Assembly (NCBI RefSeq): GCF_004118375.1
Contig: NZ_SDHX01000001.1
Span: 3,165,693-3,229,692, forward strand
Direction: 5' to 3'
Source of the DNA: Oleiharenicola lentus
Lineage (GTDB): Bacteria; Verrucomicrobiota; Verrucomicrobiia; Opitutales; Opitutaceae
Length of the DNA stretch: 64,000 nt
Below the pieces are notes generated by a model, which did no database searches, was not told the DNA's origin, and saw only the letters and a program-made list of their open reading frames with translations. Positions 1 to 64,000 of this stretch are shown here, in pieces. Position numbers and translations under genes: made by a program. How positions within the stretch are numbered: the stretch's first letter is position 1; the number at the start of each line of letters is the position of its first letter.

Positions 1-382
1 CGCCGACCTTCCCCCGCGCAACGCGCTCCTGATCGGCCTCGGCCAGTGCCTGGCGCTCTGGCCCGGCACGAGCCGCTCGATGGTGACCATCGTGGGCGGT
101 TATCTGGCCGGCCTGAGCCCGGCGAAGGCCGCGGAATTCAGCTTTCTGGTGGGGTTGCCCACTCTGGGAGGCGCCGCCCTTTACAAGGGCGTGAAGTCCG
201 GCCCCGCCATGATCGAGGTATTTGGCTGGAGCAACGTGCTGTTGGGAGCAGGCGTGGCGTCCATTTCAGCCCTGATTGCGGTCAAGTTTCTGGTTCACAT
301 CATCTCCCGCTACGGCCTGGCTTTCTTCGCCTACTACCGGCTGGCCTTGGCGCTGATCCTGACGATTGTCTATCTGCTCTGA
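1..382 (+). CDS. uppP: Undecaprenyl-diphosphatase UppP (BacA), C-terminal part
   Basis: Integral membrane enzyme that dephosphorylates undecaprenyl diphosphate to recycle the lipid carrier for peptidoglycan and other envelope glycans. The window opens inside the gene, in the frame starting at base 2; about 126 residues are visible. The family signature LALWPGTSRS lies near bases 50-78 and provides the catalytic Ser/Arg region. It is followed by several hydrophobic helices and ends in a hydrophobic C-terminus (LALILTIVYLL), as usual for UppP. The N-terminal half lies outside the window, so the true start cannot be seen. The next gene, rpmF, begins about 120 bases downstream. Confidence 0.93.
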   Translation, partial: ADLPPRNALLIGLGQCLALWPGTSRSMVTIVGGYLAGLSPAKAAEFSFLVGLPTLGGAALYKGVKSGPAMIEVFGWSNVLLGAGVASISALIAVKFLVHIISRYGLAFFAYYRLALALILTIVYLL

Positions 383-505
383 GCGACAGCGACTCGGCTG
401 ACGAGTAACTACTTGACGGCTCCCACCGCCAACCTTACCACCCTTACCTTTATACAGAAAACAGCGTCGGTTTTTACACCCCCGGCGCACTACCAAACCT
501 GATTT

Positions 506-682
506 ATGGCCAATCCGAAACGCAAACAGTCCAAGCGCCGCAGCGCCAACCGCCGTGCCGCCAACGCCTTCAAGGCCCCCCAGTTCTCCAAGGACACCGA
601 CGGCGGCGCTTTCCGCCCGCATCGTGTGAACCCGAAGACCGGCATGTATCGCGGCCGGCAGGTTCTCAACGTCGAGGTCTGA
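506..682 (+). CDS. rpmF: 50S ribosomal protein bL32
   Basis: A 58-residue basic protein (MANPKRKQSKRRSANRRA...) that matches bL32 in length and in its Lys/Arg-rich start. bL32 is a structural protein of the large ribosomal subunit. It lacks the CxxC zinc-binding pairs of C+ bL32 paralogues, so this is the zinc-independent form. It sits directly upstream of plsX and fabH, the classic rpmF-plsX-fabH order that couples ribosome and fatty-acid synthesis. The bases before the ATG are CTGATTT, with no Shine-Dalgarno sequence. A TATACA hexamer at 451-456 could be a -10 element, but no good -35 box stands at the right distance. Confidence 0.95.
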   Translation: MANPKRKQSKRRSANRRAANAFKAPQFSKDTDGGAFRPHRVNPKTGMYRGRQVLNVEV

Positions 683-756
683 TCGGGTTAGCGGCTGGGT
701 TTTTCGCCATCCACCCCGATACCGCCAGTCCCGCGCCCGGTAACGCCCGCATTGCG

Positions 757-1791
757 GTGGACGCGATGGGCGGAGACTTGGGTCCGTCCGAGGTCGTCGC
801 GGCGGTTCAGCTCGTGCTGGCCGATGAGACGATGGATCCCATCACGCTCGTGGGCGACCAAGCGGTGCTGTCGCCCTTGCTGAGCACCGCCGGGCTCGCC
901 GGTAACCCGCGGGTTTCGATCCTGCACGCCTCCGAGGTGATCACCATGGAGGACAAACCGCTGCAGGCCCTCAAGCGGAAGAAAGACTCTTCGATGGTGA
1001 AGGCCATCGATCTGGTCAAAACCGGCGAGGCCCGCGTCACCATCAGCTGCGGCAACACCGGGGCCCTCATGGCCGGCAGCACCCTGCGCCTCCGCATGAT
1101 GGATGGCGTGGATCGCCCCGCCCTGGCCGCCGTCATCCCGCGTGAAGGCGGCCATTTCATTTTGATCGACGCCGGCGCCAATCCCGAGGCCAAGCCCGAA
1201 CACCTCGTGCACAACGCCATCCTCGGCGCCAATTACGCCAAGGTGATCCTGGGCGTCGCGGCCCCCCGCGTCGGCTTGCTCACCATCGGCACCGAGGAAG
1301 GCAAGGGCAACTCCCTCATCACCGAGACGCATGATCTCCTGAAGCGGCTCGACGGCGTGGTGAACTACGCCGGCCCCATCGAGGGCTTCCAAGTTTTCCG
1401 CGACACCGTGGACGTCGTCGTCTGCGACGGCTTTGTCGGCAACACGCTGCTCAAGACCTGGGAATCGCTGGCCAAATTCATCACGGGCATGCTCAAGCAG
1501 GAGCTGCAGGCCAACCCGCTCCGCATCGGCGGCGCGCTGCTCGCCAAAGGTGCCTTCGACGCCCTGAAATCGCGGATGAACCCCGACCGTTACGGCGGCG
1601 CCCCGCTCCTCGGCGTGCGCGGCAACATCCTCAAGGCCCACGGCTCGAGCAGCCGCCACGCCATGGCCAATGCCATCCGCGCCGCCGCCAAGATCATCCA
1701 CCAGGACCTTTACCAGCACTCCGAACAGGACGTCGCCCGCGCCAACGCCCTCCTCGATCCCCCGGCGGCTCCGGCCGCCCCCGCTTCCTGA
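757..1791 (+). CDS. plsX: Phosphate acyltransferase PlsX
   Basis: Converts acyl-ACP to acyl-phosphate, the first step of phospholipid synthesis by the PlsX/PlsY route; a peripheral membrane enzyme. The N-terminal VDAMGGDLGP motif and SCGNTGALMAGS are family signatures, and about 344 residues is the normal length. The listed start is a GTG at 757, but this falls inside the conserved block (families usually read RIAVDAMGGD, and the codons just upstream here encode ARIA). The frame is open upstream to 409 without any ATG, GTG or TTG, so initiation may use ATT 751, CTG 679 or another non-standard codon. The stop is 8 bases before fabH. Confidence 0.93.
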   Translation: MDAMGGDLGPSEVVAAVQLVLADETMDPITLVGDQAVLSPLLSTAGLAGNPRVSILHASEVITMEDKPLQALKRKKDSSMVKAIDLVKTGEARVTISCGNTGALMAGSTLRLRMMDGVDRPALAAVIPREGGHFILIDAGANPEAKPEHLVHNAILGANYAKVILGVAAPRVGLLTIGTEEGKGNSLITETHDLLKRLDGVVNYAGPIEGFQVFRDTVDVVVCDGFVGNTLLKTWESLAKFITGMLKQELQANPLRIGGALLAKGAFDALKSRMNPDRYGGAPLLGVRGNILKAHGSSSRHAMANAIRAAAKIIHQDLYQHSEQDVARANALLDPPAAPAAPAS

Positions 1792-1799
1792 TTTCTCCC

Positions 1800-2786
1800 A
1801 TGGCTTCCGTCATCATCGCCGGCGTCGGCTCCTACGCCCCCGCCCAGGTGCTCACCAACGAAGAACTTTCCAAACGGGTCGATACCTCCGACGAGTGGAT
1901 CCGCACCCGCTCGGGCATCCGCGAACGGCGCATTGCCGCGCCCGACGAGGCCTGCTCCGACCTTGCCCTCAAGGCTGCCGCCAATGCCCTCGCTGACGCC
2001 AAGATCAGCGCCGCCGACATCGACCTGCTGATCGTGGCCACCTGCACGCCCGACCTGCCCCTGCCCTCCACCGCGTGCCTGGTGCAGCACAAGCTCGGTG
2101 TCCCGGCCCACGCGACCTGCTTTGACATTGCCGCCGCCTGCTCGGGCTTCCTCTACGCCCTCGAGATCGCCTACGGCCAGCTGCAGACCAACCGCTACAA
2201 GCGCGCCCTGATCATCGGCGCCGAAAAACTTTCCACGATCACCGACTGGACCGACCGCACCACCTGCGTGCTCTTCGGCGACGGCGCCGGCGCGGCCGTG
2301 CTCATGAAGTCGCCCGAGCCCGGCAAAGGCATCCTCGGCACCGACCTCGGCGCTGACGGCGAATTTGTGGACAACCTTTACATTCCCGCCGGCGGCAGCC
2401 GCACCCCGGCCTCGGCCGAGTCCGTGGCCAAACGCGACCACTGCATCCGCATGAACGGCCGCGAGGTGTTCAAGAGCGCCGTCCGCGTCATGGAGACCGT
2501 GGCCCGGGAAATGATGGAACAACACCAGCTGACTCCTGACCAAATCAGCCTCGTGGTTCCCCATCAGGCCAACATCCGCATCATCGAGGCGCTCGCCGGC
2601 AACCTGAAGATGCCGCTCGACAAGTTCTTCGTAAACCTCGACCGCTACGGCAACACCTCGTCGGCCACCATTCCCCTCGCCCTCGACGAAGCCCGGAAGG
2701 CCGGTCGCATCAAGCCCGGTGACACCACGCTGCTCGTCGCCTTCGGCGCTGGCTTGACCTACGGAGCCGCGCTGGTTCGATGGTAA
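1800..2786 (+). CDS. fabH: 3-oxoacyl-ACP synthase III (KAS III)
   Basis: Condenses acetyl-CoA with malonyl-ACP to start type II fatty acid synthesis in the cytoplasm. The 328 residues match the family length. The Cys-His-Asn triad is visible: Cys114 in AAACSGF, His255 in VVPHQANIR and Asn285 in RYGNTSSAT. The gene is spaced 8 bases from plsX and overlaps the next reading frame by 7 bases if that gene begins at 2780, so it belongs to one transcription unit. The start codon is preceded by TTTCTCCC, with no Shine-Dalgarno sequence, a context repeated at many genes here. Confidence 0.97.
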   Translation: MASVIIAGVGSYAPAQVLTNEELSKRVDTSDEWIRTRSGIRERRIAAPDEACSDLALKAAANALADAKISAADIDLLIVATCTPDLPLPSTACLVQHKLGVPAHATCFDIAAACSGFLYALEIAYGQLQTNRYKRALIIGAEKLSTITDWTDRTTCVLFGDGAGAAVLMKSPEPGKGILGTDLGADGEFVDNLYIPAGGSRTPASAESVAKRDHCIRMNGREVFKSAVRVMETVAREMMEQHQLTPDQISLVVPHQANIRIIEALAGNLKMPLDKFFVNLDRYGNTSSATIPLALDEARKAGRIKPGDTTLLVAFGAGLTYGAALVRW

Positions 2787-3865
2787 AACTTATTTTCATG
2801 CGTCGCCCCACTTCTCTTCCCCTCCTGGCCGTCCTTGTGGCGGTGATGCTCGCCCCGCTCCGCCTGTCCGCCGACCTCGTGTGGACCCCGGAGAGCGGCT
2901 GGAAAGTCCAGGGCGGCGTGCTCGCCAGCCTGCAGGGCGAGGAAGGCCGCAACGCCCTCGAGCTCATGAACAAGGCCCGCGCCGCCGAGGAAGCCGGCGA
3001 AGACGGTCGCGCGCTCAAGGCCTACACCCAGGTCACCAAGAAGTATCCCAATTCCGTTTACGCCGCCGAAGCCCTCTTCCGCACCGGCCTCATCCAGCAA
3101 AAGCAGCGCAAATACCACAAGGCTTTCCAGACCTACCAGGTGCTGGTGGCCGGCTACCCGAATTCCGAAAAGTTCAACCAGGTCATCGGCGAGCAATACC
3201 GCATCGCCTCCGACCTCGCCGAGGGCAAGCGCGCCAAGACCGTCTGGTGGCTCCCCGGTTTCCGCAGCCGGGAGCGCGCCATCGCCTATTTCGAGACCAT
3301 CGTGATGACCGCGCCCTTCAGCGATTATGCGCCCCTCGCGCTCATGAACGCCGCCCGCGGTTACAAGAAGATGAACGAGACTCCGGCCGCCATCGACGCC
3401 CTGGACCGGATGATCAGCACCTACCCGCGCAACGTCCTCACCCCCGATGCCTACCTGCGCATCGCCGAGACCCATGCCTCGCTCGTGGACGGCCCCGCCT
3501 ACGACCAGGCCTCCACCCAGGACGCCATCACCTACTACGAGGATTACATGATTCTCTTCCCCGGTCACAACGGCATGGTCGCCGCCGAATCCGGTCTCGC
3601 CGACATGAAGTCCGTGCTCGCCCGCAGCAAGATGGTCATCGGCGACTACTACTACAAGCACCGCAAAAATTACAAGGCGGCCAAGGTCTTCTACAACGAG
3701 GCGATCACCGCCTATCCCGATTCCGCCGTCGCCACCGAGGCCCGCGAAAAGCTGACCGTCGTTGACGCCAAGCTGGAGGAACAGGCCAAGGTCACCCCGC
3801 CGGATGGCTCCGGCCCGCCCAAGCCCGCCCCGGCCAAGAAGACGAAGCGGTTCTGGATTTTCTAA
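2780..3865 (+). CDS. BamD/YfiO-like outer membrane assembly TPR protein
   Basis: A 361-residue secreted protein with TPR-like repeats: YTQVTKKYPNSVYAAEALFRTG near 75-100, the paired YFETIVMTAPFSDYAPLALMNAA in the middle, and a final repeat YNEAITAYPDSAVATEAREKL. This arrangement resembles BamD, the TPR lipoprotein of the beta-barrel assembly machine. An N-terminal hydrophobic stretch acts as a signal peptide, but no lipobox Cys follows it, so it may be soluble or exported differently from classical BamD. Initiation at ATG 2798 (MRRPTSLPLL) would remove the overlap with fabH and give a better signal peptide. The Pro/Lys-rich tail ends in KRFWIF. Its position upstream of an LptE-like gene supports an envelope role. 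Confidence 0.75.
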   Translation: MVKLIFMRRPTSLPLLAVLVAVMLAPLRLSADLVWTPESGWKVQGGVLASLQGEEGRNALELMNKARAAEEAGEDGRALKAYTQVTKKYPNSVYAAEALFRTGLIQQKQRKYHKAFQTYQVLVAGYPNSEKFNQVIGEQYRIASDLAEGKRAKTVWWLPGFRSRERAIAYFETIVMTAPFSDYAPLALMNAARGYKKMNETPAAIDALDRMISTYPRNVLTPDAYLRIAETHASLVDGPAYDQASTQDAITYYEDYMILFPGHNGMVAAESGLADMKSVLARSKMVIGDYYYKHRKNYKAAKVFYNEAITAYPDSAVATEAREKLTVVDAKLEEQAKVTPPDGSGPPKPAPAKKTKRFWIF

Positions 3866-3889
3866 GACCGGGAGGGCTCGCCTCCCGAT

Positions 3890-3970
3890 CATTGTGAACG
3901 AAGTGAAGAATCCAGTGACACCGGACGGCATGTTGGCTTCCTCTGGATTCTTCGCTGCGCTCAGAATGAC
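3890..3970. repeat. REP-like palindromic element, copy 1
   Basis: Inverted repeat of about 80 bp. The left arm contains GTGAACGAAGTGAAGAATCC and the right arm contains GGATTCTTCGCTGCGCTCAG followed by AATGAC; the arms are nearly reverse complements. Related copies lie at 7738-7819 and 37731-37811. The right end of this copy contains the ATG used by the LptE-like gene. Confidence 0.85.
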
Positions 3971-4487
3971 ACGCTTGGTAAATCTCCTCTCTGTTCTCTG
4001 CCTTCTGGCCTCCGCCCTCGGCCTCGCCGGCTGCACGGGCTACCAGCTCGGCACCGGCAGCGCGCCCAAGTTTGCCACCCTTTTCGTGGCTCCGGTCAAA
4101 ACCGAGGCCCTCATCCCGCAAGCCCGCGCTGAGCTCACCACGCGCGTGCGCGAGGCCTTCATCCGCGACGGACGCGTGCGCCTCGTGAACTCGGCCGAAG
4201 CCGCCGACGCCGTGCTGGAGATCACCGTGGCCGGCTACAAACGCGACGTGGCGGTCACGCGGGCCGACGACACCGGCCTCGCCCGGCGCTTCGACGTGAC
4301 GCTTCAGGCCCGCGCCACGCTGCTCAACAACCGCGACCGGAGCCATTTCTTTACCGACCGCGTGATCGAGTCCAAACGCGGCGCCATGACCGATGACGGT
4401 CTCGTCCCCGCCGAAAGCCAGCTTCTGCCGGTCCTCGGCGAATCGCTCGCGACGGAAGCCGTCAGTGCCGTGCTCGACACCTGGTGA
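3966..4487 (+). CDS. LptE-like lipoprotein (LPS assembly)
   Basis: Predicted outer-membrane lipoprotein of 173 residues. A hydrophobic signal peptide ends in the lipobox LAGC, giving a lipidated Cys followed by TGYQLGTGS. A GYQL-type start to the mature chain and the length fit the LptE/RlpB family, which plugs LptD and delivers LPS to the surface. The frame stays open further upstream, but ATG 3966 gives an ideal signal peptide; TTG 3975 is an alternative. The ATG lies within the right arm of a REP-like repeat, and the signal-peptide codons follow a 7-base period (3983-4017), so this 5' end may have been built from repeat DNA. Family assignment is by architecture, not by catalytic motifs. 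Confidence 0.7.
   Translation: MTRLVNLLSVLCLLASALGLAGCTGYQLGTGSAPKFATLFVAPVKTEALIPQARAELTTRVREAFIRDGRVRLVNSAEAADAVLEITVAGYKRDVAVTRADDTGLARRFDVTLQARATLLNNRDRSHFFTDRVIESKRGAMTDDGLVPAESQLLPVLGESLATEAVSAVLDTW
3983..4017. repeat. 7-bp periodic pyrimidine-rich array inside LptE-like signal peptide
   Basis: Five consecutive heptads of the form TCTNNYC (TCTCCTC, TCTGTTC, TCTGCCT, TCTGGCC, TCCGCCC). The array follows the REP-like element almost directly and is translated as the hydrophobic core of the signal peptide. Confidence 0.5.
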
Positions 4488-4578
4488 GGCTGGAGCGGCG
4501 GCCCATAGTCTCCGGATCACGCGCCACGATGGTCATAGACCGTCGCCAGAGGATTCCGGGATTGAGCCTCTTCCTCGC

Positions 4579-4614
4579 TCTGTCATCTGTCCTCTGACTC
4601 CTGTCATCCGGTCC
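4579..4614. repeat. 7-bp periodic array abutting the rpe start codon
   Basis: Heptads TCTGTCA, TCTGTCC, TCTGACT, CCTGTCA and TCCGGTC end one base before ATG 4615. There is no Shine-Dalgarno sequence; the array occupies the whole leader of rpe. Confidence 0.65.
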
Positions 4615-5274
4615 ATGCCCAACGCCCCCCTCCTCGCTCCCTCCCTGCTCGCCGGTGATCACGGTGCCCTCGCCGCCAGCGCCCAGGTTGCGGCCGAGGC
4701 GGGTGCCCCTTGGCTGCACCTCGACATCATGGACGGGCATTTCGTGCCGAACCTGTCCTTCGGACCCGAGACCCTCGCCGCCCTGCGCCGGGCGGGACTC
4801 AAGACCTTCTTCGACACGCACCTGATGTTGTCCGAGCCCCACCGCTACGCGGACGCCTTTGCCAAGGCCGGGGCCAACCTCATCAGCATCCACATCGAAC
4901 CTGCCTACGACCACCGCGCCACCCTGGCCCGCATCCGCGCGCTCGGTTGCCAGTGCGGCATCGTGCTGAATCCCGGCACGCCCGCCTCGGCCATCGAACC
5001 CTTGCTCGATGCCGTGGATCTCGTGCTCGTGATGACCGTCCAGCCCGGTTTTGGCGGACAACCCTTCCGTGCCGACATGCTGCCGAAGTTGCGCGAGATC
5101 GATGGCTGGCGCCGGAGCCGCGGCCTGAATTTCCGTCTCGAGGTGGACGGCGGCATCGACCTCGGCACCGCGGCGCAGTGCCGTGCCGCCGGCACCGACA
5201 CCTTTGTCGCCGGCACCTCGTTCTTCAAGGCATCCGACCAGGCGGCCTTCGCCGCCGCGATGGCCGCGTTGTAA
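4615..5274 (+). CDS. rpe: Ribulose-phosphate 3-epimerase
   Basis: Interconverts ribulose 5-phosphate and xylulose 5-phosphate in the pentose phosphate pathway; cytoplasmic TIM barrel. At 219 residues it has normal length. Family landmarks are APSLLAGDH at the N-terminus, the metal/catalytic block HLDIMDGHFVPNLSFGP, FFDTHLMLSEP, the phosphate-loop region VMTVQPGFGGQPF and the second catalytic Asp in EVDGGID. ATG 4615 was chosen because the preceding 200 in-frame bases encode no conserved sequence and contain a 7-bp repeat array. The gene is followed convergently, with 3 bases between, by the - strand gene ending at 5278. Confidence 0.95.
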   Translation: MPNAPLLAPSLLAGDHGALAASAQVAAEAGAPWLHLDIMDGHFVPNLSFGPETLAALRRAGLKTFFDTHLMLSEPHRYADAFAKAGANLISIHIEPAYDHRATLARIRALGCQCGIVLNPGTPASAIEPLLDAVDLVLVMTVQPGFGGQPFRADMLPKLREIDGWRRSRGLNFRLEVDGGIDLGTAAQCRAAGTDTFVAGTSFFKASDQAAFAAAMAAL

Positions 5275-5277
5275 CGC

Positions 5278-6048
5278 TCAGGAACCGGCCGGTGCGGGGC
5301 CGCCCTCGTAAATGAACGGCTGGCGCACTTTCACGCAGGTGGGCTGACCGGCGCGGGTTGGCGGGGCAAATCGGAGCTGTTGCAGCGTAAGCAGCGCGCT
5401 GCGCGCCACGGTGTCGTTGTCGGAGGAAACGATCCGGGGAATGCGGGGCTGACCCAGATGATCCACGTAGTAGTCCACCACGCAACGTCCGCTGGCCGTG
5501 CGTCCCTCGTCGTCGGCGAGCACCACCAGCTTGCCGGCCGTCATCGCCAGCGGCGCGTCGAGCTCGGCCTGGTCGGAATGCCGGAAACCGTGGTGCTCTT
5601 TCGCATTCGCATAAATTCGCCGGGAAACCGCATCGGCCGACGAGGATCCGAACGGCCGCGCAACGAGTCCGTCCTGCAACGCCCGCTGTTCGGGATCGAA
5701 GAAAGTCACGCGGACCTCGGCCGTGGATTGAACGGTGCGACCGTTGAGCGTCGCCGCCTCGAAAATCGTCTCGCGGATCGCCTGCGCCGCCCGTTCCAGC
5801 AGCTCGTGGTGCGTGGCCTCGACCGCCACAAATTCGACCAGCCGGCTCTCCTCATCCACGGTGACCAGGCATCGCACCATCGGTTTTTCGAGCAGCAAGG
5901 CGCGGAGTTTTTCCGGCAGGCGCACCTCGAGCGAGGTTCTCACCATCACCGGCTGAGCGCCGTCGGTCGGATTATCCGCCCGGGCGGAGAGCACCGTGCC
6001 ACCCAGGACCACACCCGCAACGGAAAGCAGACGGAGAAATACAATCAT
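5278..6048 (-). CDS. Periplasmic protein with two TonB C-terminal-like domains
   Basis: A 256-residue exported protein with a cleavable-looking signal peptide (MIVFLRLLSVAGVVLGG...SARA). Two alpha/beta segments resemble the TonB C-terminal fold: one around residues 40-115 (VRCLVTVDEESRLVEFVAVE, then FEAATLNGRTV) and a second around 165-250 (GRCVVDYYVDHLGQPRIPRI, ending LRFAPPTRAG). Both show the pattern 'transmission variable - later exponent - FxPAxxxGxPV' seen in TonB-domain proteins. There is no N-terminal membrane anchor plus proline-rich linker, so it is not a classical TonB. Its role is unknown. The predicted translation start follows CCCGC. Confidence 0.6.
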   Translation of the reverse strand: MIVFLRLLSVAGVVLGGTVLSARADNPTDGAQPVMVRTSLEVRLPEKLRALLLEKPMVRCLVTVDEESRLVEFVAVEATHHELLERAAQAIRETIFEAATLNGRTVQSTAEVRVTFFDPEQRALQDGLVARPFGSSSADAVSRRIYANAKEHHGFRHSDQAELDAPLAMTAGKLVVLADDEGRTASGRCVVDYYVDHLGQPRIPRIVSSDNDTVARSALLTLQQLRFAPPTRAGQPTCVKVRQPFIYEGGPAPAGS

Positions 6049-6102
6049 GCGGGAAACCTAGTCCCTCCGCCGCCGCAATCCAGTCGGAGTTATGCAACAA
6101 AC

Positions 6103-7725
6103 TCAGTATGTGCCCCGGGCTGTGCGTTCCGCGCGCTGGTATTGGGCGCGGAAATGCCCGGCCAGCTCGCTGGCGAAGCGCACCTCGTCCACCTTGTTCT
6201 TGGACGTCAGTGCCGGCTTCACCCTGGCGAACATCTGCTCGTAGCCGACGGCCGAGAGGTCGGTCAGCACGGCCAGCGCCTCGGCGCGGCGCGCGGCGGG
6301 AACCCCGGGGGCGTTGATCGCCCGCCAGGCCGCGGCCAGCTCGTTGTGGGTGTCGATGCCCATGATGCGGATCACAAAGGACATCTCGCGGAACAGGTTG
6401 CCGGTCCACGCCGAGTTATAGACCAGCGGGGCCTCGCCGGCGTAGGGATTCACCTCGGGATCGGAACGGTGCGCCGCGAATTCTGGTGTGCGGTAAAAGT
6501 CCTTGCGGATCGGGAGCCGGCGCAGGGCGAAGTGCTGCGGCCCGCCGGGGGTGCCGGGTTTGAAGTTCCAGAGCTTCTGGCCCTCCATGGACATCACGTA
6601 TTCGATGAAGGCCTCGGCGATCTGCCGGTTGGGCGCACCGCGCATCAGGGCGATCGGATCGGGCGAGAGCGTGGTGCCGCCCTCGGGCATGTGGAAGCCC
6701 AGGCGCTGGCGTCCGCTGCGCTCCGCCGAACTCTGCTCCTGGTAACGGCCGTAGAAATCGATGCACATGCCGACCGCACAGTTGCCCGCCGCCACGTCGA
6801 TCGGCGGTTTCTGCGACGAATCGGTGAAATAGCGGGCGTTGGCACTCACGAGCAGGAGCAGCCGCAGGCCACGCTCCCAGCCTTGCGCCACGGCCTGTTT
6901 CTCGAGCTCGGCCCTCGGCCGGCCGGTGTCGGCGACGAGCTTCGTCCATTCCAGATAGATCTGCTCCTGAATGATGCTTTCAAAGGACTTCGCGATGGAA
7001 CCGCTCTTGGTCGGGTCGCACACGGCGACTTCACCGAGGTATTTCGGGTCGGTCAGGTCGGCCCACTCGCGCGGCGGCGCGGTGATGCCGAGCCGCGCGA
7101 GGGCGTCGTGGTTGTAGAGCATGCCGTGGCCGCTGAGCACGGGGCCGAGCCAGCGGCCCTGCCTGTCGCGGAACGGCTCGCCGGTGTAGCTGGCCGGGAT
7201 CACGTCGTCGGTGAACCACTCGGGGCGGCGCTGCAACAGGCCGGAATCCACGATGCGGCCGGCATCGGCCTGCCGGATAAAGTCAAAGGTGCCGCCGCCG
7301 AAGAACACGTCGATGCCGCAGCCGACCTCCGACGCAAGGAACTCGCGCCGGGCCTCCTGCGCCTCCGGGTTGGCGTCCTTCGCCAACCGCGCGTTTGCGA
7401 ATGAGGCCTGCACCTCCATGCTCCACGACTTGCCGAGCTTGCGGGTCCAGTGGTTTTGAAACGACGCGATATATTCCGACTCAAGGAAGCGCGCGATCTC
7501 GCTCGTGCCACCGATCACCCGCCAGTCAATCGTCACGGTTTTGCCGGTCTTCGCCCGATACCATTCCTGGAATCCCTGCGCATATTCCTGCCGGATGGCC
7601 TCGTTGTGGGGCGTGATGATGACCACCGTGCCGTCGGCGCGCCCGATGGTCTTCTTGGCCGGACGCAGCGCGAACGGGAGCGCCACGACGGTCAGCAGGG
7701 CGAGGATGATGAGGGCGCGGTTCAT
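6103..7725 (-). CDS. ABC transporter extracellular solute-binding protein
   Basis: A 540-residue exported protein with an N-terminal hydrophobic segment (ALIILALLTVVALPFAL) followed by VVIITPHNEAIRQEYAQGFQ, typical of iron(III)- or polyamine-type periplasmic binding proteins (AfuA/FbpA, PotD style). A middle region reads NHDALARLGI..PREWADLTDPKYLGEVAVCDPTKSGS, the classic hinge segment of this superfamily. It is longer than most members (about 330-400), with an extra C-terminal helical part. One of the few genes here with a strong Shine-Dalgarno (AGGAGG, 6 bases before ATG). The ABC ATPase gene lies upstream on the same strand, separated by a REP-like repeat. The substrate cannot be read from the sequence. 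Confidence 0.85.
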   Translation of the reverse strand: MNRALIILALLTVVALPFALRPAKKTIGRADGTVVIITPHNEAIRQEYAQGFQEWYRAKTGKTVTIDWRVIGGTSEIARFLESEYIASFQNHWTRKLGKSWSMEVQASFANARLAKDANPEAQEARREFLASEVGCGIDVFFGGGTFDFIRQADAGRIVDSGLLQRRPEWFTDDVIPASYTGEPFRDRQGRWLGPVLSGHGMLYNHDALARLGITAPPREWADLTDPKYLGEVAVCDPTKSGSIAKSFESIIQEQIYLEWTKLVADTGRPRAELEKQAVAQGWERGLRLLLLVSANARYFTDSSQKPPIDVAAGNCAVGMCIDFYGRYQEQSSAERSGRQRLGFHMPEGGTTLSPDPIALMRGAPNRQIAEAFIEYVMSMEGQKLWNFKPGTPGGPQHFALRRLPIRKDFYRTPEFAAHRSDPEVNPYAGEAPLVYNSAWTGNLFREMSFVIRIMGIDTHNELAAAWRAINAPGVPAARRAEALAVLTDLSAVGYEQMFARVKPALTSKNKVDEVRFASELAGHFRAQYQRAERTARGTY

Positions 7726-7737
7726 CCCACGCCTCCT

Positions 7738-7819
7738 GTCATCCTGAACGAAGTGAAGGATCCAGAACGATGTGCGACGACGGTCATGCGGCTGGATTAT
7801 TCGCTGTGCTCAGAATGCA
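7738..7819. repeat. REP-like palindromic element, copy 2
   Basis: Left arm GTCATCCTGAACGAAGTGAA plus GGATCC, right arm CTGGATTATTCGCTGTGCTC plus AGAATG. It is about 80 bp, as in copies at 3890-3970 and 37731-37811. It sits between the ABC ATPase stop and the solute-binding protein start, where it could affect mRNA stability or termination. Confidence 0.85.
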
Positions 7820-7833
7820 AACAAAGGGATCCC

Positions 7834-8907
7834 TCAGTCCGTCAGCACCACCACGTCCTCGGGCTCAACCGTGGCGTAGAGTTCGCCCCGCGCGCTGCCG
7901 TCCACGAAGCGCGGGTTGCGCTCGAAGATCTTCAGCTTGGTGCCGTTGGCGGTCACAAAATCATACTGCGCCACCTCGCCGAGGTAGATGGAGTCGCCGA
8001 TGCGGCCGGTCACGACGTTCTTCCGCTCGGCATCGCGGTGGAGTTCCCAGCACTCCGGGCGGATCGAGACCGTGACCTCGGCGCCCGCGGCCGCCGGGCG
8101 GGTGGGATCGCCGAACACACCCTGGAAGCGCCCGACCGTGGTCTCGACAAACACATGGTCGCCGTCCACCGAAAGAACCTTGCCGGTGAGAAAATCTGTT
8201 TCGCCGATGAAGTTTGCCACCACTTTCCGCGTCGGACGCTTGTAAACCTCGCGCGGTGTGCCGACCTGCAGGATGTGGCCGCTCTCGAGGATCGCCATGC
8301 GATCGGCGATGGACAGGGCCTCCTTCTGGTCATGGGTCACATAGACCGTCGTGAGCTGGAACTCCTTGCACACGCGGCGGATCTCCGTGCGCATTTCGAG
8401 CCGGAGCTTGGCGTCGAGGTTGGAGAGCGGTTCGTCGAGCAGCAGGCAGCGCGGCCGGATGACGAGCGCGCGGGCGAGCGCGATGCGCTGCTGCTGGCCG
8501 CCGGAGAGCTGGTTGGGTTTACGCTCCGCGTATTTTTCCATCTTCACCGACGCCAGCGCCTCGGCCACGCGGGTCTTGATTTCCTCGGCCGGCACCTTGC
8601 GCTCGTGGAGACCAAACGCGACGTTCTCGGCCACGGTCATGTGCGGCCAGAGCGCGTAGCTCTGAAACATCATGCCCGTGTTCCGCTTGTGCGGTTCAAG
8701 GCGGGTGACGTCCTCGTTGCCGAAGAGAATCTGCCCTTTCTCCGGGATGTAGAAGCCGGCCAGGCTGCGCAGGAGCGTGGTCTTGCCGCAGCCGCTGGGC
8801 CCGAGCAGGAAAAAGAGTTCGCCGGGATTGATGGTCAGGTCGAGGCCGTGCAGGGCCACCACGTTGCCGAACTGCTTGGTGAGTTGCTTGACCTGGATCG
8901 AAATCAT
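7834..8907 (-). CDS. ABC transporter ATP-binding protein (Fe/spermidine/thiamine class)
   Basis: A 357-residue importer ATPase. Walker A is GPSGCGKTTL (about residues 36-45), Q-loop MMFQSYALWPHMT, signature LSGGQQQRIALARAL, Walker B CLLLDEPLSNLDA and H-loop VTHDQ. After about residue 240 a C-terminal TOBE-like regulatory domain follows (ETDFLTGKVLSVDGDHVFVE...SIRPECWEL), as in FbpC/PotA-type ATPases. ATG 8907 gives the canonical MISIQVKQLTKQFG start; an upstream extension encodes no conserved residues. It precedes the solute-binding protein gene, so both should serve one importer, but no permease gene is next to them. Confidence 0.92.
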   Translation of the reverse strand: MISIQVKQLTKQFGNVVALHGLDLTINPGELFFLLGPSGCGKTTLLRSLAGFYIPEKGQILFGNEDVTRLEPHKRNTGMMFQSYALWPHMTVAENVAFGLHERKVPAEEIKTRVAEALASVKMEKYAERKPNQLSGGQQQRIALARALVIRPRCLLLDEPLSNLDAKLRLEMRTEIRRVCKEFQLTTVYVTHDQKEALSIADRMAILESGHILQVGTPREVYKRPTRKVVANFIGETDFLTGKVLSVDGDHVFVETTVGRFQGVFGDPTRPAAAGAEVTVSIRPECWELHRDAERKNVVTGRIGDSIYLGEVAQYDFVTANGTKLKIFERNPRFVDGSARGELYATVEPEDVVVLTD

Positions 8908-8983
8908 GGGTGAGGCGCGCCCGGCGAGGCAACCCGCCGCCCCCGGCCAAGTCAAAGCGATTAAGCCCCGAGCCCGGCGGGAA

Positions 8984-9115
8984 GGAACAAGTGGCAAGCG
9001 GGAAGCATCAAGAAATCATCCCTCCAGCGGCAAAGGAACCATCCCGCTGGCGCTTGGATTTGGCATCCGCCCCCTGGCACTTGGCACTTGGCACTTGTTA
9101 CTTGGTGCTTTGATC
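8984..9115. repeat. Inverted heptad array upstream of hpt
   Basis: The left arm has heptads GGAACAA, GTGGCAA, GCGGGAA, GCATCAA (8984-9011). The right arm has CTGGCAC, TTGGCAC, TTGGCAC, TTGTTAC, TTGGTGC, TTTGATC (9074-9115). Right-arm heptads read GTNNCAA on the other strand, so the arms are an inverted pair around a spacer of about 60 bases. The array ends 7 bases before ATG 9123. Confidence 0.75.
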
Positions 9116-9122
9116 TACCTCC

Positions 9123-9689
9123 ATGCCCTCGCCCAAAGGACCGCCGGAGCTCAAGCATCTCGATCACATCCTCGTCAGCGCCCCCGCCATCAAGCGCCGC
9201 ATCGCGGGCCTGGGCGAACAGATCAACAGCGACTACGCCGGCAAGGACCTGATGGTCGTCGCCATCGTCAACGGCGCCCTGATTTTCACCGCCGACCTCC
9301 TGCGCCAGCTGCGCAGCTCCCTGCGCCTCGACTGCCTGCGCGCCTCCAGCTATCACGACGGCACCAAGGCCGTCGGCGAACCGCGTATCGTGGACTCCAT
9401 GAAACTCGACGTCCGCGGCCACAACGTGCTGCTCGTGGACGACATCCTCGACACCGGCAAGACCCTCGCCGCCGTCGCCGGCATGATCAAGGACAAGGGC
9501 GCCACCACCGTGAAGACCTGCGTGCTGCTCGACAAGAAGGCCCGCCGCGCCGTGCCCTTTGAGGCCGATTACGTGGGCTTCGAGATCCCCAACGAGTTCG
9601 TCGTGGGCTACGGCCTCGATTTCAACGAGCGCTACCGCAACCTCCCCTGCATCGGCGTCCTGAAGCCCAAGTTCTACGGCGGGAAATAA
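9123..9689 (+). CDS. hpt: Hypoxanthine phosphoribosyltransferase
   Basis: Purine salvage enzyme that joins hypoxanthine or guanine to PRPP. It has 188 residues. The PRPP-binding motif VLLVDDILDTGKTLAAV lies at about residues 99-115. Other type I PRTase landmarks are the flexible-loop Ser-Tyr pair in ASSYHDGTKAVGEPRIV, the purine-contact region VPFEADYVGFEIPNEFVVGYG, and the C-terminal LDFNERYRNLPCIGVLKP, all standard in bacterial Hpt. It stands alone: tRNA-Ser follows on the opposite strand. Its leader consists of a 7-bp repeat array instead of a Shine-Dalgarno sequence. Confidence 0.96.
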   Translation: MPSPKGPPELKHLDHILVSAPAIKRRIAGLGEQINSDYAGKDLMVVAIVNGALIFTADLLRQLRSSLRLDCLRASSYHDGTKAVGEPRIVDSMKLDVRGHNVLLVDDILDTGKTLAAVAGMIKDKGATTVKTCVLLDKKARRAVPFEADYVGFEIPNEFVVGYGLDFNERYRNLPCIGVLKPKFYGGK

Positions 9690-9702
9690 GCCCGGCGTTG
9701 GC

Positions 9703-9834
9703 CAAAATGGCGGAGAGAGAGGGATTGGCTGCCTTTGGCAGGTGCAAAGCACTCGCGCTTCTCGCGCCCCATATCCCTCTCTTGCATCGCTCCTCGCTGC
9801 CCACCGTTGCACGGTGACGCCATTTGGACTTCGT
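9703..9834 (-). repeat. tRNA-Ser 3'-end-duplicating element
   Basis: A 24-bp sequence (CAAAATGGCGGAGAGAGAGG plus GATT) is present at 9703-9726 and again, exactly, at 9835-9858, where it is the 3' end of tRNA-Ser plus flank. The intervening 108 bases contain hairpins and, at 9773-9782, ATCCCTCTCT, an inverted copy of the tRNA 3' arm, plus CGCCATTTGG inverse to CCAAAATGGCG. The 132-bp unit lies immediately downstream of the tRNA in its reading direction. Confidence 0.85.
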
Positions 9835-9839
9835 CAAAA

Positions 9840-9929
9840 TGGCGGAGAGAGAGGGATTCGAACCCTCGATAGAGTTTCCCCTATGCAGCTTTAGCAAAGC
9901 TGTGCCTTCAGCCACTCGGCCATCTCTCC
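9840..9929 (-). tRNA. tRNA-Ser (anticodon GCU)
   Basis: Complete cloverleaf read on the - strand. The acceptor GGAGAGA pairs with TCTCTCC. The anticodon stem CAGCT/AGCTG holds loop TTGCTAA, giving anticodon GCU, which reads AGC/AGU Ser codons. A long variable arm typical of class II tRNAs follows, then T-arm GAGGG-TTCGAAT-CCCTC. The 3' CCA is encoded. Its 3' end is duplicated downstream (see the element at 9703-9834). Confidence 0.97.
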
Positions 9930-10035
9930 GGAGGTGAGCTGGGAAGGAAACCCGCCGCCCGGTCGAGTGCAAGGGCTTTTTCCTAACCGACGGAATCCCC
10001 TGCCACCGAGCGTGCAGGCCCGGCGGACCGGGGTC

Positions 10036-10554
10036 CTATCCGCGCAAGCGGTCCTTCACCCGGGGCCAGAGATACATCAGCGCCGGCGCGATCTCCGAAG
10101 GCCGTTCCGCCAGCCACTGGTCAATCTCAGTTGGAGTGAACCAGCCCCCGCGCTCGATCTCGGTGGGATGCAAGGTGAAGGGCCCCTCGGCCTCCACTCG
10201 ATAGACCCACACGAATTCCTGACCCGTCTCCTCGCGCGCCTCGACCTTGAACAGCGGTTGCGGCGACCTCACGGGGCGGCAGCCCAGCTCCTCCTCCAGC
10301 TCCCGCGCCGCCGTGCTGTCATAGTCTTCACCCGCGCCCACGTGGCCGGCGGCGGAGGTGTTCCAGTAACCCGGGAATTGGTCCTTCAACTGCGAACGCT
10401 GGTGCAGAAAGACCTGCCCGGCCCGGTTCACCACCAGCAGGTGCACGGCCCGGTGACGCAACTTGAGCCGGTGTACCTCGCGCCGTGGCATCTGCCCGAC
10501 CACGCGATCTTGCTCGTCCACCACATCGAAAAGTTCGTCCAGATTCTGTCCCAT
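10036..10554 (-). CDS. NUDIX hydrolase, isopentenyl-diphosphate isomerase-like subgroup
   Basis: A 172-residue cytoplasmic NUDIX protein. The NUDIX box GHVGAGEDYDSTAARELEEELGC (about residues 68-90) keeps the REXXEE core. The N-terminus ELFDVVDEQDRVVGQMPRREVHRLKLRHRAVHLLVVN is characteristic of the YfcD/IDI-like branch, whose members hydrolyse nucleotide sugars or diphosphates; the true substrate is unknown. The start at 10554 (MGQNLDELFDV) was chosen because the open frame upstream has no conserved content. It is not clearly in an operon: tRNA-Ser lies downstream and a divergent membrane protein gene lies upstream. Confidence 0.88.
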   Translation of the reverse strand: MGQNLDELFDVVDEQDRVVGQMPRREVHRLKLRHRAVHLLVVNRAGQVFLHQRSQLKDQFPGYWNTSAAGHVGAGEDYDSTAARELEEELGCRPVRSPQPLFKVEAREETGQEFVWVYRVEAEGPFTLHPTEIERGGWFTPTEIDQWLAERPSEIAPALMYLWPRVKDRLRG

Positions 10555-10748
10555 GGTCCCAGCGTAGAGGGTCCTGTGACGGGCAATCAGCAAGATTCTC
10601 TCCCCCGTTAGCCATGAATCGGCGCCCCACGGTGCCCCGATGTCCGCTCCTTTTCTCTTTCTCCCTCCACTTCCGTCTTTTGTGTCCGAAAGGTATCTGC
10701 AAGATTGCATCCGTCTCCAACCGTATCGCCGCCTCCTTTATCTCCCTC

Positions 10749-11207
10749 ATGAGCAACACGACCCGTTCCGCCGTCGCCTCCGTCAAAGTCCGGCCCAAGG
10801 CCTACCTCGCCGCCGCCGCGAGCATTGTGGGCGTGGTGATCCTTTCCTCGGCCTTGTCCGCTTTCTTCTGCCTGCAATTCCTCTCGCAAGTGCAGGACGT
10901 GGTGGCCGCGGCCCCGGCCCTAGGCGCGGATCTGAACGCCACCCTCGCCGGGATGTATAAAAACCTCTTCATCATCCTGACCGCCATCGTCGTGATTCTC
11001 TCCGTGTTGGTTGCGGTGATCCTCCATTACCAGCTCTCGCGCATCATCGGCGCCGAATTTGCGCTCAATCGCCACCTCCGGGAAAAACTGCTGCAGGGTG
11101 ACCTGAGCCCGGTGCACCTACGCCAGGGCGACTTCTTTCAGGAATTGGCCGCCAACCTGAACCGCTTCGTCGAAAAGACCAAGGGCTCCGGCGGCCGCTC
11201 CGTTTAG
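10749..11207 (+). CDS. Two-helix membrane protein, function unknown
   Basis: 152 residues with two transmembrane helices: AYLAAAASIVGVVILSSALSAFFCL (about 18-42) and NLFIILTAIVVILSVLVAVILHY (about 70-92). A periplasmic loop of about 25 residues lies between them. The C-terminal 55 residues are cytoplasmic and charged (HLREKLLQGDLSPVHLRQGDFFQELAANLNRFVEKTK). The layout recalls the sensor/HAMP-proximal part of a signalling protein, with GDLSPVHLRQGD resembling HAMP-like text, but no output domain follows. The start ATG 10749 follows CTCCCTC. Divergent from the NUDIX gene. Confidence 0.7.
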   Translation: MSNTTRSAVASVKVRPKAYLAAAASIVGVVILSSALSAFFCLQFLSQVQDVVAAAPALGADLNATLAGMYKNLFIILTAIVVILSVLVAVILHYQLSRIIGAEFALNRHLREKLLQGDLSPVHLRQGDFFQELAANLNRFVEKTKGSGGRSV

Positions 11208-11309
11208 GAGCCTGGCCGAATTTCCGCGCGGAGCGCCGGTTCCTTTCGCCCCCGCCCCAAGTGCGGCCGCAGCTACGGTGAGTCGGCTCTGTCGCAGATC
11301 CAACAGAGT

Positions 11310-11386
11310 TGTAGCTGCGCTTGAGCCGGAGGCGAAAGCGTGGCCAAGAGACGACCGCGCTGCCGCTGCGCTTCAACGCAGCTACA
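11310..11386. repeat. TGTAGC-bounded palindromic repeat, copy 1
   Basis: The element begins TGTAGCTGCG and ends CGCAGCTACA, a 10-bp perfect inverted pair, with internal text GCGAAAGCGTGG. A related half copy lies at 12006-12044 and another bounded copy at 26709-26785. It sits between convergent genes ending at 11207 (+) and 11405 (-). Confidence 0.75.
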
Positions 11387-11404
11387 GTTCAATTTCAACG
11401 CGCT

Positions 11405-11818
11405 CTAGCGCAACAGCCCCTTCAGCCCCACCCAGCCGCGCAGCGCATCGATCGCCACGAGCTGGTGCAACGCCACGATCAGCCAAAAGACGACCTGATA
11501 CGACACCTTGACGGTCTTGTGCCGGAACCAGCGCTGCGCGATTAGCGCCCCCGGCCAACCGCCCAGCAACTCCAACAAGTGCAAAATACCCTCGGGCGTC
11601 CGCCAGCCCTGCGCCTGCGCCGACCGCTTGTCGTGCCAATAGGCCACGAAGGTGATCAACGAAGCCGTCGCGCCCCAAACGCCACCCCACAGCCCGTGCT
11701 GCGGCTCCAGCACCCGCGCCATCGCCCACCCGGGCAAAACCAGCAAGCCGGCCAGCACCATCAAGGACCCGCCGCTGAGGCTTCCGCCTTGCTTCGACGA
11801 TCGGCTGTTATCGCGCAT
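11405..11818 (-). CDS. DUF1294 membrane protein
   Basis: 137 residues with about three or four hydrophobic helices. The block YWHDKRSAQAQGWRTPEGILHLLELLGGWPGALIAQRWFRHKTVKVSYQVVFW is the hallmark of the DUF1294 family. Many DUF1294 proteins carry an N-terminal cold-shock domain; this one does not and begins with a short polar segment before the first helix. Function unknown. A possible 29-residue membrane peptide is encoded 12 bases upstream on the same strand. Confidence 0.88.
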   Translation of the reverse strand: MRDNSRSSKQGGSLSGGSLMVLAGLLVLPGWAMARVLEPQHGLWGGVWGATASLITFVAYWHDKRSAQAQGWRTPEGILHLLELLGGWPGALIAQRWFRHKTVKVSYQVVFWLIVALHQLVAIDALRGWVGLKGLLR

Positions 11819-11830
11819 CGGCCACTCCGC

Positions 11831-11920
11831 TCAGCGTTTCCCACCCTTCGGCCCTAAAAAAGCCGCCGCGAGGATGAACAGCACCGTCAGCACCGCCATG
11901 ATGAACACGAGTTTTTGCAT
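11831..11920 (-). CDS. Possible 29-residue single-helix membrane peptide
   Basis: Short reading frame MQKLVFIMAVLTVLFILAAA, then FLGPKGGKR and a stop. It has one transmembrane helix with a basic C-terminus, a common design for bacterial small membrane proteins. It lies 12 bases upstream of the DUF1294 gene in the same direction, so it could be co-transcribed. No Shine-Dalgarno is seen, but that is usual in this window. No homologue is recognised; conservation would be needed to confirm it. Confidence 0.4.
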   Translation of the reverse strand: MQKLVFIMAVLTVLFILAAAFLGPKGGKR

Positions 11921-12005
11921 GCGAATGAAGGAAGGGTTAACCGCTCTTCTCGGCTGATCCACGCTAATCCACGGTCAATGCTTCCTCTGGACCGTTCAGC
12001 CAAGC

Positions 12006-12044
12006 CGTAGCTGCGCTTGAGCCCCGGCCGAAAGCGTGGCGGTC
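12006..12044. repeat. TGTAGC-type repeat, half copy
   Basis: CGTAGCTGCGCTTGAGCC followed by CGGCCGAAAGCGTGGCGG matches the left half of the element at 11310-11386. No right arm follows, because the CDS ending at 12112 lies nearby. Confidence 0.6.
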
Positions 12045-12111
12045 AGGCACAATCCGCGTTCCCTGCTCCTTGCCTGCCCGAGACACGGCATCCGACACCG
12101 CCGCCGCGCTG

Positions 12112-12834
12112 TCAGCAGATCACCATCAACCGCGGTTCGCCCGGGATCGTCGCGGGCGCGCGGTGCACGCAGGGCGGGACCGGGCTGCCGGGCCAGTCCA
12201 CCGTGATGCGCCAAAGGTTGAAATGTCCGAAGCCATAAGGCACCGCCCCGGGCAGCGCCGCATAATGCAGGTCGTAGCAATGCTCGTGCAGGAAGTCACG
12301 AAACCCCGCGTCGTCCGCGCCGCCGTAGAGCTTGAGCAGCTCCGCCCGCGTGGCCGGCACGTCCACGCGGCGCAAAGCGTCCTCGTTGCGCAGGCCCTCG
12401 CTCGGCGAGCCGTGGTAGGTGCACAGCCAGGTGTCGGCCTCGACCGGCGCGCTGTCCGCGTGCCAAGAAAACACGTCCGTCGCCACCGGCCCGGCGTCCT
12501 CGTCGCGCGGGTAGCCGTGGATGCAGTTGAGCACCGGATCGCGCGCCTGCTCGCGGAGCAGGCGCAGGTCCTCGAGGATCGCAGCCCTGGCCGACCGGCC
12601 CTGTGCGCTGAGCGCCAAGCCGCTCAGCCGTGCCTCGTCGATCACAACGACACCCTCGCCGGAGCCCAAAGCAGCCACGATCTCCGCGAAATCCCCCGCC
12701 AGCACCCGCGGCCAACACAGGGCGTTGACGCCATCGCTGAACCGCCCCGCCGCCAGCTCCGCGAAGCTCTGCACGCAGCGGATGCGGGGATAGTTGGGAA
12801 TGGGCTGCTCTGACATTGCGAGAAGGTCCGGCAT
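12112..12834 (-). CDS. DUF1826-like protein
   Basis: About 240 residues, cytoplasmic, no membrane segment. Conserved-looking features are a His/Asp pair in FSWHADSAPVEADTWLCTYHG, followed by RNEDALRRVDVP, and a C-terminal PCVHRAPATIPGEPRLMVIC. This pattern (metal-ligand-like His/Asp, Cys-Thr-Tyr-x-Gly, then HRAP near the end) recalls DUF1826 proteins, some of which lie next to zinc-homeostasis genes, but the match is from memory of the motif only. ATG 12816 (MSEQPIPNYP) is an equally plausible start. Neighbours give no functional hint. Confidence 0.55.
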   Translation of the reverse strand: MPDLLAMSEQPIPNYPRIRCVQSFAELAAGRFSDGVNALCWPRVLAGDFAEIVAALGSGEGVVVIDEARLSGLALSAQGRSARAAILEDLRLLREQARDPVLNCIHGYPRDEDAGPVATDVFSWHADSAPVEADTWLCTYHGSPSEGLRNEDALRRVDVPATRAELLKLYGGADDAGFRDFLHEHCYDLHYAALPGAVPYGFGHFNLWRITVDWPGSPVPPCVHRAPATIPGEPRLMVIC

Positions 12835-12888
12835 CCGGATCGACGAAGCAATCCATCAAGCTGGATCGCGCAAGAGCTCGGTTCCCGT

Positions 12889-12946
12889 GGAGGGCCGGTC
12901 TCCGCACCGGCCGGTTTGCCCGGGAGGAACCGCGTCCCTGCGGGCC
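12889..12946. repeat. GGCCGGTGCGG-family dispersed repeat
   Basis: GGAGGGCCGGTCTCCGCACC followed by GGCC, then GCGTCCCTGCGGGCC at 12932-12946. The same modules in reverse orientation occur at 18588-18678 and in part at 17447-17477 and around 55818-55846. It is a hairpin-prone non-coding repeat. The rest of the 12835-13074 spacer holds TTAACCACGGATGGGCACGG, another repeat-like word, and no gene. Confidence 0.6.
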
Positions 12947-13074
12947 GATTTCCATGTGCTAAGCATTTCACCAAACCTCAATAACTTTTAACCACGGATG
13001 GGCACGGATTCGAACTGGGTTAACCACTAATCCACACTTATGCGCGCTAATGTTTCAAGCCTCACCCACTAGCA

Positions 13075-13776
13075 CTACGCTTGTTCCAAGTAAGTCACTC
13101 TATCTTTGTCGTCGATGGTGATGACACTGTCGTTTTCTAACCTACACACCACGGAGGCTTGTTGCTCAATTGTGGATTTTTGTCCGTAAACCGTGTGGAT
13201 GTGATGCATCAGCTTCGCCCGTGTGCTCGGACGGTTCTTACCGCTTCGAATCTGCTGAAGCAGCTTGGCATAGCCATCGGCCGATTTTTTCATTGCAGGC
13301 GGCACGGTCATCTTGGTCAGCACGGTCTCCTCCGCCTCGACTTCCTTTTTAATAGGGAAAGGAGGCTTCGTGGAGCCGCTTTTCTTCGCCGGCTTCAAGA
13401 ATGGCAGCGCGTCAAAGGAAGCGTGTCGTGAAACCTTCACCCCGGTGGTCGCCCGCAGATGGGCGATCATCGGGTCGTAATCCTTGTCACTGGACACGAT
13501 AAAGAATTCGGCGTCAGGCGTGCGCTGGACCGCCTGCCCGAGATAGCAGGCCAACGTGATATCCAACGCATTGCGACCGGAAGCTCCAACTTCGACCGGG
13601 GTCACTTGCGCCGCGAAATGGTGCAGTTGCAGAGAGAATGATGTTTCCAGCTTCGTCTGCTTGTTGCCGATCAGCAGGGTGACGTGAACGGGCTTCCCCG
13701 CCAATGCACCCAAGTTAACCTTTGGCACATTTTCGAAATCGACTAATACCAAGTGTGTAAACGGTGACATGGTCAT
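13075..13776 (-). CDS. NYN/PIN-like nuclease-fold protein
   Basis: 233 residues. The N-terminal half has the PIN/NYN layout: first acidic motif LVLVDFENVPKVNLG, middle acid in SGRNALDITLACYLG, and the third in FFIVSSDKDYDPMIAHLR. These would form the metal-binding acidic cluster of a ribonuclease. After a basic linker (KPAKKSGSTKPPFPIKK) the C-terminal 70 residues form a helical domain (LLQQIRSGKNRPSTRAKLMHHIHTVYG) that could bind nucleic acid. The base composition is less GC-rich than neighbouring genes, hinting at transfer. ATG 13770 is an alternative start. The target is unknown; RNA processing or defence are both possible. Confidence 0.75.
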   Translation of the reverse strand: MTMSPFTHLVLVDFENVPKVNLGALAGKPVHVTLLIGNKQTKLETSFSLQLHHFAAQVTPVEVGASGRNALDITLACYLGQAVQRTPDAEFFIVSSDKDYDPMIAHLRATTGVKVSRHASFDALPFLKPAKKSGSTKPPFPIKKEVEAEETVLTKMTVPPAMKKSADGYAKLLQQIRSGKNRPSTRAKLMHHIHTVYGQKSTIEQQASVVCRLENDSVITIDDKDRVTYLEQA

Positions 13777-13787
13777 GGCCGGTATCC

Positions 13788-14255
13788 TCAGGCCGCCGGC
13801 CGGCCGGCCGCCTCATAGACTTCCGCCACCGACTCGCGGAGGAGCACCACGAAAGTGAACACGCCCAGCACGGTGCCGAACGGGAAACATAGACAGTTGA
13901 TGCCGGCGACGATCAGGCTGAACACCCGCCCGCGCCGCGCCTGGATGCAGAGGCCGGAGACGACGTTGCTCACGCCGGCGACCACGATCATCGTGCCCAT
14001 GAAGAGATAGAACCATTTGAAGATCGCGAAGAACGCCTGGGGCGGCGGTGGCGCTCCTTTGCCCGAGGGGTCCTTCCACATCTCCGGATTGCCGACGAAC
14101 GCGTTCATCATGAACCAGTGCAGCAGCAGGAACCCGAGCCCCAAGACGGCCAGTCCCCCGAGCACATAGTGGAACACGGCGAGCAGTTTCAGATGGTCGG
14201 CATCAACCTTGCGCTGATCACGCAACAACGGCTGAAGGGGCGGCGGGGTGGTCAT
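13788..14255 (-). CDS. Four-helix membrane protein, function unknown
   Basis: 155 residues. Hydrophobic segments occur around residues 23-50 (LLAVFHYVLGGLAVLGLGFLLLHWFMM), 75-105 (AFFAIFKWFYLFMGTMIVVAGVSNVVSG), and 112-140 (VFSLIVAGINCLCFPFGTVLGVFTFVVLL). A Pro/Gly-rich loop (PSGKGAPPPPQ) lies between the first two. The overall pattern is common in small uncharacterised inner-membrane proteins of Planctomycetes-Verrucomicrobia. It is only 11 bases downstream of the NYN gene start, on the same strand, so the two may be co-transcribed with this gene first. Confidence 0.7.
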   Translation of the reverse strand: MTTPPPLQPLLRDQRKVDADHLKLLAVFHYVLGGLAVLGLGFLLLHWFMMNAFVGNPEMWKDPSGKGAPPPPQAFFAIFKWFYLFMGTMIVVAGVSNVVSGLCIQARRGRVFSLIVAGINCLCFPFGTVLGVFTFVVLLRESVAEVYEAAGRPAA

Positions 14256-14581
14256 AGAAGAAATACTTGAAGCGGTGCTTGCTCATCACCCGTGGCCCCG
14301 GGGACGCGTAGAGGTTTGGGGAGCGTCCGACCGACGCCAAGGCCGAAGTGCATGGGAGATGAAGGACAAGGGACGAGGGACTAAAGACCACGGACTACCC
14401 GACATCAGTTTTTGACGCACAGAAACAGTGGACCGGTGCCGGTTGGCACGCCCGCAACAACCCAGCCATGGCGTAGGCCGGGCGACCGGCCCTGGATTTG
14501 CCGCGGCAAATAAAAGGTGCCTCCCCGTCCTATTCCTTCTCCTTGCTCCATTCTCCTTTCTCCCTTGATCCCATCCCCCGC
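14256..14581. other. Repeat-rich gene-free spacer
   Basis: No convincing gene. It holds a left heptad array GGACAAG, GGACGAG, GGACTAA, AGACCAC, GGACTAC (14364-14398) and a right pyrimidine array TCCTTCT, CCTTGCT, CCATTCT, CCTTTCT (14534-14561), inverse in composition, around a hairpin-rich spacer with GGACCGGTGCCGG and GGGCGACCGGCCC. Same design as the inverted heptad arrays at 8984 and 21186. Confidence 0.6.
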
Positions 14582-15106
14582 TCAATCCCCCCACGGCGCC
14601 GCGATCACACCGTCTGCGACCGCCTTCCAGAACGGCGCCAGATCCGTGTCCGTCTTCGCCAGCTCGCGGTAGGCCGCCTCGCGCCGGACGGCTTCGCGGA
14701 GCCAATTGTGCGCCTCGGGCAGGCGGTCCTGCTGGGCGGCGTAACAAGCGAGGTTGAACCAGATGACGGCCTCCTGCGGGAAGCGCTCACGGGCCTCACG
14801 GAGAATCTTTTCGGCCGCGGCGATGGAGTCCGCCCGCCGCACGGCAAAGGCGAGACTCACCCAATATTGCGCCTCCGATGGATCCGCCTTCACGAGCTTC
14901 CGCAGCAGCGGCACCGCCCGCGCCCAGCGCCCCGCCGCCAAATACAACTGAGCCCGGAACTGCTGGACCTCCGACCGCCCCCGGAACGCCGACGGGATGA
15001 GCCGCAGCGCCCGTTCCGCCGCCGCATGGTTTTCCAGCAGCAGCCAGCCCTGCGCCCGCTCGAAATGCTTGGCGAACATCAGGTGTTCTTCACGGCCCGG
15101 TTCCAT
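14582..15106 (-). CDS. TPR-repeat protein
   Basis: About 174 residues with no signal peptide. At least three TPR-like helix pairs are visible: HFERAQGWLLLENHAAAERALRLIP, AQLYLAAGRWARAVPLLRKLVKADP and ILREARERFPQEAVIWFNLACYAAQQDRLPEAHNWLREAV. It is a likely protein-interaction adaptor in the cytoplasm. The start is set at ATG 15106 (MEPGREEHLMF), preceded by AAACC; GTG 15118 would add four residues. It is the downstream member of a run of - strand genes; the partner is unknown. Confidence 0.75.
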   Translation of the reverse strand: MEPGREEHLMFAKHFERAQGWLLLENHAAAERALRLIPSAFRGRSEVQQFRAQLYLAAGRWARAVPLLRKLVKADPSEAQYWVSLAFAVRRADSIAAAEKILREARERFPQEAVIWFNLACYAAQQDRLPEAHNWLREAVRREAAYRELAKTDTDLAPFWKAVADGVIAAPWGD

Positions 15107-15162
15107 GGGTTTGAACACTAAGGAGTCACGCAGCGAAGCAAGTCAGGGATTGAGGACCCGGA

Positions 15163-15906
15163 CTACTTCTTGGCTTTGCGCGCCAGCTTCACCGCCTGCT
15201 CCACAAATTTCCCTTCCCGCGCCATGCCTTCGGCTTCGAGGTGCTCGAACTGCGGGTGCGCGAAGATCGGGGACTGCACGGGCGCGCCGCCGGGCACCTC
15301 TTCGGTCGCGTCCTTCATCGCGCCTGCGAAGGCGGCGACGATGCCGTTCATCCGCTCCACGGTGCGGCGCAGCTCCGCTTCGTCGCGGCCGGGCCAGTAA
15401 CCGCCTTCGTCGGTGATCTCCACCCCGACACCGAGCTTGGCCAGTCCGGCCAGCAGATCCACGGCGGCGGTGTGCGCGCGGCGTAAGGGCTCCCACCCGC
15501 CCAAGCTCGCATACTGTGTCTTGCAAAAACCGCTGAGCCGCCAGCCGGCGGTCCCAACCCGCTCCAGCCGGTGAGTGTCGTGGTCGCGCCACTCCACCGT
15601 GTAGTCGCACAGGCCGAGTCGCAGCGGCTCGCAGCCTTCCCCGAGCGTGACGTTGAACACATAACCCGCCTGCGCTGGGACCTCGACGCCGCGCGTCGTG
15701 TTCGGCTCGTCCGGCACGGGCACCATGATCCACTCGCTCAGCCAAGCGAGTTGCGCGGGCGACGAACTGATCGCGCCGACCCTCTCGATCCGCCCGGCCT
15801 GTTTCAAAGCGAGCGCCGCCTCGCGCATCTGCGTCACCAGCACCCGCGCCGGTTCCTCCCCGGTCACGGACGGGGCCCGCAGCTTGTAGTGGAGGGTCAG
15901 GCCCAT
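15163..15906 (-). CDS. Conserved hypothetical protein
   Basis: A 247-residue soluble protein that I do not recognise. It begins MGLTLHYKLRAPSVTGEEPARVL and has three Trp/Tyr-rich beta-like stretches (AWLSEWIMVPVPDEPNTTRGVEV, LRLGLCDYTVEWRDHDTHRLER, GWRLSGFCKTQYASLGGWEPLRRAH), then a helical C-terminal third with the pattern LLAGLAKLGVGVEITDEGGYWPGRDEAELRRTVERMNGIVAAF. The tail is Lys/Ala-rich. Start 15906 is preceded by GGACC. It lies in a same-strand run with a GYF-like membrane protein and a TPR protein. No function is assigned. Confidence 0.65.
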   Translation of the reverse strand: MGLTLHYKLRAPSVTGEEPARVLVTQMREAALALKQAGRIERVGAISSSPAQLAWLSEWIMVPVPDEPNTTRGVEVPAQAGYVFNVTLGEGCEPLRLGLCDYTVEWRDHDTHRLERVGTAGWRLSGFCKTQYASLGGWEPLRRAHTAAVDLLAGLAKLGVGVEITDEGGYWPGRDEAELRRTVERMNGIVAAFAGAMKDATEEVPGGAPVQSPIFAHPQFEHLEAEGMAREGKFVEQAVKLARKAKK

Positions 15907-15949
15907 GGTCCTTGCACGATGTGCTTTCGGTTCAGGGCAGCGAGCGGAA

Positions 15950-16435
15950 CTAAAAATTGATGTCGGAGAGATTGGCGAGGGGGCGACGCTGGCCGTTTTC
16001 CTCGACAAAGTAGCGGGTGGCGATTGAGAGCTTGCCGTCGCGGACGAGGTTCAGGATGTCGGGCGCGGTCATGGGGCCGACCAGCGGGCCTTTGTCGATG
16101 TAGTAGTAGAGTTTCACGCCCGGCGGGGCGGCCGTCGGGACATGCCCGTCGCCAGTCGCCCACGAGGGCGGCCGCGTGTTCCACTCGATCTTCGCGATCA
16201 ACTCAATGACGTAACCGATGGCGGCGATGACGGAGGAAATCAGCACCCCCACGATAACGAACCAGACACCCAGCGCCTTGAATATCCCCTCGGCTTCCTT
16301 GATGGGCAGGTTTTCCGGCGAGGTCCCGCCGCCCCAAATGACAATTCCTCCGAGTAACAGATAGATAAGTAAGGTGAGGCCGGCCAAAACGTAGAAAAAC
16401 GTGGCCGGCCAGGGGCGTTGATAAGGGTTACGCAT
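15950..16435 (-). CDS. Membrane protein with C-terminal GYF-2-like domain
   Basis: 161 residues. Two transmembrane helices lie near 12-35 (FFYVLAGLTLLIYLLLGGIVIWGG) and 52-80 (ALGVWFVIVGVLISSVIAAIGYVIELI). The C-terminal 60 residues read KLYYYIDKGPLVGPMTAPDILNLVRDGKLSIATRYFVEENGQRRPLANL, which fits GYF_2-type domains (x-YYxxKGxxxGPMTxxxIxxLxxxGxLxxxTxxxxE). Such domains bind proline-rich peptides or act as adaptors in bacterial membrane proteins. Start codon preceded by ATACCC. Confidence 0.75.
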   Translation of the reverse strand: MRNPYQRPWPATFFYVLAGLTLLIYLLLGGIVIWGGGTSPENLPIKEAEGIFKALGVWFVIVGVLISSVIAAIGYVIELIAKIEWNTRPPSWATGDGHVPTAAPPGVKLYYYIDKGPLVGPMTAPDILNLVRDGKLSIATRYFVEENGQRRPLANLSDINF

Positions 16436-16616
16436 GGGTATGGAATGACTCTATCGCCGGAAAACGCCGGAAACGTGGCCCGGATTCACCAAACAATCCC
16501 CACGCCCGCGGAGCAAGCCATCCGTGTCTTTCTTCTTCGACTTGGCGGCGAGGTGACTGAGACCCCGCACGCCTTACAACCGGAACGTAGGACTGAAGGT
16601 CCCGCCTCCAACAAAG

Positions 16617-16640
16617 AAAAAGGGCGCCCGGAGGCGCCCT
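16617..16640 (-). terminator. Rho-independent terminator of the His-rich protein gene
   Basis: Hairpin GGGCGCC-CGGA-GGCGCCC (16622-16639), followed on the - strand by TTTTTC. It lies about 40 bases past the stop of the gene at 16681-17244. Near-identical hairpins end the next two - strand genes. Confidence 0.85.
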
Positions 16641-16641
16641 C

Positions 16642-16669
16642 TTGATACTTGGAAACTTGATCCTTGTTA
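16642..16669. repeat. Single-arm 7-bp periodic array
   Basis: TTGATAC, TTGGAAA, then after one slipped base TTGATCC, TTGTTAC. Same heptad family (TTGNNAC) as the right arms at 9074-9115 and 21234-21261. Confidence 0.5.
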
Positions 16670-16680
16670 CTTCTCCGGCC

Positions 16681-17244
16681 TCAGTGCCGCCCGCGGTGTC
16701 CGCCCCGGTAGCTGCGGTAGTGGCCGCTGTAGTGGTAGCGAGGATAGGAGTAGTGATGGTGGCTGTGGTGGCCCGTCACGTAGCCGATGCCCAGACCGAG
16801 GGTCAGCGGGAGCCAGAAGTCGTCGCGTTCGCGATAGACCACGCGGGTGCGGGGCTCACGCTCGACGTAGATGATCTCGGGGTCGTCCTTCACCACGACC
16901 GTGGTGGTGTCGCCGGAGGTGTAAACCGCGCGTGAGGGCGGTTGGACGCGAGCGACCACGCGTTCGCTGGTGCGGACGGAGGACAGCAGCTTGTAACCCA
17001 TGGTGCCGACGACGCCGTCGGGGTATTTGTAGGTTATCACCACCGCATCGGCGGTTTGGTCGAGGCGCTGGACCGACAGGCCGTTGGCCGCGGCATTCTG
17101 GGTGAGCTCGGCCGGATCGGGCAGTTCGCTGAGGTAAACCCAGTGATCAACCTCGGGGAGGGTCGCGGGAGCCGCAGCGGTGTCGGCCGCTTGGGCGGCC
17201 AGGGCGCCGGTGAACAGAAGGGAGGCGATCAGGAGCTTTTTCAT
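16681..17244 (-). CDS. Secreted protein with His/Tyr/Gly-rich tail
   Basis: 187 residues. A clear signal peptide MKKLLIASLLFTGALAAQAA is followed by a mature domain with LPEVDHWVYLSELPDPAELTQNAAANGLSVQRLDQTADAVVITYKYPDG, then an acidic/basic segment (VVVKDDPEIIYVEREPRTRVVYRERDD). The last 45 residues are dominated by His, Tyr, Ser, Gly and Arg (HHSHHHYSYPRYHYSGHYR), a composition seen in metal-binding or surface-exposed low-complexity tails. Function unknown. It has its own Rho-independent terminator; start context CTCCACC. Confidence 0.75.
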   Translation of the reverse strand: MKKLLIASLLFTGALAAQAADTAAAPATLPEVDHWVYLSELPDPAELTQNAAANGLSVQRLDQTADAVVITYKYPDGVVGTMGYKLLSSVRTSERVVARVQPPSRAVYTSGDTTTVVVKDDPEIIYVEREPRTRVVYRERDDFWLPLTLGLGIGYVTGHHSHHHYSYPRYHYSGHYRSYRGGHRGRH

Positions 17245-17313
17245 GGTGGAGATGACGGTCTGACGGGTTCGACCGGGAATTTATTCAAAGGTTTCGGAGA
17301 AAAGGGAGACGAA

Positions 17314-17341
17314 GGACAAAAGCCCAAGGACGAGGGACCAG
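17314..17341. repeat. 7-bp periodic array (GGACNAN type)
   Basis: Heptads GGACAAA, AGCCCAA, GGACGAG, GGACCAG. The array is followed by AACCGGGTTGGCGGT, a module shared with the spacer at 18490. The remaining spacer up to 17488 holds no gene; CGGCCGGTGCGGAGCCCGGC at 17448-17467 is part of the GGCCGGTGCGG repeat family. Confidence 0.55.
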
Positions 17342-17483
17342 GGCCCTGATCAACCGGGTTGGCGGTGGAGCGACCTGCTCCCCAGGACGCTTACAGCGAT
17401 GCGGACATCCTCTACGCGTTGGGACAATACCGCCCGCCACCTTCCGGAACGCGGCCGGTGCGGAGCCCGGCCCTCCACCAATC

Positions 17484-17508
17484 AAAAAGGGGCGCCCGCA
17501 GGCGCCCC
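17484..17508 (-). terminator. Rho-independent terminator
   Basis: Hairpin GGGGCGCC-CGCA-GGCGCCCC (17489-17508) with TTTTTGA following on the - strand. It ends the gene at 17541-18287 and has nearly the same stem as the hairpins at 16622 and 18718. Confidence 0.85.
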
Positions 17509-17540
17509 GGATCTGGAATCAGTTTTTGCAGTAACGCGCC

Positions 17541-18287
17541 TCAGTTCGAGCCGAGCTCGGGCTTCAGCTCGATCATCTCGGAGTAGGTCCGCTCGGTGAC
17601 CTTCGCGATGTCCTCCTGCACTTCCGTGTTGGAGAGGCCGAGTTCAGCCATCGCCTGCGCCTGGGTCACGCCCTCGGCGTCGAGATCCTTCCAACCGGCC
17701 TTGAAGCGGCGGACGAGCCGGTAGCTCGGCTCGCCCGACATCTGCGATGAATAGACGGCGTAGTTGAAGCCACGCTTCTCCCAGACCTTTTTCAGGGTCT
17801 TGAGTACCTCACGCGTCGCGGGGCCGCGGCCGGGCTTGGGGAAGACGGCGGTGACCGAGGCCTTGGTGGAGAAGGCCGTGAGCTGCACAGTGCTGAGCTC
17901 CTCCTCATATTGGAGATAAACATCCGACGTGGTTTTCTCCACGAGGGGCGCGATGGTCGTCTCGTAGTGTTTGTTGTGGTCGGCCGAGAGGTCGCCGCGA
18001 TCATCGAGCGCCGTCCAGGAGAACGGGCCCTCGACGATGTGGTAAGCGCCGGCATCCGGGCCGGAGAGCACGCTGTAAACGCGCCAGCGGTGGGCGCCGC
18101 TGTGGTATTTTTTGGCGTGCGCGCTGAGGGCGGCCTTGAGGGCTTCATCCTGCCCGGTCTTGGCAAAGACACGGTAGGACGAGATCACGTTTTCCTTGGG
18201 CTTCTTGGTTTCGGCCGGCTTGGCGTCCTGCGCGGGAAGCGACAGGAACGCGGTCACTAAGACGACGAGACAGGCTAGCTTTTTCAT
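17541..18287 (-). CDS. Secreted hypothetical protein
   Basis: 248 residues with signal peptide MKKLACLVVLVTAFLSLPAQ. The mature part contains two related segments, each beginning with a short beta-like stretch and a helix: SSYRVFAKTGQDEALKAALSAHAKKYHSGAHRWRVYSVLSGPDAGAYHIVEGPF and TAVFPKPGRGPATREVLKTLKKVWEKRGFNYAVYSSQMSGEPSYRLVRRFKAGW. This duplicated pattern is suggestive of ferredoxin-like (ABM-type) modules, but no catalytic residues can be named. Single gene with its own terminator; start context TTTCCCC. Confidence 0.7.
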   Translation of the reverse strand: MKKLACLVVLVTAFLSLPAQDAKPAETKKPKENVISSYRVFAKTGQDEALKAALSAHAKKYHSGAHRWRVYSVLSGPDAGAYHIVEGPFSWTALDDRGDLSADHNKHYETTIAPLVEKTTSDVYLQYEEELSTVQLTAFSTKASVTAVFPKPGRGPATREVLKTLKKVWEKRGFNYAVYSSQMSGEPSYRLVRRFKAGWKDLDAEGVTQAQAMAELGLSNTEVQEDIAKVTERTYSEMIELKPELGSN

Positions 18288-18712
18288 GGGGAAACGACCT
18301 GACGGGTTGAGGCATCGCTGCTTTGCCGGGGTGCGTGAAGCTGATGCGTGGAATCAGCATCGCGCATTTTGCGCGGCGCACCCCACTAGTAAACGTCCAT
18401 AGCGAGTAGCTTTACTACTAAGCCTCAAGTTGTTGCAGATGGACGGCGCTAGCAGGACGAATGGACAAGGGACCAAGGACAAGGGACTTGATTAACCGGG
18501 TTGGCGGTAGCGCCCTGCTCGTCAGGGCGATTGCAGCGATGTGAACAACTCTCGCGCGTTGAGGGCAACGCGCGCCACATCGGTCGCGGCCGGTGCGGCC
18601 TGCCAGCTATAGGCTCGGCGACGGCTGGAGACCGGCCCTTCAGTTCAAGACACGGCCCGCAGGGACGCGGGCCCTCCGGAAACGCGGACTGAGAGTCCCG
18701 CTTACATCAAAG

Positions 18713-18735
18713 AAAAAGGGCGCCCATAGGCGCCC
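18713..18735 (-). terminator. Rho-independent terminator of the Gfo/Idh gene
   Basis: Hairpin GGGCGCC-CATA-GGCGCCC (18718-18735), followed on the - strand by TTTTTC. It lies 40 bases past the stop of the oxidoreductase gene, with a half palindrome repeat between. Confidence 0.85.
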
Positions 18736-18747
18736 TTGGTTCAATTC

Positions 18748-18773
18748 TGTGTGTTCCGTGTATTCCGTGGGCC
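18748..18773. repeat. TTCCGTGTATTCCGTG repeat, half copy
   Basis: GTGTGTTCCGTGTATTCCGT followed by GGGCCC. This equals the right arm of the full palindromes at 19986-20056 and 58070-58140 and touches the stop codon of the oxidoreductase gene. Confidence 0.75.
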
Positions 18774-18774
18774 C

Positions 18775-19938
18775 TCAGACCTTCGGGAACTTCACCCACT
18801 TCGCGCCGGCCTTCGAGCTCTTCACCACCGTCTCGATGAAGGCCATGCCTTCGACGCCGTCGGTGATCGTGGGGAAATCCACGTCGGCTGGGATAGGCTC
18901 GCCGGAGACCTCGGCACGGATGGCGCGGAAGGCTTCCTTGTAGATGTTGCCGAAGGCCTCGAGGTAACCCTCGGGGTGGCCGGAGGGCGTGCGCGTGACA
19001 GCGCCGGCGGCCTTGCCAACATAGCCGTTGCCGCGGCCCCAGATCTCCGTGGGCTTGTCGGGATATTTCACGAGCAGCTGGTTCGGGTGCTCCTGGTGCC
19101 ACTCGAGGCCGGCCTTGGTGCCATAGACGCGGATGTTGAGCGCGTTCTCCTCGCCGACGCTGATCTGCGAGGCGTGGATGATGCCCTTGGCGCCGCCCTT
19201 GAAGCGGACGAGGATGTTGCCGTCGTCGTCGAGGGCGCGGCCCTTGACGAAGGTCGTGAGGTCGGCGCAGAGCGTGTCGATGTGAAGGCCGGTGATGTAG
19301 CGCGCGAGATTCTCGGCGTGCGTGCCGATGTCGCCGATGCAACCGGCGGCGCCGGAGCGCTTCGGGTCGGTGCGCCAGCCGGCCTGTTTCTGACCGGTCT
19401 TCTCGAGGAGCGTGCTGAGCCAGCCCTGCGGATACTCGGCCACGACCTTGCGGATCTCGCCGAGGGCGCCGGCCTGCACGAGCTCGCGGGCCTGCTTCAC
19501 CATGGCATTGCCGGTGTAGTTGTGGGTGAGGACGAAGACCTTCTTCGACTTCTTCACCACGGCCGCGAGCTTCTTGGCCTCGGCGAGGTTGAAGGTCACG
19601 GGCTTGTCGCACACGACGTTGAAGCCGGCTTCGAGGAAGAGCTTCGCGGGCGGGAAGTGCTGGTGGTTGGGCGTGACGATGACGATGAAGTCGAGGCGTT
19701 GGTCCGCGGGCATCTTCGCCTCGGCCGCGGCCATTTCCTGGTAGCTGCCATAGACGCGGCTGGGGTCGAGGAAGAGGTCCTCGCCCGAGGCCTTGGAGCG
19801 GGCGGCGTCGCTGGAGAACGCGCCCGCGGTGAGGACAGCCTGGCCGTCCATGATGGCGGCAATACGGTGCACGCCGCCAATAAAGGCGCCGCGCCCGCCG
19901 CCGATCATGCCGTAACGAAGTTTGCGGTGAGAGCTCAT
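18775..19938 (-). CDS. Gfo/Idh/MocA family oxidoreductase
   Basis: 387 residues. An N-terminal Rossmann domain starts [21 protein letters not shown] (GxGxxG-type NAD(P) site), with [39 protein letters not shown] containing the family CDKP motif (Lys likely catalytic). The C-terminal part holds [22 protein letters not shown], the GDIGTH motif whose His/Asp serve catalysis. Family members oxidise or reduce sugars and cyclitols. It is the last gene of a - strand cluster (GMC dehydrogenase, subunit 3, MFS, TIM-barrel, this gene), which suggests cytoplasmic processing of an oxidised sugar. Start context TTTCTCCC. Confidence 0.93.
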
Positions 19939-19985
19939 GGGAGAAATTGTTTAAACAAGGGAAAAACGGACAGAATCAGAGTGTT

Positions 19986-20056
19986 GCCCACGGAACACAC
20001 AGAATACACAGAACATGTTTTCAGAAATTTCGGTGTGTTCCGTGTATTCCGTGGGC
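19986..20056. repeat. TTCCGTGTATTCCGTG palindrome, full copy 1
   Basis: Left arm GCCCACGGAACACACAGAAT and right arm GTGTGTTCCGTGTATTCCGT plus GGGC are inverse copies around about 20 bases (TTTTCAGAAATTTC). It lies between the Gfo/Idh and TIM-barrel genes. Confidence 0.85.
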
Positions 20057-20064
20057 CAAAAGCC

Positions 20065-21102
<1,038 letters not shown>

Positions 21103-21106
21103 GGGA

Positions 21107-21141
21107 TTACGATTTAAGAGTTACGATTGACGATATCAGAA
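21107..21141. repeat. 7-bp periodic array (TTACGAT)
   Basis: Heptads TTACGAT, TTAAGAG, TTACGAT, TGACGAT, ATCAGAA. The array begins 5 bases upstream of the TIM-barrel start codon. Confidence 0.55.
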
Positions 21142-21185
21142 ATCGGACAACGCCCCGGTCGGGGCAGAACGAATGGTCAACGAAA

Positions 21186-21261
21186 GTAACAAGGATCAAG
21201 TAACAAGTATCAAGATGAGGTGCGGCTCATTTCTTGTTACTTGTTACCTGGCACTTGGCAC
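21186..21261. repeat. Inverted heptad array upstream of TIM-barrel gene
   Basis: Left arm GTAACAA, GGATCAA, GTAACAA, GTATCAA (21186-21213); right arm TTGTTAC, TTGTTAC, CTGGCAC, TTGGCAC (21234-21261). TTGTTAC is the exact reverse complement of GTAACAA, so the arms are inverse around 20 bases. Same heptad vocabulary as 8984-9115. Confidence 0.8.
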
Positions 21262-21273
21262 TGCCAACGCGGC

Positions 21274-22497
21274 TCAATGGGCCGCGTTGGCAGCCGGCTT
21301 CTTCTTCAGCACGGCGATGAGCACGAAGATCACGGTCAGCGCGACGGGCAGGATGGCGACCTTGCCGAGGGCGTCGAGGCCGGCGGCGGCCTGGATCGCA
21401 GCGAGCGCGTCACCCGTGGGGGCCGCACCAGCCGGGGTGCGCTCGGCGATGCCGGCGTCATACCACTTGCCGATGATCGGGAGCACGAAGCTCACAGAAA
21501 ACATGCCCGCGCCGCCGATGATGGCCATGCCGAGAGCGCCGGTCTTCGGGTAGTTTTCGGCGACGTAACCGACCATGGTGGGCCAGAAGAAGCACACGCC
21601 GAAGGCGAAGACCGTGGCGGCCACGAAGAGCATATTGCCGGTCGAGTGGCTCATCGCGTAGAGACCAAGAGTCGAGAGGATGGCGCTCATCACCAGCATG
21701 CCGATGGGCGAGAGCTTGTGGACGAAGGGACCGGCAAACATGCGGCCGACGGCCATCAGGCCGTTGATCCACACCAGCACGAGGATGCCCGAGACGCCGG
21801 CATGCGAGAGAATGTTCGGAATCCATTGGCCGGAACCGAGCTCGGTGGAGGCGGTGAGGAGCATGCAGCCGACCATGAGGATGAAGCCGGGAGCGAGACA
21901 GGCCGCGAACATCGAGCCGGTTGACTCGCCGCGCTGCACGCGCTCGGTCTTGGGCATCTCCTGGCCGAGGAACATGAAGGCGTAGGCCGCGAGCGGGAGC
22001 AGCATGGTGGCAAACTGGGCCTTCCAGCCGAGTCCCATGTTGCCGAAGAGGTAGGCGAGAAGGCCACCGATCACGATGCCGCCCGGGAACCACACGTGGA
22101 AATGGTTGAGCTTGGTGGTCTGGTCCTTCGGGTAGAGCGTCGCGACGAGGGGATTGCAGGCCGCCTCGACCGAGCCGTTGGCGATGCCGAAAAGGAGCGT
22201 GCCGCCGAAGAGGCTCCAGAAATCCCAGGCGAAGATCGTCAGCAGGATGCCGCCGAGGTGGCCGATGAAGGCGATGCTCAGAATGCGCTTGAAACCGAGG
22301 GCGTCCACCAGCGGACCGCCGAATACCATCGCAAGCGTGAAGCCCCAGAACGCGGTGCCGTTGACCCAGCCGGCTTGCTCGTTGGTCAGATTGAATTCTT
22401 TGATCCAGTCACCGGTGGCTCCGCCGCGAAGGGCGAAACTCATCGCAGTGACTATCAGGGCGGCGCAACTGGCCGTGAACAAACGGGAGGGATTCAT
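21274..22497 (-). CDS. MFS transporter
   Basis: 407 residues with about 12 transmembrane helices. The N-terminal half shows the first helix pair and a loop FGGPLVDALGFKRILSIAFIGHLGG, a variant of the MFS motif A (GxxxDrxGrk). LFGIANGSVEAACNPLVATLYPKDQTTKLNHFHVWFPGG matches the sugar-porter-like FucP/NHE subgroup (NPLV, LN-x-H). It should import the substrate of the cluster. It is flanked by the TIM-barrel gene downstream and the dehydrogenase subunit upstream on the same strand. Start context CCCCATCC. Confidence 0.9.
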   Translation of the reverse strand: MNPSRLFTASCAALIVTAMSFALRGGATGDWIKEFNLTNEQAGWVNGTAFWGFTLAMVFGGPLVDALGFKRILSIAFIGHLGGILLTIFAWDFWSLFGGTLLFGIANGSVEAACNPLVATLYPKDQTTKLNHFHVWFPGGIVIGGLLAYLFGNMGLGWKAQFATMLLPLAAYAFMFLGQEMPKTERVQRGESTGSMFAACLAPGFILMVGCMLLTASTELGSGQWIPNILSHAGVSGILVLVWINGLMAVGRMFAGPFVHKLSPIGMLVMSAILSTLGLYAMSHSTGNMLFVAATVFAFGVCFFWPTMVGYVAENYPKTGALGMAIIGGAGMFSVSFVLPIIGKWYDAGIAERTPAGAAPTGDALAAIQAAAGLDALGKVAILPVALTVIFVLIAVLKKKPAANAAH

Positions 22498-22861
22498 GGA
22501 TGGGGTGTGAGTGGGGTTGAGTGACTGACAAATGACCGCGGCCAGTGAAAACAGTTATGCACGCGTTTGAACACTCCTTTTTTGAGAAGGGTTGTCACAC
22601 ATTTGCGCTACACGGGATGAGGGGGATGGAGCCGGGGCGCCCTCGCCCCGGTCATGGGTGCAACCGGCGCTCCGCGCAGTTTGGGTCGTCCGCTAGCGTG
22701 GAGACGTGGCTTGGCAGCGCCGGGGCGCACCCCGAGGCGCGCCGATCAGATCGGCAGTTGGTGTAGGGTCGCCGCTTGCGGCGACCTCGCGCGTGAGGTC
22801 GGACCAAGGTCCGACCCTAAAAGAAGACGCAAACCAGCCCGCGCGGAGCTCGGGCTCCACC
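22498..22861. other. Gene-free spacer with hairpin repeats
   Basis: No gene supported. It holds GCCGGGGCGCCCTCGCCCCGG-type hairpin text (split across 22633-22653), GCCGGGGCGCACCCCG near 22720 and, at 22764-22820, a palindromic repeat with TAGGGTCGCCGCTTGCGGCG and GGTCGGACCAAGGTCCGACC. It lies between the MFS gene start and the subunit 3 gene stop. Confidence 0.55.
22764..22820. repeat. GGTCGGACC palindromic repeat
   Basis: Two stacked hairpins: GGTCGCCGC-TTGC-GGCGACC then GGTCGGACC-AA-GGTCCGACC, bounded by TAGGGTCG and CGACCCTA. Present once in full here. Confidence 0.7.
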
Positions 22862-23506
22862 TCAGGCCAGACCCAGCTTCGCCAGCACCTCGGGCGGCGG
22901 GCCCTTGAACTCGATCAGGGGCGTGTTGCCGACGTAACCGACGTCCTTCATGCCCTCGGGCGTGGTAAAGAAACCGGCGGCGGTGAGGTCGCGGAACTTG
23001 GCGAAGAAGCGGGCGCCCTCCCGGTGATCTGGCTTAGCCGTGACGGCGTCGCAGATATCGTCGGCGATCGCGCTCTGCTGCACTTCGGTCAGCGCAGCGA
23101 AATCCTCGCCGAAGCGGGCGCGGGATTCGCGGTTGAGCCAGACCAAGCCCTCGAGCACGGTTTCCCGGTCACGGAGCTGGTCGGGATACGGTGCGCTGAT
23201 CCACTCATCAATGAAGTCGTGCACCTTCAGATCAGCCGCGCTGGGCACCCCACCCTCAGCCGGAATGATCAGCGCGCAGAGCGCAGCGGCGGTGCGGCGC
23301 TGGGCGTCGGTCATCGTCAGCGGCCAGACGTCGCCGGGGGCGTATTCCTTGTTGAGGAGCGGGTCGGTGCCGTAGCCCTTCGTGGCGGGCGGTGCGGCCT
23401 GACCGGAAGCGCGCATAGGGCCGCCGGCCGCAGCCAGCGTGGCGCCGGCGGCGATCATCCACTTGAGCGCGGCACGACGGTCGAGACGGGATTCGCTGAA
23501 GCTCAT
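22862..23506 (-). CDS. Gluconate 2-dehydrogenase subunit 3 family protein
   Basis: 214 residues. The N-terminus carries a twin-Arg segment with a hydrophobic core (DRRAALKWMIAAGATLAAAGG), which fits Tat export. The mature part has DAQRRTAAALCALIIPAEGGVPSAADLKVHDFIDEWIS, the characteristic region of the GluDH small subunit, which partners a GMC-type flavoprotein and helps its export to the periplasm. The GMC gene lies immediately upstream on the same strand. ATG 23506 was chosen because it starts at the Tat signal; the in-frame extension upstream is repeat DNA. Start context TTTCTCCCC. Confidence 0.88.
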   Translation of the reverse strand: MSFSESRLDRRAALKWMIAAGATLAAAGGPMRASGQAAPPATKGYGTDPLLNKEYAPGDVWPLTMTDAQRRTAAALCALIIPAEGGVPSAADLKVHDFIDEWISAPYPDQLRDRETVLEGLVWLNRESRARFGEDFAALTEVQQSAIADDICDAVTAKPDHREGARFFAKFRDLTAAGFFTTPEGMKDVGYVGNTPLIEFKGPPPEVLAKLGLA

Positions 23507-23511
23507 GGGGA

Positions 23512-23652
23512 GAAACCTGAAACTTGAAACCTGATACCTGAAAGGGGCGAAGACATGGGGCGAAATGAAGAGCGATTTGTTGGTAGTGTTCTGATGCCAA
23601 AGGGTCGGGACGGTGCCCATCCTCAGGTCTCAGGTTTCAGCTTTCAGGTTTC
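23512..23652. repeat. Inverted heptad array between GMC gene and its partner
   Basis: Left arm GAAACCT, GAAACTT, GAAACCT, GATACCT (23512-23539); right arm AGGTCTC, AGGTTTC, AGCTTTC, AGGTTTC (23625-23652). AGGTTTC is the exact reverse complement of GAAACCT. The spacer is about 85 bases. The left arm starts 6 bases upstream of the subunit 3 start codon. Confidence 0.8.
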
Positions 23653-23657
23653 GAATT

Positions 23658-25460
23658 CTACAGGTTTCCTTTCTTCAGCTGGTCAACGATGTAGTCGCCC
23701 GCGCGCCAGGCGAGGGCCATGATCGTGAGCGTGGGGTTCTTGTCGGCGTTGCTGACGAACGGGCCGCCGTCGGTGACGAACAGGTTGGGCACGTCCCAGG
23801 TCTGGCACCACTGGTTGGTGACGGATTTTTTCGCGTCGGCGCCCATGATGGTGCCGCCGACCTCGTGGATGATAAATCCGCCGGGCCGAATGGCATCGGC
23901 CCCGTCGGCATCCGGCTGTTGGCGGACGCGTCCGCCCATGGCCTCGATCAGGGCCTTGGCCGTTTCCTGCATGTGGCGGGCCTGCCGGGTCTCGTGCTCG
24001 GACCATTTCCAATGGAAACGCAGGACGGGGATGCCCCACTTGTCCTTCACGACAGGATCAAGGTCGCAGAAAGAATCCTCGTTGGGGATCATCTCGCCGC
24101 GACCGGCGAAGCCGAGGAAGGAGCCATAATAGCGGCGGGCGTCCTCCTTGAACTTTTTGCCGTAGGAGCCGCGGCCGAGCCATTCGAGGCCGGAGAAGGT
24201 GCCGGCGCCGGGCATCTGCCGGCCGGACATGAACTCGAGGTGGTAGCCGCGCGCGAAGCCGAGTTTGCCGGCGAGTTGTTCCTGATAGAGCCACCACGGC
24301 ACGTAGGCGTGGCCGCCGCCGGCGCCGTCCTCGTTGTGCAGCGGAAGATTTTCCAGCGCCGGGATCTGTCCGCCCAGCGAGGCGCCCACGGTGTCCATGA
24401 TGTATTTGCCGACGAGGCCGCTTGAGTTCGCCACGCCGTTGGGGAAGCGCGCGGACTTGGAATTGAGCAGCATGCGCACCGACTCGGCCGAGCTGGCCGC
24501 GAGGACGACGACGCGCGCGCGCACCTCCTTCTCCCGGCCGTCGCGACGGTCAATGTAGCTGACGCCGGTGGCCTTGCCCGCGTCGTTCATCAGCACGCGG
24601 TAACCCATCGCGTCGCTGAGGATGTCGAGGTTGCCCGTGCCGAGCGCGGGCGGGAGGTGGACGGTGGTGGACTGGTAGGTCGCGCGGATGGCGCAACCGC
24701 GGCCGCAGTTGGTGGCCCAGAAGCAGGCGGCGCGTTCGCTCATGGCCTGGGCGAGGACACGCTGGGCCTTGGCGTTGCCCGGATGGAGCTTCGCGGGGAG
24801 CACGTTCGGATCGAGGCGCTGCGTGAGCACGGCGCGGTGAATCGGGATGACCGGGATGCCGAGCTTGCGCGCGTGGTGCTTGGTGTAGCGTTCGCCCGCG
24901 CGGAGGGCCGGCGGAGGCTGGAGCACACCCGCCGGCGAGTCGGGCGTGTTTTCCAGGCCATTGTTGTCGCCATAGACGCCGATGAGCATCTCGACCTTGT
25001 CGTAGTAGGGCGCGACATCCTCGTAATTAATCGGCCAGTCGAAGCCGAGGCCGTCGCGGCTGCGGGGCTTGAAATCGTAGGGACCGTTGCGGAGGGAGAT
25101 GCGGCCCCAGTGGTTGGTGCGGCCGCCGAGCATGCGCGCGCGCCACCACCAGAACTGGCGCTTCGGGTCGTCGGAGGCGCTGGTGTAGGGTTCGCCCGGC
25201 ACCTGCCAGCCGCCGTCCACCGTCGAGTCGTGAAAGCCGAAGGGCTTGTCCGGCGTGCCCGCCGCACGCAGCGGGGCCTGGCCGTTGGTCTGGAACATCG
25301 GCGTCTCCTGCACCGGATCATAGTCGCGGCCGGCCTCCAGCATGAGAACCTTGGCGCCCTCCATCGTCAGCGTGTAGGCCGTCTGGCCGCCGGCGGCGCC
25401 GGAACCGACGACAATGACATCGTAATCAGATTTAACCTGGGCAGGGGTGATGTTCGGCAT
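23658..25460 (-). CDS. GMC family oxidoreductase (sugar dehydrogenase, large subunit)
   Basis: 600 residues. The FAD-binding N-terminus reads YDVIVVGSGAAGGQTAYTLTMEGAKVLMLEAG. LGGRTNHWGRISLR is the second FAD motif. ATNCGRGCAIRATYQST is a Cys-containing region typical of gluconate/glucoside dehydrogenases. The C-terminal GMC_oxred_C domain contains HEVGGTIMGAD and NLFVTDGGPFVSNADKNPTLTIMALAWRAGDYI, with the catalytic His/Asn region. It is probably exported with the subunit 3 protein encoded next. Such pairs oxidise sugars or glycosides, some at C3. ATG 25460 (MPNITPAQVKSDYD) was chosen over upstream frame extensions. Confidence 0.92.
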   Translation of the reverse strand: MPNITPAQVKSDYDVIVVGSGAAGGQTAYTLTMEGAKVLMLEAGRDYDPVQETPMFQTNGQAPLRAAGTPDKPFGFHDSTVDGGWQVPGEPYTSASDDPKRQFWWWRARMLGGRTNHWGRISLRNGPYDFKPRSRDGLGFDWPINYEDVAPYYDKVEMLIGVYGDNNGLENTPDSPAGVLQPPPALRAGERYTKHHARKLGIPVIPIHRAVLTQRLDPNVLPAKLHPGNAKAQRVLAQAMSERAACFWATNCGRGCAIRATYQSTTVHLPPALGTGNLDILSDAMGYRVLMNDAGKATGVSYIDRRDGREKEVRARVVVLAASSAESVRMLLNSKSARFPNGVANSSGLVGKYIMDTVGASLGGQIPALENLPLHNEDGAGGGHAYVPWWLYQEQLAGKLGFARGYHLEFMSGRQMPGAGTFSGLEWLGRGSYGKKFKEDARRYYGSFLGFAGRGEMIPNEDSFCDLDPVVKDKWGIPVLRFHWKWSEHETRQARHMQETAKALIEAMGGRVRQQPDADGADAIRPGGFIIHEVGGTIMGADAKKSVTNQWCQTWDVPNLFVTDGGPFVSNADKNPTLTIMALAWRAGDYIVDQLKKGNL

Positions 25461-25625
25461 GGCGCGGGCCGTGAAGGGGGTGCGCCCAAGGGAGGCCACG
25501 GCGGCGAAATCGGCAAGGGGAAAGACGACGCGCGGGAGCGAAGCGTTAGTCTGGCCCGGCCCGTGAACAATTTTTTCGTGTGCTTTCGGGCTTTTCGTGG
25601 TTCTCCTCTCCTTCCCTTTCCCACC

Positions 25626-26105
25626 ATGGCCAAAATCGAAGTCAACCAGGTCGCCGAGATCCTCAAGAAGCACAAGCTGGACCCGTCCATCCTGCGCGAG
25701 ATCGTCGAGGAGATGAACGAGATCACCGCCCCTGCGGCCGACGAGGACATCAAGCCGCCGGCGCCGAAGAAGCAGTTCGTCATCGTGTTGTCCGACATGG
25801 AGGGCAAGCTGCCGCAGAAGGAACTCACCGGCTGGGTCGTGCAGATTCCGGAAAACGCGAGCCCCTACTCCACCACCGATCGCATCTTCAAAGCAGCCTA
25901 CGACTTCAATGCCTCCAAGAAAGGCCGCATGCTCCCCGTGAAGTCCGTGGGCGAAGCCCTCGAGAGCGCCAGCGCAAAGTATTTCAAGGAGTCCGAGCTC
26001 TGGGTGAAGACCAAGCTCCCCGTCGGCGTCGTCGTGACCGACAACGTGCTGCCCAAGGACGAGTTCAAGACCGAGAAGGTGGACCGGCGGAGAAAACTGG
26101 AGTGA
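25626..26105 (+). CDS. Conserved hypothetical protein
   Basis: A 159-residue soluble protein, starting MAKIEVNQVAEILKKHKLDPSILREIVEEMNEIT. Two parts: an N-terminal helical segment, then PKKQFVIVLSDMEGKLPQKELTGWVVQIPENASPYSTTDRIFKAAYDFNASKKGRMLPVKSVGEALESASAKYFKESELWVKTKLPVGVVVTDNVLP. The second part looks like an alpha/beta domain. Not recognised from any named family; the composition and clean start (TTTCCCACC before ATG) say it is real. Divergent from the GMC gene. Confidence 0.7.
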   Translation: MAKIEVNQVAEILKKHKLDPSILREIVEEMNEITAPAADEDIKPPAPKKQFVIVLSDMEGKLPQKELTGWVVQIPENASPYSTTDRIFKAAYDFNASKKGRMLPVKSVGEALESASAKYFKESELWVKTKLPVGVVVTDNVLPKDEFKTEKVDRRRKLE

Positions 26106-26159
26106 GCGGGTGGCAACAGACGGTTTGACGGCCACGCAAACTTATCGCAGGTTCGGGTC

Positions 26160-26375
26160 GTGACGCTCGCCGATTTCCCGCAACTCAAGCGCCTGCCTTC
26201 ACGCCAGCGGCTGAAGCTGGCCGAGCAGCTTTGGGATTCTGCGGCAACCGAATCAATGGCGGTGCCAGCCGGTCACAAACGCCTGATCCAATCACGCCGC
26301 AAAGCTTACCAACAGGGCCAGATCGCCACGCTCACGATGGATGAGCTGAAAAAGTCGATCAAGCGCCCCAAGTGA
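26160..26375 (+). CDS. Addiction module antitoxin, CHP02574-like
   Basis: 71 residues, GTG start. The text LPSRQRLKLAEQLWDSA resembles the 'L(s/p)xxeRlxLaexLWdSl' core of the CHP02574/putative addiction module component family, which are small antitoxins. The C-terminus SRRKAYQQGQIATLTMDELKKSIK also fits this family. The gene overlaps the toxin gene by 4 bases (GTGA), which makes translational coupling likely. Antitoxins usually bind the operon promoter, so autoregulation is expected, although no operator can be identified. Confidence 0.85.
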   Translation: MTLADFPQLKRLPSRQRLKLAEQLWDSAATESMAVPAGHKRLIQSRRKAYQQGQIATLTMDELKKSIKRPK

Positions 26376-26683
26376 CCGGCAAACCCGTTGTCGCCCTGGC
26401 CATCGTAAGCGAAGATGTGCAGAACGCTTACGACTACTTTTCCGCCCGCCTCCCCGAGGGTGGAGACAGGTTCTTGGATCGATACTTCGAGACCACCGAC
26501 CGCATTGCCATCAACCCGTGGAGCTATCCGGTGAAGTTCGACGACTACCACCGGGCGCTCATCCCCCGGAGCGATTTTGCGATCTATTACTTTCAGGAGA
26601 AAACGCGTTCCGTCGTCGTTGCCGTCATCCACGCTCGGCGCAATCCGCGTTTGATCCTGAACCTTGCCAGGGGAAGGCGGTGA
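26372..26683 (+). CDS. RelE/ParE family toxin
   Basis: 103 residues, GTG start overlapping the antitoxin stop. The ParE/RelE fold pattern is visible: an N-terminal strand and helices (ALAIVSEDVQNAYDYFSARLPEGGDRFLDRYFETTDRI), then NPWSYPVKFDDYHRALIPRSDFAIYYFQEKTRSVVVAVIHARRNPRL. The final strand with 'IYY..e...vvvvavih.rR.p' is the standard C-terminus; the Arg/His in HARRNP may contribute to the active site of RelE-type or the gyrase contact of ParE-type toxins. Which target is used is not clear. Confidence 0.87.
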   Translation: MTGKPVVALAIVSEDVQNAYDYFSARLPEGGDRFLDRYFETTDRIAINPWSYPVKFDDYHRALIPRSDFAIYYFQEKTRSVVVAVIHARRNPRLILNLARGRR

Positions 26684-26708
26684 GCACTGGGGATGGGCTG
26701 AATTGAAC

Positions 26709-26785
26709 TGTAGCCGCGGTGGAACGCAGCGACAACGTGGTATCTTGGCGACCACGCTTTCGCCAGTCGCTCAATCGCGGCTACA
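26709..26785. repeat. TGTAGC-bounded palindromic repeat, copy 2
   Basis: Begins TGTAGCCGCG and ends CGCGGCTACA; the inner part has AACGTGGTATCTTGGCGACC then ACGCTTTCG. Same length (77 bp) and termini as the element at 11310-11386, with the inner arms inverted. It lies between the toxin gene and the convergent DUF2934 gene. Confidence 0.75.
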
Positions 26786-26813
26786 CCTTGGGTGAAACTG
26801 CTGTAGTTTCGGC

Positions 26814-27023
26814 TTAAAAGTCCACCGGCAGGAGCGGTTGGGTCAGGCCGTCCTCGGGAGGAGCATCCACCAAGGCCTGTTCGGCTTCCAGCCAGTGAGC
26901 CTGCGCCTGGTTCTCCGGGCGACCCGCGCGCAGCCACAGATCATGGGCCAGCGTGGCGATGGCCTCGTGCCTCGCGATGATGGAGGAGGAATGATGGGCT
27001 TCGTAGTCGGTGTGGTTTTTCAT
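26814..27023 (-). CDS. DUF2934 small protein
   Basis: 69 residues. The core HEAIATLAHDLWLRAGRPENQAQAHWLEAEQAL fits DUF2934 (helix I-A-x-x-Ax-xLW-x-xGxPxxxxxx-W-xAExxL). Function unknown; the domain often occurs in small stress-linked bacterial proteins. A second DUF2934 gene lies about 640 bases away on the opposite strand, so this family is duplicated locally. Confidence 0.85.
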   Translation of the reverse strand: MKNHTDYEAHHSSSIIARHEAIATLAHDLWLRAGRPENQAQAHWLEAEQALVDAPPEDGLTQPLLPVDF

Positions 27024-27072
27024 GGACGAGAGAAAGCAATGAGGCTGTTGGCGGGATTCCGGACGACTCCGC

Positions 27073-27122
27073 GGATCACCCGGATGATGCGGATGCAGGG
27101 GTTCATCCGGTCCGGGTGATCC
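27073..27122. repeat. 12-bp perfect inverted repeat
   Basis: GGATCACCCGGA (27073-27084) and TCCGGGTGATCC (27111-27122) around 26 bases. It lies between the DUF2934 start and the DUF3309 stop. No T-run follows either arm, so it is not a standard terminator. Confidence 0.65.
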
Positions 27123-27150
27123 ACGGGTAAAACCGGCCGCGATGGTGAAG

Positions 27151-27309
27151 TCAGCTCTTTGGACTCCGCAAACCGCCCATCAGATAGATGATCAGCGCGA
27201 CCAGCAGAATCAGGCCGATGCCGCTGCCACCGAAGACAGGTCCGCCGAAGTAAAAGCCGCCACCGCCGAAAAGGAGCAGCAGAACGAGAATGAGGAGCAA
27301 GGGATTCAT
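27151..27309 (-). CDS. DUF3309 small membrane protein
   Basis: 52 residues, almost entirely hydrophobic: MNPLLLILVLLLLFGGGGFY, then FGGPVFGGSGIGLILLVALIIYLMGGL with a short basic tail. The GGGGFY..GP.YGG.G.G motif matches DUF3309. Function unknown; such proteins are common in proteobacteria and verrucomicrobia and often lie near stress genes. ATG 27309 chosen because the frame upstream shows no conservation. Confidence 0.85.
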   Translation of the reverse strand: MNPLLLILVLLLLFGGGGFYFGGPVFGGSGIGLILLVALIIYLMGGLRSPKS

Positions 27310-27367
27310 GGCCTCACGGTAGCAGCGGAAGCGCCGCAGGCCTATGGGGCCTTCACCCATGACGAAG

Positions 27368-27625
27368 TCAGCACTCCGCGATCTCGACCCCATCCACCGC
27401 GCCGTCCGTCACCCGCACGGTCACCACCATCGGCCGGCAGCAGACCTCGCAATCGGTGACAAACTCTGCGCCGCCCTCGGAGACATCAAAGGCCAGGGAA
27501 AAGGTCTCCCCGCAATGCGGGCATTCAATGGAAAGGGCGTCGCGCACGAACCAGGGTGCCTCCGCCAGCACGGAAAAGCAACCGGCCGGAGAAACATCGG
27601 GGTCGGTGAAAATATCCGGAACCAC
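27368..27625 (-). CDS. CPXCG-motif cysteine-rich protein
   Basis: 85 residues, GTG start. The C-terminal 55 residues are the family: IECPHCGETFSLAFDVSEGGAEFVTDCEVCCRPMVVTV, with CPxC and CxVCC pairs that should bind zinc. Family members are usually about 60 residues, so the first 26 here (MVPDIFTDPDVSPAGCF...) may be non-coding; a GTG near 27547 (VRDALSIECPHC) would give the usual length. Function unknown. In a cluster of small genes with DUF3309 and DUF2934. Confidence 0.8.
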   Translation of the reverse strand: MVPDIFTDPDVSPAGCFSVLAEAPWFVRDALSIECPHCGETFSLAFDVSEGGAEFVTDCEVCCRPMVVTVRVTDGAVDGVEIAEC

Positions 27626-27664
27626 TCCCGGCGCGGCGGTTCACGTAGATCGACAAACCATCCC

Positions 27665-28024
27665 ATGAAAATACCCACTCACGACGAGATCGCCCAGCAA
27701 GCCCACCATCTCTGGCAGGACCGCGGTTGCCCGGCCAACTGCGACACCGCCCTCTGGCTCGAGGCCGAGCAGCAACTGAGCGAAAGCCGCACCCCGGATT
27801 CCGAAGTCCGGGCCGACGCTTTCGTCACCTACGCCCGGGGCTTCAACCGTCCCGAAAATCCGATCAGTTACCAGGTTCCGGCCGCAGCCACGGAGCGCGA
27901 AGCCAACCAAGCGGACCAGCAGAAGGAGGACGCCCGCGCCCCGCTGGTCCCCCGGCACACCGGACCGAAGGGTAAACCGTCCGAGTCCGGCAAACCGATC
28001 TGGGCAAAATCACATTCCTCGTAA
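27665..28024 (+). CDS. DUF2934 protein with extended tail
   Basis: 119 residues. The N-terminal 35 residues (THDEIAQQAHHLWQDRGCPANCDTALWLEAEQQL) are a DUF2934 domain; the rest is a polar, probably disordered tail rich in Glu, Pro and Lys (AATEREANQADQQKEDARAPLVPRHTG). This is the second DUF2934 gene in 900 bases. Start context CATCCC. It ends 30 bases before the convergent glycosidase-like gene. Confidence 0.8.
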   Translation: MKIPTHDEIAQQAHHLWQDRGCPANCDTALWLEAEQQLSESRTPDSEVRADAFVTYARGFNRPENPISYQVPAAATEREANQADQQKEDARAPLVPRHTGPKGKPSESGKPIWAKSHSS

Positions 28025-28054
28025 GCCGGCGCGAGCGCGGTCTCCCCGCTTCAT

Positions 28055-30202
28055 TCACTTCGCGCGCTCTGCGCCGCGCGCAACCTCGACATCCTTGGCC
28101 ACCTCGTCGCGAATGAGCGCCCAGTGAAAGAGATTGTCGGGGTTCGCGTGGAAGAAGTTGTGGTTGTAGTGCACGAGCGGCATGTCGCGGTAGAGCGGAC
28201 GCGTCAGCTTCACGAGTTCGTCCCATTGGGCGACGGCCTTCTCCAGGTGCGTGATCGCAGCCTGCTGGTCGGCGGCGGCGCCCTTGAGACGGAAACGATG
28301 AAGGGCCTGGCCGCCGCGCAGCTTCTCCGCGAGATGCAGGCCCAATCGGGCCCACGCCTGCACGTCGGCGACCTCGTAGCACAGCGTGGCATTGCCGGCT
28401 GGGTCGATGCCCGCCACGAGCCCGAGCGCCTCGCGGCAGTCGCGTTCGAGCAGGTCGGCCAGCTCCGGCGGAGTCATGCGCTCCGGACCGAAGCTCCCGC
28501 CCGCGGCTGTGGTCTCGACGTAGTCCTTGATGGAGACGTAATCGGGATCGAGCACGGGGGATGCAATCAGCCGGTCGATGCCGATGTATTTCGTGTAGTC
28601 GCCCTGCAACGCCAAGAAACCCTCGCCGTAGAGCGTGAAGTCCCAGCGCGTGTCGAACAGCGAGTTGAGCCGCAGCTGCGTGGTCGAGGCGAGTGCGTAG
28701 GCGCGCAGCAGGTTATCGCCCTTCGCACCGTAGCGCCGGTTGAACTCCGCCTGGAACACGGCGTCGGGCGTCTCCGGGTTGTAGAGCAGCCGGCCCCAAA
28801 GCTGGTAGAACAGCCACTGCCGCTCAAAGGCCCACTTCCAGTCCACCGGCTCCTTCAGCGCGGTGAAGTAGTCGAGCGCGGGGATGTAGCACTCGGAGCC
28901 GACGAAATAGCCGCCGACGTAATCCTGGGTGCCATTGCGCGCGATGTGCGAGCGGATGAAATCCGGCACGCCCCAGCGCAGGGCGAAGAAGTCCTCGTTG
29001 CGCGCCATCCACACGACCTTGTAGTTCGACGGCGTGGGCTTGAAGTAGGTGTCGCCGAGCTTGCCGCCGTGGACCTTCACGAGCTTCGGGGTCGAGTGCG
29101 CGTGCGACCAGTTGAACTTCATCTCCGCCCAGATCGGGCCGTCGAAGCGGTTCTCCAGCTTCTCCATCGCGGCGCGCGTCACCGCCTCGACGTGGGCGCT
29201 GGTGCCGCCGGCCGAGGACAGCCCGGACGAGAACGGCACGCGGTGGATGAGCTTCACCTTGCGGTGGGCGTCGAGCATGCCGGCCACGATCACGTCGTCC
29301 ATCCACTGCTGGCGCTCGAGCGGAGTCATGCCGGCCATGCCCTCGCCGTGCGAGAGGCCGATGCCGTCGAGGTCGGGATATTCATTGAGCACCTGCGTGA
29401 CGCTCTCGCGGATGTAGCGGCGCACGATCTCGGAGGAGTCGCCGTCCACGTAGTAGTGCGGGTAGAAATTCTTTTTCGCCACACCATGCGCCTCGGAGAA
29501 CTCCTTGCTCACGAAAATGCTCCAGTGAACGATATAGGTGTCGAGGCCGCGCTCCTTCGCGAGACGGAAGATGCCGCGGTAAAGTTGCCGCCATTCCTCC
29601 TGCTCCGCCTCCGTCCACGGGCTCGCCTCGGGAAAATTCTTAGGCCGCACCATGAAGGTGAACGGGTGCATATTCCAAAGGCTCACCACGTTGAACCGGT
29701 TCGCCACCATCATGTCCAGGAACGCCTCCCAATACTTCAGGTCCTTCGCGACGGGGATGTGCTGGTCGAGCGCGGTGCTCGCGCGGTAGGTTTCCCAAGG
29801 AAGGTTGTATTTGATGCCGCGGAACGCCAGATGCGGCCGCTCCGCCGCGGGCTTCACCTCCGCGAGCGGCGTGCCGTGGCGCAGCGCCTCCGCCAACGCG
29901 AGCGTGCCATAGATGAGCCCGCGCCCGTCGCCGCCATAAACCGTGATCACTTTCCCCTCGGGAATGATCTGGTAGGCCTCGGGCGCGAGGCGCTCACGAT
30001 GAACGGCTAGGCTGACGAGCCGGTCGTAACCGGCGCGCTCGCGGAGCAATTCGTGCCGCTGTCCGACGAGCGCCTCGCCGAGTTTGCGCGCCGCGTAGGC
30101 CGCCTGCGGCACATCCGCATCGTGGAGGATATACACGCGCTCGGCGCGCAGCGCACCGACGAGACAGAGACCGGCGAGCAGGGCGAGGATGCGGGGTTTC
30201 AT
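28055..30202 (-). CDS. Secreted alpha-glucuronidase-like glycoside hydrolase
   Basis: 715 residues with signal peptide (MKPRILALLAGLCLVGALRA). Residues about 22-120 resemble the N-terminal beta/alpha domain of GH67/GH20-type enzymes (AYAARKLGEALVGQRHELL, IYGTLALAEALRHGTPL). A central TIM-barrel-like part begins HLAFRGIKYNLPW and contains NRFNVVSLWNMHPF, LDGIGLSHGEGMAG and PIWAEMKFNWSHAHSTPKLV. The C-terminal part is helical. The acidic residues of SHGEGMAG and AEMKFNWS are candidate catalytic groups, but GH family membership is not certain. It faces the sucrose cassette across a 360-base divergent region. Confidence 0.7.
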   Translation of the reverse strand: MKPRILALLAGLCLVGALRAERVYILHDADVPQAAYAARKLGEALVGQRHELLRERAGYDRLVSLAVHRERLAPEAYQIIPEGKVITVYGGDGRGLIYGTLALAEALRHGTPLAEVKPAAERPHLAFRGIKYNLPWETYRASTALDQHIPVAKDLKYWEAFLDMMVANRFNVVSLWNMHPFTFMVRPKNFPEASPWTEAEQEEWRQLYRGIFRLAKERGLDTYIVHWSIFVSKEFSEAHGVAKKNFYPHYYVDGDSSEIVRRYIRESVTQVLNEYPDLDGIGLSHGEGMAGMTPLERQQWMDDVIVAGMLDAHRKVKLIHRVPFSSGLSSAGGTSAHVEAVTRAAMEKLENRFDGPIWAEMKFNWSHAHSTPKLVKVHGGKLGDTYFKPTPSNYKVVWMARNEDFFALRWGVPDFIRSHIARNGTQDYVGGYFVGSECYIPALDYFTALKEPVDWKWAFERQWLFYQLWGRLLYNPETPDAVFQAEFNRRYGAKGDNLLRAYALASTTQLRLNSLFDTRWDFTLYGEGFLALQGDYTKYIGIDRLIASPVLDPDYVSIKDYVETTAAGGSFGPERMTPPELADLLERDCREALGLVAGIDPAGNATLCYEVADVQAWARLGLHLAEKLRGGQALHRFRLKGAAADQQAAITHLEKAVAQWDELVKLTRPLYRDMPLVHYNHNFFHANPDNLFHWALIRDEVAKDVEVARGAERAK

Positions 30203-30565
30203 CGTGGAGCCACTGAAACCCCACGCCTCGCTTTAACAAGGGAAAGCTTGGGCGAACGATGGACTGTCGTCACACGCAGACAATCGCCGGACGGCCGCGT
30301 GCGCTGATGCTGCGGCCGCGGCGCATGAAAAAGTTTTTCCGAATACCCGAAACTTTTTCTGGCACTTTCCGCGCGCGTGCCTGTAATTGCCTTGGGGTCG
30401 CTCACATTTCGAAGCCCGTGTTTCGTCACTTCTCGTTGCACTCGAGATCGGATTCGTGAGCGGCGTCATCGCCCGGACACTCCGGGCCCGCGGTCACGGC
30501 CGCGTCAACGCTCACCTGCCTTCGCCTGCGACTCACAGCCTGCGGGGGCAAAACCCATACAGTCT
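30203..30565. promoter_or_regulatory. Divergent intergenic region with AT-rich inverted repeat
   Basis: About 360 bases between the glucuronidase-like gene (-) and the sucrose cassette (+). At 30328-30336 and 30350-30358 stand AAAAAGTTT and its exact inverse AAACTTTTT, 13 bases apart, in otherwise GC-rich DNA; this could be an operator or a bidirectional terminator-like hairpin. The rest, 30360-30565, holds no gene. Confidence 0.45.
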
Positions 30566-31903
30566 ATGTCAGTTGTTATTCCTGAGTCTGCGCTCCCGCG
30601 CATCGGCATGGTTTCCACCCACGGTTACGTCGCCGCCGAACCCCCGCTGGGGGCGGCCGACACCGGCGGCCAGGTCGTCTATGTCCTCGAACTCGCTAAG
30701 AAACTCGCCCAGCTCGGCTTCGAGGTGGACATCTGGACCCGCCGCTTCGAGGACCAGCCCGAGATGGACATGGTCAACGACCGCGTCCGGGTGCTCCGCG
30801 TGCCCTGCGGCGGACGCAACTTCCTCGGCAAGGAGTACCTCGTGTCGCACCTGCCCGAGTGGGCGGAAAACGCCCTGCGCTTCATCAAGAAGCACGGCCT
30901 GAAATACCAGTTCTTCAACAGCCACTACTGGGACGCCGGCTACGCCACCCAGCGCCTCGCCGAGGCGCTCGACGTGCCGCACGTCCACACGCCGCACTCG
31001 CTCGGCCTGTGGAAAAAGCAGCTCATGGAGCGTGATGCGCCAGGCGACGCCGCCTCGCTGGAGAAGAAATACAACTTCACGCAACGCATCAACGAGGAGA
31101 CCCTTCTCTACCGGAGCTGCGACGAGGTCATCGCCACCACGCCCGACCAACTCGACATGATCGTGAAGGACTACGGCGCGCCCGCCGAGCAGGTGAACAT
31201 GATCCCGCCGGGCTACGACGACAACCGCTTCTACCCGGTCAGCGCCGCCACGCGGAACGCCATCCGCTCGCGCCTCGGCTTCGAGGGCAAGGTGGTGCTC
31301 GCGATCGGCCGGCTCGCGCGCAACAAGGGCTACGACCTCCTGATCGACGCCTTCTCCGTGGTCGCAACGCGCATTCCCGACGCGGTCCTCCACCTGGCGG
31401 TCGGCGGCAATGAAATGAATCCCAACGAGCAGACCATCCTGCGCGAACTCAAGGAGCAGACCGTCCGGCTGGGCCTGGAGGCGCGGGTGAAGTTCTCCGG
31501 CTTCGTCGCCGAGGCCGAGATGGCCGACCACTACCGCGCCGCCGATGTCTTTGTGCTGAGCAGCCGCTACGAGCCCTTCGGCATGACCGCCATCGAGGCC
31601 ATGGCCTGCGGCACGCCGACGGTCGTCACCATCCACGGCGGCCTGTTCCGCGCCGTGACCTTCGGGCGCCACGCGCTCTACGCCGACACCTTCGACAAGG
31701 AGGACCTCGGCATCTCGATCGTGAAGGTCCTGCGCCACCCGCGTCTGTCCAACCGGCTGTCCCGCATGGGCGCCCACAAGGCCCGCAGCCTCTTCACCTG
31801 GACCGGCATCGCCCAGCAGCTCACCAGCCTCATCGAGGAACGGGCCACCGCCCTCGCCTTCACTGACAACGAATGGGACGAACCCTGGAACGACGGCGAC
31901 TGA
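30566..31903 (+). CDS. Sucrose-phosphate synthase-like glycosyltransferase
   Basis: 445 residues, GT4 family. The N-terminal domain has GMVSTHGYVAAEPPLGAADTGGQVVYVLELAKKLAQLGFEVDIWTR, the GGQVVYV acceptor/phosphate loop seen in sucrose-phosphate and sucrose synthases. VHTPHSLGLWKKQ matches the SPS 'TPHSLGxxK' motif. The C-terminal domain has VLAIGRLARNKGYDLLIDAF and the EX7E region SSRYEPFGMTAIEAMACGTPTVVTIHGGL. It joins UDP-glucose to fructose 6-phosphate in this family. ATG 30566 lies 190 bases inside the longest open frame. First gene of a cassette with MscS, UspA, phosphatase/hydrolase and fructokinase. Confidence 0.88.
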   Translation: MSVVIPESALPRIGMVSTHGYVAAEPPLGAADTGGQVVYVLELAKKLAQLGFEVDIWTRRFEDQPEMDMVNDRVRVLRVPCGGRNFLGKEYLVSHLPEWAENALRFIKKHGLKYQFFNSHYWDAGYATQRLAEALDVPHVHTPHSLGLWKKQLMERDAPGDAASLEKKYNFTQRINEETLLYRSCDEVIATTPDQLDMIVKDYGAPAEQVNMIPPGYDDNRFYPVSAATRNAIRSRLGFEGKVVLAIGRLARNKGYDLLIDAFSVVATRIPDAVLHLAVGGNEMNPNEQTILRELKEQTVRLGLEARVKFSGFVAEAEMADHYRAADVFVLSSRYEPFGMTAIEAMACGTPTVVTIHGGLFRAVTFGRHALYADTFDKEDLGISIVKVLRHPRLSNRLSRMGAHKARSLFTWTGIAQQLTSLIEERATALAFTDNEWDEPWNDGD

Positions 31904-31926
31904 ACAGCTGCCCAGCTGGCTCCTCC

Positions 31927-31961
31927 CTTCCTGCTTCATTCAACCCTCTTCATTCATCGAC
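31927..31961. repeat. 7-bp periodic array before the MscS gene
   Basis: Heptads CTTCCTG, CTTCATT, CAACCCT, CTTCATT, CATCGAC end directly at ATG 31962. A weaker example of the arrays at 4579 and 49221. Confidence 0.4.
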
Positions 31962-32525
31962 ATGCTCGAATTCTCCCTCGACCAAGCCACCCTCATCCGC
32001 CTCATCGAGACAGGTGTCATCCTCGTCGTCGCCTTAGCGCTCTTCTTCGGCCTGCGCGGGCGGATCCTGCAGTTCGCCCACTGGGCCGGACTGCCGCGCC
32101 TCGCCTACGCGCCCGTGCGGCTGATGTTGCGCTACGCCATCCTGGTCGTTGCGCTCGCGCTGATCCTCAGCCTCTGGGGCTTCCAGATCGGAACGATCCT
32201 GGCCCTGATCGGCTCGGTGCTCGGTCTCGTCGCCATCGGCTTCGTCGCCGTGTGGAGCGTGCTGAGCAACTTCCTCTGCATCTTCGTGCTCGTGATTTTC
32301 AAGCCCTTCTCCGTGGGCGACGAACTCGAGCTGCCCACCGACAACGTGAAGGGCCGCGTGAAGGACCTCAGCCTCGTCTTTACCACCCTCCAGGTGTCGG
32401 ATACCGAATCAGTCATGATTCCCAACAACACCTTCTTCCAAAAGGTCTTCAAACGCCGCCTCGGCACCTGCACCACGGGCCTGGGTGATCAGCTGCGGCA
32501 CAACGCCGGAGGGACCGCCGCATGA
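31962..32525 (+). CDS. Small mechanosensitive channel MscS family
   Basis: 187 residues. Three transmembrane segments are visible near 12-30, 50-72 and 74-110. The pore helix region reads GSVLGLVAIGFVAVWSVLSNFLCIFVLVIFKPFSVGDEL, and the following beta domain has DLSLVFTTLQVSDTESVMIPNNTFFQKVFKRR, the MscS 'IPN' motif. It lacks most of the large C-terminal cage (E. coli MscS has 286 residues). It would release solutes on hypo-osmotic shock. It overlaps the UspA start by 4 bases (ATGA). Confidence 0.88.
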   Translation: MLEFSLDQATLIRLIETGVILVVALALFFGLRGRILQFAHWAGLPRLAYAPVRLMLRYAILVVALALILSLWGFQIGTILALIGSVLGLVAIGFVAVWSVLSNFLCIFVLVIFKPFSVGDELELPTDNVKGRVKDLSLVFTTLQVSDTESVMIPNNTFFQKVFKRRLGTCTTGLGDQLRHNAGGTAA

Positions 32526-32986
32526 GTGCCGCGAAAACCACTTCCGTCCTCGGCGGGGTGCGCGCCTCCTACCCGCGCCTGCTCCGCATCCTCGTGCCGC
32601 TCGACTTCTCCGGCAAGTCGCGCCAGGCGCTCCGCTACGCCGTGCCCCTCGCCCAGAAGTTCTCCGCGCGCATCCACCTCGTCCATGTCCTGCCCGACCC
32701 GGGCAAGACGCCGAAGGACGAGGTCACGCGGCAGCGGACGGTGGCCCTGAAGCGCCTCGGCGAGATGAGCCTCTCGCTGCTCCCGCCGCGCGTGCGCGCC
32801 GAAAACGCCGTGCTCACCGGCAAGCCCGCCGAGCAAATCCTCGCCCTCGCGGGCCAGCAGACCATTGACCTCATCGTGCTCACGACCAAGGGCCGCAGCG
32901 GCCTGAAGCGCGTCCTCGTCGGCAGCACTGCCGAGGAAATCATGCGCCACGCCCCCTGCCCCGTCATGTCCGTGCGCCGCCAATAG
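32522..32986 (+). CDS. Universal stress protein UspA family
   Basis: 154 residues. N-terminal RILVPLDFSGKSRQALRYAVPLAQKFSARIHLVHVLPD and C-terminal IDLIVLTTKGRSGLKRVLVGSTAEEIMRHAPCPVMSVR are typical; the TTKGRSGLKRVLVGSTAE stretch is the ATP-binding G-2x-G-9x-G(S/T) motif. It is a stress-response regulator of the cytoplasm. The ATG overlaps the MscS stop codon (ATGA), so the two are translated together, and the next gene starts 9 bases downstream. Confidence 0.93.
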   Translation: MSAAKTTSVLGGVRASYPRLLRILVPLDFSGKSRQALRYAVPLAQKFSARIHLVHVLPDPGKTPKDEVTRQRTVALKRLGEMSLSLLPPRVRAENAVLTGKPAEQILALAGQQTIDLIVLTTKGRSGLKRVLVGSTAEEIMRHAPCPVMSVRRQ

Positions 32987-32995
32987 TTCATCGCC

Positions 32996-35107
32996 ATGTC
33001 CGACTCCGCCCCGCCCCCGCCGGTCCGCCTCTTCTCCTCCGATCTCGACGGCACGCTGCTCGGCAACCCCGAGTCCACCGCCCGCTTCAAGACCGCGTGG
33101 GAGTCGCTGTCGCCGGAGGCGCGCCCGCTGCTGGTCTATAACAGCGGCCGGCTGGTGGACGACCTGAAGCGGTTCGTGGACGACGGCATCCTGCCCGCGG
33201 CCGACTACTACATCGGCGGCGTCGGCGCCGAGATCCACGACGTTAAGGCGGCGCGCCGCCTCGACGAGTTTCGCCACCACCTCACGGAGGGCTGGGACCT
33301 GGAGGCGGTGCGTCGCGTGGCCGAACACTTCCCCGGCACCCGTCCGCAGCCGCCCGGCTACCAGCACGAGTTCAAGTCGAGCTGGTTCCTCGACCACGCC
33401 ACGCCAGGCACGCTCCGCGACCTCAAGCAGCGCCTCGCCGACGCGGGCCTCAAGGTGAAGGTCGTCTATTCCAGCTCGCGCGACCTCGACATCCTGCCGC
33501 GCAACGCCACCAAGGGCGGCGCGCTCCGCTGGCTCTGCGAGCGCCTCGGCGTGCCGCTCGACACTGTGCTCGTGGCCGGCGACAGCGGCAACGACGCCTC
33601 CATGTTCCGCCTGCCCGGCGTGCGCGGCATCGTGCTCGAGAACACCCTGCCCGAGCTCTACGAGGCCACGGTGGACGTGCCCACCTACAGCTCGCGGCAC
33701 ATCATCGCCGACGGCGTGCTCGACGGTCTGTGCCACTTCGGCGTGGTCTGCATGATCCCGACGAAGGAAAAATCCCGCGTGAAGCGCGAACAGATGGAGC
33801 CCGGTTTCCGGATGCTCTTCTCCGACACCAAGCTCGGCTCGCTCACCGAGAAGGAGCGAACCTTCCTCGCCACCGCCTACGAGCAGGCCGTCGCGGCCCT
33901 ACGGCGCAACATCACGCCCCTCGGCTTTTCCGCCTGCTCCCTTGAGCACAACAAGGTCACCGGCACCGACGTGAACTACCGCAGCGTCTGGGCCCGCGAC
34001 GGCTCGATCACCGTCTGGAACAGCCTGCATCTCGACGACGAGGACATCCGCGCCTGTTCCCTCGCCACGCTCGAGACCCTCCTCAATGCCACCACGCCCA
34101 ACGGCCAGGTCCCGGCCAACGTCCGCATCGACACGGGCGAGCCCGACTATTCCGGCGTGGGCAACATCGCCTCGATCGACAGCGGCCTGTGGCTGATGAT
34201 TGCGATCTACAACTACGCCTATCGCACCGGCAACCTCTCGCTGCTCTACCGCCACGCCCCGCGCCTGCAGACGATCATGAACTGGCTCGGCGCGCAGGAT
34301 TCCAACAACGACGGCCTGCTCGAGATCCCCGAGGCCGGCGACTGGACCGACCTCTTCGGCCGCAGCTACAACGTGCTCTACGACGAGGTGCTCTGGTTCC
34401 GCGCCAACGTCTGCTACGGCCGCATTCTCGAGCTGATGGGCCAGTTCGACCGCGCCGCCGACTACCTGCGCGCCTCCCAACGCATCCGCGGCCGCATCCT
34501 CGACCTCTTCTGGCCGAGCACCCAGCCCGCCGACCCGGCACAGTCCGTAGCGCAGAACCGTTTCGCCCAGCGGCAGGCCGGCCTCGGCGATTCGCAGTAT
34601 CTGTTGGCCGAGATCACGCCGTTTTCCTATAGCTGGCGTTGTGACACCTACGCCAACATCCTCGCGTTCCTCATGAATCTCCTCGATGTGGACCGCGCGC
34701 GCACCGCCTTCCGCTTCATGTGGGGCGTGGGCGTAAACCAGCCCTGGCCCGTGGCCAACCTTTACCCCGTCGTGCAGGCCGGCGATCCCGACTGGAAGGC
34801 CTACTACACGGTGAACCTGCTCAACCTGCCGCACCATTACCACAACGGCGGCATCTGGCCCTTCATCGGCGGCATGTGGGTGCGCTTCATCCACCGCCTC
34901 GGCTTCCACGAGGTCGCCTGCCGCGAGCTCGTGCGCCTCGCCGAGCTGAACCGCCTCGGCGCCGACCACGAGTGGGAGTTCAACGAGTGGGCCCACGGCC
35001 AGACCGGACGCCCCATGGGCAAGGCCTTCCAGGCGTGGAGCGCCGCGTCGTTCATCCGCGCCTGCCAGGAGGTCGGCCTCGAGCCCGGCCGCACCGATCA
35101 TGAGTGA
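32996..35107 (+). CDS. Sucrose-phosphate phosphatase-like HAD domain fused to amylo-alpha-1,6-glucosidase/neutral invertase-like domain
   Basis: 703 residues in two parts. Residues about 1-255 are a HAD-IIB/SPP domain: FSSDLDGTLLG (nucleophile Asp16, Asp18), LLVYNSGR, the Lys-bearing NATKGGALRWLCERL and VAGDSGNDASMF. Residues about 280-700 are an (alpha/alpha)6-barrel hydrolase: YRSVWARDGSITVW, SIDSGLWLMIAIYNYAYRTGN, EAGDWTDLFGRSYNVLYDEVLWF, HHYHNGGIWPFIGGMW and WEFNEWAHGQTGRPMGKAFQAWSA. The second part resembles glycogen-debranching-type and neutral invertase (GH100) proteins; which sugar it cuts is unproven. Following SPS and preceding fructokinase, it probably makes sucrose and may also split it. 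It overlaps the next gene by 8 bases. Confidence 0.85.
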   Translation: MSDSAPPPPVRLFSSDLDGTLLGNPESTARFKTAWESLSPEARPLLVYNSGRLVDDLKRFVDDGILPAADYYIGGVGAEIHDVKAARRLDEFRHHLTEGWDLEAVRRVAEHFPGTRPQPPGYQHEFKSSWFLDHATPGTLRDLKQRLADAGLKVKVVYSSSRDLDILPRNATKGGALRWLCERLGVPLDTVLVAGDSGNDASMFRLPGVRGIVLENTLPELYEATVDVPTYSSRHIIADGVLDGLCHFGVVCMIPTKEKSRVKREQMEPGFRMLFSDTKLGSLTEKERTFLATAYEQAVAALRRNITPLGFSACSLEHNKVTGTDVNYRSVWARDGSITVWNSLHLDDEDIRACSLATLETLLNATTPNGQVPANVRIDTGEPDYSGVGNIASIDSGLWLMIAIYNYAYRTGNLSLLYRHAPRLQTIMNWLGAQDSNNDGLLEIPEAGDWTDLFGRSYNVLYDEVLWFRANVCYGRILELMGQFDRAADYLRASQRIRGRILDLFWPSTQPADPAQSVAQNRFAQRQAGLGDSQYLLAEITPFSYSWRCDTYANILAFLMNLLDVDRARTAFRFMWGVGVNQPWPVANLYPVVQAGDPDWKAYYTVNLLNLPHHYHNGGIWPFIGGMWVRFIHRLGFHEVACRELVRLAELNRLGADHEWEFNEWAHGQTGRPMGKAFQAWSAASFIRACQEVGLEPGRTDHE

Positions 35108-35999
35108 CCCGCGTCCCACCGTCGTTTGCTTCGGGGAAATCCTCTGGGATTTCCTGCCGCGCGGCGCGTTTCCCGGTGGGGCCCCGTTCAACGTCTGTTA
35201 CCATCTCCACCGCCTCGGCCTGCGCGCCCACCTCGTGAGCGGTGTCGGGCAGGATCTTCTCGGTGACGACCTGTTGCACCGGCTGAAAGGCTGGGGTCTC
35301 GAAACCGAAGGCGTCACGCGCCACCGCGGCCTGCCCACCGGCCATGTGCGCGCCGTGCTCGACGCCACCGGTAGCGCCAACTACGAGATCGCGCCCGAAG
35401 TCGCGTGGGACCAGATCATCCCGGGCGAAGACACTATGCGGGCCGTTTTTGGAGCGCAGGCGTTGGTCTTCGGCTCGCTCGCCCAGCGCTCGCCCGTCAA
35501 CCGGGCCAGCCTCGACCGGCTGCTCGCCATATTACCGGCCGGCGCGCTGCGGGTGCTCGACGTGAATCTCCGCGCCCCCCACGACGCGCCCGCGCTGATC
35601 ACCGACCTCGCCCGCAAGGCCACCCTGCTCAAGGTCAACGCCGGCGAGGCCGCCCGCCTCGCCGAGGACCAGCCTGGTTTCGGCCGCGAAGAAGGCCACG
35701 CCCGCACCCTCGCCGAAAAATACGGCTGCGCCCTCGTCTGTGTGACGTCCGGCGAGCACGGCGCCGGCCTGCTCGCCGAAGGCACCTGGCACTGGGCCAA
35801 CGCGCAACCCGTCACCGTGCGCGACACCGTCGGCGCCGGCGACGCCTTCACCGCCGGATTGCTCGCGGGCCTGCTGTTGCACCGCGAATCGCCCGCCGCC
35901 GCCCTCGCCCGCGCCTGCCGTCTGGGCGAATTCGTCGCCTCCCATGACGGCGCCACCCCCGCATACACGACCGACGCCCAAGGTCGTCCCGTTGGCTGA
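35100..35999 (+). CDS. Fructokinase-like PfkB carbohydrate kinase
   Basis: 299 residues, ribokinase/PfkB fold. N-terminal VCFGEILWDFLPRGAFPGGAPFNVCYHLHRLGL contains the GG and sugar-contact region; the C-terminal signature DTVGAGDAFTAGLLAG holds the catalytic Asp and anion hole. It phosphorylates fructose to fructose 6-phosphate in this family. The start overlaps the end of the phosphatase/hydrolase gene by 8 bases, so it is the last gene of the sucrose cassette and would recycle fructose to the SPS substrate. Confidence 0.92.
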   Translation: MSDPRPTVVCFGEILWDFLPRGAFPGGAPFNVCYHLHRLGLRAHLVSGVGQDLLGDDLLHRLKGWGLETEGVTRHRGLPTGHVRAVLDATGSANYEIAPEVAWDQIIPGEDTMRAVFGAQALVFGSLAQRSPVNRASLDRLLAILPAGALRVLDVNLRAPHDAPALITDLARKATLLKVNAGEAARLAEDQPGFGREEGHARTLAEKYGCALVCVTSGEHGAGLLAEGTWHWANAQPVTVRDTVGAGDAFTAGLLAGLLLHRESPAAALARACRLGEFVASHDGATPAYTTDAQGRPVG

Positions 36000-36009
36000 C
36001 CGGGCGATC

Positions 36010-36528
36010 TCAGCGGAGACCGAACAACTCGGGCTTTAGCCCGCGGGCGCGGACGGCCTCGGCCAGGGCCTTGAGGTCGATTCTGTCGCCGGGCTTCACG
36101 CCGGCGGTGCTAAACCAGCCCTGGTTCATCTCGAGGGCGAACTGCAGGTTGCGCCCACGCGAGACCACGGAACGTTCATCCCGCGGATAGAGCGGGTAGA
36201 TTTCCTTCAGCACGCCCTCGGTGTCGAAGTAGCCGATATCGAGGGGAAGGGGCGTGTTGCGCATCCAGAAACTCATCTGCTGCGGCCGGTCGAAGACGAA
36301 GACCATGCCCTCGTCCACGCCCATCTGTTCGCGGAACATCAGGCCCTTCTGGGTCTCCGCCGGGAGAAGCGCGACCTGCACCTGCACGGTGCGGGCGCCG
36401 ACCTTGATGGCGAAACGGTCCTCGATGGACTTCGGCGCGGCGCGGGCCGCGGCGTCCTTCCCGCAAGCGGTAAGCAACGCGAGGGCTGCAACAATCAGCA
36501 AGGGCAGGAAACGGCGGCGGGAAAACAT
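36010..36528 (-). CDS. DUF192 lipoprotein
   Basis: 172 residues. Signal peptide MFSRRRFLPLLIVAALALLTAC ends in the lipobox LTAC. DUF192 core: VQVALLPAETQKGLMFREQMGVDEGMVFVFDRPQQMSFWMRNTPLPLDIGYFDTEGVL...ALEMNQGWFSTAGVKPGDRI. DUF192 proteins are small beta-barrel-like periplasmic proteins without a settled role. ATG 36528 is used; the 13 upstream codons add no conserved sequence. Divergent from the M24 peptidase gene 54 bases away. Confidence 0.9.
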   Translation of the reverse strand: MFSRRRFLPLLIVAALALLTACGKDAAARAAPKSIEDRFAIKVGARTVQVQVALLPAETQKGLMFREQMGVDEGMVFVFDRPQQMSFWMRNTPLPLDIGYFDTEGVLKEIYPLYPRDERSVVSRGRNLQFALEMNQGWFSTAGVKPGDRIDLKALAEAVRARGLKPELFGLR

Positions 36529-36582
36529 TTTTGCGTTTTTGCACAGCTTCAGGGTCAATGTCGGCAAAAAATATCACTCCCC

Positions 36583-37716
36583 GTGAAACTCCCTCCCCCC
36601 CTCATCTACGCCAGCACCCATCACAGCGCCGACCAGCTCTACTTTGGCCGCGTCGAGGTCCACGATCCGTTCCTCGCCTTCGGCCTGCCCGACGGCACCA
36701 AGGTCACGGTGCAAAGCCCGTTGGAATTCGGCCGTGTCAAGAAAACGAGCGTCTTCGGGCGGGTGCTCCCGCTGGACGACTGGCGCACCAAGGCCCGCGA
36801 GAAATTCGGCCCCAAAGCCGGCCTCGCGGAGATGATCGCCACCGTCACGCGCGCGCATGGCCTGCGCCGCTTCCGCGTGGCGGATGACTTCCCGAGCCAC
36901 CTCTATTTGAAGCTCACGAAGCTCGGCCTGAAGCTTGATCTGGCGGGCGGCATGCTTTTCCCGGAACGCGAAATCAAGACGGCCGCCGAAGCCGCCGCCG
37001 TGCGCGAGGGCAACCGGTTGTGCTCCGTCGGTTTCACCGCCGCGGAAAAAATCCTGCGTGCCGCCCGGATCAAGGGCCGCACCCTGGTCCATCGCGGCTC
37101 GGTGCTGACCTCGGAAAACCTGCGCTTCGCCCTCGAGACCGCCATCCGCGAGCAGGGCGGCGACCCGCGCGACACCATCGTCGCCGGCGGCGACCAGGCC
37201 TGCGACCCGCACGAGCGCGGCTCGGGCCCGCTGCGTCCGCACGAACTCATCATCATCGACGTGTTCCCTCGCGTGCTGAAAACCGGCTACTACGGCGACA
37301 TGACCCGCACCTATCTCAAGGGTCGTCCGCGGGAAGTGCAGCGCCGCCTGGTCGCCACCGTGCGCGACGCCCAGAAACGCGCGCTCAACGCGATCCGCGC
37401 CGGCGTGGACGGACGCGAGGTCCACCGCGCAGTCACCGCTTGTTTCGAGGAAGCCGGTTATGAGACCCGCCACGGCAAGGGCGGCTCGGTGGGTTTCTTC
37501 CACGGCACCGGCCACGGGCTCGGCCTGGAAGTGCACGACCCCGGCCGCATCTCGCCCTTGATCGCCACGCCGCTGAAGAAGGGCTCCGTGCTGACGGTCG
37601 AACCCGGCCTCTACTACCCCGGCCTCGGCGGATGCCGCTGGGAAGACGTCGTGCAGGTCACCGCCACGGGTTCGACGATGCTTTCGCGTCATCCGTATCA
37701 GTGGGAGATCCGGTAA
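36583..37716 (+). CDS. M24 family metallopeptidase (Xaa-Pro aminopeptidase-like)
   Basis: 377 residues, GTG start. The C-terminal 'pita-bread' domain has five metal ligands in order: Asp in LIIIDVFPR, Asp in YYGDMTRTYLKG, His in FFHGTGHGLGLEVHDPG, Glu in LTVEPGLYYPG and Glu in CRWEDVVQV. The N-terminal about 150 residues form the creatinase-type domain. It removes N-terminal residues, usually before Pro; cytoplasmic. A REP-like repeat follows its stop, then fpg. Confidence 0.93.
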   Translation: MKLPPPLIYASTHHSADQLYFGRVEVHDPFLAFGLPDGTKVTVQSPLEFGRVKKTSVFGRVLPLDDWRTKAREKFGPKAGLAEMIATVTRAHGLRRFRVADDFPSHLYLKLTKLGLKLDLAGGMLFPEREIKTAAEAAAVREGNRLCSVGFTAAEKILRAARIKGRTLVHRGSVLTSENLRFALETAIREQGGDPRDTIVAGGDQACDPHERGSGPLRPHELIIIDVFPRVLKTGYYGDMTRTYLKGRPREVQRRLVATVRDAQKRALNAIRAGVDGREVHRAVTACFEEAGYETRHGKGGSVGFFHGTGHGLGLEVHDPGRISPLIATPLKKGSVLTVEPGLYYPGLGGCRWEDVVQVTATGSTMLSRHPYQWEIR

Positions 37717-37730
37717 AACCGACGCCACCG

Positions 37731-37811
37731 GTCATCCTGAACGCCGTGAAGGATCCAGCAGCATGATCACTGCGGTCATCACCCTGGATTCTTCGCTTCG
37801 CTCAGAATGAC
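37731..37811. repeat. REP-like palindromic element, copy 3
   Basis: Left arm GTCATCCTGAACGCCGTGAA plus GGATCC, right arm CTGGATTCTTCGCTTCGCTC plus AGAATGAC. This is the best-preserved copy, with 81 bases, located between the M24 peptidase stop and the fpg start. Confidence 0.88.
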
Positions 37812-37841
37812 AAGTAGGCGTTAATTGATCCCCACCCACCC

Positions 37842-38666
37842 ATGCCCGAACTCGCCGAGGTTGAGTTTTTCCGCAAACGCTGGAGCGCCGGCCACGGCGC
37901 CAAGGTGCTCGCCGTGCGTCTGCACGAGGGCAAGAAAGTCTTCCGCGACTGCGACACGGGCGAACTGAGGCGGCGTTTGGCCGGGGCCAAGCTGCTCGGT
38001 TCCGCGTCCGCAGCCAAGCAGATGCTCTTCCGCTTCTCGGGCGAAAACTGGCTGGGCATCCATCTCGGCATGAGCGGTGAGACGCGCGTGGAGCCGCCCG
38101 ACTACGTGGCCACGAAACACGATCACTTCATCCTCGTGCAGAAGGAACGGCAGCTGGTGTTCAACGACCCACGCATGTTCGGCGGCGTGCGGTTCCATCA
38201 CGGCAAAGCGGCGCCCGCGTGGTGGACGAAGATTGCCCCGGCCATCCTGTCGCCCGCGTTCACCATGGAGGCCGTGGCGGATTTCCTGCGGCGCCGCGCC
38301 CGCGCGCCGATCAAGGCGGTGCTGCTGATGCAGGAGCGGTTTCCCGGCATCGGCAACTGGATGGCCGACGAGATTCTCTGGCGCGCCGCGCTCCACCCCA
38401 AGCGCCTCGCCGGCTCGCTGACAACCGCCGAGGTGCGCACGCTCCATCGCGAATGCCGCTTCGTCTGCCGGGGTGCGCTGAAATACAACGCCGGTGTCGG
38501 CGGCCCGTTGCCGGCCAGGCTGAACGAACTCATGCCTGCCTCCTGGCTGTTCAATCATCGCTGGGAGGACGGCGGGCGCTGCCCTCGCACCAACCAACTC
38601 CTGGTCCGCGAGGAAGTCGGCGGCCGCACGACGTGCTGGTCACCGGCCCGGCAAAGGCTACGCTGA
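37842..38666 (+). CDS. Formamidopyrimidine-DNA glycosylase/Nei family
   Basis: 274 residues. The N-terminal [14 protein letters not shown] gives the catalytic Pro2 and Glu3 of Fpg/Nei, which excise oxidised bases. The H2TH region is [25 protein letters not shown], with the Asn of IGN. The C-terminal zinc finger is altered: [25 protein letters not shown] keeps one Cys of each expected CxxC pair, so it may be a zincless finger. Length is normal for Fpg. Start context CACCC. Confidence 0.92.
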
Positions 38667-38670
38667 TCCC

Positions 38671-39417
38671 ATGCCGGCCAAGCAACGTCTCGATGAACTC
38701 CTGGTGGCGCGCGGCCTCTCGCCTACGCGGGCGCAGGCCAAGGCGCTCATCATGTCGGGCCGCGTGCGCCACGGCACTGATCGGCTCGACAAGCCCGGCA
38801 AGGAATATCCGCCGGAGATCGAGCTGACCATCGACCAGCCGCCGCGCTTCGTGAGCCGCGGCGGCGACAAGCTCACGGCCTACCTCGAACAGTTCCCGCT
38901 CGATCTCACCGGTGCGCATGTGCTCGACGTCGGCGCCTCGACCGGCGGCTTCACCGACTGCGCGCTCCAGGCCGGCGCGGTCAGCGCCACCTGCGTGGAC
39001 GTTGGTCACGGCCAGTTGCACGAAAGACTGCGCCGCGATCCGCGCGTAACCAACCTTGAAAAGGTCAACGCCCGCCATCTCGCCGCCGGCGACCTGCCGC
39101 GCGCCGACTACGATTTGGTCGTGATGGATCTCTCGTTTATCTCCCTGAAGAGCGTGCTGCCCGCCGTGTGGCCTTTCCTGCGCGCCGGCGGGACGCTCGT
39201 CGCCCTCGTGAAACCCCAGTTCGAAGCCGGCAAGGCCGAGGTGGACAAGGGCCAGGGCATCATCCGCGACGACGCCGTGCGCCGGCGCGTGCTGACCGAG
39301 GTGCGTGACTTCGCCCTGCAAGAGCTACCCGGTGCCACCCTCGTGGGGGACCTCGAATGCCCGGTCCACGGAGCCGACGGCAACCGGGAGTTCCTGCTGG
39401 GATTGAAGAAAGCCTGA
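38671..39417 (+). CDS. tlyA: TlyA-family rRNA methyltransferase
   Basis: 248 residues. An N-terminal S4 RNA-binding domain ([29 protein letters not shown]) is followed by an FtsJ/RrmJ-like methyltransferase: [29 protein letters not shown] (SAM site), [17 protein letters not shown] and [10 protein letters not shown]. TlyA proteins 2'-O-methylate rRNA. The gene starts 4 bases after the fpg stop, suggesting co-transcription, and the NAD kinase gene follows by 80 bases. Confidence 0.93.
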
Positions 39418-39451
39418 GCCGCCTCCGGCGGATGACAGAGATGGAGGGATT

Positions 39452-39497
39452 GAACGTTGAACGTTCATCATGGGGTGTCCATCGTTCGCCCCATCCA
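39452..39497. repeat. 7-bp periodic array before the NAD kinase gene
   Basis: Heptads GAACGTT, GAACGTT, CATCATG, GGGTGTC, CATCGTT, CGCCCCA, then TCCA and ATG 39498. TGAACGTTGAACGTTCA at 39451-39467 is also nearly palindromic. Confidence 0.5.
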
Positions 39498-40340
39498 ATG
39501 GCTCCCATCCGCAGACTCGCCTTTGTCGTCAACACCGAGAAATCCGGCGCCGCCGCGCTGGCGCGCGAGCTGATCGCCATCGCCCGCACGGTGGGCGTGC
39601 GGCGCATCAAGAGCCGGCCCAACCGCAAGCTGCCCGCCGGCTACTTCAAGGGCTGTGACGCGGGCTGCATCATCGGCGGCGACGGCACCCTCCTCGGCGC
39701 GGTCAGCGAGGCGGCCGCGGCCGGCGTGCCGCTGATCGGCGTCAACCAGGGCAGCCTCGGCTACCTCACCAGCTTCACGCCCGACGAGGCGCGCGCCTGC
39801 TTCGGCGACATGCTGCTCGGCCACTACCGCATCGCCCCGCGCACGCTGCTGGAGTGCCGCACCGGCCCGCAGCGCCGCGACCTCGCGCTCAACGACGTGC
39901 TCATCAAGGCGGAGGTCAACTCCCAGCTGGTGCGCCTCGAGGTGTGCGCCGACGGCGAACTCGTGACCGATTACCTGTGCGACGGTCTCGTGCTCTCCAC
40001 GCCGACCGGCTCGACCGCCTACAATCTCTCGGCCGGCGGCCCGATCATCCACCCGGGCGCCGGCGTGATTGCGATGACTCCGATCTGCCCGCATACGCTC
40101 AGCAACCGCACCATCGTGTTCAAGGACACGGTCAAGCTCAGCGTGGTCAATTGCACGCCCGGCACGCGACTGCTCGTCGCAATGGACGGCCAGCGCAACC
40201 GCACCGTGGTCAAGGGCTCCGCCATCGAGGTCACGGTCTCCCGGCGCCAGCTCGCCCTCGTGCACCGGCGCGACTACCGCCACTTCGGCGTCATGCGCGC
40301 CAAACTCAAGTGGAGCGGCGGCCTGACGGACAAGAAGTGA
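39498..40340 (+). CDS. nadK: NAD kinase
   Basis: 280 residues. Phosphorylates NAD to NADP, in the cytoplasm. The GGDGT motif sits at about 60-64 (CIIGGDGTLLGAV); LALNDVLI replaces the usual ALNE stretch, TDYLCDGLVLSTPTGSTAYNLSAGGPIIHPG is the second conserved block and SNRTIVF the third. Start ATG 39498 follows a 7-bp repeat array; the open frame upstream overlaps tlyA in another frame and is not conserved. Confidence 0.95.
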   Translation: MAPIRRLAFVVNTEKSGAAALARELIAIARTVGVRRIKSRPNRKLPAGYFKGCDAGCIIGGDGTLLGAVSEAAAAGVPLIGVNQGSLGYLTSFTPDEARACFGDMLLGHYRIAPRTLLECRTGPQRRDLALNDVLIKAEVNSQLVRLEVCADGELVTDYLCDGLVLSTPTGSTAYNLSAGGPIIHPGAGVIAMTPICPHTLSNRTIVFKDTVKLSVVNCTPGTRLLVAMDGQRNRTVVKGSAIEVTVSRRQLALVHRRDYRHFGVMRAKLKWSGGLTDKK

Positions 40341-40361
40341 GTCGGGCGCTCCGGCGCAGGA

Positions 40362-40730
40362 TCACTTCTTCTTCCACTGTCCGCCTTCGTCCTGAATCCA
40401 GACACCGGCCTTGCTGCCGCTGGCGATTTGCCGGGCGCGGGCCTTGCCGACGGCCTCGGGCGTGGCCCCGGTCTGCTTCGCGATGAGGGCATAGACCGCT
40501 TCGCGGTCGCGGTTCTCGTCGGTGATGACGGTGCCGCTGCCAGCCTTGCCAGCGGGCGGCACCTCGAGGAAGCCACGGTTGTTTTCGCCGACCGCGCCCT
40601 CGGCCTTGAGGGCGTCGATGGCGGGGAGGCGCTGCTCCATGCGGCGGCGAAGGTCGGCGGCGCTGTCCGCGTGGGCGACCACGGCCGAGAGGGTGACAAA
40701 GGCGAGGCAGGTAAGGAGACGGGAGGTCAT
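40362..40730 (-). CDS. YdbL-like DUF1318 periplasmic protein
   Basis: 122 residues with signal peptide MTSRLLTCLAFVTLSAVVAHA. The mature part, RRMEQRLPAIDALKAEGAVGENNRGFLEVPP, then NRDREAVYALIAKQTGATPEAVGKARARQIA and a C-terminal GVWIQDEGGQWKKK, is the DUF1318/YdbL signature. In E. coli YdbL acts with YdbH and YnbE in lipid transport between inner and outer membranes. Here the YnbE-like and YdbH-like genes lie immediately upstream on the same strand, 5 and about 290 bases away. Confidence 0.88.
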   Translation of the reverse strand: MTSRLLTCLAFVTLSAVVAHADSAADLRRRMEQRLPAIDALKAEGAVGENNRGFLEVPPAGKAGSGTVITDENRDREAVYALIAKQTGATPEAVGKARARQIASGSKAGVWIQDEGGQWKKK

Positions 40731-40735
40731 GGGCG

Positions 40736-40933
40736 TCAGGACTTCGGGGTTTCGTGGGTGGCGGACTTGCTGTCGAGCTCGCCGAAGAAGTCGTCGAGGG
40801 CGCGGTCCACCTTCACGTTCACATCCACGGTGATATGGATCGGTTTCACTTCGATCGGCGTGGTCTTCACGTTCACGCAGCCGGAAAACAGGGCCGGCAG
40901 ACAGGCGGACGTGAGCAGGAGAAAACGTTTCAT
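40736..40933 (-). CDS. YnbE-like outer membrane lipoprotein
   Basis: 65 residues. Signal peptide MKRFLLLTSACLPALFSGCV with lipobox FSGC. The short mature chain VNVKTTPIEVKPIHITVDVNVKVDRALDDFFGEL fits YnbE, whose E. coli member forms a beta-strand bridge with YdbH between the membranes. ATG 40933 was chosen for the lipobox distance. Located between ydbL-like and ydbH-like genes on one strand. Confidence 0.88.
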   Translation of the reverse strand: MKRFLLLTSACLPALFSGCVNVKTTPIEVKPIHITVDVNVKVDRALDDFFGELDSKSATHETPKS

Positions 40934-41023
40934 GGGAAAAATTGGACCACGGATTTCAGGGTTAGGCACGGATTAAATCCATTGGCAGCAGGCCGGGTTG
41001 GTTTCCCGATTGAGTCAGCCGGC

Positions 41024-42508
41024 TCAAGGTTTGGTTCCCGTTTTGATCCCGCCCTTCAGTCCGAGGTTGAGCAGGCTTTCGATCGGGCCGTTGACGTTAA
41101 GGTCGAGCGTGACGGGCGCCTTGACCCGCGGATCGACCGGCTCCCCTGCGATGCGCAGCTGGGCGGTGCGGTTGGGCGGGGCGTTGGGCGGACGGACCTC
41201 GAGGCGCAGTTCCGTGACCTTGAGCTTGAGCAGGCCGTCCTCGACCTGCTTGAGCACCGCGTAGTTGGCGCTTTTGGGCGACGTGCCCGCGGTCAGGAGC
41301 CCCTCGGCGTGGAACTCGATCTCCAGGCTCTGGCCCTCGGCCAGGCCCAGCCATCCAGTCCCCAGCTGCAGGGCGCCGCCCTCGTAGCGCAGCGGCAGGC
41401 GTCCACTCAACGCCCCGGTCGCCCGGGCCGGAAGGTTTTGCGTGAGCGCGAGCACGTCTTCTGCGCGGATCGCCTCGGCGCGCACCACGGCCTGGATGGC
41501 GGGGTTGCTGAAGCGATGGGTGAACGGCTCCACGTGCAGGACCCCACCGAGGGCGCGCACGGACAGCGCCGACACCTCCACCTGTTCCGCCGTGGCGCTG
41601 GCCGCCTCCGCGTTGAGATCGGTCATGGCCACGGTGCCGGCGGTGAGTTTTTCGGCGCGCACCGCCACCCCGGTGGCCCGGAGCGCGGCCAGGTCCACCG
41701 CCGGCACGTCCATCTCCACGCCCTCGGCCACCACGGCGAGAGCGGGATTAGCCAGGCGACCTTGGCGGAGATGAAACTCCCCCCGCCCCGCAAGCGCTCC
41801 CTCTTGGAAACTCCCCTGCACGTCACCGTTCACCACGCCGGCGAACTCCCACGGCCCGGCGGGCAGCGGCAGCCAGTGTTCCAGCCAGGCCCGCCAGGGC
41901 AGCACGTCGAGCTGCAACGAGGTTGTCTGAAATTCGGTCCTGCCAGTGACTGGTGCGTAGCTGCCTGCGAGCGCCAGGTTCAGACCCGGGGCCGTCACCA
42001 CCGCGGTCCCGCCCCACTCTTTTGTCGCCAGCGGTTGCACGGCAAATTGCACCACCAGGGCCTGCTCCAATTTGCCACCGGCCCGCAGCGTGACCAGGCC
42101 GTCGAAAGAGATGCCCTCCAGCGGCAACGAGGGCGGAGCGGTCGGGGTGCTCCCGTGCTTGGCGGTTGCCGGCTGGCTGGCGGTCATCTGGTCCACCTCG
42201 ACGTCCACCCGGGCTGACTGCACGCGAAGGCGGCCCAACGAGGGCGACCACCAATGTGCCCGTTCGAGGGTGGTCCGCTCCGCGGCGAAGCGCACGGCAT
42301 CGAGTCGGAAGGCCAGGTCATCCAGCTCCATGCGCCAGGGCGAAACCCTGGCCACATCGAAGGCAATCTCCGTGGCCCCGCCGGCCTTCAGCGCCGCGCC
42401 CAGGGCCCAGGGCAAGGCCGCCCATCGCGCCGCCGCGATCCCCGCCACCGCTGTCACGGACAGAACCACGAGCACACTGAGACGGAATTTGCGCGGGGAC
42501 TTGGGCAT
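41024..42508 (-). CDS. YdbH-like AsmA-family intermembrane protein (short form)
   Basis: 494 residues. One N-terminal membrane anchor (FRLSVLVVLSVTAVAGIAAARW) is followed by a long run of beta-strand-rich repeats without Cys, as in AsmA-like bridges (EIAFDVARVSPWRMELDDLAFRLDAVRFAAERTTLERAHW). The C-terminal part contains LTAGTSPKSANYAVLKQVEDGLLKLKVTELRLEVRP, matching the DctA-YdbH C-terminal domain. E. coli YdbH is about 880 residues, so this one is much shorter. The operon with YnbE-like and YdbL-like genes supports the assignment. Start context CGTCCC. Confidence 0.85.
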   Translation of the reverse strand: MPKSPRKFRLSVLVVLSVTAVAGIAAARWAALPWALGAALKAGGATEIAFDVARVSPWRMELDDLAFRLDAVRFAAERTTLERAHWWSPSLGRLRVQSARVDVEVDQMTASQPATAKHGSTPTAPPSLPLEGISFDGLVTLRAGGKLEQALVVQFAVQPLATKEWGGTAVVTAPGLNLALAGSYAPVTGRTEFQTTSLQLDVLPWRAWLEHWLPLPAGPWEFAGVVNGDVQGSFQEGALAGRGEFHLRQGRLANPALAVVAEGVEMDVPAVDLAALRATGVAVRAEKLTAGTVAMTDLNAEAASATAEQVEVSALSVRALGGVLHVEPFTHRFSNPAIQAVVRAEAIRAEDVLALTQNLPARATGALSGRLPLRYEGGALQLGTGWLGLAEGQSLEIEFHAEGLLTAGTSPKSANYAVLKQVEDGLLKLKVTELRLEVRPPNAPPNRTAQLRIAGEPVDPRVKAPVTLDLNVNGPIESLLNLGLKGGIKTGTKP

Positions 42509-42649
42509 GGGACGGTGATGTGATAAGACGGCGGGCCGGGCAGGATGTTTCCCGATGAACGTCTTCGCCCGCGGCGGCGTCGAGTAGTTTCGGGCCCGGA
42601 CCGCGCGTGCCGGATTGCCTTCCGACCCAAGCCGGGCTCTCGTGAACCC

Positions 42650-42931
42650 ATGAGAATCTGCGCCCGCCTGCTCGCGCTGTTTTGCCTGGGCCTCTGGAGC
42701 GGCTGCGCCAGCAATCCGGAATCCACCTCCTACGAGGAATGGAAACAGGAGCAGAAAGCCCGGTGGCAGGCCCGGCAGGCCGGCATCGAATACAAGACCA
42801 AGGCCGAAGTACGGAAGGAGGCGGAGGAGATGCGCGCCATCGCCACCGAGGTCATGAACAGCGCGGTCAAACCCGCACCCGCCGCACCGGCCGCGCCCAC
42901 GGCCGAAGAGAATAAGGCTTTGCCCCGGTAA
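42650..42931 (+). CDS. Small lipoprotein
   Basis: 93 residues. Signal peptide MRICARLLALFCLGLWSGCAS with lipobox WSGC. The mature chain is charged and helical (ESTSYEEWKQEQKARWQARQAGIEYKTKAEVRKEAEEMRAIATEVMNS) and ends in a Pro/Ala-rich tail. Function unknown; possibly a coiled-coil envelope lipoprotein. It starts 141 bases from the divergent YdbH-like gene and 22 bases before a SnoaL-like gene on the same strand. Start context AACCC. Confidence 0.75.
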   Translation: MRICARLLALFCLGLWSGCASNPESTSYEEWKQEQKARWQARQAGIEYKTKAEVRKEAEEMRAIATEVMNSAVKPAPAAPAAPTAEENKALPR

Positions 42932-42953
42932 CGCCCTTCCCGTTCGCTCGGCC

Positions 42954-43322
42954 ATGATGACCGCCTCTCCCGCCGCAATCATCCAGCGCCAGCTCGACGC
43001 CTACAACGCCCGCGAGCTCGAAACGCTCCTGCAGATCTACGCCGACGAGGCGGAGCTCTACGAATTTCCCGCGACGCTGCTCGCCCGCGGCACGGCGGCC
43101 CTGCGCGAGCGTTTTGCCACGCGCTTCCGGGAGCCCAACCTCCACGCCGCCCTGCTCCACCGCATCGTCGCAGGCGACACGGTCATCGACCACGAGCGCG
43201 TCACCCGCACTTTCCCCGAGGGCCCGGGCACCATCGAACTGACCATGATCTACCAGGTGCAGCACGGCCGCATTGTCCGGGCCTGGAGCATCGCCGGCCC
43301 CAAAACCCTGGCCGGTGACTGA
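42954..43322 (+). CDS. SnoaL/NTF2-like protein (steroid isomerase-type)
   Basis: 122 residues. Typical SnoaL-like cone fold pattern: PAAIIQRQLDAYNARELETLLQIYADEAELYEFPATLLARGTAALRERFATRF, then LHAALLHRIVAGDTVIDHERVTRTFPEGPGTIELTMIYQVQHGRIVRAWSIAG. The N-terminal 'Q..aYnar..e..l..YadDa' and the C-terminal strand order are diagnostic. It is a small cytoplasmic protein of unknown substrate. Follows the lipoprotein by 22 bases. Confidence 0.88.
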   Translation: MMTASPAAIIQRQLDAYNARELETLLQIYADEAELYEFPATLLARGTAALRERFATRFREPNLHAALLHRIVAGDTVIDHERVTRTFPEGPGTIELTMIYQVQHGRIVRAWSIAGPKTLAGD

Positions 43323-43404
43323 AGTGCGCCAATATTTGCGCAGCTTGCGCCCTTGAGTCCGCGCAGCCAGCCGCCAGCCTCGACGCGTTTCAACCTCCAT
43401 CCCC

Positions 43405-43794
43405 ATGAACCAACCCCTCCGTTTCATTTCCACGCTGCGCGGCCTGTGCGCGCTCGCGCTCATTGCCGGACTGGCCTTCGTCGCCCCGGCCCTCAACGCC
43501 GCCGAAAAGGCGCCCGCCCTGCCCCTCAAGGCCTCGTTCGAGAAAGTCGCCAGCACCGAGGGCACGCCCTTTGTGCTGCATCTCAAGAACGAGTCCAAGG
43601 ACTCGCTCAAGGTCAGCGGCAAGGTCCTGCTCAGCGTGGTCCATCACGCCATGGACAAGGCCCGGGCGGTGCCCGAGGCGACCGTGGCGGCCGGCGCTTC
43701 GCTGACCATCAAGGACCTCTCCGCCGAAGACCGCGTGGTGCTGACCGCCGCCGGCTACGAGTCCCTTGAGATTCGGGTGCCCGCCAAGCCCTGA
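43405..43794 (+). CDS. Secreted hypothetical protein
   Basis: 129 residues with signal peptide (RGLCALALIAGLAFVAPALNAAE). The mature domain shows an Ig-like strand pattern: LKASFEKVASTEGTPFVLHLKNESKDSLKVSGKVLLSVVHHAMDKARAVPEATVAAGASLTIKDLSAEDRVVLTAAGYESLEIRV. This is likely a small beta-sandwich periplasmic protein. Function unknown. Followed by a strong Rho-independent terminator. Confidence 0.7.
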   Translation: MNQPLRFISTLRGLCALALIAGLAFVAPALNAAEKAPALPLKASFEKVASTEGTPFVLHLKNESKDSLKVSGKVLLSVVHHAMDKARAVPEATVAAGASLTIKDLSAEDRVVLTAAGYESLEIRVPAKP

Positions 43795-43820
43795 ACCAGG
43801 CCAATCGCGACTCACTTGCA

Positions 43821-43845
43821 GCGCGCCCCGCGGGGCGCGCTTTTT
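43821..43845 (+). terminator. Rho-independent terminator
   Basis: Perfect 10-bp palindrome GCGCGCCCCGCGGGGCGCGC (43821-43840) followed by TTTTT. Ends the gene at 43405-43794. Confidence 0.88.
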
Positions 43846-43913
43846 CATGCCAGTCAACCGTATGGCAGATTTTCTCCTTCCGGTAACTGCGTGACACTGC
43901 ACGCTCTTGCGCC

Positions 43914-44489
43914 GTGCAGCCCGACGAAGTCACGCCTCTCCTCCAGCGGATCAACGCCGGCGACCCCACTGCCGCCGAGGAACTCCTGCCTCTGGTCTAT
44001 GGGGAACTGCGCCGGCTCGCCGCCTCACGCATGGCGCGCGAGTCCCCCGGGCAGACCCTGCAAGCCACCGCCTTGGTGCACGAGGCCTGGCTGCGCCTCG
44101 GGGGCGACGCCCAGCCCGCGTGGGCCAATCGCGCACACTTCTTCGCCGCCGCCGCCGAGGCCATGCGCCGCATCCTCATCGACAACGCGCGCCGCAAACA
44201 AGCCGTCCGGCACGGCGGCAAGCTCCAGAAAGTCAGCGCCAACGAAACCGCCTTCGACCTGCCGGCCGACCTGGCGGACGACAACGAGCTGCTCCTGATC
44301 AACGAAGCTCTCGAAGCCTTTGCCCAGCATGATGCGCGCAAGGCCGAGCTGGTGAAACAACGCTACTTTGTCGGCCTGACGATCGAGGAGGCCGCCCAGG
44401 TTCTCGGCATTTCCGAACGCACGGCCAAGCGCGACTGGGTGTACGCGCGCACCTGGCTGTTCAATGAGGTTAAGCGCCTCCGGGGCTAG
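43914..44489 (+). CDS. ECF-type RNA polymerase sigma factor
   Basis: 191 residues, GTG start. Sigma-2 region: DPTAAEELLPLVYGELRRLAASRMARESPGQTLQATALVHEAWLRL, and after a linker the sigma-4 helix-turn-helix LVKQRYFVGLTIEEAAQVLGISERTAKRDWVYARTWLFNEVKRL. The text QTLQATALVHEAYLRL is the mark of the TIGR02999-like ECF subgroup common in Planctomycetes, Acidobacteria and Verrucomicrobia, frequently coupled to Ser/Thr kinases. The kinase gene follows by about 45 bases. Confidence 0.93.
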   Translation: MQPDEVTPLLQRINAGDPTAAEELLPLVYGELRRLAASRMARESPGQTLQATALVHEAWLRLGGDAQPAWANRAHFFAAAAEAMRRILIDNARRKQAVRHGGKLQKVSANETAFDLPADLADDNELLLINEALEAFAQHDARKAELVKQRYFVGLTIEEAAQVLGISERTAKRDWVYARTWLFNEVKRLRG

Positions 44490-44533
44490 CCTGCCGGAGC
44501 GGGCCCTGTCCTCTTCCATGGCAAAAACCCGCA

Positions 44534-47341
44534 TTGGAGGCATGCCCCGCTGACTTGAAGCCGGACGACGACATTTTCGCCGAAGCTCTGGAACTGCCCG
44601 CTGCCGAGCGGCCGGCGTTCCTTGATCGTGCCTGTGCAGGTCAGCCCGACGCCCGCGCCCGGATCGAGGCGTTGCTGTCGGCGCATGACGAGGCCCAGCG
44701 TTTCCTGGAACGCCCGCTGACCGTGCGCCCCCCCGCCGGGCCCGAGGAGGAACCCGGCACGGTAATTGGTCCCTACACCTTGCGCGAGCGGATCGGCGAG
44801 GGCGGCTGCGGCGTCGTGTGGCTGGCCCAGCAGTCCACGCCCCTGCGCCGCTTCGTCGCCCTCAAGGTCATCAAGCCCGGCATGGACACGCGCAGCGTCA
44901 TCGCCCGATTCGAAAGCGAGCGGCAGACCCTCGCGCTGATGACCCACCCGGACATCGCCCGGATCTACGATGCGGGCACCACCCCGGCCGGCCGGCCCTA
45001 CTTCGTGATGGAATATGTCGAGGGGATCCCCATCACGCGTTTTTGCGACGAACACAGCCTCGCGATGGAGCGACGGCTGGAACTGTTCGCCCGTGTCTGT
45101 CTCGCCCTCCAGCACGCCCACCAGAAGGGAGTCATCCACCGCGACCTCAAGCCCTCCAACATCCTCGTCTCGCTCCGCGACGGCGCACCATGTCCCAAGA
45201 TCATCGATTTCGGCATCGCCAAGGCCACGACGGGCGGCATGGGCGGCGAAACCCTGCACACCGAACTGGGGCTGTTCATGGGCACGCCCGCCTACATGAG
45301 CCCGGAGCAGGCGGAACTGCGGCACGACGACGTGGACACGCGCAGCGACGTCTATGCGCTCGGGGTGCTGCTCTATGAACTGCTGACCGGCCGGCCGCCC
45401 TATGACCCGAAGGAACTGGTGCGCGCCGGTGTGTTTGAGATCCGTCGCATCATCCGCGAAGTGGATCCGCCGCGCCCGTCCACCCGGCTTTCGACGCTGA
45501 CCGTGGAGGACCGGGACACCGTGGCCCGCCAGCGCGGGGCGGCGCCGCCGCGCCTGACGGCGGTCCTGAAAGGCGACCTCGACTGGATCGTGATGCGCTG
45601 CCTGGAGAAGGAGCGCGACCGCCGCTACGGCACGGCCGCCGCGCTCGCCGAGGATGTGCAACGCCACCTGCGGCAGCAACCCGTCGAGGCCCGCCCGCCG
45701 CATGCGCTCTACCGCCTGCAAAAATTTGCGCTCCGCAACCGCCTCGCGGTGGCCGCGGTCACGGCCGTGACGCTTGCCCTCGTGGCCGGCACGACCGTGA
45801 GCACCTGGCAGGCGGTGCGCGCCACGCGGGCGGAGCGCCTCGCCGCCACCGAACGCGACGCCGCGCTCGCCGCCCGAGGGGCCGAGGCAGCGGCGCGCGC
45901 CGACGCCCAACGCCGCCAGGAGCAGGCCGAGGCGTTGCTCACCTTCATGCTCGGCGATTTCCGCACCGAGCTGCAGAAGATCGGCCGCCTCGAGCTGCTC
46001 GACCGCATCAGCGCGCAGGCGATGGAATATTTTGAATCGCTCGATTTGCGCGACGTCACCGACACCGCCCTCACGCGCCAGGCCAAGGCGCTGACCCAGC
46101 TCGGCGAGGTGCGGCTCGAGCAGGCGCGCTTCGCCGAGGCCGAGCAGGCGTTCACCGCCGCCCACGCCCGCGCCGCCGCGCTGGCGGCCCGCCATCCGCA
46201 AAACGGGGACATGCTCTACGAACGCGCCCAGGCCGAATTTTGGATCGGCTTCGCCGCCCGCCGGCGCGGCGATCTGGCGCGTCAGCGCGAGTGGCTGGTG
46301 AAATACCGCGACACCGGCGTGGCGCTGGCCGCGCTTGAAGGCGCCACCCGGCGCTCGCATCTCGAGCTGGCCAGCGGCCACCACAACCTCGCCGTGCTCG
46401 ACGTGGATGCCGGCAATTTTGCGCCCGCCCAAGCCGGCTTCGTGGCCGAGATGGCCGCGCTCGCGCCCTTGCTGGCGGCCGCCCCCAACGACCCGGAATT
46501 GCTCTACCGGCGCGCTGACGGCGCCTCGTGGCTTGGCACCATTGCCGAACGCAACGGGCGCTATCCGGAGGCCGCCGATCATTACACCACCATGGCCGGC
46601 CTCTACGAAAGACTGGCCCAACTCGAGCCGGCAGACGCCCGGTGGCAGTTCGAACTCGCCCAGAGTCTCACCTTTGCCGGAACCATCAGCGCCATCAGCG
46701 GGGAACGGGCCCGGGCGGCCGGCAAATACAGCGAGGCCATGGCCGTGTTGCAGAAGCTGGTGGCCCTCGACCCCGCCAACAAGCGCTGGCAATCCGTGCT
46801 GCTGCGCCTGCAACTCACGCAGGCCGCGCTGCGATTGGCACCGCCCGCCGCGCTGCTGCCGACGGTCAGTGAAGTCCGGAAAAAATTCGTCACCCTCGCT
46901 GCGGCCGAGCCGGCCTCGGTGAACTTTGCCCGCCTGGCCGTGATGGCCTGGACGCATGAGGCCGGCCTGCTCCTGAGCGAGGCGCGGCTCGCCGAGGCGC
47001 ACGACGCGATCGCGCAGGCCCGCCCGGCCGCCGAACGACTCTGGCTGAATCCTCAGGCTGACATCTGGACCCGCCATCTCGCCTGTCATGTGTTGATCAT
47101 GGAAGGCCGCATCGCCGCAGCCCGCGGTCAGCCCCTCCCTGCGGATCACTGGCGGCTGGCCGCCGAAGTGCTCGGCCCGGCCGACCGAGCCCAAGACTGG
47201 CGCCTGTTGGAGCCGGCCGCGCTCATCGCGGTCCTCTCCGGCGACTCCGCCGCCGCCGCACCGTTGGTCGCGCGGCTGAAAGCTTTCGGTCATCGCTCCG
47301 CCGATCCGTATGTCGCGGCCACGCTGGGCCTGACCGAATAA
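44534..47341 (+). CDS. Membrane Ser/Thr protein kinase with C-terminal TPR region
   Basis: About 935 residues. Kinase domain about 75-340: glycine loop IGEGGCGVVWLA, VALKVIKPG (Lys), HRDLKPSNILV (about 201), DFGIAKAT, GTPAYMSPEQAE and DTRSDVYALGVLLYELLTGRPPY. One transmembrane helix (about 401-425, VAAVTAVTLALVAGTTVSTW), then an Ala-rich helical/TPR region. It probably senses an extracytoplasmic signal and activates the ECF system. Two TTG starts are possible: TTG 44534 and TTG 44555 (after GGAGG at 44536). TTG 44555 puts the kinase closer to a Shine-Dalgarno sequence. Confidence 0.92.
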   Translation: MEACPADLKPDDDIFAEALELPAAERPAFLDRACAGQPDARARIEALLSAHDEAQRFLERPLTVRPPAGPEEEPGTVIGPYTLRERIGEGGCGVVWLAQQSTPLRRFVALKVIKPGMDTRSVIARFESERQTLALMTHPDIARIYDAGTTPAGRPYFVMEYVEGIPITRFCDEHSLAMERRLELFARVCLALQHAHQKGVIHRDLKPSNILVSLRDGAPCPKIIDFGIAKATTGGMGGETLHTELGLFMGTPAYMSPEQAELRHDDVDTRSDVYALGVLLYELLTGRPPYDPKELVRAGVFEIRRIIREVDPPRPSTRLSTLTVEDRDTVARQRGAAPPRLTAVLKGDLDWIVMRCLEKERDRRYGTAAALAEDVQRHLRQQPVEARPPHALYRLQKFALRNRLAVAAVTAVTLALVAGTTVSTWQAVRATRAERLAATERDAALAARGAEAAARADAQRRQEQAEALLTFMLGDFRTELQKIGRLELLDRISAQAMEYFESLDLRDVTDTALTRQAKALTQLGEVRLEQARFAEAEQAFTAAHARAAALAARHPQNGDMLYERAQAEFWIGFAARRRGDLARQREWLVKYRDTGVALAALEGATRRSHLELASGHHNLAVLDVDAGNFAPAQAGFVAEMAALAPLLAAAPNDPELLYRRADGASWLGTIAERNGRYPEAADHYTTMAGLYERLAQLEPADARWQFELAQSLTFAGTISAISGERARAAGKYSEAMAVLQKLVALDPANKRWQSVLLRLQLTQAALRLAPPAALLPTVSEVRKKFVTLAAAEPASVNFARLAVMAWTHEAGLLLSEARLAEAHDAIAQARPAAERLWLNPQADIWTRHLACHVLIMEGRIAAARGQPLPADHWRLAAEVLGPADRAQDWRLLEPAALIAVLSGDSAAAAPLVARLKAFGHRSADPYVAATLGLTE

Positions 47342-47361
47342 AACATAACCTCATCGCACCC

Positions 47362-47796
47362 ATGGAAACCCAACCCAGTCCGCTCAGCCTCATCCTCGCG
47401 GTCACCGTGACGCAATTCCGACCCTTCGGCGGAATTTTCCCCATCAGCGCCACCTACAAGGTCGTCTCGGCCTCGCCCGGCGTCAGCGTCTTCGGCGCCA
47501 CCATCGTCGTCAAAGGCACCCAACCCGCCAAGCTCGTGTTCCAGCTCACGGACAAGAATTATGTCTTCGTCGGCGCAACCTTCGACGCCAACGGCCCCAC
47601 CCCCGACGTCGGCACCACGGAGTTTCCCTCCGTCAGCATCGACCGCACCCCGGCCGGCAACACGCTGACCATCACCGACGCCAACGATCCGCGCAATCTC
47701 GGCAAAGTTTACGGCTACGTGCTGCTGGTCCAGAACACGCTCACCGCCGAGATCGGGCTGATCGATCCGAACATCATCAACGACACCGGTCCCTGA
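47362..47796 (+). CDS. Hypothetical beta-rich protein of the kinase operon
   Basis: 144 residues, no signal peptide. Beta-strand pattern in LILAVTVTQFRPFGGIFPISATYKVVSASPGVSVFGATIVVKGTQPAKLVFQLTDKNYVFVGATFDANGP, then VSIDRTPAGNTLTITDANDPRNLGKVYGYVLLVQNTLTAEIGLIDPNIIND. The text looks like an Ig-/cupin-like sandwich. No named family recognised. It follows the kinase by 20 bases on the same strand, so it may be its substrate or a signalling partner. Confidence 0.65.
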   Translation: METQPSPLSLILAVTVTQFRPFGGIFPISATYKVVSASPGVSVFGATIVVKGTQPAKLVFQLTDKNYVFVGATFDANGPTPDVGTTEFPSVSIDRTPAGNTLTITDANDPRNLGKVYGYVLLVQNTLTAEIGLIDPNIINDTGP

Positions 47797-47884
47797 ACGG
47801 GCCCGGGGCGGACGGGGCTCGGCTGGCCCGATCAGCCGGCAAATTGCGCATTGTGGGTATCCGGTGGAATGCCGGATTCCCACC

Positions 47885-48838
47885 ATGCCCAAGGTAATCC
47901 CTCCCGTTCGTTTTGAGGCCACCGGCCATCTGCAGATCTACCTCGTGCCCGAGACCGCCACCTACCTTTTGACAGCCGCAGGGGCTGAAGGCGGGGGACA
48001 CGGTGTGGCGGTGGGCGGCCGGGGCGCCATGGTGCGCGGGCTGTTTCACCTGCGGGTCGGCGAGGTGTTGCATCTGGTGGTCGGGCGGCAAGGGCAGCCG
48101 GGCATGAGCGTGCCGCCGCTGGCCAACGGCGTATCCTGCTCTCCCGCCTGTCTGCGGGGCGGCGGAGGTGGCGGCGGCACTTTTGTCTGGAAAGGCAATC
48201 CCCAGGGCGCACGCCCCACCTGGCCCCTGCTGGCCGCGGGCGGGGGTGGTGGCGGCGGGAGTTTTGCCGGCGGCGAAGGCGTGGTGACCAACGACGCCGT
48301 GCGCGCCGATGGTGCCGGGGGACGCAACGGCCAGGGTGGCTCCAGCGAAAGCGAAAGCTTTTACTACACCGGCGGAGGCGGCGCCGGCTGGCTCGGTGCT
48401 GGGGCTAGCGGAGCCGGCCCCACCTATTGCCAGGGCGGTTCACTCTGGGAGGGGGGCGAGGGCGCGCGGTTCGGTGGCTACATCGGCGGCCACGGCGGCT
48501 ACGGCGGCGGCGGCGGCGGTTCTTTCTTTGGGGCCGGTTCCGGTGGTGGCGGCGGCTACAGCGGCGGGGCCGGCGGGGGCGGTCGCAAAGGCGTGGCCAG
48601 CGGCGGAGGCGGTTCCTACAACGCCGGCCGGGAACAGTTCAACGTGGCCGGGTTTCAACGCGGGGATGGATTTCTGACCATCGCGATGGTGCCCGAGCCC
48701 CTGGTGATCACCGCACCGGCCGAGGCACCTGTCACCGAGGCGCCGGCCCGCCCGAAAGCGCCCTCCTTTCAGTTCACCGAAAGCGCGACCCTGAATTTCC
48801 TCAAGCAACAGCAGCGGTGGCATTACCAGCCGGGTTGA
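47885..48838 (+). CDS. Glycine-rich protein with ALK/LTK-like glycine-rich domain
   Basis: About 317 residues starting MPKVIPPVRFEATGHLQIY. After a beta-strand lead (EATGHLQIYLVPETATYLLTAAGAEGGGHGVAVGGRGAMVRGLFHLRVGEVLHLVVGRQGQ) comes a domain with very frequent GGGGG stretches (CLRGGGGGGGTFVW, LAAGGGGGGGSFAGGEG, GGYGGGGGGSFFGAGS). This strand plus GA-x-GG...V.G.....G..L.i.vG.. pattern is seen in Gly-rich domains related to animal ALK/LTK and in bacterial surface proteins. No signal peptide is visible at the chosen start; ATG 47864 gives seven more residues. It follows the kinase and a beta-rich protein in one direction. Confidence 0.75.
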   Translation: MPKVIPPVRFEATGHLQIYLVPETATYLLTAAGAEGGGHGVAVGGRGAMVRGLFHLRVGEVLHLVVGRQGQPGMSVPPLANGVSCSPACLRGGGGGGGTFVWKGNPQGARPTWPLLAAGGGGGGGSFAGGEGVVTNDAVRADGAGGRNGQGGSSESESFYYTGGGGAGWLGAGASGAGPTYCQGGSLWEGGEGARFGGYIGGHGGYGGGGGGSFFGAGSGGGGGYSGGAGGGGRKGVASGGGGSYNAGREQFNVAGFQRGDGFLTIAMVPEPLVITAPAEAPVTEAPARPKAPSFQFTESATLNFLKQQQRWHYQPG

Positions 48839-48901
48839 GCGCTTAACCGACACTCCGGGGCGCATACGCCCGGTGTCCGGTGGTTGCGGTAACGCATCCG
48901 G

Positions 48902-49027
48902 TCACAGCCGACGACGCGACGAAGGAACCACGCGCGCGGGTTTGTTGACCGGGAAAAACAGGTGCCAGAGATCCGTCAGCAACTCCCCGAGATCCTCCCT
49001 CAGCCTGCGATAGACGGGGTCGCTCAT
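48902..49027 (-). CDS. Possible 41-residue protein
   Basis: Short frame MSDPVYRRLREDLGELLTDL, then WHLFFPVNKPARVVPSSRRRL. An amphipathic N-terminal helix and a basic tail with a WHLFFP membrane-contact-like stretch. It lies just downstream of a second small frame (49040-49126) on the same strand. No homologue is recognised; reality is uncertain. Confidence 0.4.
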   Translation of the reverse strand: MSDPVYRRLREDLGELLTDLWHLFFPVNKPARVVPSSRRRL

Positions 49028-49039
49028 GGGAAACCGGGG

Positions 49040-49126
49040 TTACCGGAACATCCGGGCGTGACTCGCCGCTGCAAAGATCGCTCCACCGAGAGCAACCAGC
49101 ATGAAGAGGGAAATGGCGATGGTCAT
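49040..49126 (-). CDS. Possible 28-residue single-helix membrane peptide
   Basis: Short frame MTIAISLFMLVALGGAIFAA, then ASHARMFR. One transmembrane helix and a short basic tail, resembling small subunits of membrane complexes. It is followed 13 bases later by the 41-residue frame. Together they could be a pair of small co-transcribed proteins. Confidence 0.4.
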   Translation of the reverse strand: MTIAISLFMLVALGGAIFAAASHARMFR

Positions 49127-49220
49127 GCCCTAGTATCGGCGCAGCCGGGTGGCGGGTTTACCAAAAAAGGCTTCCCCTCACCCTTCGCGCCTCGTTTCCT
49201 GCCCGACTCACCTTTTACAT

Positions 49221-49254
49221 CCGTCCTCCGTCCTCTGTCCTCCGCCTTCCGTCC
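49221..49254. repeat. 7-bp periodic array abutting the prfC start
   Basis: Heptads CCGTCCT, CCGTCCT, CTGTCCT, CCGCCTT and CCGTCC lead straight into ATG 49255. Same pyrimidine-rich type as the arrays at 4579-4614 and 3983-4017. Confidence 0.7.
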
Positions 49255-50910
49255 ATGACTCCCGCCCAGGAAATCGCCCGCCGTCGCACCTTCGCGATCA
49301 TCTCGCACCCTGACGCGGGCAAGACGACGCTGACCGAGAAGTTCCTGCTCTACGGCAACGCCATCCATCTCGCCGGCGCCGTCAAGGACCGCAAGAACCA
49401 GCGCGCCACCGCCTCGGACTGGATGGAACTCGAGAAGCAGCGCGGCATCTCGATCTCGTCCACCGTTCTCCAGTTCGATTTCGCCGGCTGCGCGGTCAAC
49501 CTGCTCGACACCCCCGGCCACAAGGACTTCTCCGAGGACACCTACCGCGTGCTCACCGCCGTGGACGCCGCGCTGATGGTGATCGACGCCGCCAAGGGCG
49601 TGGAGACCCAGACCCGCAAGCTCTTCGAGGTCTGCCGCCGCCGCGGCGTGCCGATCTTCACGTTCATGAACAAGTGCGACCGGCCGACGCGCAACCCGCT
49701 CGACCTCCTCGACGAGTTGGAGAGCGTGCTCGGCCTGCAATCGTCGCCGGTCATCTGGCCGCTCGGCAACGGGCCGTCGTTCAAGGGCGTCTTCGACCGC
49801 CGCACCCGGCAGGTGCATCTCTTCGAGCGCGTGCCTGGCGGCAAGTTTCAGGCCCCGGTCAACGTCACCTCCCTCGACGATCCGGCCGTGCGGGACAAGC
49901 TCGACGACGACACCTATCGCGACGTCAAGGAACAGCTCGAGATGCTCGACGGCGCCGGCCATCCCTTCGACCTGCACGCCGTCCAGCACGGCAAACAGAC
50001 GCCCGTGTATTTCGGTTCGGCGGTGAACAATTTCGGCATCGAGCTTCTCCTGAACGGATTCTTGCAGGACTCCGTGCCCCCCGCCCCGCGCAAGTCGGTC
50101 AGCATCACCGTGCCGGGCGCCCCCGCCCCGACGACCGAGCGCGTCGTGCCGGTGGACGACCCGAAGTTCTCCGGCTTCATCTTCAAGATCCAGGCCAACA
50201 TGGACCCGAAGCATCGCGACCGCATCGCGTTCTGCCGCGTCTGCTCGGGCAAGTTTGAGCGCGACATGGTCGTCACCCACCAGCGCACCGGCCGGCAGGT
50301 TCGCCTCTCTTCTTCGCACAAGCTCTTCGGTCAGGAACGCGAGACCGTGGACGAGGCCTGGCCGGGCGACGTCATCGGCCTCGTCGGCCACGACAGCTTC
50401 GGCATCGGCGACACGCTCACCACCGACCGCGCCATCGTTTACGACGAGATCCCGCGCTTCCCGTCGGAAGTCTTCACCTACATCACCAATCCGAACTCCG
50501 GCGACGCGAAGAAATACCGCGCCGGTCTCGAGCAGTTGCTGCAGGAGGGCGTGGTCCAGTCCTTCTCCGCCAAGAACGCCCCGCCCGGCGCGACGCTCCT
50601 CGCCGCCGTCGGTCCGCTGCAGTTCGAAGTCGTGCAGTGGCGCCTCCAGAGCGAATACAACGCCGAGTCGCGCCTCACGCCCACACCTTGGACCGTCCTC
50701 CGCTGGCTGGAGATTCCCGACCGCCTGAAGGATGCGAAGGGCAATTTCGATTTCACCCGCCTCATCGTTGCCACCGGCGTCAGTTTTGGTGCCGACAAAT
50801 TCGATCACCCCGTCGTGCTCTTCCCCAACGAGTGGTCGATCCGCTACTTCACCGAGAAGAACCCCGAGTTGAAGCTGCACGAACTGCCGCTGGAGCAAAC
50901 GAAGACCTGA
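49255..50910 (+). CDS. prfC: Peptide chain release factor 3
   Basis: 551 residues, a translational GTPase that removes RF1/RF2 from the ribosome. G1 is ISHPDAGKTTLTEK, G2 QRGISISSTV, G3 DTPGHKDF, G4 NKCDRPTRN. Specific RF3 features are YGNAIHLAGAVKDRKNQRATASDWMELEKQRGISISS and the C-terminal RF3_C domain (VGPLQFEVVQWRLQSEYNAESRL). Its leader is a 7-bp periodic array without a Shine-Dalgarno sequence. Convergent with gltX 36 bases downstream. Confidence 0.96.
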   Translation: MTPAQEIARRRTFAIISHPDAGKTTLTEKFLLYGNAIHLAGAVKDRKNQRATASDWMELEKQRGISISSTVLQFDFAGCAVNLLDTPGHKDFSEDTYRVLTAVDAALMVIDAAKGVETQTRKLFEVCRRRGVPIFTFMNKCDRPTRNPLDLLDELESVLGLQSSPVIWPLGNGPSFKGVFDRRTRQVHLFERVPGGKFQAPVNVTSLDDPAVRDKLDDDTYRDVKEQLEMLDGAGHPFDLHAVQHGKQTPVYFGSAVNNFGIELLLNGFLQDSVPPAPRKSVSITVPGAPAPTTERVVPVDDPKFSGFIFKIQANMDPKHRDRIAFCRVCSGKFERDMVVTHQRTGRQVRLSSSHKLFGQERETVDEAWPGDVIGLVGHDSFGIGDTLTTDRAIVYDEIPRFPSEVFTYITNPNSGDAKKYRAGLEQLLQEGVVQSFSAKNAPPGATLLAAVGPLQFEVVQWRLQSEYNAESRLTPTPWTVLRWLEIPDRLKDAKGNFDFTRLIVATGVSFGADKFDHPVVLFPNEWSIRYFTEKNPELKLHELPLEQTKT

Positions 50911-50946
50911 TCCCGCGCGGCGGCTCCACGCCGGAGATCGCGGCGA

Positions 50947-52338
50947 TCAGCCGGCCGCCAGCCGTTGCAACCGCGCCCCGACGCGCTCCTTCCCCAGCAC
51001 GCGGAAGATCGCGGTGATGCTCGGGCCGGCGTTGGTGCCCGTGACGGCGAGGCGCGCCACGGCCTGATAATCGCCGAAACCGAGGCCCTTGCTCTCGGCC
51101 AGCGCCTTGAGGCCGGCTTCGATCGTGGCGTCGGTCGAAAAATCCATCGCGGGCACCGCGGCGATCAACTCGGCGAGACGGGACTTCGGGTCGCCCTTGG
51201 CCATGACCTTGGCCTTCACCTTGTCGTCCACCGGGAAATCATCGCCGAAGAAATAGACCGTGTAGGCGGCGAGTTCGTCCACCGATTTGATCTTCGGCTG
51301 GGCCAGCAGCATGATCTCGCGGAAGTAGGCCTCGTTGGCCATGACCGCCGCGCCGTTCGGCTGATTGGCGAAGAAGTCCTTCGCGAGCGCGAGGAACTTC
51401 TCCGCCGGCTGCTCCAGCAGGTAAACCATGTTCATGTTCGCGAGTTTCTTCCCGTCGAACTTCGCGTTGCTCTGGTTCACGCCGGGCAGGTCGAAGAGCT
51501 TGATGATGTCGGCGATCGGCATCTTCTCGCGGTCGTCGCCGGGATTCCAGCCGAGCAGCGACAGGTAGTTTATGAGCGCCTCGGGCAGGAAGTGCCGCTG
51601 CTGGTATTCCTCGATGAGGGCGCCCTTGTCGCGCTTCGACATCTTGCCCTGCCCCATCTCGGGCGACTTCAAAATCAGCGGAATGTGTGCGAACACCGGC
51701 GCGGCGACGCCAAAGCCCTCGTAGAGGCGCACGTGCTTGCTGGTGTTGGACAGGTGGTCCTCGCCGCGAATGACATGAGAAATCTTCATCTCGATGTCGT
51801 CCACGACGTTCACAAAATGGAACACCGGGTTGCCGTCGGAGCGGAAGATCACGAAGTCCTCATCCTCCTGCCGCTCGACCCGGCCGCGGATCTGGTCGTC
51901 GATCACGACCGGGGCGGACTTCACCTTCTCGACCTCCTTCTTGCGGTGGTCGTCGAACACCTTGTAGCGCTCGCCCAGCAGCTTGAACCACACGGCGCCG
52001 TCCTTTTCGTAGGCGCGGCCGCTGGCGAGCAACTGCTGCTTGTAGCGGTGATAGATGTCGTTGCGCTGGCTTTGCCGATAAGGGCCGTAGCTGCCCCGCT
52101 CGCCCACACCGTTGGGATTCGGACCCTCGTCCCAGTCCATGCCCAGCCAGGTCAGGCTGTCGTAAATCAGCTTGAGGAACGCCTCGCTGTTGCGCGCTTG
52201 GTCGGTGTCCTCGATGCGCAGGATGAACGTGCCGCCGGTGTGCCGGGCGTAGAGCCAGTTGAACAGGGCCGTGCGGGCGCTGCCGATGTGGAAGAAGCCG
52301 GTGGGACTGGGAGCGAAGCGGACGCGAACGTTGGACAT
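50947..52338 (-). CDS. gltX: Glutamyl-tRNA synthetase
   Basis: 463 residues, class I synthetase. The HIGH motif appears as FFHIGS (17-20), with RFAPSPTG just before; the KMSKR loop is [14 protein letters not shown] (about residue 240). The pocket text [21 protein letters not shown] and [35 protein letters not shown] are standard for GluRS. A C-terminal anticodon-binding domain follows. Whether it charges tRNA-Gln as well cannot be told. Start context CTTCTCCC. Confidence 0.97.
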
Positions 52339-52442
52339 GGGAGAAGGGTCAGTGAGGCGGATGCCCCCCGCCCTGTCAAAGCCTGTCCCGGCCGGCCCGG
52401 TTCATCCCCGCAATTCCGGACACCACCCCTCCTGTTCGCCTG

Positions 52443-52470
52443 TTGACAGAGGGAGGGGCGGCCGTATTCG
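52443..52470 (+). promoter_or_regulatory. Possible sigma-70-type promoter
   Basis: Perfect -35 box TTGACA (52443-52448), spacer 16, weak -10 TATTCG (52465-52470). It lies 14 bases before the PpiD-like start codon, so the leader would be very short. Confidence 0.35.
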
Positions 52471-52484
52471 TGACCCTTTCCCCC

Positions 52485-54143
52485 ATGATTTCCTGGATCC
52501 AAAAATACTTTCAGAAGCACATCAAGTTGGTGATGCTCGTGATGCTCTTCATTATCGGCCTGCCGATGGTGTTCATCTATTCGCAGTCGTCCGGCCTCGG
52601 CGCCGGCGACGTCAAGGTGCGAGAGCAGAAGTTCTTCAACGTCAACCTCGCCAACCCCGAGCAGGCCCAGCGCGTGTTCACCGACGGTCAGCTGAGCGCC
52701 CAGCTCCGGTTCGACTATCAGGCCATGCAGAACCTGCAGGCCTACTCGCTGCAGCGCGTCGCCGGCCTGGCCCTGGCCGACGAGCTCAAGCTCCCCGTCC
52801 CCACCCCCGAACAGGTTTCCGCCTACACCGGCCGCGTGCCCGCTTTCCTCAACCAGCAGGGCCAGTTCGACAACTCCGCCTACGCCCGTTTCGGCGACTC
52901 CATCAAGTCCGCCACCAGCCCGATCAAGGTCTCCGATGTCAATCGCGTGCTGAGCGACGACACCCGGCTCTCCGAACTCGGCAAGGTTCTCGGGGGCCCC
53001 GGCTACGTCCTTCCTTCCGACATCAAGCAGCAGCTGGCCCGCATTGACTCCACCTGGACCATCCAGGTCGCGGAGCTCGACTACGCCGGCTTCAGCCCCG
53101 CCATCAACCCGAGCGACGCCGAGCTGCAAAAATTCCATGACGAAAACGCCTTCCGCTACGAGGTGCCCGCCCGTCCGCGCCTGAGCCTCGTGGAGTTCAA
53201 GGCCGCCCGGTTTGCCCCCCCGACCGCGCCCACCGAGGAGGAGCTCCGCGCTTTCTATAATAACAACCGGGCCAGCTTCCCCACCCCGGCCGATGACACC
53301 AAGAAGGACGCGACCGCGCTGGCCACACCCGATGCCGCCGCCGATGACTTCCCGAAGGTCCGCGCCCAGGTCGAGGTTGCCATTCGCGACCTCGCCGCCC
53401 GCCGCCTCGCCTCCCAGGCCGCCAATGAGCTGACCGTCGCCCTTTACGAGCGCCGCGCCACCCTCAAGCCCAACTCCGCCGAGCTGTCCTCCTTCCTCGC
53501 CGGCATCAACCACCCCGCCGTCGCGATCGCACCCTTTGCCCCCGACGCCCCGCCGGCCGACCGCCCCTGGCTCGCCAGCTACGCCGAGGCCATCTCCAAG
53601 CTGGGTGCCGACCGCCCGGTTTCGGACGCCCTGCCCACGCCCGACGGCTTTGTGGTGATGCTGTGGAACGAGAGCCTGCCCTCCTACAAGCCCCTCTTCA
53701 GCGACGTGAAGGACCGCGTGCTGGCCGATTACCGCGAAAACGAGAAGCGCCGCCTGTTCATCGCCCGCGGCGCCGAGCTCAAAGCCAAGCTGCAGGCCGC
53801 CGGTGCGGGCTTCGCCACCACCGCCGCCGCCGAGAAACTCGCGGTCAAGTCCTACGCCAATTTCTCTCTCCGCCAGCCGCCCCAGGATCTGCCCCCGGCC
53901 GCCTATTCGGCCTTCGGCTCGCTCGAGGCCGGCCAGGTCTCGGATCTGCTCCCGTCCAACGACAAGGGCATCTTCGTCTTTGCCCAGGAAAAGAAGCTGC
54001 CCGACCTCAGCGCCGCCAACCCGCGCTATGCCGAGGTCCAGAAGCAGCTGATGGCCTTTGCCGCCAGCACCAACGAAAACTCGCACCTCGGCCAGCTGGT
54101 CGAGGCCGAGCTCGAGAAATCCAACCCCCAGGCCGTGCGCTGA
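52485..54143 (+). CDS. PpiD/SurA-like membrane-anchored periplasmic chaperone
   Basis: 552 residues. An N-terminal membrane anchor (LVMLVMLFIIGLPMVFIY) is followed by a SurA_N-like helical domain (FFNVNLANPEQAQRVFTDGQLSAQLRFDYQ...ALADELKLPVPTPEQVSAYT). The later region GADRPVSDALPTPDGFVVMLWNESLPSYKPLFSDVKDRVLADY has the pattern of a parvulin-like peptide-binding domain, though active-site residues are not clear. It should help fold outer membrane proteins in the periplasm. ATG 52485 was chosen because the membrane segment starts there. Followed by a terminator, then TolC. Confidence 0.85.
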   Translation: MISWIQKYFQKHIKLVMLVMLFIIGLPMVFIYSQSSGLGAGDVKVREQKFFNVNLANPEQAQRVFTDGQLSAQLRFDYQAMQNLQAYSLQRVAGLALADELKLPVPTPEQVSAYTGRVPAFLNQQGQFDNSAYARFGDSIKSATSPIKVSDVNRVLSDDTRLSELGKVLGGPGYVLPSDIKQQLARIDSTWTIQVAELDYAGFSPAINPSDAELQKFHDENAFRYEVPARPRLSLVEFKAARFAPPTAPTEEELRAFYNNNRASFPTPADDTKKDATALATPDAAADDFPKVRAQVEVAIRDLAARRLASQAANELTVALYERRATLKPNSAELSSFLAGINHPAVAIAPFAPDAPPADRPWLASYAEAISKLGADRPVSDALPTPDGFVVMLWNESLPSYKPLFSDVKDRVLADYRENEKRRLFIARGAELKAKLQAAGAGFATTAAAEKLAVKSYANFSLRQPPQDLPPAAYSAFGSLEAGQVSDLLPSNDKGIFVFAQEKKLPDLSAANPRYAEVQKQLMAFAASTNENSHLGQLVEAELEKSNPQAVR

Positions 54144-54192
54144 GCCAGTCTCCGCTCATCCCGTCATAACACCGCCCGGCCATCCGGTAACT

Positions 54193-54219
54193 GCCACCGC
54201 CCTCCGCGGTGGCTTTTTT
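54193..54219 (+). terminator. Rho-independent terminator
   Basis: Hairpin GCCACCGC-CCTCC-GCGGTGGC (54193-54213) followed by six T. Ends the PpiD-like gene. Confidence 0.9.
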
Positions 54220-54280
54220 CTGTCCGAAACCTCCTTCCTTTCCCGGCGTCACAAAAGGCTTAAACTTTTCGCCAAACTCG

Positions 54281-54308
54281 CGTGTCCTGTTCCCAGTTCC
54301 AAACTCCC
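54281..54308. repeat. 7-bp periodic leader before the TolC gene
   Basis: Heptads CGTGTCC, TGTTCCC, AGTTCCA and AACTCCC end directly at ATG 54309. Confidence 0.45.
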
Positions 54309-55763
54309 ATGATCCCTTCGTCCCGCCGTCTCGCCGCCCTGCTGTCCGCCGCCCTCCTCGCCGCGTCCAGCCTCGCGGCCCAGGATAACGCCGCGCCCGA
54401 ACTCTCCCTTGAGCAATGCGTGACCCGCGCCCTCCAGCGCAACTTCGCCCTCGAGATCGGCCGCTACGCCCCGGAGATCGCCAAGGACGGCATCCTCGTG
54501 GCCAAGGGCACATACGAAACCCAGCTCTCCGTGACCGGCAGCCGCAGCGGACGCGAATCTGACCTCTCGGGCACCTCCAGCAACGGCACCGACCTCCGCG
54601 TCGGCGTGACCCAGCGCCTCTATACCGGCACCACCGTCAGTGCCAGCAGCTCGATCGCCCGCAGTTCCTCCAATCCCGCCCTCGCCACCAACCCGGCCTA
54701 CGACGCCGACCTCACCCTCTCCGTCCGCCAGTCCCTCCTCCAGGGCCTCGACCCCGCGGTCAACCGCGGCGGCATCGAACGCGCCGAGATCGGGCTCCAG
54801 CGCGCCAACCTCGACTACAAGGCCCAGGTGCTTGACGTCATCCAGGACACCGAAAACGCCTACTACAACCTCGCCTACGCGCGCGAACAGTTCGGCGTGC
54901 GCAACTTCTCCCTCGCCCTCGCCCAGAAGCTCTTTGACGAGGCCAAGACCCGTCGCGACACCGGCGTCGCCACCGACCTCGACGTGCTCCAGGCGGAGGT
55001 CGGCGTCGCGAACGCCCGCCGCGCGGTCATCCTCGCGGAGCAGGCCGTGAAGGACCGGCAGGATGCGCTCCTCGCCCTGATCGGCCAGTTCGAGCTCGAT
55101 GCCCCCCTCGGCACCGTGCGCTTCAAGGATGCCTCCGGCCAGCTCCCCGTGTTCGCCTCCTCCTTCCAGATGGCGAAGCAGAACCAGCCCGACTACCTCT
55201 CCTCCCAGGCCGCCATCGAGCAGGTGAAAATCGACCTGCGTCTCGTCAAGGACGCCGCCAAGCCCGACCTCACCGTCGGCGCCGCGCTCGGCCTCAACGG
55301 CACCAACGGCAGCAGCGGCGACGCCTTCAGCGATGCCCTCGACCCGCAGAGCCACAACTGGCAGGTGGATTTTTCCTTCAACTACCCGCTCGGCCGCAAA
55401 TCCGACAAGGCCCGCGAGCGCCAGAGCCTCGCCGCCCTCAGCCGCGAGCAGACCCGCCTGCGTCAGCTGGAGCAGTCCATCGAGGTGTCGGTCCGCAGCG
55501 CAGTGCGCTCGGTCGAGGCCAACACCGAGAGCGTCCGCATCGCGGCCCTCGCGTCCGCCCTCAGCCAGAAGCAATACGAGCTGGAGAAGGCCAAGTTCGA
55601 TGCCGGCCTTTCCACCAGCCGCCGGGTGCTCGAAGCCCAGGATGACCTGGAAACGGCCCGCGTGAGCGAACTGCAGGCGCGCGTCAGCCTCGCCAACGCC
55701 ATCTCCGCCCTCCACCGCCTCGAAGGCAGCTCGCTCCAGCGCTACGCGGTGGAATTGCCGTAA
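54309..55763 (+). CDS. TolC-family outer membrane efflux protein
   Basis: 484 residues with signal peptide (RRLAALLSAALLAASSLAAQ). Two outer-membrane efflux domains, each with long coiled-coil helices: residues about 40-220 (LSLEQCVTRALQRNFALEIGRYAPEIAKDGILVAKGTYETQLSVTGS) and about 250-470 (AAIEQVKIDLRLVKDAAKPDLTVGAALGLNG). It forms the outer channel of a type I secretion or RND system. No inner-membrane partner is adjacent. Followed by a TPR-protein gene 160 bases downstream. Confidence 0.93.
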   Translation: MIPSSRRLAALLSAALLAASSLAAQDNAAPELSLEQCVTRALQRNFALEIGRYAPEIAKDGILVAKGTYETQLSVTGSRSGRESDLSGTSSNGTDLRVGVTQRLYTGTTVSASSSIARSSSNPALATNPAYDADLTLSVRQSLLQGLDPAVNRGGIERAEIGLQRANLDYKAQVLDVIQDTENAYYNLAYAREQFGVRNFSLALAQKLFDEAKTRRDTGVATDLDVLQAEVGVANARRAVILAEQAVKDRQDALLALIGQFELDAPLGTVRFKDASGQLPVFASSFQMAKQNQPDYLSSQAAIEQVKIDLRLVKDAAKPDLTVGAALGLNGTNGSSGDAFSDALDPQSHNWQVDFSFNYPLGRKSDKARERQSLAALSREQTRLRQLEQSIEVSVRSAVRSVEANTESVRIAALASALSQKQYELEKAKFDAGLSTSRRVLEAQDDLETARVSELQARVSLANAISALHRLEGSSLQRYAVELP

Positions 55764-55922
55764 GGCTCTTCCATCTTCCAGGGAGGGCGCGCTTCCCTGC
55801 GCGCCGCGATCACGGATGCCGGTCCGCAGAGACGCGGGCCCTTCCCGCCGGCGGTCGCGCCGCCCGCCTCCGCCAAACTCCCATTGCCATCCCCCGCGCG
55901 GATCGCTCTGCTCCGGGGTCGC

Positions 55923-56618
55923 ATGAGCAAAAAGACCGCCGCCGCCCAGCCGCCCGCCACATCCTCGTGGCTCACCGTGGGACTGATCGCCTGCTTCGGC
56001 GCGCTCTTCGGCGCCGGGCTCATGTATTTCGCGCTGCGTCCGCGCCAGCCCGCGCCTGAAACCATCACCGTCAACCTGCCCGCCGACCCGACCGTGCACC
56101 GGCCCGATCCCGCGCTCACCGCCGGCAAGGCACCCGCCGAGGCCGCCCGCACGCTCGGCAATTTCTACTACGACCACCAGAATTGGGCGCAGGCGATCGA
56201 GCACTACCAGTCCGCCATCCGCCAGGGCAGCGACGACGCCGACATCCGCACCGACCTGGGCAACGCCTACCGGTTTTCGAACCGGCCCGACGACGCCCTC
56301 CTCCAATATCAGCTCGCGCAGAAGCTGAACCCGGCGCACGAGTTCAGCCTTTTCAACCAAGGCGGCCTCTACAGCGAAGCCTATCAGCAGCCCGCCCAGG
56401 CCGTGGAAATCTGGCAGACCTACTTGCAGCGTTTCCCCAACGGCCGCAGCGCCTCCGCCGCGCGCCAGCTGATCGCTCAGGTCCAAGGCGGCCTGCCGGT
56501 CGTCCCCAGCCTGCCGGCCGCCGGGCCTTCACCCGCCCCGACTCCCGCGGCCTCCGCGGCGGAAAACCTTATCCTGCGCCAGATCGAGGCCGCCCGCACC
56601 AAGGACGCCAAACCCTGA
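55923..56618 (+). CDS. Membrane-anchored TPR protein
   Basis: 231 residues. An N-terminal membrane anchor ([23 protein letters not shown]) is followed by TPR units: AARTLGNFYYDHQNWAQAIEHYQSAIRQGSDDADIRTDLGNAYRFSNRPDDALLQYQLAQKLNPAHEFSLFNQGGLYSEAYQQPAQAVEIWQTYLQRFP. It resembles CcmI/NrfG- or YbgF-like periplasmic assembly factors. The C-terminus is Pro/Ala-rich. The stop TGA lies one base from the next start (ATG 56620), so the two genes are probably translated together. Confidence 0.82.
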   Translation: MSKKTAAAQPPATSSWLTVGLIACFGALFGAGLMYFALRPRQPAPETITVNLPADPTVHRPDPALTAGKAPAEAARTLGNFYYDHQNWAQAIEHYQSAIRQGSDDADIRTDLGNAYRFSNRPDDALLQYQLAQKLNPAHEFSLFNQGGLYSEAYQQPAQAVEIWQTYLQRFPNGRSASAARQLIAQVQGGLPVVPSLPAAGPSPAPTPAASAAENLILRQIEAARTKDAKP

Positions 56619-56619
56619 C

Positions 56620-57141
56620 ATGGCCCCGAGCTTCACCCATGGCCTGTTTGCCGCCGGGGCCACCAGCCTGTGGCTGCTGCTCGCCTATGCCCTGGGCCTG
56701 CACACCCAGCACATCACCATCGGCCACTATGTGAACTACGGTGCGGAGATCATCCTGATCATCGCTCTCTGGCGAAGCCTGCACCGGGAGTTGCACGCGC
56801 AGAATCGCTACTGGCTTCCGATCTGGCTCGGTCTCCTCCATGGCCTGCTGACCGCGCTCGTGGCGGCCATGGGCGTTTACGTGTTTCTTGCGCTCTACCT
56901 GAACTTCATCAACCCGGACTACCCGGATCTGCATCTGGAATGGCGCGTCGCCACCTTGCGCGCCAGCGGCGCCGCCGAGGAGGAAGTCCGCGCCATGGCC
57001 CGGGCCTACCGCTGGAGCACCGGGCCGGTCGGCCTGCCCATCACCCTGGCCGGCCTTTACCTGCTTTTCGCCTTCATCGCCTCACCGCTGCTCACGCTCT
57101 GGCTGAACTGGCGCCGCAAAGAGCCCGGCCACATCGGCTGA
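56620..57141 (+). CDS. DUF4199-like four-helix membrane protein
   Basis: 173 residues with four hydrophobic segments (about 5-27, 37-55, 72-96 and 140-162). The pattern GAEIILIIALWRSLHRELHA, then GLLHGLLTALVAAMGVYVFLALYLNFINPDY, is typical of DUF4199 proteins, small inner-membrane proteins of unknown role. It ends by overlapping the 3' end of miaA on the opposite strand by 60 bases. Confidence 0.75.
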   Translation: MAPSFTHGLFAAGATSLWLLLAYALGLHTQHITIGHYVNYGAEIILIIALWRSLHRELHAQNRYWLPIWLGLLHGLLTALVAAMGVYVFLALYLNFINPDYPDLHLEWRVATLRASGAAEEEVRAMARAYRWSTGPVGLPITLAGLYLLFAFIASPLLTLWLNWRRKEPGHIG

Positions 57142-58023
57142 AGCCGCCGGCACCAGCGCGTGCGCGGGCAGCTGGGTCTTGAACCATGTGCGCTGCTTCC
57201 TCACCAGCGCGCGGGTGTGCTTCACGATCAATGGCGCCAGTTCCGCTTCGGGCAACCGGCCCTCGATGAGCCCAACCGTTTCACGGTAGCCGATTGCTCC
57301 GGCCACGCTGGGGTTTTCCTTCAGCCCGCGGGCCAGCAGGCCGCGCACCTCGTCCACCAGCCCGGCCTGCAACATCGCCGCCACGCGCGCCCCGATCCGC
57401 GCGTCGAGTTCGGCCGGCTCGCGCACCAGTTCGCACAACCGGACCTCAAACGCCGCAAACGGCGACGGTTGCGCCGCAAAGTCCGCCAACAGGTCAGCCA
57501 GCGTGCGCCCCGAAGCCAGACACCGCTCCAAGGCCCGCGTGACCCGCCGCGGATTGCTGACGTCCAGCGCGCCCAGCCCGGCCGGGTTGAGTTTCCGCAG
57601 CTCCGCGACCAAGGGCGCAAGCCCGTCGCGCTCCAACCGGGACTGCACCCCGGCCCGAACCTCGGCCGGGACGGCCACCTCGTCCGCCACCGGAGCAAAG
57701 TATGCCTTGAGGTAAAATCCGCTGCCTCCCGTCACGAGCACCGCCTGCCCGCGTCCGAGGATGTCCTCCACCGCCGCCCGGGCCCTGGCAATATACTCCG
57801 TTACATCCATCCGCTGGGTGATTTCGCAGAGGTCGATGAGGTGATGCGGCACGCGGGCCAGTTCCGCCCTGGTCGGCTTGGCGGTGCCGATGTCGGCGCC
57901 GCGGTAGAACAGCAGCGAATCGCAGGACACGATCTCCGCCCCGTGCGCCTCCGCCCAGCGCAGCGCCAGCTCGGTCTTGCCGACGGCGGTGCAGCCGGTG
58001 AGGACATGGATCGTGCGGGGCAT
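57082..58023 (-). CDS. miaA: tRNA dimethylallyltransferase
   Basis: 313 residues. Adds dimethylallyl to A37 of tRNAs that read UNN codons. P-loop GCTAVGKTEL (about 9-18), substrate motifs IVSCDSLLFYRGADIGTAKPTRAELARVPHHLIDL and VLVTGGSGFYLKAYF are standard; RQRTWFKTQ-like text appears as RKQRTWFKTQ. Usual bacterial length. The last 60 bases overlap the DUF4199-like gene on the opposite strand. A full palindromic repeat (58070-58140) lies upstream of its start. Confidence 0.95.
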   Translation of the reverse strand: MPRTIHVLTGCTAVGKTELALRWAEAHGAEIVSCDSLLFYRGADIGTAKPTRAELARVPHHLIDLCEITQRMDVTEYIARARAAVEDILGRGQAVLVTGGSGFYLKAYFAPVADEVAVPAEVRAGVQSRLERDGLAPLVAELRKLNPAGLGALDVSNPRRVTRALERCLASGRTLADLLADFAAQPSPFAAFEVRLCELVREPAELDARIGARVAAMLQAGLVDEVRGLLARGLKENPSVAGAIGYRETVGLIEGRLPEAELAPLIVKHTRALVRKQRTWFKTQLPAHALVPAASADVAGLFAAPVQPEREQR

Positions 58024-58069
58024 GACCCGATGCAAACATCCACCCCCGGCACCGCAAAGCGTTTTGTTA

Positions 58070-58140
58070 CCCACGGAACACACGGAATACACCGAAGCAT
58101 GACCGGGAGATCTTCCGTGTATTCCGTGTGTTCCGTGGGC
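58070..58140. repeat. TTCCGTGTATTCCGTG palindrome, full copy 2
   Basis: Left arm CCCACGGAACACACGGAATA, right arm TTCCGTGTATTCCGTGTGTT plus CCGTGGGC, around a short spacer. Best-preserved copy. It sits in the divergent spacer between miaA (-) and the lipid-kinase-like gene (+). Confidence 0.88.
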
Positions 58141-58217
58141 CCTCCCCGTCTCGGAATCGTCACAACAAAATCCGTGCCTTCCGGGCCGTCTGCCGCTTTG
58201 CTGGGCCGGTCTCACGC

Positions 58218-59114
58218 TTGAAAGCCCGGTTCATCTTCAACCCCCACTCCGGCAGCAACCGCCGCAATCCCCACCTGCGCGACCGGGCCCGGGAGTTCAT
58301 CGCCGAGCATAACTGGGACGCCTCGGTGGTCGCCACCGAGCGCCCGCGCCACGCCACCGAGCTGGCGCGCCGGGCCGTGGACGAGGGCTGCACCCTGGTG
58401 GTGGCCATCGGCGGTGACGGCACCATGAACGAAGTGGCCAGCGCGCTCGTGGATACGCCCGCCTGTTTCGGGCTTGTGCCCTGCGGTTCCGGCAACGGTC
58501 TCGGCCGCCACCTCGGCATCCGCCGGCCGGGCCGGGGCGCCTTTCGCACGCTGCTGGCGGGCCGGCCGCTCGCCATCGACACCGGCATGGTCAACCGCGA
58601 CCCGTTTTTCTGCGTGGCCGGCACCGGCTTCGAGGCGCTCATCGCCAGCCGCTTCGCCACGCTCACCTCGCGCGGATTCGCGGGTTACCTGCGCACCAGC
58701 GCGTCGGCCTGGCGCGCCTATCAGCCCGACACCTACGTGATCCACCATGCCGGAGGTCGCGACACCGTTGAGGCCTTTACCCTGGCGATCTCCAACTCCT
58801 CCCAATACGGCAACAACGCCTACATCGCGCCCGGCGCTTCGGTGCATGACGGCCTGCTCGACCTCACGGCCGTGCCGCGCGTCGGCCTGCACAACGCCGT
58901 GCCCCTGCTCTACCGGCTCTTCAGCGGCTCGCTCTACCGCACGGCGTCGGTGCAACGCTGGCAGGGCGAGAAATTCGTCATCGAGCGGGCGCGCCCGGGT
59001 TGGATCCACACCGACGGCGAACCGCGTGCGGAAGTTTCGCGGCTGGAGATCACCGTCCGCCCGCGCAGCCTGCGCATCATGGTGCCGTCCGGCGAGGCCG
59101 GTGCGCCGAGGTAG
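58218..59114 (+). CDS. Diacylglycerol/lipid kinase family protein
   Basis: 298 residues. DAGK catalytic fold: N-terminal KARFIFNPHSGSNRR, the nucleotide motif VVAIGGDGTMNEVASAL, and LVPCGSGNGLGRHLGI. The C-terminal domain carries IDTGMVNRDPFFCVAGTGFEALIA and QYGNNAYIAPGASVHDGLLDL, as in bacterial lipid and sphingosine-type kinases (YegS/DgkB). TTG 58218 is used because KARFIFNPHSG matches the family start; GTG 58128 would begin inside a palindromic repeat. The substrate lipid is unknown. Confidence 0.9.
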   Translation: MKARFIFNPHSGSNRRNPHLRDRAREFIAEHNWDASVVATERPRHATELARRAVDEGCTLVVAIGGDGTMNEVASALVDTPACFGLVPCGSGNGLGRHLGIRRPGRGAFRTLLAGRPLAIDTGMVNRDPFFCVAGTGFEALIASRFATLTSRGFAGYLRTSASAWRAYQPDTYVIHHAGGRDTVEAFTLAISNSSQYGNNAYIAPGASVHDGLLDLTAVPRVGLHNAVPLLYRLFSGSLYRTASVQRWQGEKFVIERARPGWIHTDGEPRAEVSRLEITVRPRSLRIMVPSGEAGAPR

Positions 59115-59150
59115 CGCCCGCCCCGACTTTCCAGACCCCACGCCCGCTCA

Positions 59151-60071
59151 CTACGCCTTGAGCGCCGCCATGTCCGTGGTCGTCACGACCCGGTTGCGGC
59201 CCGTGCGCTTCGCGGTGTAGAGCGCCTTGTCGGCGGCATCGAACAGCGCCTGCGTGGTGTCGGCATCGTCGGGCATCAGCGCGATGCCGGCGGAGAGCGT
59301 GACATTCACCGTGCCGCCGTTGTCCGGCAGGGTGCAGGGCGAGGCCGCGAGCAGGACCAGCAGGCGCTCCATGATCAGGCGCGCGTCCTCGAGGTTGGTC
59401 TCGACCATGATAATCGCGAACTCCTCGCCGCCGACCCGCGCGAGATGGTCCACCGTGCGCAACTGGCCGCTGAGCAGGTTGGCCACGTGTTTCAGCACGG
59501 CGTCGCCCGCCGGGTGGCCGTAGGTGTCGTTGATGCGCTTGAAGAAATCGATGTCGGACACGACGAGGGCGAAGGGGCGCTCAAACCGCGCGCAGCGCTG
59601 CCACTCCTCGGTGAGCAGCCGCTCGAACTCGCGGCGGTTCTTCAGCCCGGTCAGCCCGTCGTGGATGGACAGCAGGCGCAGCTGCTCCAGGGTGTCGCCC
59701 ATCTTGCGGGCGTAACGCACCGACCGCGCGAGCATGCGCGGGGTGAACTCGGCCTTGACCAGAAAGTCCATCGCCCCGGCCTGCAGCGCCTGCTCGTCGA
59801 GCGCGGGGTCGGTCTCGGCCGTGAGGAAGATCGTCGGCGTCGTGTTGCCCGCGGCGCGGGCCGCCTTCAGCAGGGCCAGCCCGTCCTTGCCCTCATCGAG
59901 GCGGTAATCGAGGAGACACACCGCGTAACCGCCTTCCGTGAGCTTTTTGAGTCCCTTGTCGTAGGTGTCGGCCCAGTCCAGCTCCCACGGGCCGTCGCCG
60001 AAGCGGGGCACCATGCGTGACAGCATCTCCTGGGCGGTGGGGTTGTCGTCGATGAGGAGAATTCGCTTCAC
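59151..60071 (-). CDS. Response regulator with GGDEF diguanylate cyclase domain
   Basis: 306 residues, GTG start. REC domain about 1-120 with acidic pocket LLIDDN, phospho-acceptor in VCLLDYRLDEGKDG, and Thr/Lys in IFLTAETD and DFLVKAEF. GGDEF domain about 140-300: DGLTGLKNRREFERLL, SDIDFFKRINDTYGHPAGDAVL, and active site RVGGEEFAIIM. An I-site RTVD lies five residues before GGEEF, so product inhibition by c-di-GMP is likely. Converts GTP to c-di-GMP on phosphorylation. No histidine kinase is adjacent; it lies 21 bases from trpA stop on the same strand. Confidence 0.95.
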   Translation of the reverse strand: MKRILLIDDNPTAQEMLSRMVPRFGDGPWELDWADTYDKGLKKLTEGGYAVCLLDYRLDEGKDGLALLKAARAAGNTTPTIFLTAETDPALDEQALQAGAMDFLVKAEFTPRMLARSVRYARKMGDTLEQLRLLSIHDGLTGLKNRREFERLLTEEWQRCARFERPFALVVSDIDFFKRINDTYGHPAGDAVLKHVANLLSGQLRTVDHLARVGGEEFAIIMVETNLEDARLIMERLLVLLAASPCTLPDNGGTVNVTLSAGIALMPDDADTTQALFDAADKALYTAKRTGRNRVVTTTDMAALKA

Positions 60072-60092
60072 GGCGGGAATCTTGAATCAGAA

Positions 60093-60890
60093 TCAACGCG
60101 TGCCCGCAACCAGGTCCGTGGCGACGGCCTGAAGTTTCGGCGCGATGGCGGCGCGGTCGGCGAGGCCGGCCTTGATGACGTTGACCAGCGCGCTGCCGAC
60201 GACGACGCCGTCGGCGCTCTGCGCGACCTGCCGCACCTGTTCGCGGGTGGAGATGCCGAAACCGACGACGACGGGCAGCGCGGTGTGCTTCTTGATGGCC
60301 GCGACCGCCTCGGGGATGTTGGTGGCGATCTGGTCGCGCACGCCGGTCACGCCTTCGCGAGAGACGTAGTAGATGAAACCCGTGGCCGCGGCCCCGATCA
60401 CGGGCAGGCGCGAAGCGGGCGTGGTGGGCGCCACGATGAACACGGTCTTGAGGTCGTGTTTCCGGCAGGCGGCCTGCACGTCGGCCGCCTCCTCGGGTGG
60501 CAGGTCGAGCGTGAGCATACCGTCCACGCCGGCCTCCTTGGCCGCCCGCACATAGGCTTCGACGCCATTGGAGAACACGAGGTTGTAGTAGGTGTAGAAA
60601 ACGATCGGCACCTGGCTGGTCTCGCGAATCTTGCGCACCAGGTCGAAGACCCGGGCGGCGGTCATGCCGCCATCGAGGGCCCGCTGGGCGGCCAGCTGGT
60701 TGGTGAGGCCGTCGGCCAGCGGATCGGAGAACGGCACGCCGATTTCCAGCACGTCGGTCCCGGCCGCAATCACGGCGCGGCAGGCCGCGAGCGAGGTCTC
60801 GAAATCAGGGTCGCCGGCGCACAGGTAGGCGACGAAGGCGGCGCGTTTTTCCTGGCGGGCACGGGCGAAGCTGGCGGCGATGCGGTCCAT
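60093..60890 (-). CDS. trpA: Tryptophan synthase alpha chain
   Basis: 265 residues, TIM barrel. Cleaves indole-3-glycerol phosphate to indole. Catalytic Glu49 lies in TDVLEIGVPFSDPLADG and Asp60 in the same stretch, matching the E. coli numbering; the loop VPIVFYTYYNLVFSNGVEAYVRAAKEAGVDGML and the phosphate site VVVGFGISTREQVRQVA plus DGVVVGSALV are normal. No trpB or other trp gene is adjacent, so it is an isolated trpA. The strand runs into the GGDEF gene. Confidence 0.95.
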   Translation of the reverse strand: MDRIAASFARARQEKRAAFVAYLCAGDPDFETSLAACRAVIAAGTDVLEIGVPFSDPLADGLTNQLAAQRALDGGMTAARVFDLVRKIRETSQVPIVFYTYYNLVFSNGVEAYVRAAKEAGVDGMLTLDLPPEEAADVQAACRKHDLKTVFIVAPTTPASRLPVIGAAATGFIYYVSREGVTGVRDQIATNIPEAVAAIKKHTALPVVVGFGISTREQVRQVAQSADGVVVGSALVNVIKAGLADRAAIAPKLQAVATDLVAGTR

Positions 60891-60952
60891 GAAAGGGCGA
60901 GCGTCGGCAGGCGCCCGGCAGGGGTCGAGCGCAAATTGCTGCGCACCTCGGC

Positions 60953-61729
60953 TCACCCGGTGCCAAACTCCACCAGCACGGGCTGGTGGTCGGAGAGCAG
61001 GCTGCGCACGATCTTGGCGCGTGGCTCCCGGCACTCCTGCGGCAGGAAGATGTAGTCCAGGGCCCGCGCCGGCCACGCCGATGGAAACGTCTTCCCCGTC
61101 TTCGGCAGCAGTGTGTAGTTGTTGGACTGCTCCAGCCAGCCGAGCAGCGTCGCGGTGGCATCGGGCAGGTGCGAGGGCGTGTTGAAGTCGCCGCAAAAGA
61201 GCGGCGGGAGGCCCCACTGCGGAGCGCGCTGCTGCCGCAACTCCCCGACATGGCGGATGAGGTGCGCGATCTGCTGCAGGCGCTTGGGGCGGGAGTTGTG
61301 GTTGAGGTGGATGTTCACCAGCGGCAGCCGCCCGTGCGGGCTGTCGATCTCGGCGAAGAGGAAACCTTTTTCCCCCAGCGTGCCCCGGCCGAAGGGCACG
61401 GTCTCGTGATGATGGATGGGAAAGCGGGTGAGCAGGGCGTTGCCGTAGTTCAGATGGTAGCGCCCGCCGCGGCGGTTGGTCACACCATGCACGGCATAGG
61501 CCAGCCCCGTGTGCCGCTGCAGGTAGGCCAGATGGTCAAAACTTCCGGCCCAACGCGAGTTCTCGTCCACCTCCTGCAAAGCCACGATATCCACCTTCAG
61601 CCGCTCGATGAGCCGGGCGATCTTGCGGAGGTTGTTTTGCAGGGCCGAGATCCTGCGCAGGCTCTGATGGATCGGCGTCGGCCCGCGCGCATGGGCGATG
61701 TTGAAAGTCAGCAAACGCAAGCGGGCCAT
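60953..61729 (-). CDS. Endonuclease/exonuclease/phosphatase family protein
   Basis: 258 residues, DNase I-like fold. Conserved motifs: LLTFNIAHARG (Asn), VDIVALQEVDENS (Glu), LVNIHLNHNSRPKR (His/Asn), PPLFCGDFNTPSH (Asp/Asn) and DYIFL with the final SDHQPVLVEF His. Members cut phosphodiesters of DNA, inositol lipids or other substrates; the actual target is unknown. ATG 61729 gives MARLRLLTFN; seven upstream codons exist. Located 60 bases upstream of trpA on the same strand. Confidence 0.88.
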   Translation of the reverse strand: MARLRLLTFNIAHARGPTPIHQSLRRISALQNNLRKIARLIERLKVDIVALQEVDENSRWAGSFDHLAYLQRHTGLAYAVHGVTNRRGGRYHLNYGNALLTRFPIHHHETVPFGRGTLGEKGFLFAEIDSPHGRLPLVNIHLNHNSRPKRLQQIAHLIRHVGELRQQRAPQWGLPPLFCGDFNTPSHLPDATATLLGWLEQSNNYTLLPKTGKTFPSAWPARALDYIFLPQECREPRAKIVRSLLSDHQPVLVEFGTG

Positions 61730-61835
61730 GAGTATGGATGCAATCCGCACCCCGTCCCGCCGGCAACGGGAAATCTCTGGGAGAAGGGTTGACAGCCGAC
61801 GGGCCGGTATGGATGTTCGCCGTTCTCAATTTCAC

Positions 61836-61913
61836 GGCGGTCATAGCTCAGTTGGTTAGAGCACAAGATTGTGAATCTTGGGGTCGCGGGTTCGAGTCCC
61901 GTTGGCCGCCCCA
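61836..61913 (+). tRNA. tRNA-His (anticodon GUG)
   Basis: Cloverleaf with the extra 5' G typical of tRNA-His, opposite C73. Acceptor GCGGTCA pairs with TGGCCGC. D-arm GCTC...GAGC, anticodon stem CAAGA/TCTTG with loop TTGTGAA (anticodon GTG), T-arm GCGGG-TTCGAGT-CCCGT. CCA is encoded at 61911-61913 and followed by TTTTT. Its 3' end is repeated downstream in a tandem element. Confidence 0.97.
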
Positions 61914-62207
61914 TTTTTAGCCCGGTTGACCTTTGCGGACGTTCACTCCGTGACCGCACCGCACAGGAAGTAACGGGACGAGAACCCGCCGGGTTCGTGG
62001 AGCGCAGCGGAACGACCCATCCGCAGGATGGGGGGCGCAGCCCCGAGCGTAGCGAGTCAATCCCGTTGGCCGCCCCATTTTTAGCCCGGTTGACCTTTGC
62101 GGACGTTCACCCCGTGACCGCACCGCACAGGAAGTAACGGGACAAGAACCCGCCGGGTTCGTGGAGCGCAGCGGAACGACCCATCCGCAGGATGGGGGGC
62201 ACAGCCC
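61897..62207 (+). repeat. Tandem tRNA-His 3'-end-duplicating element
   Basis: Unit 1 begins with the tRNA 3' end at 61897 (TCCCGTTGGCCGCCCCATTT) and runs 164 bases; unit 2 begins at 62061 with the same sequence and continues to 62207 with only three mismatches. Inside, AACGGGACGAGAACCCG at 61972-61988 matches the reverse complement of the tRNA T-arm (61887-61903) at 15 of 17 positions. Further hairpins include CCCATCC-GCA-GGATGGG and AACCCG-CCGGGTT. No protein-coding potential is seen. Confidence 0.88.
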
Positions 62208-62317
62208 GCTCGCGGGCGCGCTTCGAAGGCACGCCGCTGATTTTACAAACATGGCGCCGTAACATTTGTCAAAATTCGCCTCGCCACCTTCCGGCGCAGG
62301 CGTTTCGGTTCGGAACC

Positions 62318-62953
62318 ATGATTTCGTTCAAGAAGCTCCTGGGCAAAGAAGAGAAGTTCTACGATCTGCTGGAGGCCAGCGCCGACGAGGCCAAGGCCAG
62401 CACCGCCCTCCTCGCCCGGATTCTGGGTCAGGACAGCCAGGTCACCGCCACCAGCATCCACGATATCATCCAGTCGCGCCGCAAGGACAAGCGCATCACC
62501 CAGCAGATCACCGAGGAGCTCTGCAAGACCTTCGTCACGCCGCTGGAGCGCGAGGACATCGAGGCGCTTTCCCTCGCCCTCTACAAGATTCCCAAGACGG
62601 TCGAGAAGATCGTCGAGCGCCTGACCATCTGCCCCGCTCGCGTCCCGCGCGAGAGCCTGCAGAAGCAGGTCGTCCTCCTCGAACAGGCCATCGACTGCGT
62701 GGTCGCCATGGTGCGCCAGCTTCGCAAGGGCACGCAGATCGAGCGCATCCAGGACCACCAGTCCAAGCTCCAGTTCGCCGAGGGCGAGGCCGACAAGGTG
62801 ATGCTCGCGCTCGTCAAGGACCTCTACAACGGGCCGCACGACGCCAAGGACGTCGTCATCCTCATGGAACTCTACGATCTCGTCGAAGCCGCCATCGACC
62901 GCGCCCGCGACGCCGGCCAAGTGGTCTTCATGATCATGCTGAAATATTCCTGA
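62318..62953 (+). CDS. DUF47 family phosphate transport regulator (PhoU-like)
   Basis: 211 residues, all helical, no membrane segment. Text FKKLLGKEEKFYDLLEASADEAKASTALLARIL and QQITEELCKTFVTPLEREDIEALSLALYKIPKTVEKIVERL are typical of DUF47 proteins, which are PhoU-like and usually precede a PiT transporter. Here the PiT gene starts about 80 bases downstream, which supports a role in controlling phosphate uptake. An imperfect inverted repeat TTTTACAAA/TTTGTCAAAA lies at 62241-62274 upstream of the start. Confidence 0.92.
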   Translation: MISFKKLLGKEEKFYDLLEASADEAKASTALLARILGQDSQVTATSIHDIIQSRRKDKRITQQITEELCKTFVTPLEREDIEALSLALYKIPKTVEKIVERLTICPARVPRESLQKQVVLLEQAIDCVVAMVRQLRKGTQIERIQDHQSKLQFAEGEADKVMLALVKDLYNGPHDAKDVVILMELYDLVEAAIDRARDAGQVVFMIMLKYS

Positions 62954-63033
62954 GCCCTGGCCGGGCGCCTGGCCCGGACAAACCCCGGCCGGTCAGCAGA
63001 CCGGAACGGTGCAAGCGGACCTCTCCGAGCCCC

Positions 63034-64000
63034 ATGACCATTTTCCTGATCGTCCTCACTGCCGCGCTGGTCTTCGAGTATATCAACGGCTTTCACGACG
63101 CGGCCAACGCCATCGCCACCGTCGTCTCGACCAAGGTCCTGACCCCGCGCCAGGCCATCTGGCTCGCGGCCTTCTTCAACCTCATCGGCGCGCTCGCCGG
63201 CACCGCCGTCGCCACCACCATCGGCAAGGGGCTCGTGGACACCAACGTCATCACGATGGCCACGATCTTCTCGGCCCTGGTCGGCGCCATCATCTGGAAC
63301 CTCATCACCTGGTGGCTCGGCCTGCCGTCCAGCTCCAGCCACGCCCTCATCGGCGGCCTCTGCGGCGCGGCCCTCGCCTCCGCCGACGGCGACTGGAGCG
63401 TGCTCACCTGGGACGCCGTGGACGCCAAGGGCAAGGCGATCGGCCTCTGGCCCAAGGTCGTGGGCCCGATGTTCACCTCCCCCGTCATCGGCTTCTTCGG
63501 CGGCGCGCTGCTGATGTTCATCCTGCTGATCTTCATCAAAAAACTCACCCCGCGCGTCGTGAACGGCGTGTTCGGCAAGCTCCAGCTCGTGAGCGCCGCG
63601 TGGATGGGCTTCAGCCACGGCACCAACGACGCGCAAAAGACGATGGGCATCATCGCGCTCGCCCTGTTCACCGGCACGAGCAGCGGCGCCTTCAACGACC
63701 TGCCCGCCTGGGCGCATTTCCTCAACACGCCGGAATTCACGGTGGATCGCTGGGTCATGATCACCTGCGCCCTCGTGATGGCCGCCGGTACGGCCGCGGG
63801 CGGCTGGCGCATCATTCGCACCATGGGCCACAAGATGGTGAAGCTGCAGCCGGTCCACGGCTTCGCCGCCGAAACCACCGCCGCCGTCGTGATCCAGACC
63901 GCCTCACACTGGGGCATCCCGCTCTCCACCACCCACGCCATCTCCACCTCCATCATGGGCGTCGGTGCCATGAAACGCTTCGGCGCCGTCAAGTGGGGCA
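63034..64000 (+). CDS. PiT family inorganic phosphate transporter, N-terminal part
   Basis: Low-affinity cation-coupled phosphate permease; the gene runs off the window with about 322 residues seen. The signature GFHDAANAIATVVSTKVLTP appears near residues 19-38 and the inverse-related repeat MGFSHGTNDAQKTMGIIAL in the second half, the two PiT signature blocks. GLPSSSSHALIGGLCGA and GIPLSTTHAISTSIMGVGAM are also family text. Multiple transmembrane helices alternate with these. It follows a DUF47 gene, the normal arrangement. Confidence 0.93.
   Translation, partial: MTIFLIVLTAALVFEYINGFHDAANAIATVVSTKVLTPRQAIWLAAFFNLIGALAGTAVATTIGKGLVDTNVITMATIFSALVGAIIWNLITWWLGLPSSSSHALIGGLCGAALASADGDWSVLTWDAVDAKGKAIGLWPKVVGPMFTSPVIGFFGGALLMFILLIFIKKLTPRVVNGVFGKLQLVSAAWMGFSHGTNDAQKTMGIIALALFTGTSSGAFNDLPAWAHFLNTPEFTVDRWVMITCALVMAAGTAAGGWRIIRTMGHKMVKLQPVHGFAAETTAAVVIQTASHWGIPLSTTHAISTSIMGVGAMKRFGAVKWG

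Follow-up and report, generated by a model that had tools for sequence, protein, structure and literature searches.

In the present study, we describe a widespread group of small, structured units that lie behind tRNA genes, resemble the RtT RNA of Escherichia coli and are probably mobile among tRNA genes, perhaps by means of GIY-YIG nucleases. The group was recognised from a tandem unit behind a tRNA-His gene in the window, that is, the whole 64,000-nucleotide stretch of Oleiharenicola lentus DNA analysed here. Judged by their sequences, the units are real and general, falling formally under the cut-off of the Rfam RtT model and yet having the same build. We infer their mobility from comparison, movement itself not having been observed.

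The host gene of this unit is an intact tRNA-His(GTG) at 61837-61913 (ARAGORN; Rfam tRNA, 70.4 bits), which lies on the forward strand, as do all parts of the unit. A spacer (61914-61971) leads to the folding module. The module begins with an inverted T-arm, AACGGGA (61972-61978), the partner of TCCCGTT (62061-62067) in a predicted closing helix. The hairpin GAACCC-GCC-GGGTTC follows at 61982-61996, as defined by the alignment and the consensus fold, and its right arm is included in CGGGTTCG (61990-61997), the 5' half of the T-arm. Two further hairpins were placed at 62016-62032 (CCCATCC-GCA-GGATGGG, variable) and 62033-62043 (GGGC-GCA-GCCC). The right end of the cassette, GAGCGTAGCGAGTC (62045-62058), abuts a copy of the tRNA-His 3' end that runs from A58, in the second half of the T-loop, to CCA (AATCCCGTTGGCCGCCCCA, 62059-62077). 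A second unit (62078-62207) with its own inverted arm (62136-62142) then ends before reaching its own right end. Comparison of 61897-62043 with 62061-62207 gave 147 bases at a spacing of 164 with mismatches only at first-copy positions 61947, 61980 and 62037. These results confirmed the 164-bp tandem repeat of the original prediction and its stop at about 62207, and the copy was better begun two bases earlier, at AATCC (62059). The inverted T-arm claimed at 61972-61988 was likewise confirmed, since 15 of its 17 bases equal the reverse complement of the T-arm, and it follows the adjacent tRNA. The tRNA-His of the window now reads AGTCCC where its copy reads AATCC, and tRNA-His in several relatives reads AATCCC.

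We then searched the whole genome (4.71 Mb, two contigs, 43 tRNAs) for re-copied tRNA ends. The 3' end was found again within 800 nt downstream of 5 of the 43 tRNAs and upstream of none, and a control with tails swapped between tRNAs matched in 14 of 1806 pairs, some of them because the tRNAs are clustered. Chance duplication was therefore rejected. The five tRNAs were Ser(GCT), His (tandem), Gln(TTG), Glu(TTC, two copies) and Met(CAT). A sixth case was tRNA-Ser(CGA), whose unit has been displaced by a 5.6-kb insertion, giving 6 of 43 tRNAs in total. The inverted T-arm of the own tRNA was present in five of the six cases (His, Gln and Glu, and in a shorter form at the two Ser genes), and in those five it was followed by small hairpins and then by tRNA bases A58 to CCA. 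The short units measure 98-165 bp between tRNA and copy. The Gln unit combines the full cassette with a GIY-YIG frame interrupted by one stop. The Met(CAT) case represents a second type, with an intact GIY-YIG gene (Pfam PF01541, 46.8 bits), a hairpin and a 34-nt tRNA copy. A recurrent feature beginning GCCTTCGC was also noted directly after CCA at L143, L144, L146, L127 and several tRNAs of this genome, and at some loci it precedes a GIY-YIG gene.

The second unit of the window lies on the reverse strand behind tRNA-Ser(GCT) (9840-9929). Its inverted T-arm, AGAGAGGGAT, occupies 9773-9782, and an exact copy of the tRNA 3' end, AATCCCTCTCTCTCCGCCA, occupies 9708-9726. The original prediction had called this element similarly built but different. 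The similar build (inverted arm and tail copy) was borne out; the element is not unrelated, being a shorter form that omits the GAGAACC...GGTTCG part. The covariance model described below (R1) returned five matches in this genome, and the tRNA-Ser(GCT) unit was absent from them.

Many tRNA species have such units behind them, either single or in tandem. From the tRNA onwards, the full form consists of a spacer, the inverted T-arm passing into GAGAACC (often GATGAGAACC), GGTTCG, the hairpin cassette and AATCC...CCA, where GGTTCG is again the 5' half of the T-arm. The cassette (GAGAACC, the CCGCAGG hairpin, GGGCGCAGCCC and GAGCGNAGCGAGTC) recurs at different tRNAs as well as in E. coli, and it does not consist of tRNA sequence. 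Its right end is mostly like GAGCGNAGCGAGTC, and the Glu units end differently. The consensus structure was evaluated with RNAalifold on the joint alignment, which proposed the closing helix between inverted arm and tail, with 11 of 20 pairs changed on both sides. The covariation score was 0.486, compared with 0.132 ± 0.012 after shuffling and at most 0.133 with slid partners, and 88.9% of cells could pair among 49 distinct sequences; the result is favoured because the alignment was fitted to the same structure. Comparative evidence of this kind indicates that the multi-helix fold covaries and is conserved. The checks proposed in the original prediction included listing the tRNAs that have a downstream copy of their 3' end and folding the unit. 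The former yielded the five tRNAs above. In the latter, the His unit of the window folded singly was no better than shuffles (z -1.11; 28 of 200 shuffles equally good), and seven other units folded singly gave z values from -1.68 to -5.35.

To survey the distribution, the model R1 was built from 10 sequences (7 from Verrucomicrobiota and 3 from E. coli). It matched in 36 of 288 Verrucomicrobiota genomes and 25 of 151 genera (E <= 0.001, strict filters). Locus statistics were taken from 63 loci fetched out of all R1 matches, with tandem matches pooled per locus, 6 of which were training loci. At the 57 non-training loci (34 genomes), a same-strand tRNA was found within 800 nt upstream at 46, and the tail differed from that of the adjacent tRNA at no more than 4 of 19 bases at 36 loci and at no more than 2 bases at 33. 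The tRNA was not found at 11 of the 57, and the tail was poor at 10 more. The units behind tRNAs show the order known from RtT, with the last 19 bases of the tRNA, an inverted T-arm and hairpins, and the matching tail was present at 36 of the 57 loci. The host tRNAs included four Ser isoacceptors, His, Glu, Tyr, Gln, Met, Arg, Pro, Thr and selenocysteine. The original prediction had supposed a general feature of the tRNA genes in this genome, or two chance duplications if His and Ser were the sole cases and relatives lacked units. The 6 of 43 tRNAs here, five of them with a direct downstream copy, the 36 of 288 genomes and the 36 of 57 matched tails support the former and exclude the latter.

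A tRNA-gene-free pattern scan of named genomes extended these observations to other phyla. It produced 32 matches in 30 contigs, 23 of which sit 24-250 nt behind a same-strand tRNA, and the tail showed at most 4 differences in 16 of the 32. The matches came from Enterobacteriaceae, Erwinia, Mixta, Rheinheimera, other Gammaproteobacteria and Verrucomicrobiota. The tRNA was not found at 9 of the 32, among them the matches in Paenibacillus, Bryobacterales and Rhodoferax, which may be due to chance. Applied to two enterobacterial genomes, R1 gave 8 matches in Mixta and 7 in Enterobacter. The 12 loci fetched from them, at 7 sites, lay behind tRNAs for Ser, Lys, Tyr or Pro or behind a tRNA-like gene whose end is of the Ser type, and carried tail copies. 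R1 gave no match in the genome that carries the Rheinheimera pattern locus.

It has long been known that the tyrT operon of E. coli contains a repeat with a 19-bp tRNA end. We found that tyrV and tyrT of E. coli MG1655 are followed by units of the same build (RttR; Rfam RtT, RF00391). Like the units described here, those of the RtT RNA stand in tandem behind a tRNA, end with its last 19 bases (A58 to CCA) and contain the inverted T-arm, the GGTTCG half and the CCGCAGG hairpin in the same order. The RtT RNA differs in that the units of Verrucomicrobiota and other phyla span many tRNA species. None of the 16 Verrucomicrobiota genomes tested exceeded the gathering score of RF00391 (45 bits), and matches under it occurred at L061 (29.1 bits), G194 (38.2 bits), L110 and L029. 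The E. coli RtT (rttR) repeats were the only named example of such units that we found, and within the open-licence literature we found no work linking RtT to mobility, host-matched arms or GIY-YIG. In PMC4986893, the transcripts of several tRNA operons, tyrT among them, are described as the source from which RtT is released, and RtT is tied to the stringent response. A tandem GA motif noted in RtT in a section of PMC7657543 may correspond to the GATGAGAA strand of the units. A portion of PMC2658671 lists the rtT RNA with a 175-bp variable-number repeat.

The relation of the inverted arms to their hosts was assessed with an 11-base permutation test; an earlier unanchored test of the longest exact match had been weak. 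We used 29 of 30 elements, one duplicate being dropped, and restricted the test to tRNAs whose T-loop was recognised and whose tail measured 17-22 nt. The summed fit to the reverse complement of the own T-arm was 167, compared with 111.7 ± 7.9 expected, and none of 20000 permutations was as high. Since R1 rewards pairing between arm and tail, the 16 elements that it found (0 of 20000 permutations as high) are biased, and the 13 found by other means offer the fairer test. These 13 scored 77 against 53.8 ± 5.6, with 2 of 20000 permutations as high, in a split made post hoc; without L061 and L062, the remaining 11 gave 4 of 20000. At many single loci, the fit was no better than chance. According to the pooled sequence test, the inverted arm tracks the adjacent tRNA.

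The bodies of the units were also compared, using the 63 fetched R1 loci. In genome G084, the Glu and Arg units agree at 101 of 118 body bases, and each carries the inverted arm, T-arm half and tail of its own tRNA. Units at different tRNAs of one genome had a mean body similarity of 0.684 (n=28), compared with 0.630 for units at tRNAs for the same amino acid in different genomes (n=277; p=0.001, the pairs not being independent). Such likeness of bodies at different tRNAs of one genome is, as a comparative argument, the best evidence for movement between tRNA genes that we infer here.

The occupation of a single site pointed in the same direction. Within the genus, the site behind tRNA-His holds the tandem short unit in the window, one short unit in G007 and G011, a GIY-YIG gene in G001, G005 and G015, and nothing recognisable elsewhere (e.g., G020). 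At the empty site of the congener G020, about 136 nt separate the tRNA from the start of the same downstream gene. The sequence GCCCGAGCGGAGCGAACCAAG without a tail, resembling a decayed cassette end, was observed downstream of tRNA-His at the otherwise empty site L075 (G004).

The strongest alternative holds RtT-like units to be ancient RNAs with a function, which are set free from tRNA transcripts and vertically inherited; on this view, selection for the fold and for tRNA-type 3' end processing keeps their arms and tails matched. It accords with the covarying helices and with the RtT release and stringent-response link noted in part of PMC4986893. In addition, the rttR RNA annotated in E. 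coli MG1655 ends, by coordinates, at the CCA of the first copy. This end and the conserved fold also lend support to the suggestion of the original prediction that the unit could form an RNA. Moreover, many tails are perfect beside decayed spacers, which points to selection acting on the tail or to its correction by recombination. Nevertheless, purely vertical inheritance fits poorly with the scattered distribution of the units (36 of 288 genomes under strict filters), with a congener that lacks a unit at the same tRNA and with bodies common to different tRNAs within one genome, and we regard this explanation as unlikely, though one to be taken seriously. A duplication that is only local, in which template switching at the T-arm hairpin copied and inverted the tRNA ends and no mobile element took part, would account for arms and tails of host sequence and for the common tandem arrays. 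However, the cassette common to different tRNAs and E. coli is not tRNA sequence and needs a common source, which leaves this account improbable.

The boundary of the copies bears on how the units might enter. Identity with the tRNA ends exactly at A58 in 42 of the 46 copies listed, which come from 29 of 103 tRNAs examined, or in 39 of 43 without three doubly counted E. coli copies. The count takes in only copies with at most 2 mismatches and leaves out, for example, Met in L018 and Asn in L120 and L132. The exceptions were three GIY-YIG loci (two His, one Met) and one copy of an entire tRNA. Past the CCA of the last copy, identity extends for 0-8 nt at 25 of 29 tRNAs and for 15-58 nt at the other 4. 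A MITE or other derivative of a DNA transposon with a target duplication of fixed length was ruled out, because the left edge is fixed at A58 but the identity on the right varies.

The 3' ends of tRNA genes are classic integration sites, and the original prediction had compared the unit with elements that are moved by integrases. Integrative elements with tRNA attachment sites likewise insert at the tRNA 3' end and leave a whole tRNA and a copied end, whereas the short units start at a fixed A58 and no integrase frame was seen in them. The only integrase island that we found is separate from the units. It is the 5.6-kb insertion between tRNA-Ser(CGA) and its copied 3' end (L273, G000:C1:999900-1006600), which encodes a tyrosine integrase (Pfam Phage_integrase, 62.2 bits), a helix-turn-helix protein and a replication-associated protein. 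Its repeat reaches nine bases to the left of A58, and an RtT-like unit lies just beyond it; the island thus arrived later than the unit. The comparison with integrases was therefore not upheld, and the view that the copies are attachment-site duplications left in tRNA 3' ends by islands or phages, to which the island of this genome lends some colour, is very improbable given the different left boundary, the later arrival of the island and the one cassette common to units at many tRNAs.

Returning to units that move among tRNA genes, the T-loop GGTTCG^AATCC would be opened between positions 57 and 58, and the unit would enter with flanks matched to the tRNA entered. The whole tRNA would stay on the left, and its displaced 3' half would become the right end of the unit. 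This is in line with the original prediction, according to which the unit brings its own copy of the tRNA end and thereby keeps the tRNA intact, as was found. Tandem arrays could then grow through recombination between direct repeats. By analogy with E. coli, the unit may be transcribed with the tRNA and released as a CCA-ended RNA, which would explain the intact copied tail beside a decaying spacer. With less assurance, the break may be made by small GIY-YIG nucleases whose genes lie at the same place and sometimes in the unit, and the short units would then be non-autonomous.

The association with these genes was considered from both sides. We took the 57 best-scoring GIY-YIG loci, chosen regardless of tRNAs, some from related genomes and including UvrC-sized proteins, and found a same-strand tRNA 9-414 nt upstream of 24 of them. 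One of the 57 had an upstream tRNA on the opposite strand, and one of the 24 had an extra tRNA on the other side. On re-examination, most of the tRNA-adjacent loci lacked a clear copy of the tRNA end. A weak GIY-YIG match without a clear copy was also seen at G000:C2:54728-54898, about 220 nt behind the same-strand tRNA-Ala(CGC) (C2:55120-55192). The GIY-YIG locus L183 ends in GTC|AATCC. A nuclease gene was found within the element at L018, L029 (with one stop), L106 and L154. At L106, a 136-bp non-coding unit precedes one of 673 bp that carries a GIY-YIG gene and has the same cassette end, and L154 holds a GIY-YIG gene and an RtT-like cassette within one unit. In the second element type (L018, L074, L076, L120, L132, L136 and L201), a GIY-YIG gene behind the tRNA is followed first by a hairpin and then by a copy of the 3' part of the tRNA that is longer than in the short units, and in several the hairpin replaces part of the anticodon arm. 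Neither the His nor the Ser unit of the window showed a GIY-YIG gene. At one further R1 locus, such a gene is divergent and lies upstream of the tRNA. Because an intact GIY-YIG gene lies inside the unit in only 1 of the best 30 R1 loci and in none of the 30 named contigs of the pattern scan, the nuclease link is suggestive, not general, and it is no more than possible that these nucleases mobilise RtT-like units.

A more far-reaching version of the mobile reading is offered tentatively, at less than even confidence. The units would be cross-phylum, retargetable selfish RNA elements, in which the core hops between tRNA genes, the T-loop TTCG^AATCC is opened by GIY-YIG nucleases in cis or trans, the inverted and direct arms are re-templated from each host tRNA, the tRNA is never lost, and the E. 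coli RtT RNA is a resident descendant. Its odds are slightly reduced by the selection bias of the arm test and by how seldom GIY-YIG genes lie inside short units. If mobility holds, a curiosity of the E. coli tyrT operon would become one case of a broad family, with a strategy of landing on the most conserved part of a tRNA while leaving the gene unharmed. It would also offer a role for the small GIY-YIG genes behind bacterial tRNAs, and would caution that a small-RNA annotation behind tRNA genes may describe a mobile element.

The units were finally compared with other known elements. Elements with GIY-YIG homing endonucleases are alike in that their small GIY-YIG genes occupy a single conserved type of site, in some cases next to a copy of the target end, but differ in that the short units here have neither a nuclease gene nor an intron and the tRNA is uninterrupted. 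A group I intron was rejected, as the tRNA is whole and, in the window, only tRNA matches reach Rfam gathering scores. The REP and BIME palindromic repeats of enterobacteria are also small structured bacterial repeats, whereas the units here sit behind tRNAs and carry a tRNA tail; part of PMC2965389 assigns attenuator candidates resembling rtT to BIMEs. Rfam sX4 (RF02223) was observed to match tRNA-Ser together with the start of the unit below its cut-off, at 36-40 bits (L105, L106 and L110), and sX4 may partly describe tRNA-Ser genes that carry such units; according to a section of PMC11124144, sX4 copies came up in an analysis of tRNA sequences. At L171 (G304:C46), the 3' end of a tRNA-Sec recurs four times behind the gene, at +121, +242, +383 and +541.
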